Source: Acidobacteriota bacterium (lineage in GTDB: Bacteria; Acidobacteriota; Terriglobia; Acidiferrales; UBA7541). Taken from it: a DNA stretch of 32,923 nucleotides. A model generated the notes under the pieces. The model was not told where the DNA came from, did no database searches, and saw only the letters and a list, made by a program, of their open reading frames with translations. The stretch is from assembly GCA_021818865.1 (NCBI GenBank), contig JAKASX010000038.1, positions 1-32,923 of the forward strand. Direction: 5' to 3'. Below are positions 1 to 32,923 of the stretch, piece after piece; the stretch's first letter is position 1, and each line of letters opens with the position of its first letter. Position numbers and translations under genes: made by a program.

Positions 1-1849
1 CGTGCGTGCCATTTCCTTCGCCGCCGCCAAGCGCCCGATCCAGATTGCACGCGGCGCTGATGAGCGCAAGATGCGTGAGAGCCTGCGGAAAATTTCCGAG
101 CGCCTCGCCACAGGCGCCGGTCTGCTCTGCATACAGCCCCAAATGGTTCGCGTAGCCCATCATCTGGTCGAAAATCAGGCGGGCGCGGTCTAGCTGGGCG
201 CGATCGGTGCGGCCTGCGCGAGTCAGCGCCTCGACTAGCCAAAACGTGCACATATTGAAGGAACCTTCCTCGCAGGTGAACCCGTCGGCTCCGTCGCCGG
301 TGTGGTAGCGGTAGACGAATCCGTTCGATACGAGTCCGCCCTCGCGCGGCGATTTCGCGATCGCTTCGAGCGTCTGCTGCATTTTGGGGTCGTTCGGAGC
401 GAGGAAAAACACCAGCGGCAGAATCAAGTTGGCGGCGTCCAGGGCATCGCTGCCGTAGCTCTGCGTGAAGGCGCCCCGCCGGGAATTCCATCCTTTTTCG
501 AAGACGTCCTCATAAATGCTGTCGCGCGCTTCCAGCCAACTTTCGCGTTCGGCGGGAAACGCGCGCTTATCGGCCAGGCGCAGCGCCCGATCGAGAGCAA
601 CCCAACACATCGCCTTGGAATAGACGAAATCCTGCGCCGGCCCGCGCATTTCCCAAACGCCTTGGTCTTTCGCACGCCAGTTGCGCGTCACCCAATTGGT
701 CAGCTTGCGAGCATCCTTCCACAGTTCGTAGGAAATCGGGGTAGCGTATTTGTTGTAAAGGTAGATCGAATCCATCAACTCGCCGTAAATATCGAGTTGG
801 CGCTGGCGGTAAGCGCCGTTTCCCACGCGAACGGGCCGCGATCCGCGATACCCCTCCAGGTGATCGAGCGTGCTTTCGGCGAGGTCGTGCCGTCCGTCGA
901 TTCCGTAAAGCACCTGCAGCGAGCCATCCGGCTCGAGTTCGTGGCAACGGGATTCGAGCCACTTCATGAATTTCGACGCTTCCTCGGTGAATCCAATTCG
1001 CATCAGCGCGTAGAGGGTGAACGCCCCGTCGCGAATCCACGTGTAGCGGTAATCCCAATTCCGGTCGCCGCCGACCGATTCCGGCAGACTGCACGTGGGC
1101 GCGGCCACGATCGCGCCGCTTGGCTCGAACGTCATCAGTTTCAGCGCCAGCGCCGAGCGGTTCACCATCTCGCGCCAGCGGCCGCGGTAGCTGGATTGCG
1201 CGAGCCAGCGACGCCAATACTTCACCGTTCGCTCGAAAAGCTCGCGCACCTCGCCTTCTTCCAGCTTTCGGCCGGCTTCGGCTCCCGGCGCAATCTGCTG
1301 CAAAACGAAAATCGCCTTTTGGCCCTCATCGAGAACGAATTCCGCCTTCGCGGTTCCATCCTCGGCCCGGAGCGGCAGCGTTGCCATCAAATCGAGCGCC
1401 ATGTCTTCCGAATCGAAAGCCACTCCCGCGCCGGTCGCTCTCACCGTGTGCTTTGCCCGGCCAAAATCGAAAGCGGGCCGGCATTCCAGGTTGAATTTCA
1501 CCGTTCCGCGCAGGCCGTGCACTTCGCGCACCAGGGCGTGTTCGCCGCCCCACTTGGGCGTCTCCTCGATCGGCATGAAATCCACGATTTCGCCCACGCC
1601 GTCGGGAGAAAGGAAGCGCGTCACCAGGACGTTCGTATCGGGCCAGTAGAACTGTTTGCGCGTCACCGCGCCATCCTGCGCCTCGATTCGAAACCATCCG
1701 CCTTTTTTGTCGTCGAGCAGCCCGGCGAAAACCGCGGGAGAATCAAATTGCGGCAGGCACAGCCAGTCGATCGTGCCGTCCATCCCGACCATCGCGGCCG
1801 TGTGAAGGTCGCCAACTACCCCGTGATTTTCAATTGGCAGGTATCCCAC
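1..1849 (-). CDS. GH15 family glucoamylase/trehalase-like glycoside hydrolase (3' end just outside window)
   Basis: Predicted exo-acting alpha-glucosidase of family GH15, releasing glucose from maltodextrins or from trehalose; family membership does not settle which. Reading from a GTG at 1849, the N-terminus carries [20 protein letters not shown] and then [15 protein letters not shown], the typical start of cytoplasmic bacterial GH15 enzymes. Further on come [15 protein letters not shown] (about residues 265-280, sugar-binding subsite), GVWEMRG with the likely general acid Glu400, and [18 protein letters not shown] (about residues 525-542), which holds the candidate general base. The frame stays open to base 2, giving about 616 residues, close to the usual family length, so only a few C-terminal residues should be missing. 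No signal peptide is seen. The GTG is chosen because AGGAGG lies 5 bases upstream. The gene diverges from gatC. Confidence 0.9.
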
Positions 1850-1962
1850 GCGGTCCTCCTCGCATTACTCTCTATCGCGCTTGCCCCCGCCGCCGCAACC
1901 CCCTTGCGATAAATCCTTCAGCGATTGCCGCGCTGCGGCATGCCCGGCGCTCCGCCAAATTC

Positions 1963-1971
1963 TGCTAAACT
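1963..1971 (+). promoter_or_regulatory. Possible extended -10 promoter for gatCA
   Basis: TGCTAAACT at 1963-1971 matches an extended -10 element (TGn plus a TATAAT-like hexamer). No good -35 hexamer is seen at the expected distance. It lies only 12 bases before the gatC ATG, so the transcript would have a very short leader. Pattern match only. Confidence 0.35.
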
Positions 1972-1983
1972 GGATGGCCCGCT

Positions 1984-2292
1984 ATGAAAATCACGCGCGA
2001 AACCGTGCTTCACGTGGCCGATCTCGCCCATCTCGAGCTTTCCGCTTCCGAGCTCGGAACCTACCGCGAGCAGCTCGACCAGATTCTCACCTATATCGAA
2101 AAGCTCAACGCGCTTGATACATCGAGCGTCGATCCGCTGGCTCAGGTGGTCGCGGCAGCGGCCGATCCCTCGGCCGCGTGGCGCGACGACGAAACGCGCG
2201 GCGCCGGCATCACCGCCGAAGCCCTCGCCGCCGCTCCCGACGCGCAGCCGCCGTTTTTCCGCGTGCCCAAGGTGATCGAGCGAGAATCATGA
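1984..2292 (+). CDS. gatC: Asp-tRNA(Asn)/Glu-tRNA(Gln) amidotransferase subunit C
   Basis: Small subunit of the GatCAB amidotransferase, which converts Glu-tRNA(Gln) and Asp-tRNA(Asn) to Gln-tRNA(Gln) and Asn-tRNA(Asn) in the cytoplasm. The 102-residue length is typical. The N-terminal half has the family pattern: a start like [19 protein letters not shown], then a helix with [15 protein letters not shown]. The C-terminal tail ends [13 protein letters not shown]; the F-R-V-P-K-V-I-E motif wraps along GatA in known complexes. The stop codon overlaps the start of gatA (ATGA at 2289-2292), so the two are translationally coupled. gatB is not in the window. Confidence 0.95.
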
Positions 2293-3734
2293 CCGCTCCA
2301 CGCAAGACTCCGTCGGCCGCCGAGATTCGCGCCGGCCTCGCCGCGAAGAAATTCACGGCGCGTGAATTGCTTGACGATTGCTACACGCGAATCGCCGGCG
2401 AAAATCCGCGGCTTAACGCTTTTCTGGCGCTTTCCCCGGAGCGCGCCTACGCCCAAGCCGACCGCCTGGACGCACTGGTCGCACGCGGCGAGCAGCTTCC
2501 ACCGCTGGCCGGGCTCACCCTCGGCGTGAAAGACGTGCTCGCGACGCGAGGAACGCCGACCACCTGCGGCTCGCGCATCCTCGAGGATTACCGCCCGCCT
2601 TACGATGCCACCGTCATCGAGCGCGTGGAACGCGCCGGCGCGCTCATCGTCGGCAAAACGAATTGCGATGAATTCGCCATGGGCAGTTCGAACGAAAATT
2701 CGGCTTACGGCCTTGTGCGGAATCCCGTCGCGCCCGATCGCGTACCCGGCGGATCGAGCGGAGGGTCGGCAGCCGCCGTGGCTGCGGGGCTGGTTTGCGC
2801 CGCGCTGGGCACCGACACCGGCGGTTCGGTGCGGCAGCCGGGAGCGCTGTGCGGCATTCCAGCGCTGATGCCCACCTACGGCCGCGTTTCGCGCTACGGT
2901 CTCATTGCCTTTGCGTCGTCGCTCGACCGGGTGGGCCCGATGACCGGCTGCGTGGCCGACGCCGCGGCGCTGCTGGGCGCGATCGCCGGCAGCGATCCGT
3001 GCGATTCCACGTCCGCTCCCGTCCCCGTGCCCGATTACGCGGCTGCGCTCACGGGTGCCGTTGCCGGGATGCGGATCGGCGTTCCGCGCGAATATTTCGG
3101 CGAAGGGATGGATGGCGATGTGCGCGCACGGGTGGAAGCAGCCATCGCGCGGCTCGAATCGCTTGGCTGCCAGCGCGTTCCGCTCGAAATGCCGCATACC
3201 GATTACGCGATTGCCACGTATTATCTGATCGCGACGGCCGAAGCCAGCTCGAACCTGGCGCGCTACGACGGCGTGCGCTACGGCTTGCGCGCTCCCGCCG
3301 ACACCCTGGCGGGAATGTACCGGAAAACGCGCGGGGCAGGCTTCGGCGCCGAGGTGAAACGCCGCATCATGCTGGGCACCTATGCGCTTTCGGCGGGCTA
3401 TTACGAAGCCTATTACCTGAAAGCGCAAAAAGTGCGCACGCTCATCGCGCGCGATTTCCATCTCGCTTTCGAGAAGTGCGATCTGATCGTCACGCCCACT
3501 TCGCCCATCCCCGCTTTCCGGCTGGGAGAACGCACGGCCGACCCGCTCGCGATGTATCTGGCTGATATTTACACGGTCACCGGCTCGCTCGCCGGCGTTC
3601 CCGGAATTTCCGTGCCTTGCGGCCTGACGAGCGAGGGATTGCCGGTGGGCCTGCAAATTTTCGGCCCCCATTTCGGAGAAGACCGCGTTCTGGCCCTGGC
3701 CTACGCCTTTGAGCGGTCCTCATCGGCCGCCTGA
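2289..3734 (+). CDS. gatA: Asp-tRNA(Asn)/Glu-tRNA(Gln) amidotransferase subunit A
   Basis: Glutaminase subunit of GatCAB, an amidase-signature enzyme that frees ammonia from glutamine for the transamidation of mischarged tRNA. The ATG at 2289 overlaps the gatC stop and gives 481 residues, the normal length. The catalytic elements are present: the Lys of GVKD, the cis-Ser region [14 protein letters not shown], and the nucleophile Ser in [12 protein letters not shown]. The later motifs [18 protein letters not shown] and [18 protein letters not shown] are also intact. One oddity is [11 protein letters not shown] where most GatA proteins have CGVVGLKPTYG, a change just after the nucleophile strand. 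Mature function is not in doubt. A later in-frame start is unnecessary, because this ATG sits at the coupled position. Confidence 0.96.
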
Positions 3735-3956
3735 TCGCCTTCCCCAACGCCAACCCCATACAGCTGTAGTTCTAGAACTGTTCCCGCACGGCTCCATGTC
3801 TATCCGATGACCCAGACGAAAGGCGCCCGCGCGTATCTTGCGTTCTTTTGCACCGAAGGGGATCAGCTAATGTGCGATTCGACACTTCGGCCTTTTCGTA
3901 CTCTTGAGCAGCCATCCGTTTCGGGCGAGCATCGTAGAAATTAAGGAGCGCTGGAC
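3735..3956. other. Intergenic region after gatA with palindromes and a weak hairpin
   Basis: No gene is seen. The stretch holds two adjacent perfect palindromes (ACAGCTGT at 3760-3767 and AGTTCTAGAACT at 3768-3779). It also holds an imperfect hairpin with arms CCGAAG 3853-3858 and CTTCGG 3885-3890 followed by CCTTTT, which may be a weak gatA terminator. The ribosome binding site AAGGAG of the next gene is at its end. Confidence 0.5.
3768..3779. promoter_or_regulatory. 12-base perfect palindrome, candidate operator
   Basis: AGTTCTAGAACT is its own reverse complement and directly abuts a second 8-base palindrome at 3760-3767. Such a site suits a dimeric regulator. It lies between gatA and a small HTH-like gene. 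No regulator is known for it; operator function is inferred from symmetry alone. Confidence 0.35.
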
Positions 3957-4205
3957 GTGCTAACGATTCGATCGAGCCAGAAGTTTTTCACCGAGGAAGA
4001 AGTCTCCTCGCTCACAGGCATCTGCCTGGACCATCTTCGCGCGCTGGCGGGCAATCACCATCTCGGCTCGTTCATCGAAGCCGCGCAACAGGCTGGCTCG
4101 ACGGCCCTCGAAGCGGCGCAGGCAGCCGGCGCGCGCGCTCACCTGCTCTTCAGCGTCTCCGATCTCTACATCGTCACCGCGCTTTTCCCCCGCTGCCAGC
4201 ATTAG
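3957..4205 (+). CDS. Small HTH-like protein of unknown function (82 aa)
   Basis: A short cytoplasmic protein starting at GTG, with AAGGAG 8 bases upstream. Residues 11-35 (FTEEEVSSLTGICLDHLRAL) resemble the winged-helix start of MerR/excisionase-type DNA-binding domains, in which a Thr/Glu-rich turn precedes a recognition helix. The middle is Ala-rich and helical (EAAQQAGSTALEAAQAAGA). The end, FSVSDLYIVTALFPRCQH, looks like a conserved tail with a Cys-Gln-His finish. I do not recognise a named family; a DNA-binding or protein-binding adaptor role is inferred. It stands alone between gatA and a secreted protein gene, and has no membrane segment or signal peptide. Clear coding frame and RBS make it a likely real gene. 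Confidence 0.65.
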   Translation: MLTIRSSQKFFTEEEVSSLTGICLDHLRALAGNHHLGSFIEAAQQAGSTALEAAQAAGARAHLLFSVSDLYIVTALFPRCQH

Positions 4206-4260
4206 CCCGCACGGCCTCGAATCACATCGCCGGTCATTCCGCGTCCTTATTTGTCTTGCG

Positions 4261-4290
4261 TTGCCCGCGGGCGCCTCTCGGCTTTATGCT
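4261..4290 (+). promoter_or_regulatory. Candidate sigma-70 promoter for the secreted protein gene
   Basis: TTGCCC (4261-4266), an 18-base spacer and TATGCT (4285-4290) form a plausible promoter. Downstream, the leader contains an inverted repeat (GCGTGGC / GCCACGC, 7 bp perfect, ending about 17 bases before the start codon) that could hide the ribosome binding site. Pattern match only. Confidence 0.4.
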
Positions 4291-4344
4291 AGGTAGCGTG
4301 GCGGGGCCAACGGTCACGCGGAAGCCACGCCAACGGGGATTCCG

Positions 4345-5280
4345 GTGAAAATGGGGGCGAATCTTCGCATCGCACGGAACGTCATCCTCGGCGTTTCTCT
4401 GGTTTTCCTGCTTTTCTCGCTGCCACTCGCCGCACAATCGAAACCCGCCACGTCTCAGCCCTCGCCGCAAAGCGTCGAAAGCGCGGAAGGCATTCGAGGC
4501 CAGAAACTCATCCTCAAGGACGGCAGCTACCTGCTGATCAGCAAATACCAGATCGTCGGCGACCGCGTCCGGTACTACAGCGTCGAACGCTCGGAATGGG
4601 AAGAAATTCCGTCGAGCCTGGTGAACTGGCCGGCGACGCGCAAAGCCGCCGGCGCGCCCAGCGCCGCTGAAAAGAAAGCGATGCGGCTGGCTCGCGACGT
4701 GGATATCGAGGCCCATCCCGAAGAGTACGACGTGGGTCCGGGCCTCGGGCTGCCGGTGGGCGTGCTGCTTCCGCCGGGACAGGGCATGTTCGCCTACAGC
4801 GACGGTGCGATCCTCAAACTGAACACCGATCTCGCCAAGCTCAATCTGAATAAAGGGCGGTTCCTCGCCACGCTCGTCGTGCCCGTTCCCGTGCTTTCGA
4901 AAACATACACGGTTTCGCTTGCCGGCAAACACGCGAAAACCCGCTTCGCCAGCCCCGAGCCCGTTTTCTTCTATCGCACATCGAGCCGCCTGCGGCCGCG
5001 TTTTCGCCTGATTCAAGCCACCATTCACGGCAAACGCCGCGATCTCGAGGTGCGCAGCGTATATTTCGGCGAAAAGCGGACCAAGGCCGATGAAATTCCC
5101 CTGACGATGCACCAGGTCGAAAACGACACCTATCGCATTACCGCGGACCAGGATCTTTCTCCCGGCGAATACGTTCTGGCGGAAGTGGACCCCGGCCAGG
5201 GCATCGATATGTACGTTTGGGATTTCGGCGTCGAGGGCTCGCACGCGAAGCCGCAAGGCAAAAAGCACAAGAAGAAATAG
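4345..5280 (+). CDS. Secreted protein of unknown function (311 aa)
   Basis: Exported protein with a clear signal peptide: basic n-region (MKMGANLRIARN), hydrophobic core at about residues 13-28 and a probable cleavage after LPLAA (residue 30). A short Ser/Pro-rich linker follows. Next is a segment that begins LILKDGSYLLISKYQIVGD and ends EWEEIPSSLVNW; this pattern (a lysine-aspartate-glycine turn, then a strand and a Trp-Glu-Glu-Ile-Pro) recurs in acidobacterial envelope proteins, as far as I recall. The C-terminal two thirds look beta-rich, and the chain ends in a very basic tail (KPQGKKHKKK). No catalytic motif is recognised. Start may be GTG 4345 or ATG 4351; both keep the signal peptide. 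It converges on the next gene. Confidence 0.8.
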   Translation: MKMGANLRIARNVILGVSLVFLLFSLPLAAQSKPATSQPSPQSVESAEGIRGQKLILKDGSYLLISKYQIVGDRVRYYSVERSEWEEIPSSLVNWPATRKAAGAPSAAEKKAMRLARDVDIEAHPEEYDVGPGLGLPVGVLLPPGQGMFAYSDGAILKLNTDLAKLNLNKGRFLATLVVPVPVLSKTYTVSLAGKHAKTRFASPEPVFFYRTSSRLRPRFRLIQATIHGKRRDLEVRSVYFGEKRTKADEIPLTMHQVENDTYRITADQDLSPGEYVLAEVDPGQGIDMYVWDFGVEGSHAKPQGKKHKKK

Positions 5281-5419
5281 GTTTCTGCCGCCGCTCCCGC
5301 CCCGTTCCCCGGAAAGCTCAAAGAGGCCGAAATGGAACCTTCCGATTCACGCTCGCGCGGACGCGGATGAGTGACGCCCGCGCGAGCTACGACGAAAGCG
5401 CCGGAAGATTGGCCGCCGC

Positions 5420-5818
5420 TTACTTCCACTCCCACATCTTGGTGTTGGTTTTCCCTTCCGGATCAACATCGTATTCGAAGACAACAGCGACGGCGTTCAA
5501 CGGCGCCAGCTTCTTCGCCGTTGTCTGAAAATAGAGAATGCCTCGATAGCTGAGTGCTCCCTTGTCCTTCAGCTGTCCACGCCCCGAACCTTTCCACGTG
5601 GCCATGTCACCGTCCTGAGTGACTACCACGCCTTCCCCTTCGCCGTACAGCGAGCCGTCGGCACCGACAACGGACGTATAGGTCGCGAAGCCGCTGGTCG
5701 CCACTCCTAGCATTTTCCCACTCTCCTCGAAAGACACTTCCACCTTCAACGGATTCGTCGAAAGCACTCTTCGCACGATTCGTTTCCCCGACGTTTCACC
5801 AATCTGTTTTCCCAGCAT
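5420..5818 (-). CDS. Conserved hypothetical protein, beta-rich (132 aa)
   Basis: The chosen start (ATG at 5818) has GGAGGGG 5 bases upstream; longer readings of the frame lack support. The protein begins MLGKQIGETSGKRIVRRVL and has no signal peptide or membrane segment. It is predicted to be nearly all beta strand, with regularly spaced Gly turns (GSLYGEGEGVVVTQDGDMATWKG is split over several strands) and a conserved-looking end, TKMWEWK. I recognise the pattern as a widespread uncharacterised family but cannot name a function; a small beta-barrel is inferred. It follows the rpoC terminator in the same direction with its own candidate promoter at 5891-5919, so it is probably transcribed independently. 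Confidence 0.75.
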   Translation of the reverse strand: MLGKQIGETSGKRIVRRVLSTNPLKVEVSFEESGKMLGVATSGFATYTSVVGADGSLYGEGEGVVVTQDGDMATWKGSGRGQLKDKGALSYRGILYFQTTAKKLAPLNAVAVVFEYDVDPEGKTNTKMWEWK

Positions 5819-5890
5819 GGTATCCCCTCCAAGTGAGGTGTAAAGCGGGAATGAATCGAAAAGGCCTTTCAGGCACCACTCTGGGCGAGA

Positions 5891-5919
5891 AGTATACGCC
5901 TGCCGCACCCGCGAGTCAC
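5891..5919 (-). promoter_or_regulatory. Candidate sigma-70 promoter for the 132-aa protein
   Basis: On the minus strand, GTGACT (-35, 5914-5919), a 17-base spacer and TATACT (-10, 5891-5896). The -10 matches consensus at five of six positions. The transcript would start near 5884, with a leader of about 65 bases. Confidence 0.45.
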
Positions 5920-6000
5920 GAAAAGCAAGGGCACGGGTCTTCCCGGGGTGCCCGTCCAACTCCCTGCCGGATCGGAGCGCAACCTTTGCGCGTCGAGTTC

Positions 6001-6060
6001 GACCGAAAAAAGGAAATGGCGGGAAGCGCAAATCGCGCCTCCCGCCAAATTGTTTCGGTC
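6001..6060 (-). terminator. Rho-independent terminator after rpoC
   Basis: Minus-strand arms GGCGGGAGGCGC (6035-6046) and GCGCTTCCCGCC (6018-6029) form a 12-bp stem with one G-U pair and a 5-base loop. It is followed by ATTTCCTTTTTT. Outer sequences GACCGAAA and TTTCGGTC (6053-6060 / 6001-6008) can pair as well. It lies about 50 bases past the rpoC stop and ends the operon. Confidence 0.9.
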
Positions 6061-6111
6061 GGTTGTTAGTTACGGCCACGCGTTGCGCGGCCGCGCGTCT
6101 TCCGTCCGAGT

Positions 6112-9100
6112 TTAACCTTCCGCGACGGCTCCGGTGTCCTTGCGCAGGTAATCGAGCGTGGCCGCTTCTTCCGGCGTCAGCTCCGTTGGAACGATCTCTT
6201 CCTTCGGAACTTCGGTCAGCAGCTTGATCCCGCGGTAGTGGTGGAAACCGGTGCCGGCCGGGATCAGCCGTCCGACGATCACGTTTTCCTTCAGCCCGCG
6301 AAGGTAATCCACCTTGCCCGCGATCGCCGCTTCGGTGAGCACGCGAGTGGTTTCCTGGAAGCTCGCGGCGGAAATGAACGAATCGGTGGAAAGCGAAGCC
6401 TTGGTGATGCCGAGCAGGAGCGGCCGGCCTGTGGCGGGACGTCCACCCTCCTGGATGGCACGCTCGTTCTCCTCGCGGAAGCGGAACTTATCCACCTGCT
6501 CGTCGAGCAGGAAGCTGGTATCGCCCACTTCCTCGACTTTCACCCAGCGCATCATCTGACGGGCGATCGTTTCGATGTGCTTGTCGTTGATGTTCACGCC
6601 CTGCAGCCGGTACACCTCCTGAATCGCGTTCACGAGGTAGGCCTGGGTGAACTTCTCGCCGAGCACGGCCAGCAGGTCGTGCGGGTTCAGCGGGCCATCG
6701 ATCAGCGGCTCGCCGGCGCGCACGCGCTCGCCTTCCTGGACGTTGATGTGGACGCCGCGCGGAATGGCGTATTCCTTGGTGGTTTTCCCGTCCTCGCTCT
6801 GGACGTAGATTTTCCGCGCGCCCTTGGAAATCTCGCCGTATTTGACGATACCGTCGATTTCGCTGATGACGGCGGAATCGCGCGGACGCCGCGTTTCAAA
6901 GAGTTCCGTCACGCGCGGCAAGCCGCCCGTGATGTCCTTGGTGCGCGTGGTTTCGCGCGGGATTTTCGCCAGGATGTCGCCCGGAGCCACTTCGTCGCCA
7001 TCGGCCACCATCAAGTGCGCGCGGGAAGGCATCAGGTATTTCTTTTTCGCCTTGCCGCTCGCGTCGCGAACCTGGATCGTCGGCTGGTGCTTTTCGTCGC
7101 CTGGCGGCAGCGTCACGACCAACTGCGCCAGTCCGGTGACTTCGTCCACCTGCTCCTCGATGGTCAGCCCGGCGACCAGGTCCTTGAACTGCACCGTGCC
7201 GCCCGTTTCGGTGAGGATCGAGAAGGTGTAGGGATCCCATTCCACCAGCGTCTGGCCCACCTGCACCGGCTCGCCTTCGCGCACCTTCAGCCGCGCGCCG
7301 TAGACCACGTGGTGGCGCTCCTTCTCGCGTCCTTTTTCATCCACGATCGCGATCAAGCCCGAACGATTCATCGCGATCAGCGCCTTCGCTCGGCCTTCCA
7401 CCACGTTCAGGTCCACGAACCGCGCGAAACCGGCGCTGCGCGCTTCGATTTTGGACTGCTCGCCGACCCGGGTGGCCGCGCCGCCGATGTGGAACGTCCG
7501 CATCGTCAGCTGCGTGCCCGGCTCGCCGATCGATTGCGCCGCGATCACGCCCACCGCTTCGCCTAGTTCCGCCATGCGGCCGGTGGCGAGGTTGCGTCCG
7601 TAGCACAACTCGCAGGCGCCACGCCGCGATTCGCACGTCAGCACCGAACGGATCTTCACCCGTTCGATACCGGCGTCCTGAATGGCATTCGCGAGTTCCT
7701 CGGTGATTTCCTGGTTGACGTCAACGATCACGTTGCCTTCGTAATCGCGGATGCGCTCGAGCGAAACGCGACCGATGACGCGGTCGCGCAGCGGTTCCAC
7801 TTCCACGCCGGCTTCGAGCAGCGGTTCGACCACGATTCCGTCGGCCGTGCCGCAATCTTTTTCGGCGATGATGACGTCCTGGGCCACGTCTACCAGCCGC
7901 CGCGTGAGGTAACCGGAATCGGCCGTCTTCAGCGCCGTGTCCGCCAAACCTTTGCGCGCGCCGTGCGTCGAAATGAAGTATTGCAGCACGGTCAGGCCTT
8001 CGCGGAAGTTCGAGGTGATCGGCGTCTCGATGATTTCGCCCGAGGGCTTCGCCATCAAGCCGCGCATTCCGGAAAGCTGGCGAATCTGCTGTTTCGATCC
8101 GCGGGCGCCGGAATCGGCCATCACGAAAATCGGGTTGATCACGCCCTGCTTGTCCTGCTCTTCCATGGCCTTGAACATCTCGTCGGCCACGCGCTCGGTG
8201 ACTTCACCCCAGATCGCGGTCACCTTGTTGTACCGTTCGCCGTTGGTGATCGCGCCGTCGAGGTATTGCTGCTGCACCTTCACCACTTCGCGTTCGGCCG
8301 AGCCGACCAGCCGCGGCTTGTCGGCCGGAATGACCATGTCGTCGATGCCGATGGAAATTCCCGACCGCGTGGCGTACTGGAAGCCGAGCGCCTTCAGCTC
8401 GTCGAGCATATGCACCGTCATTTCCAGCCCGAAGCGCAAATAGCCGTATTGCGCCAGCATCTGTGCGCCCTTCTTCTTCAGCAGGCCGTTGACGAACGGC
8501 ATTTCTTTCGGCAGGTGGTCGTTGAAAATCACGCGGCCGACGGTGGTATTCAGGAACTGCCGGTCCACGTGAATCGCTTCGGTGTGAAGCACGTCCTGGT
8601 CGTCGAACGCGGTGGTCAAATCGATCACGTCGCCGGTGTAGCGGTAGCGAATCGGCGTCAGGAGCTCGACCTGGCCCGCTTCAAGCGCCAGCACCACGTC
8701 TTCGGTGGTGGCGAAGGCCCGGCCTTCGCCCTTCGATCCCGGCTTCGCCTTCGTCAGGTAGTAAAGCCCGAGCACCATATCCTGTGTCGGCACGGCCAGC
8801 GGCATGCCGTTCGCCGGCGACAGAATGTTGTTGGCACTCAGCATCAACACGTGGGCTTCGATCTGCGCTTCCGGCGAAAGCGGGATGTGAACGGCCATCT
8901 GGTCGCCGTCGAAATCGGCGTTGAACGCCGGGCACACGAGCGGATGGATGCGGATCGCCTTGCCTTCGATCAGCACCGGCTCGAACGCCTGAATGCCCAG
9001 CCGGTGCAGCGTCGGCGCGCGGTTTAGCAACACCGGGTGCTCGCGCGTCACATCTTCCAGAATGTCCCAGACCACCGGCTCCTGCCGCTCAACCGTCTCC

Positions 9101-10290
9101 TTGGCCTGCTTGATCGTCGTGCAATGCCCAGCGGCTTCGAGCTTGTGGTAGATGAACGGCTTGAACAGTTCGAGCGCCATGCGCTTCGGCAAGCCACACT
9201 GGTGCAGCTTCAGTTCCGGCCCGACCACGATCACCGAGCGGCCCGAGTAGTCCACGCGCTTGCCGAGCAGGTTCTGCCGGAAACGGCCCTGCTTGCCCTT
9301 GAGCGCGTCGGAAAGCGACTTCAGCGGGCGGTTGTTCGTCCCACGGAGCACGCGTCCGCGCCGCCCGTTGTCAAACAGAGCGTCCACCGCTTCCTGGAGC
9401 ATGCGCTTTTCGTTCCGCACGATCACGTCGGGAGCGTGCAGTTCCATCAGCTTCTTCAAGCGGTTGTTCCGGTTGATCACGCGCCGGTAGAGGTCGTTCA
9501 GGTCGGACGTGGCGAAGCGTCCGCCGTCGAGCGGCACGAGCGGGCGCAGTTCGGGCGGCAGCACGGGGATCACGTCCAGAATCATCCATTCCGGCTTGTT
9601 GCCGCTCTTGCGGAAGGCTTCGAGCACTTTCAGGCGCTTGGCGTACTTGATCCGCTTCTGCAGGCTGGGATCCACCTTCATCTTTTCGCGAAGCTCTTCG
9701 CTTAGCTTCTCGATATCCACCTGCCGCAGCAGTTCCTTGATCGCCTCGGCGCCCATTCCCGCGCGGAAGCGGCCGGGGAAGTCGCGCTGCAATTCCCGGT
9801 ATTTCTGCTCGTCGACCAGTTCGCGGTCCTTCAGCGGCGCTTCACCCGCTTCCACGGTGACGTACGTCTCGAAATAGAGGATGCGTTCGAGGTCGCGCAT
9901 GGAAATGTCGAGCAGGTAACCGATCCGGCTCGGCACGCCCTTGAAGAACCAGACGTGCGAACAGGGCGAGGCGAGCTCGATGTGGCCCAGGCGCTCGCGG
10001 CGCACCTTGCTCAGCGTCACTTCCACGCCGCACTTGTCGCAGATCACCCCGCGGTGCTTCATCCGCTTGTACTTGCCGCACAAGCATTCCCAATCCGCGA
10101 TCGGCCCGAAAATCCGGGCGCAGAACAGGCCGTCGCGTTCCGGCTTGAAGGTGCGGTAGTTGATGGTTTCCGGCTTCGTCACTTCGCCGTGAGACCAGGA
10201 GCGAATTTTCTCCGGGCTCGCCAGCGAAATCCGGATCGAATCGAAATCGGCAATCTGATTCGCGCGGTCATAAGGGCTGCTGCGGTACAA
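6112..10290 (-). CDS. rpoC: DNA-directed RNA polymerase subunit beta'
   Basis: Largest core subunit of RNA polymerase, carrying the catalytic Mg2+ site. The 1392-residue chain is complete. The N-terminal zinc site is intact (Cys69, Cys71, Cys84, Cys87 in a [20 protein letters not shown] context). The active-site motif NADFDGD is at about residues 457-463, with Asp459, 461 and 463 as metal ligands. The second zinc site includes [15 protein letters not shown] near residue 885, with its partner Cys upstream in EKDCGTADG. The trigger-loop region near [18 protein letters not shown] is normal. The start is TTG, with GGAGG 8 bases upstream, and gives the expected [20 protein letters not shown] beginning. 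It is 51 bases downstream of rpoB and ends at a strong terminator. Confidence 0.98.
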
Positions 10291-10341
10291 GGTATCACCC
10301 TCCCGTCCCGGTATTCCGGGAATAAATCCATTTCCCGCGGC

Positions 10342-13300
10342 TTAATCCGCCGCGGGCTCCTGCGGCTTCTGCCGCTTCATCAGCTCGACGTCCAGGCAGA
10401 GCGACTGCAGCTCGCGCACCAGCACGTTGAACGATTCGGGCACGCCGGGCTCGATTCCCGGCTCGCCCTTGACGATCGCTTCATACATCTTCGCGCGGCC
10501 GTACACGTCGTCCGACTTGCACGTGAGCAGTTCCTGCAGCGTGTGAGCCGCGCCGTAGGCCTCGAGCGCCCACACTTCCATTTCCCCGAACCGCTGTCCG
10601 CCGAACTGAGCCTTGCCGCCGAGCGGCTGTTGCGTGATCAGCGAATACGGTCCAATGGATCGCGCGTGGATCTTGTCGTCCACCAGGTGCGCTAGTTTGA
10701 GCATGTAGATGTAGCCGACCGTCACCGGCTCGGCGAACGGCTCGCCCGACAGTCCGTCGCGCAACACCGTCTTGCCGCTCGCCGGCAACCCGGCAATTTC
10801 CAGCAGGTGGCGGATTTCGCCTTCGCGCGCGCCGTCGAAAACCGGCGACGCGAAATTGATTCCGCCGCGGAACCGCTGCGCCAGATCGAGCAGTTCCTCG
10901 TCGGAAAGTTCCGCGAGCGAATGCCAGACCGGCGTCGGCCCGAAGACTTCCTTCAGCCATCTCCGGAGCGCCTCGGCGCGCGCGCCGTCCTCGAGCAGCC
11001 GCGCCACCGCGCGGCCCAACTCCTCGGCGGCCCACCCCAGGTGCGTTTCCAGAATCTGGCCTACGTTCATGCGCGAGGGCACGCCCAGCGGATTCAGCAC
11101 GATCTCCACCGGCGTTCCATCGGGCAGATACGGCATGTCTTCCTCGGGCACGATCGTCGCGATCACACCCTTGTTCCCGTGCCGGCCGGCCATCTTGTCG
11201 CCAACCGACATTTTCCGCTTCATCGCGACGAACACCTTCACCAGCTTGATCACGCCCGGGGGCAGTTCGTCGCCCTTCTTCAGTTTTTCCACCCGCTCTT
11301 CGGTGATCTTCCGCAGCACTTCGATCTGCCGGGAAGTCATTTCCTCGATCTCATCGATTTTCTCGATGAGCATCGGGTCTCTTTCCGCCAAACGCATGCG
11401 CTTCAGGTTTCGCGTGGAGATTTTTTCGAGCAGCTCCCGCGTCAGCGTGGTTCCCTTGGTCAGCAGCCGCTTGTTCGTCTTTTCGTCGTGTAGGTCGGCC
11501 GCCAGTTTCCGTCCGCCGGCCAATTCGGTCAGCCGTTTCAGGCGTTCGTCGGTGAGAATGCGGATTTCGTCGGCAAGGTTGCGTTCGAGCTTGGCCACCT
11601 GGGCGGCTTCGATCGCCTTGTGGCGCTCGTCCTTTTCCGCGCCCTTGCGGCAGAAGACCTTCACGTCGACGATCGTTCCTTCGATGCCCGGCGGGCAATA
11701 GAGCGAGGCGTCGCGCACGTCGCCGGCCTTTTCGCCGAAAATCGCGCGGAGCAGTTTTTCCTCGGGGGTGAGCGTCGTTTCGCCCTTCGGCGTCACCTTG
11801 CCCACCAGGATGTCGCCCGGGTGCACCGTGGCGCCGATGCGAATGATGCCGGCTTCGTCCAGGTTCTTCAGGAAACCTTCGCTGATGTTGGGGATGTCCC
11901 GCGTCACTTCCTCGGGCCCCAGCTTGGTGTCGCGCGCTTCGATTTCCAGTTCTTCGATGTGGACCGAAGTGTAGTAGTCCTCTTTCACCAGCTTTTCGCT
12001 CACCACGATCGCGTCTTCGAAGTTGTATCCGCGCCACGGCAGGAAGGCGACCAGGACGTTTCGCCCAAGCGCCAGCTCCCCGCGGTCGGTGCAAGGCCCA
12101 TCGGCCAGCACCTGGCCCTGCTTCACGCGGTCACCCACCCGGACGAGCGGTTTCTGGTTCATGCAGGTGTTCTGGTTCGACCGGCGGAATTTGATCAGCT
12201 GGTAGATATCGGCGCCCACTTCGCGGCTGAGCACGCCGGACTGATCCGATTCCACGCGGACGATGATTCGTTCGCTGTCCACCTGGTCCACGATGCCGTC
12301 GCGCTTGCACAGCACCACCGCGCCGGAATCCCGTGCGGTGACGCGCTCGATTCCGGTGCCGACCAGCGGCGTTTCCGCGCGAATCAGCGGCACGGCCTGG
12401 CGCTGCATGTTCGCGCCCATCAGCGCGCGGTTCGCGTCGTCGTTTTCGAGGAACGGCACCAGGCTCGCCGCCACCGAAACGAGCTGTTTCGGCGAAACGT
12501 CGATGTAGTCCACCTCGGTGCGGCTCTTCAGCACGAAGTTACCCGCCTGTCGGCAGTTCACCAGTTCGCTCGTGATCCGGCCGCGCTCGTCGAGCGGGGC
12601 GTTGGCCTGCGCTACCACGTAGCGGTCCTCTTCCCACGCCGACAGATAGAAGCAGAAGGGATCGAAGGTCACCCGGTTTCGCTTTAGGTCCGCGTTCGCC
12701 TCGTCCACCTTTTCGAGCTCGGCGATTTCGCCCGCCTTTAGGTCGCTATCGCCCGCGTTCAGCACGCGGACGTAATCGATCACGCGGCCGTCCTTCACCT
12801 TGCGGTAGGGCGATTCGATGAAACCGAATTCGTTGATTCGGGCGTAGCAGGAAAGCGAGCTGATCAGTCCGATGTTTGGGCCTTCCGGCGTCTCGATCGG
12901 GCAGATCCGGCCGTAGTGAGTCGGATGGACGTCGCGCACCTCGAACCCGGCGCGCTCGCGCGAAAGGCCGCCCGGCCCCAGAGCCGAAAGACGCCGTTTG
13001 TGCGTCACTTCGCTGAGCGGGTTCGTCTGGTCCATGAACTGGCTCAACTGGCTCGAACCGAAAAATTCGCGGATCGCCGCCATCACGGGCTTGGCGTTCA
13101 CCAGGTCGTGCGGCATCGCCGTCGACATTTCCTGGTAAACCGACATCTTCTCCTTGATCGCCCGTTCCATGCGCACCAGGCCGATCCGGAACTGGTTTTC
13201 CAGCAACTCGCCTACCGCGCGCACGCGGCGATTGCCTAGGTGGTCGATGTCGTCCACCGTGCCGATATTGCGCCGCAGCTTCAGTAGGTACTTGATCGAG

Positions 13301-14781
13301 CTGATGAAGTCCGCTACGTCCAGCGTGCGCCGCTCGAGCGGGGTTTCCAGGCCCAGCTTCGTATTGAATTTCAGCCGGCCGACTTTGCTGAAATCGTATT
13401 TCCGCGGGTCGAAAAACATTCCCTGGAAAAGGGCGGTCGCCGTCTCGAGAGTCGGCGGGTCGCCCGGCCGCAGCTTGCGGTAGATTTCGATCAGGGCCTC
13501 GCGCGGGCTGTGCTGCGTGTCCTTGTCGAGCGTCTTGCTCAGGATCGAGCCCACTTCATCCCGCTCGGGGAAGAAAACGTCCAACTCGCTCACGCCGGCT
13601 TCGCCGAGCTTGGCCCACAGTTCGGCGGGAATCGGCTTGTTCGATTCGACCAGCACTTCGCCGGTCTCTTTGTTCACGACGTCGGCGACGGTAAACGCGC
13701 CTTCGAGGTCGGCCGGCTCGGCCTTCACCTGCGCGACGCGCGCCTTCACCATTTCCTTGTAGGCCGCTTCCGTCACGCGCTTGTGCGCCGGCACGAGCAC
13801 CTCGTCCGATCGCGGATGCCGGATTTCGTGACTGAACTTGCGGTCCACGATGCCGTCGGAAACGCCCCACCACAGCTCGCCTCCGCGCAGCGAAACGCGG
13901 TCCACGCCGTAGAACGACCGCAGGACCTCCTCGTTCGTCTTCATGCCCAGCGCCCGCAGGAAAATCGAGCCGAGGAATTTGCGTTTGCGGTCGATGCGGA
14001 CGTACAGCAGGTTCTTCGTGTCGTACTCGAATTCCACCCACGAGCCGCGATAGGGAATGATCTTGCCCAGGAAATACGTGCGGTTGTTGGCCGTTTCGTA
14101 GAAAACGCCAGGCGAACGATGCAACTGGCTGACGATCACGCGCTCGGTGCCGTTGATGATGAACGTGCCGTTATCGGTCATCAGCGGAATATCGCCGAAA
14201 TAAACTTCCTGTTCCTTGATGTCGCGCACCGTCTTCGCGCCGGTGTCGGGATCCTTGTCGTAGGTGGTCAGCCGGATGGTCACCCGGAGCGGCGCGGCGT
14301 AGGTCATTCCCCGCTCCTGGCATTCGTTCACGTCGTACTTCAGCTGCAAGCTCACCGGGTCGCCGCACTTGTTGCAGAAGGTCGGCGTGTTCCGGTTGAA
14401 CGTCCCGCACTTCGGGCAAATGACGTCGCCGGTGCGGTAGGGGTTCGTCACCACCGAGGCGCCGCAATTGCGGCAGGTGGCGCGCAGGTGGTGCAGTCCG
14501 CGCAGGTGTCCGCACTTGCATTCCCAGTTGCCGATGGAATAGTCCACGAATTCCAGCTGCGACAGCCCGCGGAAATCCTGGATCGGAAAGACCGACGAGA
14601 AAACCGCTTGCAGGCCGTTATCCTCGCGCTCGGAGGGCAGCTTGTCCATCTGCAGGAACCGATCGTAGGACTTCTTCTGCACCTCGATCAGGTTCGGAAT
14701 CGGCAGCGACGTCCGGATGCGTGAAAAATCCAGCCGTGGCAGCTCTCGCACCGCCCGAACTCCACTCTTGCTATCGCTCAT
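10342..14781 (-). CDS. rpoB: DNA-directed RNA polymerase subunit beta, with cysteine-rich insertion
   Basis: Second-largest RNA polymerase subunit, 1479 residues and complete. Conserved regions are intact: [20 protein letters not shown], the rifampicin-pocket segment (about residues 570-602, with [12 protein letters not shown] and [11 protein letters not shown], all wild-type at the usual resistance positions), [11 protein letters not shown], and the C-terminal [18 protein letters not shown] clamp. The unusual part is residues about 85-145, where four Cys pairs (C88/C90, C103/C106, C122/C125, C136/C139) are inserted between [11 protein letters not shown] and [12 protein letters not shown]; in E. 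coli these flanks are almost adjacent. This should bind two zinc ions. Relatives in Acidobacteriota may share the insertion (recollection, unchecked). It follows rplL after a gap of about 120 bases that contains a terminator-like hairpin. Confidence 0.98.
14347..14529 (-). other. Zinc-ribbon-like insertion within rpoB
   Basis: Codes for RpoB residues about 85-145. The pattern is CxC, CxxC, CxxC, CxxC with 12-16 residues between pairs, and knuckle-type glycines follow each pair (CKCG, CRNCG, CPKCG, CNKCG). The segment ends where the normal beta-subunit sequence resumes at [18 protein letters not shown]. Zinc binding is inferred from the motif. Confidence 0.8.
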
Positions 14782-14830
14782 GGCTCCCTTCCCTCAGACC
14801 GCTCTGCGGTTACGCGGGTGGCATACCGGG

Positions 14831-14867
14831 GAAAAAGACGTTCCGGGGCACACCCGTCCCCGGAACG
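14831..14867 (-). terminator. Hairpin plus T-run between rplL and rpoB (probable attenuator)
   Basis: The 10-bp arms CGTTCCGGGG are perfect on both sides (14839-14848 and 14858-14867), with a 9-base loop. On the minus strand the stem is followed at once by TCTTTTTCC. This has the form of an intrinsic terminator, but it lies inside the operon, so partial termination that lowers rpoBC relative to rplJL is the likely role. E. coli has an attenuator at the same place. Confidence 0.75.
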
Positions 14868-14901
14868 CCCGCGGAAAACTACACTGCGGGACGAACTGCT
14901 T

Positions 14902-15288
14902 TTACTTGATCTCGACCTTGGCTCCAGCCTCTTCAAACTTCTTCTTGATGCTCTCGGCTTCTTCTTTGCCTACGGCTTCCTTCACCGGCTTCGGCGCGCC
15001 ATCCACCAGGTCCTTCGCCTCCTTCAGTCCGAGGCTCGTGACCTCGCGCACCACCTTGATCACGTTGATCTTGTTGGGACCAACGTCCGAGAGAACCACA
15101 TTAAATTCGGTCTTTTCCTCGGCCGGCGCCGCTCCCGCCGCCTGCCCCGCGCCGCCGGCAACCACGACCGGCGCCGCAGCCGCCGCCGAAACGCCGAACG
15201 CCTCTTCCATCTTCTTCACCAGCTCGGCAGCTTCGAGCAGCGTCAGCCCCTTGATCTCTTCCAGAATCGCTTCCACCTTGCTCGCCAT
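14902..15288 (-). CDS. rplL: 50S ribosomal protein L7/L12
   Basis: Stalk protein of the large ribosomal subunit, present in several copies and responsible for recruiting translation GTPases. The 128-residue length is normal. The N-terminal dimerisation helices ([20 protein letters not shown]), the Ala/Gly/Pro-rich hinge (residues about 35-58) and the C-terminal domain ([20 protein letters not shown], then [11 protein letters not shown]) are all present. The ATG has AAGGAG 7 bases upstream. It lies 20 bases after rplJ. Confidence 0.98.
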
Positions 15289-15308
15289 CTCTCGCTTCTC
15301 CTTCTAGG

Positions 15309-15833
15309 TTAGGCAAATTTTTCCGCTTTGGCCGCTTCGCTCGTGACAACAGCCAGATTCCGCGCCGTTCCCGCCATCGCCCGCGCCATCCGCGACGCCG
15401 AACTCTGAATCAGCATCATCACCTTGCTGATCAGCTCTTCCTTCGACGGCAGCGACGCCAGCGCCACCAGTTCGTCCACCGACACCACCCGGCCCTCGAC
15501 CACTCCCGCCCTGAACTGGAGTGCCGGAATATCCTTTGCCAGCTTCGTCAGCGTTTTCGCAAACGCCACCGGGTCGGCCGACGTATAGGAAATCGAATTC
15601 GCTCCCGCCAGACCCTTCAGCAGCGCTTCCGCCGCCGTTCCTTCCGACGCCCGCTGCGCCACCGAATTCTTCACCACACAGTACCGTCCGCCGGCCGCTT
15701 CCACGGTCCGCCGCAGCCGCGTCTCCTGCTCGGCGTTTACACCCTGAAAGGTGCTCAGGATGACCGTCGAAATCACCGCAAGTTCCTCGTGCAGCTTGCC
15801 GGCGTCCTCGACTTTCTGCTTCCGCGTCTTCAT
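15309..15833 (-). CDS. rplJ: 50S ribosomal protein L10
   Basis: Base of the ribosomal stalk; binds 23S rRNA and carries the L7/L12 dimers on its C-terminal helix. The protein is 174 residues, normal for the family, with the N-terminal globular domain (MKTRKQKVEDAGKLHEELA, YCVVKNSVAQRA, LAGANSISYTSADPVAFAK) and a C-terminal helix rich in Ala. Only 9 bases separate it from rplA. The long leader that binds L10 in many bacteria therefore cannot sit in its usual place directly before rplJ. Confidence 0.97.
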   Translation of the reverse strand: MKTRKQKVEDAGKLHEELAVISTVILSTFQGVNAEQETRLRRTVEAAGGRYCVVKNSVAQRASEGTAAEALLKGLAGANSISYTSADPVAFAKTLTKLAKDIPALQFRAGVVEGRVVSVDELVALASLPSKEELISKVMMLIQSSASRMARAMAGTARNLAVVTSEAAKAEKFA

Positions 15834-15842
15834 CGGCGCTCC

Positions 15843-16556
15843 TCAGGCCGCCGCCACCGTCTGCTCGATTTCCCCCGCATCGATGGAGATGCCCGGGCCC
15901 ATCGTCGAGCTCAGCGTGACGTGCCGAATGTATTTTCCTTTCGCCGCGGCCGGCTTCGCCTTCCAAACGGCTCCCAGCAACGCATGCGCGTTCTCGGCGA
16001 GCTGCGGCGCGCCAAAACTCATTTTCCCGATCGGCGCGTGAATGATTCCCGTCTTGTCAATGCGGAATTCCACCTTGCCCGCCTTGATCTCCTTCACCGC
16101 CCGGCTGATTTCAAACGTCACCGTGCCCGTTTTCGGGTTGGGCATCAGGCCGCGCGGACCGAGGATTTTTCCCAGCCGTCCGAGCGACTTCATCATGTCC
16201 GGCGTCGCGACCACCGCGTCGTAATCGGTCCAGCCCTCCTGGATTTTCTGAACCATGTCGTCGCCACCGGTGAAATCGGCGCCGGCTTCCTGGGCTTCGC
16301 GGATCTTTTCGCCGCCGGCGATCACGAGAACGCGCTTCGACTTGCCCAAGCCGTGCGGCAGCACCACCGTTCCGCGCACCATCTGGTCGCTCTGTTTGGC
16401 ATCGACGCCCAGGTTCACCACCAGCTCGACGGTTTCGTCGAATTTCGCGTAGTGGACTTTCTGTAACAGCTCAGCCGCATCCAGCAAACGGTACGCGCGC
16501 GATTCCACCTGCTTGCGCGCGCGATCGATGTTCTTGCCCACAGCTCCCTTGCCCAT
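15843..16556 (-). CDS. rplA: 50S ribosomal protein L1
   Basis: Protein of the L1 stalk, which moves deacylated tRNA out of the E site; in many bacteria it also represses its own operon. The 237-residue length and the motifs [44 protein letters not shown] and [19 protein letters not shown] are typical. It is complete and lies 4 bases from rplK, in the same operon as rplJ and rplL. Confidence 0.98.
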
Positions 16557-16560
16557 CGCG

Positions 16561-17007
16561 CTAACCCTCCACCTCGATCCCCATGTTCCGCGCCGTTCCT
16601 TCCACCGTCCGCATCGCCGATTCCAGCCGCGTCGTATTCAGGTCCGGCAACTTGATCCGCGCGATCTCCTCCACCTGCTTGCGCGTCACCTTGCCCACCT
16701 TCGAACGGTTCGGCTCGGCCGATCCTTTCGCAATCGAAGCCGCCCGCTTCAGCAGCTCAGCCGCCGGCGGCGTCTTCTGGATGAACGTGAAGGAGCGGTC
16801 GCTGAAAATCGTGATCAGCACCGGGATGATCATCCCGTCGGGTTCCTTGGCCGTCCGCGCGTTGAACTGTTTGCAGAATTCCATGATATTGACGCCGTGC
16901 GGTCCGAGCATGGTGCCGACCGGAGGCGCCGGCGTCGCTTTCGCCGCCGGCAGCTGCAGCTTCACCTGCGCCGCCACTTTCTTCCCTTTTCCCGCTGGTG
17001 CCGCCAT
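16561..17007 (-). CDS. rplK: 50S ribosomal protein L11
   Basis: Binds the GTPase-associated centre of 23S rRNA next to the L10-L12 stalk; needed for normal factor action and the stringent response in other bacteria. The protein has 148 residues with both domains: an N-terminal domain with the proline-rich loop and a C-terminal RNA-binding domain ([30 protein letters not shown]). The proline loop reads [13 protein letters not shown] at residues 26-38 instead of the usual PxPPVGPALGQxG, an uncommon change in a very conserved stretch near the thiostrepton site. The rest is normal. It lies between nusG and rplA. Confidence 0.97.
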
Positions 17008-17047
17008 TGCCGCTCCCTTCGAGTCCCTTCGCTTGCGTTCCGCCGCT

Positions 17048-17581
17048 TCAGGCGATCTTTTCCACCTGCCCGAAATCCAGCTCCACCGGCGTCGAACGCC
17101 CGAAAATCGTCACTGAAACCTTCAACGTGCTCCGGTCCGCGTTCACCTCTTCCACCACGCCGGTGAAGTTCGCGAACGGGCCTTCGATGATCCGGACCTG
17201 CTCGTTCCGGTCGAAAGTCAGCTTCGGCCGCGGTTTTTCCGTCGTGGTCGCCGCGCGGAACAGAATGTTTTGCACTTCCTCTTCGCTGAGCGGCGTCGGC
17301 GTTTGTCCCGAACCCACGAACCCGGTAACCCAGGGCGTTGACCGGACGACATGCCAGGTGTGGTCGTCCATATCCACTTCCACCAGCACGTAACCGGGAT
17401 AGCAGAGCCGGGTCGAGGTGATTTTCTTCCCTCCGCGCACTTCCACCACTTCCTCGGTGGGAATCGCCACTTGGCTGATCCGTTCCTCCAACCCGAACGC
17501 TCGCGCGCGGCTTTCCAAACTCTCCTTCACCTTCCGTTCGAAGCCGCTATAGGTGTGAATGATGTACCACTGCTTCGCCAT
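17048..17581 (-). CDS. nusG: Transcription termination/antitermination protein NusG
   Basis: Binds RNA polymerase and, through its KOW domain, couples it to Rho or the ribosome. The 177-residue chain has the NGN domain at residues 1-115 ([20 protein letters not shown]; then [16 protein letters not shown] and VTGFVGSG) and the KOW domain at about residues 125-175 ([20 protein letters not shown], then [19 protein letters not shown]). The standard place between secE and rplK agrees with the call. It starts 18 bases after secE ends. Confidence 0.98.
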
Positions 17582-17599
17582 TCCGTCGGCCCTGCTTCC

Positions 17600-17884
17600 T
17601 CAGTGTTTAAAGTGCCCGAGCACCCATTGGCTTGCGTAGCTGAACGTACTGTCCGTCATCCAGAAAAAGAGGGCGAAAAACGCCACCGTCACCACCACCA
17701 CCACCGTCGTCGAATAAACCTCGCGTCCGGTGGGCCACGTCACCAGGCGCAGTTGGTTGCGCGTCTCGTGCAGAAACTGGCGCGCCCGCCGTGGCCATTC
17801 CCGCATCCGGCTCACAAATCCCGGCGCTTCCAGTCCGCCGGTTCGCGCTATCTGTTCTTCTCGCACCCTGGTTGCCTGCGCCAT
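17600..17884 (-). CDS. secE: Preprotein translocase subunit SecE
   Basis: Small membrane subunit that clamps SecY in the protein-exporting channel. The C-terminal half has the family hallmark: an amphipathic helix (FLHETRNQLRLVTWPTGREV) followed by one membrane segment (VVVVVTVAFFALFFWM). The single-span 94-residue form is typical of most bacteria outside the enterics. The ATG at 17884 is preferred because GGGAG lies 8 bases before it; an in-frame GTG at 17905 would add seven residues. Position just before nusG and after tRNA-Trp is the common arrangement. Confidence 0.95.
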   Translation of the reverse strand: MAQATRVREEQIARTGGLEAPGFVSRMREWPRRARQFLHETRNQLRLVTWPTGREVYSTTVVVVVTVAFFALFFWMTDSTFSYASQWVLGHFKH

Positions 17885-17928
17885 TTCCCGCGCTCCCGCC
17901 TCCACCTTGCGGCTCCCGCCGCCGAAAC

Positions 17929-18003
17929 TGGCAGGGGAGGAGGGATTCGAACCCCCACATCCGGTTTTGGAGACCGGCGGTCTGCCGTTGAACCTACTCC
18001 CCT
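17929..18003 (-). tRNA. tRNA-Trp (anticodon CCA)
   Basis: The acceptor stem AGGGGAG/CTCCCCT pairs over 7 bp; the anticodon loop CTCCAAA gives CCA; the T-loop is TTCGAAT. CCA is encoded at the 3' end. It lies between rpmG and secE, which is a common site for this tRNA. Confidence 0.96.
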
Positions 18004-18058
18004 TCGTCGCTCTCGCGCTCCGCTGGGGAGCGCACGCTCCAAACCGTCTCCTACGCTG

Positions 18059-18208
18059 TTATTTCACCTCGCGGTGCGCTGTGTGGCGCCGGCACGCGGG
18101 GCAGAATTTCTTGGTTTCCAGCCGGTCCTGATGCTTTTTCCGGTTCTTGGTGGTCGTGTAATTCCGATTTTTGCATTCGCCGCATTGCAGCGTGATGATT
18201 TCTCTCAT
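18059..18208 (-). CDS. rpmG: 50S ribosomal protein L33
   Basis: Small ribosomal protein of 49 residues, beginning [20 protein letters not shown] and ending [15 protein letters not shown]. The two CxxC pairs (Cys9/Cys12 and Cys36/Cys39) mark the zinc-binding form of L33 rather than the cysteine-free paralogue. The start is ATG at 18208. It lies between tRNA-Gly and tRNA-Trp, in the order rpmG-tRNA-secE-nusG seen in many bacteria, and is surely co-transcribed with them. Confidence 0.96.
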
Positions 18209-18248
18209 TGCCCTGTCACCACTTCCTCGTTCCGCCCCTCCGCCGGTT

Positions 18249-18323
18249 TGGAGCGGGGGACGGGATTCGAACCCGCGACCATCGGCTTGGAAGGCCGAGA
18301 CTCTACCGCTGAGTTACCCCCGC
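18249..18323 (-). tRNA. tRNA-Gly (anticodon TCC)
   Basis: The acceptor stem GCGGGGG/CCCCCGC pairs; anticodon loop CTTCCAA gives TCC; T-loop TTCGAAT; 3' CCA encoded. It is separated by 15 bases from tRNA-Thr(GGT). Confidence 0.96.
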
Positions 18324-18338
18324 ATCCGCCCGCGAATC

Positions 18339-18414
<76 letters not shown>

Positions 18415-18568
18415 CCGGCGCCTCGCGGCCTCCCTTCGCCGCGGCAAACGCGCAAATGCTCCGGTCGGGCCTTTCTCTCGCCCGGTTTCCCGTTCCCACT
18501 CCGCGATGGCCTTCGGAAATCCTCCCTGGGTTTTTCGGCAGCGCGTTCGGTGCCGCGCCTTTTCAGCA

Positions 18569-18657
18569 TGGTGGACGGGGGAGGATTCGAACCTCCGTAG
18601 CCCGCAAGGGGCGGCAGATTTACAGTCTGCTGGTTTTAGCCACTCACCCACCCGTCC
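18569..18657 (-). tRNA. tRNA-Tyr (anticodon GTA)
   Basis: Class II tRNA of 89 bases with a long variable arm; acceptor stem GGACGGG/CCCGTCC; stem GCAGA/TCTGC encloses CTGTAAA with anticodon GTA; 3' CCA encoded. Confidence 0.96.
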
Positions 18658-18794
18658 GGGCTCGGGGACACCGATCATCAGCTACGTCCCGTGGCGGGAA
18701 GACACCTTGGCTGCTCGGCGTCCTCAAGTTCGCTGGAAACTTGTAAGCCAGAGGCACAAAACCGCAGCCGCGCCCTTCTCGCTTTGCCCTACTT

Positions 18795-18867
18795 AGCTGG
18801 CGGAGGGATTTGAACCCCCGACCCTCTGATTACAAATCAGATGCTCTACCGACTGAGCTACGCCAGC
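18795..18867 (-). tRNA. tRNA-Thr (anticodon TGT), no encoded CCA
   Basis: The acceptor stem GCTGGCG/CGCCAGC pairs; anticodon stem TCTGA/TCAGA encloses TTTGTAA with anticodon TGT. The discriminator base T is followed by AAG, so CCA is not encoded, unlike the other four tRNAs here. First gene after the operon promoter. Confidence 0.94.
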
Positions 18868-18885
18868 ACAGACCAAAACAGCATA

Positions 18886-18915
18886 AGGGTACCACGCAGC
18901 TCGCCGCCTTTGCAA
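18886..18915 (-). promoter_or_regulatory. Promoter of the tRNA-rpmG-secE-nusG-rpl-rpo cluster
   Basis: Minus strand TTGCAA (-35, 18910-18915), an 18-base spacer and TACCCT (-10, 18886-18891), 18 bases before the first tRNA. A TATGCT hexamer follows directly but sits too far from the -35. Position is right for a stable-RNA promoter. Confidence 0.6.
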
Positions 18916-19103
18916 CACCTCCGGCTCGCTCCTCCGTGCCCTAAAGGACTAGGGAGCGAAAGCCGATTCCCAAACCGCTAAAAACGCGATGTTTCAGGCC
19001 TTCCGACTGCTTCCCAAACCAGCGTTCGAGCCGGGGGCAAATCGTTCCGCGCCCGGCAAGCGCCTCTGCGAATCCATTTTCCGCCGCGTTTTCTGGGAAT
19101 CCG

Positions 19104-20018
19104 TCAGTTGCCTTGCGTCTCGTTTTCCGCCAAGCTCGCCATCATCGTGGACCGCAGGAACCGCCAGGGATTCACCGGGGTGTTGTTGATCCTCACTTCG
19201 TAATGCAAATGGGGACCGGTCGATCTCCCGCTGTCGCCAACGTACCCGATCACCTCACCGCGATCCACTCGCGCTCCCTCTTCCGTATTGAACGCGGAAA
19301 GGTGCGCGTAATAAGTCGAAATTCCGAATCCGTGGTCCACCACCACCAGCCGCCCGTAGCCGTCTTCCCATCCCACGAAGACCACCACGCCGTCTGCCGT
19401 CACGTGCACCGGCGTTCCGTACGGAACACCGATATCCACGCCCGGATGAAACGCCGCTTCACCCGTGAATGGATCTTCCCGCTCGCCGAAGCTCGCCGTG
19501 ATCGGCCCGATCACCGGCCAAAGCGATGGCACCAAAGCAGAATGGAGCGGAAGTGGGCCCGGCAGCAATCGCAGGCCGTTCGTATCGACCATCGATACCA
19601 GGCTGGCGTTCTGCATCAGAAAATGGAATTGGTCGAGGCTGGTTTCAAATCCCGCCCGGCTCGGCTTCGGATCCGGCACGGCGCGGAACGGCGTGTTCCG
19701 CCAGCGCATGATTCCGTAAGTCATCGCGACTTCGGTTGCCAGCGATTGCAAAGAGCTGAGCTGCTTGCGCGTGTCTTTCGCCTGCACCTGGAGTTGCATG
19801 TAGTTCTGGCGCAAGCGCCCTTCTTCCGTTCGCAGTGCGTTGTAATTGGCCACTTTCAGCAGCATCCGGCTGTAAGAGGCCAGCGCAGCGCCCAGCGTCG
19901 CGGCGCCAACCACCGCCAGCACCGCCAAGACGTGAACTGCGTAGAAAGGCACCCGTACCCTGCGAACGGTGCGTGCGTCGCTCGTCGCAAGATACAGCGT
20001 GTAAAAGCGCCTCTTCAT
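19104..20018 (-). CDS. M23 family metallopeptidase (murein hydrolase)
   Basis: Predicted zinc endopeptidase that cuts peptide cross-links in peptidoglycan, or activates an amidase partner. From the ATG at 20018 the protein has 304 residues. One membrane anchor lies at about residues 25-48, then a coiled-coil-like stretch (about 58-100), and a C-terminal LytM domain. The zinc ligands are present: His191 and Asp195 in HPGVDIGVPYGTP, and His272 in GPHLHYE, with His270 and His239 completing the site. All key residues remain, so it should be an active enzyme and not a degenerate EnvC-type activator. It would sit in the inner membrane facing the periplasm. No good ribosome binding site is seen before the start (TATATAAAG), so the start is somewhat uncertain. 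Confidence 0.92.
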   Translation of the reverse strand: MKRRFYTLYLATSDARTVRRVRVPFYAVHVLAVLAVVGAATLGAALASYSRMLLKVANYNALRTEEGRLRQNYMQLQVQAKDTRKQLSSLQSLATEVAMTYGIMRWRNTPFRAVPDPKPSRAGFETSLDQFHFLMQNASLVSMVDTNGLRLLPGPLPLHSALVPSLWPVIGPITASFGEREDPFTGEAAFHPGVDIGVPYGTPVHVTADGVVVFVGWEDGYGRLVVVDHGFGISTYYAHLSAFNTEEGARVDRGEVIGYVGDSGRSTGPHLHYEVRINNTPVNPWRFLRSTMMASLAENETQGN

Positions 20019-20468
20019 CTTTATATAAACCGCCGCCTGGACCGAACTGCCTGAAGATTCTGCCGCCCCTGCCCGGCGGCCTGCAACTGCCAGAGTGTTT
20101 GAACCGAGAGCCTTGGTTCGAAACAGAGAAAGTCTAAAAATCCCGAGACACCGTGTCAAGCCAAAATTGCCCGTTCGCGATTTTTCCCGATGCCGATGCC
20201 ATCTTCCCCGAGCGATTGCGCCTTCCACTGCGACGCTTCATTCCACGTGGCGGGATGCCCCTGCCTGCTTCGGTGCCGTCGCGTATGGGTACATCCCCTG
20301 GCTACTTGACCGGCCACGCTCCTCACGCACCGCCCACACGCATCTTGCTCCTGTCGGCAATTTGAGCCAACATAACCGGCTCCTGCGGGCTCTCGGACCT
20401 CACGTCTGGACCGAAGCGACTGCAGCGCATCCACGGCGGAAATGGGAAGCATTTCCGAGGACGATCTC
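20019..20468. other. Divergent intergenic region between M23 and rhamnosidase genes
   Basis: No gene with codon or RBS support is seen in these 450 bases. It contains the M23 promoter at 20131-20159 and its leader, including a small inverted repeat (GAACC 20101-20105 / GGTTC 20115-20119). No convincing promoter for the rightward rhamnosidase gene was found, and the remaining 250 bases hold nothing I can name. Confidence 0.5.
20131..20159 (-). promoter_or_regulatory. Near-consensus sigma-70 promoter for the M23 gene
   Basis: Minus strand TTGACA (-35, 20154-20159), exactly 17 bases, then TAGACT (-10, 20131-20136). The -35 is a perfect match. The leader would be about 105 bases long. Confidence 0.75.
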
Positions 20469-23186
20469 ATGGAACCGACTCGCGCGCACTGCCTGAAATC
20501 GCATAGCATGGTCCTGCTCGTTCTTGTGCTCGTTTCGCCCGCTCTCGCGGCGCCTCGTCCGCCGCATCTCGGTCCGATCCCTCCGCAACATCTTCGTTGC
20601 GAATATCTGAAGAACCCACGGGGCATGGACGTCCTGCGTCCACGCTTCGCCTGGTGGCTTTCTTCTCCGCGACGCGGCGAGTCGGAAACCGCCTACCAGA
20701 TCCTGGTTTCCACGTCTCGCGAAGCTCTTGCGCGGAATCGCGGCGACGAGTGGGACAGCGGCAAGGTCACCTCGAGTCAGTCGACCCAAATCGTCTACGC
20801 CGGCCGGCCGCTCGAGAGCGGCATGACGTATTTCTGGAAAGTTCGGTGGTGGAACGGCGAAGGCGACGCCAGCCCTTATAGCGAGCCCGCACGCTTCGAA
20901 ATGGGGCTGCTTCACCGCGATGAATGGCATGGTGAATGGATAGGCGGCGCGAATCTGTTGCGCAAACCGTTCGCCCTCCCTGGTATGGTTCGCCGGGCGC
21001 GCGTTTACGTTGCGGCGCTCGGTTATTACCAACTCAGGCTCAACGGCAGGAGAATCGGCCACAACGTTCTCGATCCCGCCTGGACCACCTACCCCAAACG
21101 CGTCCTCTATCGCACCTACGACGTGACGCATGCCCTGCGCGACGGCCACAACGTCATCGGCGTCATGCTCGGCGGCGGCTGGGCCACGCAAACGGCCGGC
21201 GGCATTCCCGGCTATTACACCGCGCCCGCCTTGCTCCTCCAGATGAACATTACCTTGACCGATGGCCGCGAAATCGGCATTGCCAGCGACGCTTCCTGGC
21301 AGATGCATTCGGGGCCAATCCTGCGCGACAGCGTTTACAACGGAGAAATTTACGACGCACGGCTCGAGCAGCCGGGATGGGACCGCCCCGGATTCGACGC
21401 TTCGGGTTGGCAGCCTGCGCGCCGGATGGCCGGCTCGGCTGGAAAACTATCCGCCGAAATGATGCCGCCGATCCGGGTTGTGGATACGCTCGTGCCCCGC
21501 GGCATGTCGAACCCGCGGCCCGGCGTTTACGTCTACGATTTCGGGCAAAACATTTCCGGCTGGGCCCGGCTACGCGTGCGCGGTCCGCGCGGCACGCGAG
21601 TCGAGATGCGCTACGCCGAACTCGTCTATCCCGATGGCACGATCGACCGCGAAAACCTGCGCGGCGCGAAAGCGCGCGACGTCTATATCCTGAAAGGCCA
21701 AGGCCTCGAAACGTTTCAGCCCCAATTCACCTATCACGGATTCCAGTACGTCGAACTCACAGGCTATCCCGGCACGCCCGGTCTCGATACCCTCCGCGCC
21801 CGCGTCGTTCACACCGCCGTCTCTCCAGCCGGCAACTTCGTTGCGTCGAATCCCCTCCTCAACCAGATCCAGCGCCTGATTCACTGGAGCCAGGTTTCGA
21901 ACCTGATGAGCATTCCCACCGATTGCGACCAGCGCAACGAACGCCAGGGCTGGATGGGCGACGCGCAGCTCTCCGCCGAAGAAGCCATGATGAATTTCAA
22001 TATGGCGGCTTTCTACACCAATTTCATTCGCGACATCCGCGACGCCCAAAAACCCAATGGCGAAATACCCGATACCGTCCCTCATAAATACGGCAGCTAT
22101 CCCGCCGATCCTGCCTGGGGCACCGCTTACCCGCTGCTCTGCTGGTACATGTGGCAGCAATACGGCGACCGGCGCATCCTGCGTCAGAATTACGCCGCGC
22201 TCCAGAAATACGAGTCGTACCTGGAATCGCGCGCCGCGAACAACGTTCTTCGTTACAGCTACTACGGCGATTGGGTGGCGATCGCTCCGACGCCCGGCGC
22301 GCTCGTCTCCGATTTCTACTACGAATACGACACGCGCATCCTGGCCTCGATCGCCCGCGTTCTCGGCCATTCCGCCGACGCGGAAACTTACTCGCGTCTG
22401 GCCGGGGAAATTCGCACGGCCTTCAACGGCGCTTTTTTCAACCCCAAGACCGGTCAATACGCCACCGGCTCGCAAACGGCCGATGCGCTGGCGCTTTTTC
22501 TCCACCTTCCGCCCAAGGGCCGCGGCGGCCAGGTGATGGCTCATCTGACGAATGACATCCTCTACCGTCACAACACGCACCTGACCACCGGCATCATCGG
22601 CACCAAGTATCTTCTGCCGGTCCTCACCGAATACGGCCGCAACGACCTGGCCTACGAACTCGCCACCCAAACCACCTACCCGAGTTGGGGCTACATGGTT
22701 CGTCGCGGCGCCACCACCCTTTGGGAACTTTGGCAGGACAAAACCGGGCCTTCGATGAATTCCCACGATCACATCATGTTCGGCAGCATCGGTTCCTGGT
22801 TCTACACGGCGCTCGGCGGCATTCGCCTCGCTCCGGGCAGCCAGGGCTATCGCCGCATCGTGTTTCAACCGCAAATCGTTGAAAATCTCCGTTGGGTTTC
22901 GGCCACGCTCGATACCGTCCGAGGCGTCGTTTCCTGTTCCTGGAAGCACGAACCCGGACGAATCGAGATTCGCGTCGAGGTTCCGGTGAATGCGGGCGCC
23001 TCCGTCGTCGTCCCACAGGAAGAACAGATGACTCGAGTCGTGATCCGGGAAAGTGGCCGCGTGGTTTGGGAAGACGGTCATTTCGTTCCCAGCGACCCCG
23101 GGGTGCTCACGGGAAAACGCGAGGGTGATGGTTACGAATTTACCGTAGCGTCTGGCTCCTACGATTTTCAGCTCACCGGCGAATGA
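20469..23186 (+). CDS. Secreted alpha-L-rhamnosidase, GH78
   Basis: Predicted inverting glycosidase that removes terminal alpha-L-rhamnose from plant or microbial polysaccharides and glycosides. The start at 20469 has GAGGA 7 bases before it and gives 905 residues with a signal peptide (hydrophobic MVLLVLVLVSPALA, cleavage near residue 28). Domain order fits the family: N-terminal beta domains (LRCEYLKNPRGMD, FWKVRWWNGEG, LGYYQLRLNGRRIG, VYDFGQNISGWARL), the (alpha/alpha)6 catalytic barrel from about residue 450, and a C-terminal beta domain. The catalytic motif DCDQRNERQGWMGD spans Asp485-Asp498, with the likely acid Glu491; the likely base is Glu753 in ATTLWE. All are present. It stands upstream of thiL by 65 bases with no obvious functional link. 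Likely periplasmic or extracellular. Confidence 0.95.
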   Translation: MEPTRAHCLKSHSMVLLVLVLVSPALAAPRPPHLGPIPPQHLRCEYLKNPRGMDVLRPRFAWWLSSPRRGESETAYQILVSTSREALARNRGDEWDSGKVTSSQSTQIVYAGRPLESGMTYFWKVRWWNGEGDASPYSEPARFEMGLLHRDEWHGEWIGGANLLRKPFALPGMVRRARVYVAALGYYQLRLNGRRIGHNVLDPAWTTYPKRVLYRTYDVTHALRDGHNVIGVMLGGGWATQTAGGIPGYYTAPALLLQMNITLTDGREIGIASDASWQMHSGPILRDSVYNGEIYDARLEQPGWDRPGFDASGWQPARRMAGSAGKLSAEMMPPIRVVDTLVPRGMSNPRPGVYVYDFGQNISGWARLRVRGPRGTRVEMRYAELVYPDGTIDRENLRGAKARDVYILKGQGLETFQPQFTYHGFQYVELTGYPGTPGLDTLRARVVHTAVSPAGNFVASNPLLNQIQRLIHWSQVSNLMSIPTDCDQRNERQGWMGDAQLSAEEAMMNFNMAAFYTNFIRDIRDAQKPNGEIPDTVPHKYGSYPADPAWGTAYPLLCWYMWQQYGDRRILRQNYAALQKYESYLESRAANNVLRYSYYGDWVAIAPTPGALVSDFYYEYDTRILASIARVLGHSADAETYSRLAGEIRTAFNGAFFNPKTGQYATGSQTADALALFLHLPPKGRGGQVMAHLTNDILYRHNTHLTTGIIGTKYLLPVLTEYGRNDLAYELATQTTYPSWGYMVRRGATTLWELWQDKTGPSMNSHDHIMFGSIGSWFYTALGGIRLAPGSQGYRRIVFQPQIVENLRWVSATLDTVRGVVSCSWKHEPGRIEIRVEVPVNAGASVVVPQEEQMTRVVIRESGRVVWEDGHFVPSDPGVLTGKREGDGYEFTVASGSYDFQLTGE

Positions 23187-23251
23187 ACGGCTTCCGTCGG
23201 CGCGGCCGCCGGCGCTTGGCTCGGGTCGCAAGCCGGAGTATCTTCTAGCTA

Positions 23252-24310
23252 ATGTCTCCTCGCAAAGAGCCACCGATCTTTGCCGAAGACGCGTTGATTG
23301 AGCGTATCGGGAAGCGCCTTTCCACCGGCCTGCGCGCGGCGCCGGCGTTGCGGCTGGGCATCGGCGACGACGCTGCCATCCTGCGCGCCGGCACTGCCGA
23401 GGATTGGATTCTCAGCACCGATTTCTCTCTTGAGGGCGTGCATTTCCGCCTGGATACGCACCCGCCGGACGCGATCGGCTATCGCGCTCTCGCTCGCGCG
23501 GCGAGCGACCTCGCCGCGATGGGCTGCGAGCCTGCATTTTTCCTGCTCTCGCTCGCCGCTCCGCGCGAACGCACCGGAGGCTGGCTCAGCGCCATGCTCG
23601 CGGGCATGCGCCGCGCGGCCCGAAAGTTGGGCTTGCACCTGATCGGTGGCGATACCACCTGCTGGCCGCAAGTCGCCATCGCCATCACCGTCATCGGCCA
23701 CTCCCCTGCCGGTCACGCCATTCGCCGCGATGGCGCGCGGCCCGGCGACCTGATCTTCGTGAGCGGCCGGTTGGGTGCCGCGGCGCTCGGTCTTGCTCTG
23801 CTGTTGCAAAAGCGGCGCGCGCCTGGCCCGCACGCCGCGCGTGCCGAGCGCAGCAATCCTCTGCTTCGACCGCACCTCTACCCGCAAATTCCCATTGCTT
23901 TGGGCATTCATCTGGCCGAGCGGCGCCTCGCTTCCGCCATGATGGATCTCTCCGACGGGTTATCGACCGATCTCGCTCGCCTTGCCAGAGCGAGCAAGGT
24001 GAAGGCCCGCATTCAACTCGATCGTTTGCCTGCCGTTCGCGTTCCGCCCGCGCTCGAGCGGCGCGGCGTCCGCTCCGAGACGCTAGCGCTCAACGGCGGC
24101 GAAGACTACGGCCTGCTCTTCACCGTGCCCCCTGCCCGCGCCAACCGCATTCCCCGCGCATTTCGCGGTCTGCCCATTGCCATGGTCGGAGAAATATTGG
24201 AAGGCCGCGGCGTCGAAGCGGTTGACGCCTCCGGCCGCGCGCGCCCGCTTCCCTCCGCCGGCTGGGACCCGTTTCGCCAAAGCCACGCATCTCGTCGCGC
24301 GCACCGGTAG
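23252..24310 (+). CDS. thiL: Thiamine-monophosphate kinase
   Basis: Uses ATP to phosphorylate thiamine monophosphate to the active cofactor thiamine diphosphate, the last step of the pathway. The protein has 352 residues and the PurM/ThiL fold signatures: GIGDDAAIL (residues about 36-44), STDFSLEGVHFR, ARAASDLAAMG, HLIGGDTT, MDLSDGLSTDLARL, NGGEDYGLLFT, and GWDPF near the C-terminus. The Asp-rich metal sites are complete. No other thiamine gene is nearby and the 65-base upstream gap has no room for a TPP riboswitch. No clear ribosome binding site precedes the ATG. It converges on the PBP gene with a 40-base gap. Confidence 0.95.
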   Translation: MSPRKEPPIFAEDALIERIGKRLSTGLRAAPALRLGIGDDAAILRAGTAEDWILSTDFSLEGVHFRLDTHPPDAIGYRALARAASDLAAMGCEPAFFLLSLAAPRERTGGWLSAMLAGMRRAARKLGLHLIGGDTTCWPQVAIAITVIGHSPAGHAIRRDGARPGDLIFVSGRLGAAALGLALLLQKRRAPGPHAARAERSNPLLRPHLYPQIPIALGIHLAERRLASAMMDLSDGLSTDLARLARASKVKARIQLDRLPAVRVPPALERRGVRSETLALNGGEDYGLLFTVPPARANRIPRAFRGLPIAMVGEILEGRGVEAVDASGRARPLPSAGWDPFRQSHASRRAHR

Positions 24311-24350
24311 AAAGCTGCTTCGGCAAAACCAAAGGTTGAGAATTCCGGGT

Positions 24351-26663
24351 TTACCCGAAGGGATGTTGCTCGGGGCCCGGCAGCGCGGTGCCGCCCGTCG
24401 TGCGCGGCAGCGGAGCCGTCGTTGGGAAGTGGCGAGTCGGAGCGTATTCGGCCGGAGCGTTATCGGGCGTATCTACCTGCACGGGATGTTCGGCGGCAAG
24501 CTGTTCGAGCGGCGTCACGCCGGTGAACTGCTCGACCGGAGTTCCTTTGAGCGCGCCTTTCATGTATTCCACCCAAATGGGCAGCGCCGCTCGCGCGCCT
24601 TGCTCGCCGCGGCCCAGCGAAATGGCGTCGTTGTCGTATCCCACCCACACGCCCGCGGTCAGCGAAGGAGTGAATCCGAGAAACCACGCGTCGGTCCAGT
24701 TGTTCGTCGTGCCGGTTTTGCCGCCGCAGGGCCGTCCGAGCGCCTTAGCGCCCACGCCCGTGCCGATATTCACCACGTCTTCCAGCATCGCCGTCATCGT
24801 GTCGGCCACTTGTGGGCTGATTACGTCGTAGACCTTGGGATGCGCCTCGTAAATCAGCGCTCCGTCATAGGTCGTCACACGGCGGATAAAATGCGGCTCG
24901 ACGCGCACGCCGCCGTTCGGGAAAACGGTGAACGCCGATGTGTGATCGAGAAGCGACAGGCTGGCCGCGCCGAGCACGAGCGGGTAGTAATCGGGCAGAT
25001 CGCCCTGGATCCCGAAGCGCCGCGCCATCGCGATCACATTCGGCAGGCCCACGTGCATCGCCAACCGCACCGCCGCGGCGTTTCGCGAGGCCGCCAGCGC
25101 GCGCCGCAGCGTGATCCGGCCTTCGTACAGCCCGTCGTAATCGTGCGGACTGTATGGCTGCCCGCCGCTCATCACCGTGAAAGGAATATCCTGAATCGTG
25201 TCGAAGGGCGACCATCCCTGTTCCAGCGCCTCCGAATACAGGTACACCTTGAAGGAGCTGCCCACCGGACGCCGCATCTGAATCGCGCGGTCGAATTTCG
25301 ATTCCGCAAAGCTATAGCCGCCCACCAGCGCCTTGATTTCGCCAGTGGCATTTTGGATCGAAACGAGCGCCGCTTGCGCCCGCGGATGCTGCTCGAGCGT
25401 CACCTGCGCCGCGTCGCCCCGGATCGCGTGGATTTTCACTTTCACCAAATCGCCGATTTTCAGAAATTGCCTCGGCGAGCGAAAACCCGTCCACGCGAAT
25501 TCGGCAGGCACCAGCCGCGCGCGATCGTCTTCGATCTTCAGGTCCGCCGCGCCGGGGCCAACCGCGGTCACCACCGCGGTCGTGTATTCATCCACGCGCA
25601 GCGGCCGGTCCCAGTTCCGCGCCTGGTAGCTCTCGATCGTGCCCAGATGGTCGCGAAAGATATTTTGCAAATCGCCGCGCCAGCCGTGCCTGCGCTCGTA
25701 GGCGTGCAGGCCGTCGCTCACCGCCTGCTGCGCCGCGCGCTGCATTTTCGGGTCGAGCGTCGTATAGACGCGCAGACCCTCGGTGTACGCCGCTTGCGGA
25801 CCGAATTTCCGCTCCAGCCATTCGCGCACTTCCTCCACAAAATAGGGCGCGATGTCGTTTCGCGGGTAGTTCAGGTCGAGTCCCAGCGGCTCGCGCTGCG
25901 CCGCTTCCATCTGCTGGCGCGTGATCTTGCCGTCCTCACGCATCAGCCGCAACACCAGATTCCGCCGCGCGAGCGACCGCCCGGCATGATGCAGCGGAGA
26001 ATAATATTCCGGCCCGCGAATCATCCCCACCAGCAGCGCCGCTTCGGGCAGCGTCATTTCCTGGATCGGTTTGCTGAAATAAAATTCCGAAGCCGCCTGG
26101 AATCCGTAATTCCCGTGCCCCAGATATACCTGGTTGCAATACATCGTGAAAATCTGCGGCTTCGTGTAGTGCCGCTCGATTTGCAGCGACAGCAGCGTCT
26201 CTTCGATTTTCCGGCGAAACGTCTTTTCCGGCGTCAGGAACAGCATCCGCGCCAGTTGCATCGTCAGTGTGCTCGCGCCCTGGCTCTTGCTGCCGGTGCG
26301 GATGTCGGTCCAGGCCGCTTCGAGGATGCGCGGAATATCCACGCCCCAGTTCTCCTCGAAATGCCGGTCTTCGGTGGCGATGATCGCGTTGCGCAGCACC
26401 GGGGGAATCTGGTTGTAGCTCACCAGGATTCGCCGTTCGAGCGCGAACGTCCCGATCGGCTGGCCATTGTCGGCGTAAAGTTCGGTGATGACGTCGGGGC
26501 GGTAGGTTTCAAGTTCCTGAATCTGCGGCAGATCCACGCCGTAGACGAACAGCAATCCCACCACCGCTCCGAACAAAATCGAGCAGAGCAATAGGAAAAG
26601 GAACGCCAGACGGCCGAATAGCCGGTAGCCTCCCAGGCGAACCGTAAGCGGCGGCAAGCTCAT
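24351..26663 (-). CDS. Class A penicillin-binding protein (PBP1A-type), bifunctional
   Basis: Inner-membrane peptidoglycan synthase with glycosyltransferase and transpeptidase activities. The 770-residue protein has a membrane anchor at residues about 18-43. The GT51 domain holds ATEDRHFEENWGVD (catalytic Glu98), then GASTLTMQLARMLF and the YLGHGNYGFQAASEFYF segment. An OB-like linker spans roughly residues 360-430. The transpeptidase domain has SSFK (nucleophile Ser469, Lys472), SRN (526-528) and KTG (649-651 in GGKTGTTNNWTDAWF). Every catalytic motif is present. The C-terminal tail is Pro/Thr-rich and poorly conserved. Likely works with the M23 hydrolase encoded nearby in wall growth, though they are not in one operon. 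Confidence 0.96.
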   Translation of the reverse strand: MSLPPLTVRLGGYRLFGRLAFLFLLLCSILFGAVVGLLFVYGVDLPQIQELETYRPDVITELYADNGQPIGTFALERRILVSYNQIPPVLRNAIIATEDRHFEENWGVDIPRILEAAWTDIRTGSKSQGASTLTMQLARMLFLTPEKTFRRKIEETLLSLQIERHYTKPQIFTMYCNQVYLGHGNYGFQAASEFYFSKPIQEMTLPEAALLVGMIRGPEYYSPLHHAGRSLARRNLVLRLMREDGKITRQQMEAAQREPLGLDLNYPRNDIAPYFVEEVREWLERKFGPQAAYTEGLRVYTTLDPKMQRAAQQAVSDGLHAYERRHGWRGDLQNIFRDHLGTIESYQARNWDRPLRVDEYTTAVVTAVGPGAADLKIEDDRARLVPAEFAWTGFRSPRQFLKIGDLVKVKIHAIRGDAAQVTLEQHPRAQAALVSIQNATGEIKALVGGYSFAESKFDRAIQMRRPVGSSFKVYLYSEALEQGWSPFDTIQDIPFTVMSGGQPYSPHDYDGLYEGRITLRRALAASRNAAAVRLAMHVGLPNVIAMARRFGIQGDLPDYYPLVLGAASLSLLDHTSAFTVFPNGGVRVEPHFIRRVTTYDGALIYEAHPKVYDVISPQVADTMTAMLEDVVNIGTGVGAKALGRPCGGKTGTTNNWTDAWFLGFTPSLTAGVWVGYDNDAISLGRGEQGARAALPIWVEYMKGALKGTPVEQFTGVTPLEQLAAEHPVQVDTPDNAPAEYAPTRHFPTTAPLPRTTGGTALPGPEQHPFG

Positions 26664-26732
26664 TCGCGTCCAATTTCGATTCTAGCGCAACGCGCCGCCC
26701 GCGATAGCGACTCTTCGTTTATGCTGTAGGCA

Positions 26733-27329
26733 ATGCGAAACGCTTCCAACCCCGCTCCAAACGAGCGTTCCGTCACGGCGATGCCGCCCCTCGAAACGTC
26801 GCGACTGCTTCTGCGCCCACTCACCCTCGACGACGCACCCGAAATTCAGCGCCTGTTTCCGCAATGGGAGATCGTTCGTTTCCTCGCGAACATCGTTCCC
26901 TGGCCTTACCCTCCCGACGGCGCGCTCCGTTTCGTCCGCGACGTCGCCTTGCCCGCCATCGCCAGCGGGCAGTCGTGGAATTGGACGCTTCGCCTGAAAT
27001 CCGATCCCGACCGGCTCATCGGCGCAATACAACTCACGAAGCGCGAGCATGAAAGTCGCGCTTTCTGGATCGCCCCTCCGTATCAAGGCCGCGGATTGAT
27101 GTCGGAAGCCGTCGACGCCGTTACCGATTTCTGGTTCGACGTTCTCAAGATGCCCGTCCTGCGCGTCGAAAAAGCCGCCGCGAATCTTGCTTCACGCCGC
27201 ATTTCCGAAAAGCAGGGCATGCGTCTGGTAGGGACCGTAGAGCGTGACTATGTTTCCGGCCGCCAACTCGCCGAAATCTGGGAAATCACCGCCGAAGAAT
27301 GGCGCGCCCGCCGGCGTTCCGCGAAATAG
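26733..27329 (+). CDS. GNAT family N-acetyltransferase (RimJ/RimL-like)
   Basis: Predicted acetyl-CoA-dependent N-acetyltransferase; substrate unknown. The core begins ETSRLLLRPLTLDDAPEIQ, the typical start of RimJ/RimL-type enzymes. It continues through IGAIQLTKR, then the acetyl-CoA-binding turn YQGRGLMSEAV (Q/RxxGxG/A motif), and ends with RRISEKQGMRLVGTVERDY. The length of 198 residues fits. The first ATG at 26733 gives a poorly conserved 16-residue lead; ATG 26781 is an alternative start. It diverges from the PBP gene and converges on the YciI-like gene. Confidence 0.88.
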   Translation: MRNASNPAPNERSVTAMPPLETSRLLLRPLTLDDAPEIQRLFPQWEIVRFLANIVPWPYPPDGALRFVRDVALPAIASGQSWNWTLRLKSDPDRLIGAIQLTKREHESRAFWIAPPYQGRGLMSEAVDAVTDFWFDVLKMPVLRVEKAAANLASRRISEKQGMRLVGTVERDYVSGRQLAEIWEITAEEWRARRRSAK

Positions 27330-27362
27330 CTTTTTTCGCGCCGCCTTTCATCGGGCGCAGGA

Positions 27363-27653
27363 TTACGGCGTCGTCGAGCTTTCGCCGATCACTGCCGTCC
27401 ATTTCCGCACGCGCCACGATTTCACGAGTCCGTTCCTCACGTACGGATCGGCCTTCGCAAAGGCTTCGGCTGCCGCGCAATCCGAGCCACGGAAAACGAT
27501 CACTACCCCATCGGCCGGATCGGCCAGCGCTCCGCCCATGACAATCTCTCCGCGCTCGTGCGCCACGCGCGCCAGCGCCAGATGCTCGGCGCGAAACGCC
27601 GCTCTCCGCTCCAGATAATCCTCCACCACGTCATAGAACAGAATGCAATGCAT
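27363..27653 (-). CDS. YciI-like protein
   Basis: Small cytoplasmic protein of the YciI family, a ferredoxin-like alpha/beta fold of unclear biochemical role, some members being linked to chlorinated-catechol dehydration or signalling. The 96 residues contain the family markers: YDVVEDYLERRAAFRAEHLA, VMGGALADPADG, and AKADPYVRNGLVKSWRVRKW. The DPYV...GLV...W pattern is a family hallmark. ATG 27653 is chosen over GTG 27659 because GGGGAG lies 5 bases before it. The heptamer repeat array lies directly upstream, which may place its promoter within repeat DNA. Confidence 0.9.
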   Translation of the reverse strand: MHCILFYDVVEDYLERRAAFRAEHLALARVAHERGEIVMGGALADPADGVVIVFRGSDCAAAEAFAKADPYVRNGLVKSWRVRKWTAVIGESSTTP

Positions 27654-27663
27654 CCCCACTCCC

Positions 27664-27775
27664 CGTTTTCAGCCGCCGAATTTCGATTTTCGGCTTTCGG
27701 TTTTCGATTTTCGCTGTCCGATTTTCGATTTTCGTGTTTCGAGTTTCGAATTTGGAGTTTCGCCTTTCGAATTTC
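27664..27775. repeat. Degenerate tandem heptanucleotide repeat (consensus GATTTTC / GAAAATC)
   Basis: Fourteen consecutive 7-base units run in phase from 27678 to 27775, with a further GTTTTC in phase at 27665-27670. Four units are exact GATTTTC; the rest are variants such as GAATTTC, GAGTTTC, GGTTTTC. Most keep G first and TTTC last. Such 7-base arrays (STRR) are known from cyanobacteria. It is AT-richer than its surroundings. Confidence 0.9.
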
Positions 27776-27840
27776 CGCTCCGCAGGCCGCAGCCCTCGTC
27801 TCCCCGCGCTCCGTCTCTTCCAGTGTGCCCCAGGAAAGCT

Positions 27841-27935
27841 TGTCATCCTGAGGCCGAACACCATCGCTCAATCCTTACCCCGCCTTGGAGCGGCCGAAGG
27901 ATCTGCTTTCCTCCGTGTTCTCAGTGGTAAATTCT
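27841..27935. repeat. Dispersed-type extragenic repeats (CATCCTGAG...GAAGGATC and ACCACTGAGAACACGGAGG)
   Basis: TGTCATCCTGAGGCCG (27841-27856) and CGGCCGAAGGATCTGC (27891-27906) form an imperfect inverted pair (10 of 12 positions over 27845-27856 / 27891-27902). Directly next to it, 27907-27930 is on the minus strand TTACCACTGAGAACACGGAG, a phrase I recall as a widespread intergenic repeat in several phyla. Only one copy of each occurs here, so dispersal must be checked in the genome. Confidence 0.5.
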
Positions 27936-27942
27936 TGCGCCG

Positions 27943-28332
27943 TCATCGCGGCGCAATCGCCTCGACTTCGATTTCCACCAGCATGTCGGGAGAAACGAGT
28001 CCGCTCACCTCGACCATCGTGGATGCCGGCCGGATCTTCCCGAAAAATTCGCCATGCGCCCGGCCAACCGCCTCCCACTCGCGAATATCCCGCACGAAAA
28101 CGCGCGTTCGCACCACGTCTTTCAACCCAGCGCCGGCTTTCTTCAGCGCCCGCTCGATATTTCGCAGCGTTTGCACCGTCTGCGCCCGCGCGTCGCCCAC
28201 CCCGACAATTTTTCCGTTCTCATCGGTCGCCGTCGTTCCCGAAACCCAAATCTGCCTGCCCACCCGCACCGCTCGCGAATAACCGACAAGCGGCTCCCAC
28301 GGCGTTCCACTCGCGATATTTTTCCTTTTCAC
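27943..28332 (-). CDS. ridA: RidA family enamine/imine deaminase
   Basis: Likely hydrolyses reactive 2-aminoacrylate and related enamines formed by PLP enzymes, protecting the cell from cofactor damage. From GTG 28332 (AGGAGG 4 bases upstream) it has 129 residues, the usual size. The family core is seen: [40 protein letters not shown], then [11 protein letters not shown] with the substrate-carboxylate Arg, and the ending [11 protein letters not shown] with the conserved Glu. A nearby PLP-dependent cystathionine beta-synthase fits the need for such an enzyme, though the two are on opposite strands. Same direction as the YciI gene. Confidence 0.9.
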
Positions 28333-28411
28333 CCTTCCTCCTCGAAGGTTGGCTGTACCAACCCGTGCAGACGGGCCAATCGAGAGCGCAACCGCCCGTT
28401 CCTGATTCTTC

Positions 28412-28870
28412 CTAAGTCGGAAACTGGGGCTGGCCATCCTTCCACTGGCCTCCCGCTTGATTCACCGCCCGCTCCACCGTGGCCGCATTCAGCTGGATCG
28501 ACACACCGGAGCACTCTCGGAAGCGCACCGTGCAGCGCCTCCAGAAGCCAACCTTCGCCTCAGCAATCGAAACTTCAGGCCAAGGCACACGAAGTTCCGG
28601 ATGCCCGGGAAAGCTGAATGGCCAAGTGCGCAGATAGAGATACTGGCGGTCGGCGCCGACTCGCAATTTAAACTTCGAATGGAACGGAAGGGCGCCCCGG
28701 ATGTACGCCCGGGAAACCATCCAGTCGGCAGGGTCGAAAGGGCCGTCGTTGTGATAACTACTGGCCAGGCGTCGCCAGCCCGAAATACTCGCCATGAGCC
28801 AGCACATTGGAAAATACAAAATCACTACAACAATCATCATCAGAACGTAATGCGGGAAGTGTGAGGTCAC
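28412..28870 (-). CDS. Membrane-anchored hypothetical protein (152 aa)
   Basis: I do not recognise the family. An N-terminal hydrophobic segment (about residues 8-29, [20 protein letters not shown]) is probably a membrane anchor. The rest is soluble and beta-rich, with [38 protein letters not shown] and a C-terminal helix. The pattern of a strand-rich domain with Trp and Pro-rich turns resembles small PH-like domain proteins, but that is a guess. The start at GTG 28870 lacks a clear ribosome binding site. It is upstream of ridA by 79 bases, same direction. Confidence 0.6.
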
Positions 28871-29024
28871 TCGCGGCCACCCCCCTGAGTTCTATCGCGA
28901 AATTGTAGCCGAATTTCGCACGTCCGGCGCAGGAAACTGCCTCCGGGGAATCTCCGCCTTGTCAGCCGCGCGCGAACCCCGTAAGCTGAACCTCATTCCG
29001 AGTTTCGCGAGCGAGGCACCCGAG

Positions 29025-30413
29025 ATGCGCTGCAACAACATCCTCGAAGCCATCGGCCAAACGCCGCTGATCCGGCTCAACCGCCTGACGCGCGGCTTCG
29101 AGTCCTCCGTCTGGGTCAAGGCCGATTACCTCAACCCCGGCGGCTCGGTGAAGGACCGCATCGGCATCACCATGATCGACGAAGCCGAGCGCACGGGCCT
29201 GCTCAAGCCCGGCGGCACGATCATCGAAGGCACTTCGGGCAACACCGGCATGGGCCTCGCGCTTGTCGCCGCCGTTCGCGGCTACAAAGCCGTTTTCACC
29301 ATCACCGACAAGCAATCCAAGGAAAAAATCGACTTGCTGAAAGCGATGGGAGCCGAAGTGATCGTTTGCCCCACCGCCGTCGAGCCCGAGGATCCGCGCA
29401 GCTACTATTCCGTGGCGAAGAAACTCGCCAGCGAAATTCCCAATTCCTGCTACCCGAATCAGTACGCAAACCGGATGAATCCCGAGGCCCACTACCGTTC
29501 GACCGGCCCGGAAATCTGGCAGGATTCCGAAGGCCGCATCACGCATTTCGTCTGCGGCATGGGCACCGGCGGCACCATCAGCGGCGTCGGCCGCTATCTG
29601 AAGGAAAAAAATCAGGATGTGAAAGTGGTCGGCGTGGATCCGATCGGCTCGCTCTATTACGAATATTTCAAGACGGGCAAGGTGGGGAAAGCGCAAACCT
29701 ACGTCGTCGAAGGCATCGGCGAGGATTTTTTCCCCTCCACCATGGATTTCCGCTATCTCGACGACGTTCTGCAAGTCACCGATCGTGAAAGCTTCGTCTG
29801 GACGCGCCGGCTCGCCAAGGAAGAGGGCATTTTCAGCGGAGGCTCGGGCGGAGCCTGCGTGCTGGGCGCGCTGCGCGTCGCGGAATCGCTGCCGGAAAAC
29901 GGCTTCGTCGTCGCGTTTTTGCCCGATAACGGCATGCGTTACCTGAGCAAGATTTACAACGACGAATGGATGCGCGATCACAACTACACGGAATCGGAAG
30001 TCGCGCTCACCGTGGACGACGTTCTCCGCGCCAAGCGCCGCACCGCTCGCCATACGGAACTCGTCGTCGCGCGTCCCTACCAGACCGTTTTCCACGCGCT
30101 GCACACGATGCAGACGCACGATATTTCCCAGCTCCCCGTTTTCGAGGACGACGCGCTGATTGGCACGATTCACGAAGACCAGATTCTCAGCATGGCGCTG
30201 CAAGGCAAGGACTTGCGCAAGCTGGTGATCCGCGAAGTGATGGGTTTGCCGATGCCCGTCGTCGCGCACGACGCTCCGGTCGATCGCTTGACGCATCTGC
30301 TCAGCCACGAAGGCCCCGCTGTTCTGGTGGACTTGGGCAACAAGCATCACGAAATCCTGACGAAATACGATCTGATGAACACGATCGCGGAACTCGTCGA
30401 GCAGATTCGCTGA
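29025..30413 (+). CDS. cbs: Cystathionine beta-synthase with C-terminal CBS domain pair
   Basis: PLP enzyme that joins serine and homocysteine to cystathionine (or a close cysteine-synthase relative). From ATG 29025 there are 463 residues: MRCNNILEAIGQTPLIRLNR at the start, the PLP lysine Lys43 in GGSVKDRIG, the substrate loop TSGNTGMG (70-77) and the phosphate-binding GTGGTISG. The fold-type II catalytic core runs to about residue 320. A CBS pair covers about residues 345-460 (ISQLPVFEDDALIGTIHEDQ, then PAVLVDLGNKHHEILTKYDL), which usually senses an adenosyl ligand. An upstream TTG (28959) in frame is possible but the added residues look nonconserved. No heme-binding N-terminus is present, as in most bacterial forms. 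Confidence 0.92.
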   Translation: MRCNNILEAIGQTPLIRLNRLTRGFESSVWVKADYLNPGGSVKDRIGITMIDEAERTGLLKPGGTIIEGTSGNTGMGLALVAAVRGYKAVFTITDKQSKEKIDLLKAMGAEVIVCPTAVEPEDPRSYYSVAKKLASEIPNSCYPNQYANRMNPEAHYRSTGPEIWQDSEGRITHFVCGMGTGGTISGVGRYLKEKNQDVKVVGVDPIGSLYYEYFKTGKVGKAQTYVVEGIGEDFFPSTMDFRYLDDVLQVTDRESFVWTRRLAKEEGIFSGGSGGACVLGALRVAESLPENGFVVAFLPDNGMRYLSKIYNDEWMRDHNYTESEVALTVDDVLRAKRRTARHTELVVARPYQTVFHALHTMQTHDISQLPVFEDDALIGTIHEDQILSMALQGKDLRKLVIREVMGLPMPVVAHDAPVDRLTHLLSHEGPAVLVDLGNKHHEILTKYDLMNTIAELVEQIR

Positions 30414-30716
30414 GACCGCCGCCGTCCCCCATCCCCCTTTTGCCTGCCGCTGGGCTTCCAGGAGGTCAGCGGGAAAATCCCCCACCCCGCGCGTAAAGCC
30501 ACACCAAAGCCCAAAACGGTCCTTCCCGGCGATTGATAACAGACGGCTTAGCTGCATGGCCGACCTCTGCCGTTTTGGTCGCCGGAATGCACGTCCAAGG
30601 GCAAGGATTGAAGCCGAAACGGTTGCCATCGGTCGAGGCGCCGGCTCAAAATTAGCTCCCTACCGTACTTCAAAACTTTTTGTGCCGAGCGCCCGTCCGG
30701 GAGGGGAAACACGCCT
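30414..30716 (+). other. Intergenic leader of the sortase operon with alternative stems
   Basis: No gene is seen. A 6-bp hairpin (CCGCTG 30447-30452 / CAGCGG 30467-30472) follows cbs. Further on, CCGTTTTGG (30570-30578) can pair perfectly with CCAAAACGG (30511-30519) or, with one G-U pair, with CCGAAACGG (30614-30622). The ribosome binding site GGGAGGGG is at about 30699. No promoter of good quality is seen. Confidence 0.4.
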
Positions 30717-31472
30717 TTGCCCCCGCACATCCTACGCGCACTGGAACGGGTGACTTTCGTCGCCGGATTGGCGCTGCTGATCTTTTACGCTGTCGCGCGC
30801 CTCGATGGATACCTGGCTTCGCGCGCAGCCATCGAGCGCTTCGAAGCCGTCGCGGCACAATCCGCTTCCGAGTTCCCCGCTGAGCTTGCGAAGCCTGCGG
30901 CCGAGGCCCAATCGTCAAGGCAGCTCGCCGAACCCAGCAAGGTGAATTTTTCCGCGTGGGCCGCCTCGCGCGTGCGCGCCTATCGCCGAAGCCTCGCGCG
31001 CGACGCCGGAACCCCGATCGCGATTCTGCGCATCCCGAGACTTCATCTGGCCGCGCCCGTTTTCAATAGCACGGATGCGCTCGCGCTCAATCGCGGCGTG
31101 GGCCGGATCGCCGGCACGGCAATGCCGGGCGCGTCGGGCAATCTCGGGATCGCCGGCCATCGCGATGGCTTCTTCCGGGGTCTCAAGGACCTTTCTCCAG
31201 GCGATGCGATCGAAATCGAGGCCAGACGCGGCACGGACACTTACATCGTCAGGAAAATCCTGATCGTCAGCCCTCGCGACGTTTCCGTGCTCGCTCCGAG
31301 CCAGGCGCCCGCACTCACGCTCGTCACCTGTTATCCGTTCTACTTTATCGGCAACGCGCCGAGACGCTACGTCGTCGAAGCTTCGCTTCGCGCCGTGGCG
31401 CCCAACCCCCCAAGCGGCCAGCGACCCGCTCCAATCCGATTGGGCGCTGTCCAAGGAGAAGCAAGAAAATGA
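30717..31472 (+). CDS. Sortase (class D-like cysteine transpeptidase)
   Basis: Predicted membrane-bound transpeptidase that cleaves a sorting signal and joins the protein to an amine acceptor. The chain has 251 residues from TTG 30717. A membrane anchor lies at about residues 10-29, a Glu/Ala-rich stalk follows, then the sortase barrel from about residue 98 (PIAILRIPRLHLAAPVF). The catalytic triad is visible: His148 in GIAGHRDGFF, Cys205 in LTLVTCYPFYF, and Arg217 in APRRYVV. The TLVTC and PFYFIG pattern is that of class D-like sortases found also in diderms. Its stop codon overlaps the next gene start (ATGA), a strong sign that the next product is its substrate. Acceptor unknown. Confidence 0.92.
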   Translation: MPPHILRALERVTFVAGLALLIFYAVARLDGYLASRAAIERFEAVAAQSASEFPAELAKPAAEAQSSRQLAEPSKVNFSAWAASRVRAYRRSLARDAGTPIAILRIPRLHLAAPVFNSTDALALNRGVGRIAGTAMPGASGNLGIAGHRDGFFRGLKDLSPGDAIEIEARRGTDTYIVRKILIVSPRDVSVLAPSQAPALTLVTCYPFYFIGNAPRRYVVEASLRAVAPNPPSGQRPAPIRLGAVQGEARK

Positions 31473-32248
31473 AACGAATGTCGAAGCGTTGGACCCATCT
31501 GCTCGGGCTCTTCGCGTTTGCCGCCGCAGCCGTGTTTCTTGTCGGCAGCGCGAACGCTCAGCAGAAAACCGTTCAAGAACGGCCGGCCGGACCGCATGAG
31601 GTCCAGGTCGAGCTGATTCACAGCACGGTGGTCGCCGTGGACGGCAACCACCTCGTCGCCCGCCTGGAAAACGGCAAGCTCGAAGCCATTCTGGTTCCCG
31701 AAGACTTCCGTTTCCACGAGGATGGACAAGTGCTTTCCGTACATGAACTCCAGCCGGGTATGGTGCTCACCGAAACCATCACCACCACCGTGAAACCCGT
31801 GATTGTCCGCACCGTGGAAATCACCGAGGGCACCGTCTGGCACGCGGGCGGCAATACGCTGATCATCCGCGACCACTTCAACAAGATGCAGACGTATCAC
31901 GTCCCCGCATGGGCCACCGTCGAACTCGAAGGGGAAAGAGTGAACGTCAACCAATTGAGGCACGGACAGCACGTCACCGCGACCATCATCACCGAAGAAC
32001 CGGTCACGTATGCGGAGCGGGAGTCCAGAACGACCGTCCGCCGTCCCGCTAAGCCCCCGGTGACCGCCGCGGTGGAAAAAGCCCCGGTAAAATCCACGGT
32101 GGAAGAGCAAGCCACTGAAGAACAACCCGCCGAAGAACCGCAGCAGGAGCTGCCAAAAACGGCCAGCCCACTCCCGTTGGCCGGCGGCCTCGGCGCTCTT
32201 CTGCTCTTGGTTTCCCTCGGCTTGAAGACGGTACGCAAGTTTGCCTGA
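31469..32248 (+). CDS. LPKTA-anchored surface protein, probable sortase substrate
   Basis: Exported 259-residue protein. Signal peptide residues 1-30 (core LLGLFAFAAAAVFLVG, cleavage after SANA). Residues about 46-180 are beta-rich and form two similar units of about 65 residues (46-112 and 116-180), each starting VE and holding a GN/GGN turn then a HEL or NQL region near its end. A Pro/Glu/Lys-rich linker follows (about 185-226). The end is a classic sorting signal: LPKTA (228-232), membrane span (234-251), basic tail (KTVRKFA). The fifth motif residue is Ala instead of Gly. Its ATG overlaps the sortase stop, so both are made together. Function of the beta units is unknown. Confidence 0.88.
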   Translation: MKRMSKRWTHLLGLFAFAAAAVFLVGSANAQQKTVQERPAGPHEVQVELIHSTVVAVDGNHLVARLENGKLEAILVPEDFRFHEDGQVLSVHELQPGMVLTETITTTVKPVIVRTVEITEGTVWHAGGNTLIIRDHFNKMQTYHVPAWATVELEGERVNVNQLRHGQHVTATIITEEPVTYAERESRTTVRRPAKPPVTAAVEKAPVKSTVEEQATEEQPAEEPQQELPKTASPLPLAGGLGALLLLVSLGLKTVRKFA

Positions 32249-32264
32249 ACGCCGCGAGAGGCGC

Positions 32265-32307
32265 GGGTTCGGAGGAACATTCACACCTCCGGCAATCCTC
32301 CGAACCC
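32265..32307. terminator. Long perfect hairpin between convergent genes
   Basis: GGGTTCGGAGGA (32265-32276) and TCCTCCGAACCC (32296-32307) pair over 12 bp, with 3 more pairs after one mismatch; the loop is 19 bases. No T-run follows on either strand, so it may be a weak or Rho-aided terminator for the sortase operon, or mRNA-end protection. Confidence 0.55.
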
Positions 32308-32378
32308 TCGCCGGTTTCGACAAGAATTTCCTCAGGCAACCGGCCGCTCCACCATCCCGGCCGTGTTATCGGCTGCGG

Positions 32379-32923
32379 CTATTCGTTCTTTCGCGCAACG
32401 ATGCGTAAACGTCGGTAGTCCAGATGCCAGGCGCCGTCGTGAAAGAGTTCTTTGCGCACGCGCTGCTCCACGATGAAAAACAGTTCGTCGCGCTTGGCTG
32501 CGGAAAGCCCGCGGCAAAACGCCTCGCCGAACATCCGAAACCAGTTCTGCATTCCTGCCGGTCCATCTTCGAGTTTCGTCGGGCGATCGAACAGCACCGC
32601 GTAGAGCACCTCGAGCCCCTGCGTCTCGAGCAGAGACGCGTATTCGCCGAGCGTCGGGAAATACCACGGATGGAATCCCGGATCGAGCGGCGCGCCGATT
32701 GCTTTGCGGCCCTGAAGCAGTCCCGCCACCAGCTTTTCGATGTTTCCCTGCCCGCCCATTTCGGCCACGAATCGCCCTCCGTCGCGCAACGCTTCCGCCA
32801 CCGATTGCGCCACGCTCTCCGGATCGGGAATCCAGTGCAGAGCCGCATTCGAAAACACCGCGTCGAAGGCTTGCTCGAAAGGCAGCGCGCGACCGTCCCC
32901 CGCAACGAATTCGAGCGCCGGAT
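32379..32923 (-). CDS. SAM-dependent methyltransferase, 5' end outside window
   Basis: Class I methyltransferase close to the trans-aconitate methyltransferase group. About 181 C-terminal residues are visible; the N-terminal SAM-binding glycine motif lies beyond the right edge. The visible part starts PALEFVAGDGRALPFEQ, runs through FDAVFSNAALHWIPDPESV (motif II-like, with the N-A-A-L-H-W-I signature of the group), and continues with ALRDGGRFVAEMGGQGNI and FPTLGEYASLLETQGLEVLY. It ends LDYRRLRIVARKNE. The true substrate cannot be told from this part. Confidence 0.88.
   Translation of the reverse strand, partial: PALEFVAGDGRALPFEQAFDAVFSNAALHWIPDPESVAQSVAEALRDGGRFVAEMGGQGNIEKLVAGLLQGRKAIGAPLDPGFHPWYFPTLGEYASLLETQGLEVLYAVLFDRPTKLEDGPAGMQNWFRMFGEAFCRGLSAAKRDELFFIVEQRVRKELFHDGAWHLDYRRLRIVARKNE

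Follow-up and report, generated by a model that had tools for sequence, protein, structure and literature searches.

Introduction

The enzymes known to attach proteins to peptidoglycan fall into two classes, the L,D-transpeptidases and the sortases, the latter being described for Firmicutes (PMC8263019). Dedicated sortase pairs are nevertheless known outside the Gram-positive bacteria, as a strictly Gram-negative sortase (TIGR03784, class GN) adjoins its only LPXTG target (PMC3237569). Class GN is the marine or proteobacterial type of sortase, and its target (TIGR03788) is a VIT/VWA protein of about 700 amino acids. Class D sortases are represented by the structures 4D70 and 2LN7 (the latter B. 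anthracis SrtC/SrtD) and by the NCBIfam models NF033746 and NF058671. They act on LPxTA substrates, of which each enzyme has few (in the case of B. anthracis, BasI and BasH), and B. anthracis SrtC cuts LPNTA between T and A with m-Dpm as acceptor (PMC3297441). Six sortases have been counted in Solibacter (PMC3174227), and in the literature searched, where subscription journals were thinly covered, we found no study of acidobacterial pairs or substrates outside class GN.

Here, we report on a sortase gene and an overlapping candidate substrate gene from the genome of a soil bacterium of the Acidobacteriota, located in a stretch of 32,923 nucleotides that was analysed as a whole and is referred to as the window. 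An earlier note on this DNA implied that a sortase pair in an outer-membrane organism would be novel; the pair is real and widespread but not a new principle, since dedicated Gram-negative pairs have already been described (PMC3237569). In all likelihood it is a dedicated two-gene diderm sortase system, in which a tandem OB-like protein would be cut after Thr and bound covalently to periplasmic peptidoglycan.

The gene pair and the class of the sortase

The features of the pair, all on the forward strand, are as follows.

30717..31472, +, sortase gene, class-D-like, 251 aa, TTG start (PF04203, NCBIfam SrtD, AlphaFold-model matches)
30729..30815, +, N-terminal membrane anchor of the sortase, about residues 5-33 (hydropathy >1.6; model helix 3-49)
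31158..31160, +, catalytic His148 codon (invariant in relatives)
31329..31331, +, catalytic Cys205 codon, in TLVTC (invariant in relatives)
31365..31367, +, catalytic Arg217 codon (invariant in relatives)
31453..31458, +, AAGGAG, probable ribosome-binding site of the substrate gene (read from the sequence)
31469..31472, +, ATGA overlap of sortase stop and substrate start (kept in other species)
31469..32248, +, predicted sortase substrate gene, 259 aa, body family A, no Pfam family
31469..31558, +, predicted signal peptide, residues 1-30, ...SANA|QQ (hydropathy; Q31 invariant in 27 homologues)
31607..31807, +, repeat 1 of the tandem OB-like body (hhalign against repeat 2)
31814..32017, +, repeat 2 of the tandem OB-like body (hhalign; strands in the model)
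32021..32149, +, Pro/Glu/Ala-rich linker of low model confidence (pLDDT <50 over residues 198-233)
32150..32164, +, LPKTA sorting motif, residues 228-232 (C-terminal profile E 1.2e-11)
32165..32248, +, SPLPLAGGLG... membrane span, basic tail KTVRKFA and stop (model helix 237-258; hydropathy)

The coordinates, strand, frames and ATGA overlap of the two genes proved exact. The earlier note's reading of a sortase with His148, Cys205 and Arg217 agrees with the PF04203 match and the invariant triad, and its reading of a substrate with a signal peptide and a C-terminal LPKTA, span and basic tail agrees with hydropathy and the signal profile.

PF04203 matched the sortase over the entire model (E 7.8e-29, 100.4 bits, cut-off 26.6), and the presence of the sortase beta-barrel domain is also seen in Foldseek matches of the AlphaFold model to many sortases (E down to 2e-12). 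The three catalytic residues are unchanged in 20 relatives as well as in 22 sortases from the enzyme's own clade, and the TTG start lines up in alignment with the ATG starts of two relatives. By both profile and structure the enzyme is nearest to class D, yet it falls outside every class on curated cut-offs, scoring 136.9 bits with NCBIfam SrtD (NF058671, cut-off 140) and 122.6 bits with class D (NF033746, cut-off 165); class D is the top-scoring class, and the models for classes E, C, GN and F gave 91, 82.3, 79 and 21.9 bits. A PDB profile search placed B. anthracis 2LN7 (E 2.9e-32) and C. perfringens 4D70 (E 2.9e-22) closest among solved structures, and SrtD 4d70 and B. anthracis SrtD 2ln7 were also at the top of the Foldseek search with the AlphaFold model. 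The likeness to class D extends to the LPxTA type of substrate, with LPKTA in the adjoining gene whose use as substrate is predicted, and to the small number of substrates per enzyme. The differences are the scores below both NCBIfam cut-offs, the occurrence in lipopolysaccharide (LPS) diderms and an adjoining substrate family that lacks a Pfam model.

Like class GN, the window pair is a one-enzyme/one-target arrangement in outer-membrane bacteria, but membership of this class (TIGR03784) was ruled out by a score of 79 bits against a cut-off of 158.25, and an NCBIfam search found no match to the TIGR03788 target in the window substrate. Class GN sortases were observed in two genomes of the host's own family (L042:4180-7046 and L043:6506-7264, 152 and 170 bits against the cut-off of 158), where they form a long separate branch on the sortase tree. 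In L042 a VIT/VWA target (TIGR03788, 610 bits) adjoins the enzyme, and GN systems thus also occur in Acidobacteriota.

The substrate and its sorting signal

The LPXTG-type architecture is complete in the substrate, with signal peptide, C-terminal LPxTx, membrane span and basic tail. The C-terminus reads LPKTA-SPLPLAGGLGALLLLVSLGLKTVRKFA, in which the motif is followed by a hydrophobic span (Kyte-Doolittle up to 1.92) and then by KTVRKFA, and the L, P, T and S of the signal are invariant in an alignment of 19 rows. Ala does stand in place of the fifth-position Gly, as had been pointed out earlier, but the suggestion that this is unusual was rejected, because LPNTA is cut by SrtC (PMC3297441) and because Ala and Gly interchange at this position across the body-A homologues (LPxTA or LPxTG). 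Motif, span and basic tail are common to the substrate and the LPXTG/Gram_pos_anchor family (PF00746), although this model does not match the window protein and matches only 5 of 27 homologues, weakly (best 4.9e-4).

For the body of the substrate no Pfam or NCBIfam family was matched, pilin families included. It consists of two tandem repeats of about 68 residues each, which hhalign related to one another with a probability of 99.3% (E 2e-20), compared with at most 0.9% in 20 column shuffles. The AlphaFold model is beta-rich with a mean pLDDT of 76, mostly 70-95 in the repeats. OB-type domains gave the best VIA-align matches, with Z reaching 6.1 over 54-63 residues, which may reflect a shared arrangement and nothing more; Foldseek returned nothing for the model at E <= 0.001. 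These matches are suggestive, but not proof, of an OB-like body. A Pro/Glu/Ala-rich linker of about 43 residues lies between the body and LPKTA, and a guess would be that the protein serves as a wall-tethered envelope or scaffold protein.

One enzyme and one substrate in the host genome

A single sortase was found in the host genome (3.97 Mb, 95% complete). A profile of the C-terminal signal (33 columns, from 19 sequences) detected the window protein only (E 1.2e-11; next match 0.087), the substrate body is present as a single copy, and PF00746 gave nothing over its cut-off in this genome. The bare motif is uninformative, because the LPKT[AG] 14-mer occurred 24 times in the genome and 35 times in the reversed control; none of the other 23 occurrences was followed by a membrane span and stop. 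This census could have missed a substrate whose tail differs strongly, or one encoded in the 5% of the genome that is lacking. With one sortase, one signal and one body, the one-enzyme/one-substrate unit proposed earlier is borne out for the host, where a check for further sortases or LPKTA-type C-termini yielded none beyond the window pair, and the substrate is very probably the single protein attached by this sortase.

Conservation of the pair across the Acidobacteriota

The two genes share the ATGA overlap, with AAGGAG about ten bases upstream of the substrate start, and all four other genomes of the genus show a four-base overlap too, as do G006, L086, L091, L095 and L141. Both genes are under purifying selection, as comparisons with three species of the genus gave dN/dS values of 0.28-0.32 (sortase) and 0.20-0.37 (substrate). 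The neighbouring genes for a cystathionine-beta-synthase and a methyltransferase recur in three other genomes of the genus and were not found at the other loci; sortase and substrate remain together where the neighbouring genes differ.

In a set of 41 genomes of relatives, the host's own included, a sortase was present in 20. All sortase-bearing genomes of this set had a signal at E <= 1.1e-5 except one with a GN-type enzyme, and no sortase-less genome had a signal match below 0.03. The pattern recurred in a scan of 396 sampled Acidobacteriota genomes, in which 81 had a sortase, 61 a signal and 59 both, so that such pairings occur in about 15% of the sampled genomes. A sortase accompanied 59 of the 61 signal-bearing genomes and 22 of the 335 others (Fisher p 4e-49, with shared ancestry ignored), and the two genomes with a signal only gave marginal E values of 0.001-0.003, the frames being 66 and 73 codons long. 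The signal profile had no match in 22 of the 81 sortase genomes. Sixty of 75 signals lay within 3.5 kb of a sortase, a count biased by the seeding of the profile from sortase-adjoining proteins, which does not bias the absence of signals from sortase-less genomes. The pairing of enzyme and signal in the phylum is not due to chance, and 39 of the 59 genomes had exactly one of each. On a tree of 66 sortases, the 25 that stand beside body A, the window's included, form one group (support 100/99), and adjacency to body A requires one change on this tree compared with 20.3 in shuffles.

The patchy distribution, with a sortase in 20 of the 41 relatives, could mean that the pair is left over from a Gram-positive cassette acquired by transfer and now inactive. 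Such a remnant is highly improbable in view of the dN/dS of 0.20-0.37 on both genes, the invariant catalytic triad, the retention of the pairing across many genera and a G+C of the gene pair (0.63) equal to that of the window (0.62). The same pair was found in the named strains Granulicella sp. L46, Edaphobacter modestus, Edaphobacter aggregans and strain KBS 83, which makes the acceptor question directly testable.

Copies without a signal or with an altered one

The earlier expectation that the pair is always together nearly holds, in that the two genes are conserved as a pair, but it is not strictly true, since there are extra and distant substrates and signal-less paralogues. Among 26 substrate-A loci surveyed from named genomes, 21 had the LPxT signal (LPEAG instead in L094) together with a sortase on the same stretch, and in L090 the signal is present and the sortase of its genome lies elsewhere. 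The remaining four (L084, L087, L100 and L103) end in a plain C-terminal span without the motif. The genomes of L087, L100 and L103 have the canonical signal-bearing pair at another place, and these three signal-less copies are therefore paralogues; the genome of L084 has neither signal nor sortase. The notion that a signal-less copy marks a sortase-less genome was accordingly refuted in three of four cases (both Edaphobacter genomes and CRAIB_MAG101, with the canonical pair). Wherever a surveyed substrate-A locus had an intact signal, a sortase was present in the same genome.

Other departures affect the tail or the motif itself. A second body-A gene, truncated and tail-less, lies a few hundred bases downstream of the pair in L079 (3038-3583), and two substrate-A homologues have LPEAG (L094:5896-6591) and LPGAG (L212:1495-2532, reverse strand) instead of LPxTG, the former adjoining an intact sortase. 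The existence of signal-less, tail-less and LPxAG copies implies that the body can work without wall anchoring and, like the 22 sortase genomes without a signal match, counts against the dedicated-pair reading.

Two main bodies with one signal

Body family A, the window type, has the gene order sortase-substrate, often with a four-base overlap. A second family, body B, precedes its sortase, usually with a gap that is filled by a TIGR03436 VWA gene in the locus examined. At L024:4335-6674 and other body-B loci there is a three-gene cassette of a body-B substrate with an LPxT signal, the VWA gene and the sortase. Body B had no NCBIfam match and showed no detectable relation to body A in profile comparison (probability 0.1%). 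The body-B cassettes of Acidobacteriota share the C-terminal signal (LPxT[AG]S..PLIGLLG) with the window type and have related sortases, but they differ in the unrelated body, the extra VWA gene, the opposite order and sortases that fall outside the body-A clade. Elsewhere in the phylum, the signal beside sortases was also found on further proteins that match neither body. That different bodies beside sortases carry one and the same signal is what would be predicted for an enzyme that recognises the signal rather than the body. In G032 the body-B protein adjoining the sortase lacks the signal and a distant copy has it (LPHTAGELSLIGLIG), the two loci being L029:7948-8559 and L066:1501-2337, both on the reverse strand. 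It may be, although we consider this less likely than not, that Acidobacteriota have a separate phylum-wide diderm sortase class, neither GN nor recognised class D, with one signal fitted to several unrelated periplasmic bodies.

Genome G234 had four signal-bearing proteins, on contigs C46, C54, C116 and C178, and one sortase, on C138, which is possibly a small many-to-one sortase system.

Pilin (class C) sortases join proteins to proteins, and the acceptor of the window substrate could similarly be another protein, giving a polymer or a link to another envelope protein. The two to four signal-bearing proteins of some genomes and the VWA-domain gene between substrate and sortase in related body-B loci would fit this. 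We consider a protein acceptor quite unlikely for the window pair, as only one substrate was found in the host genome, the scores of class C models are far lower than those of class D, and pilin families are unmatched in the substrate.

Envelope of the host and proposed mechanism

The relatives from named genomes belong to the Acidobacteriota (gp1, gp2, Terriglobia, Acidiferrales), with the exception of one Ignavibacteriae-labelled MAG. LptD was found in the host genome (47.5 bits against a cut-off of 22.4, E 1.9e-12) in a search that among the control genomes was positive in E. coli and Caulobacter only. The host is therefore an LPS diderm Acidobacteriote, as the earlier note had thought probable. 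The host MurE (505 bits) carries the DNPR motif, a mark of the enzyme that adds meso-diaminopimelic acid (mDAP), which suggests peptidoglycan of the mDAP type.

From these observations we infer cleavage, transpeptidation and acceptor as follows. The substrate would be exported by Sec and its signal peptide removed, and the C-terminal span and basic tail would retain it in the inner membrane, with LPKTA facing the periplasm. The class-D-like sortase, itself anchored in the membrane and translated together with the substrate, would use Cys205 to cut between Thr231 and Ala232. It would pass the acyl group of Thr to an amine on the outer side of the inner membrane, in all probability the one on the side chain of mDAP in lipid II. 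The tandem OB-like protein would thereby end up covalently on periplasmic peptidoglycan. The combination of LPKTA and an mDAP acceptor is what would naturally be expected, because the class-D-type SrtC cuts LPNTA and uses m-Dpm.

Alternatively, the sortase may cut and water or a small amine take the acyl group, so that the protein is released to the periplasm and not fixed to the wall. The signal-less and tail-less paralogues do show the body in other forms too. Release is nonetheless unlikely, given that the nearest characterised sortase is a transpeptidase onto m-Dpm (PMC3297441) and that the host MurE is of the DNPR type.

The window thus holds a dedicated sortase pair of minimal size, from an LPS diderm whose MurE is of the mDAP type. 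If Acidobacteriota do have a separate phylum-wide sortase class, sortase attachment to thin peptidoglycan would be a normal envelope feature of many of them. Such attachment would require neither Lpp-type lipoproteins nor L,D-transpeptidases, and it may serve to hold envelope layers together. The signal profile also gives a way of finding possible wall-anchored proteins in a phylum that is very common in soil. Elsewhere in the window, and unrelated to the sortase pair, an alpha-L-rhamnosidase with all Pfam rhamnosidase domains is encoded at 20442-23186.
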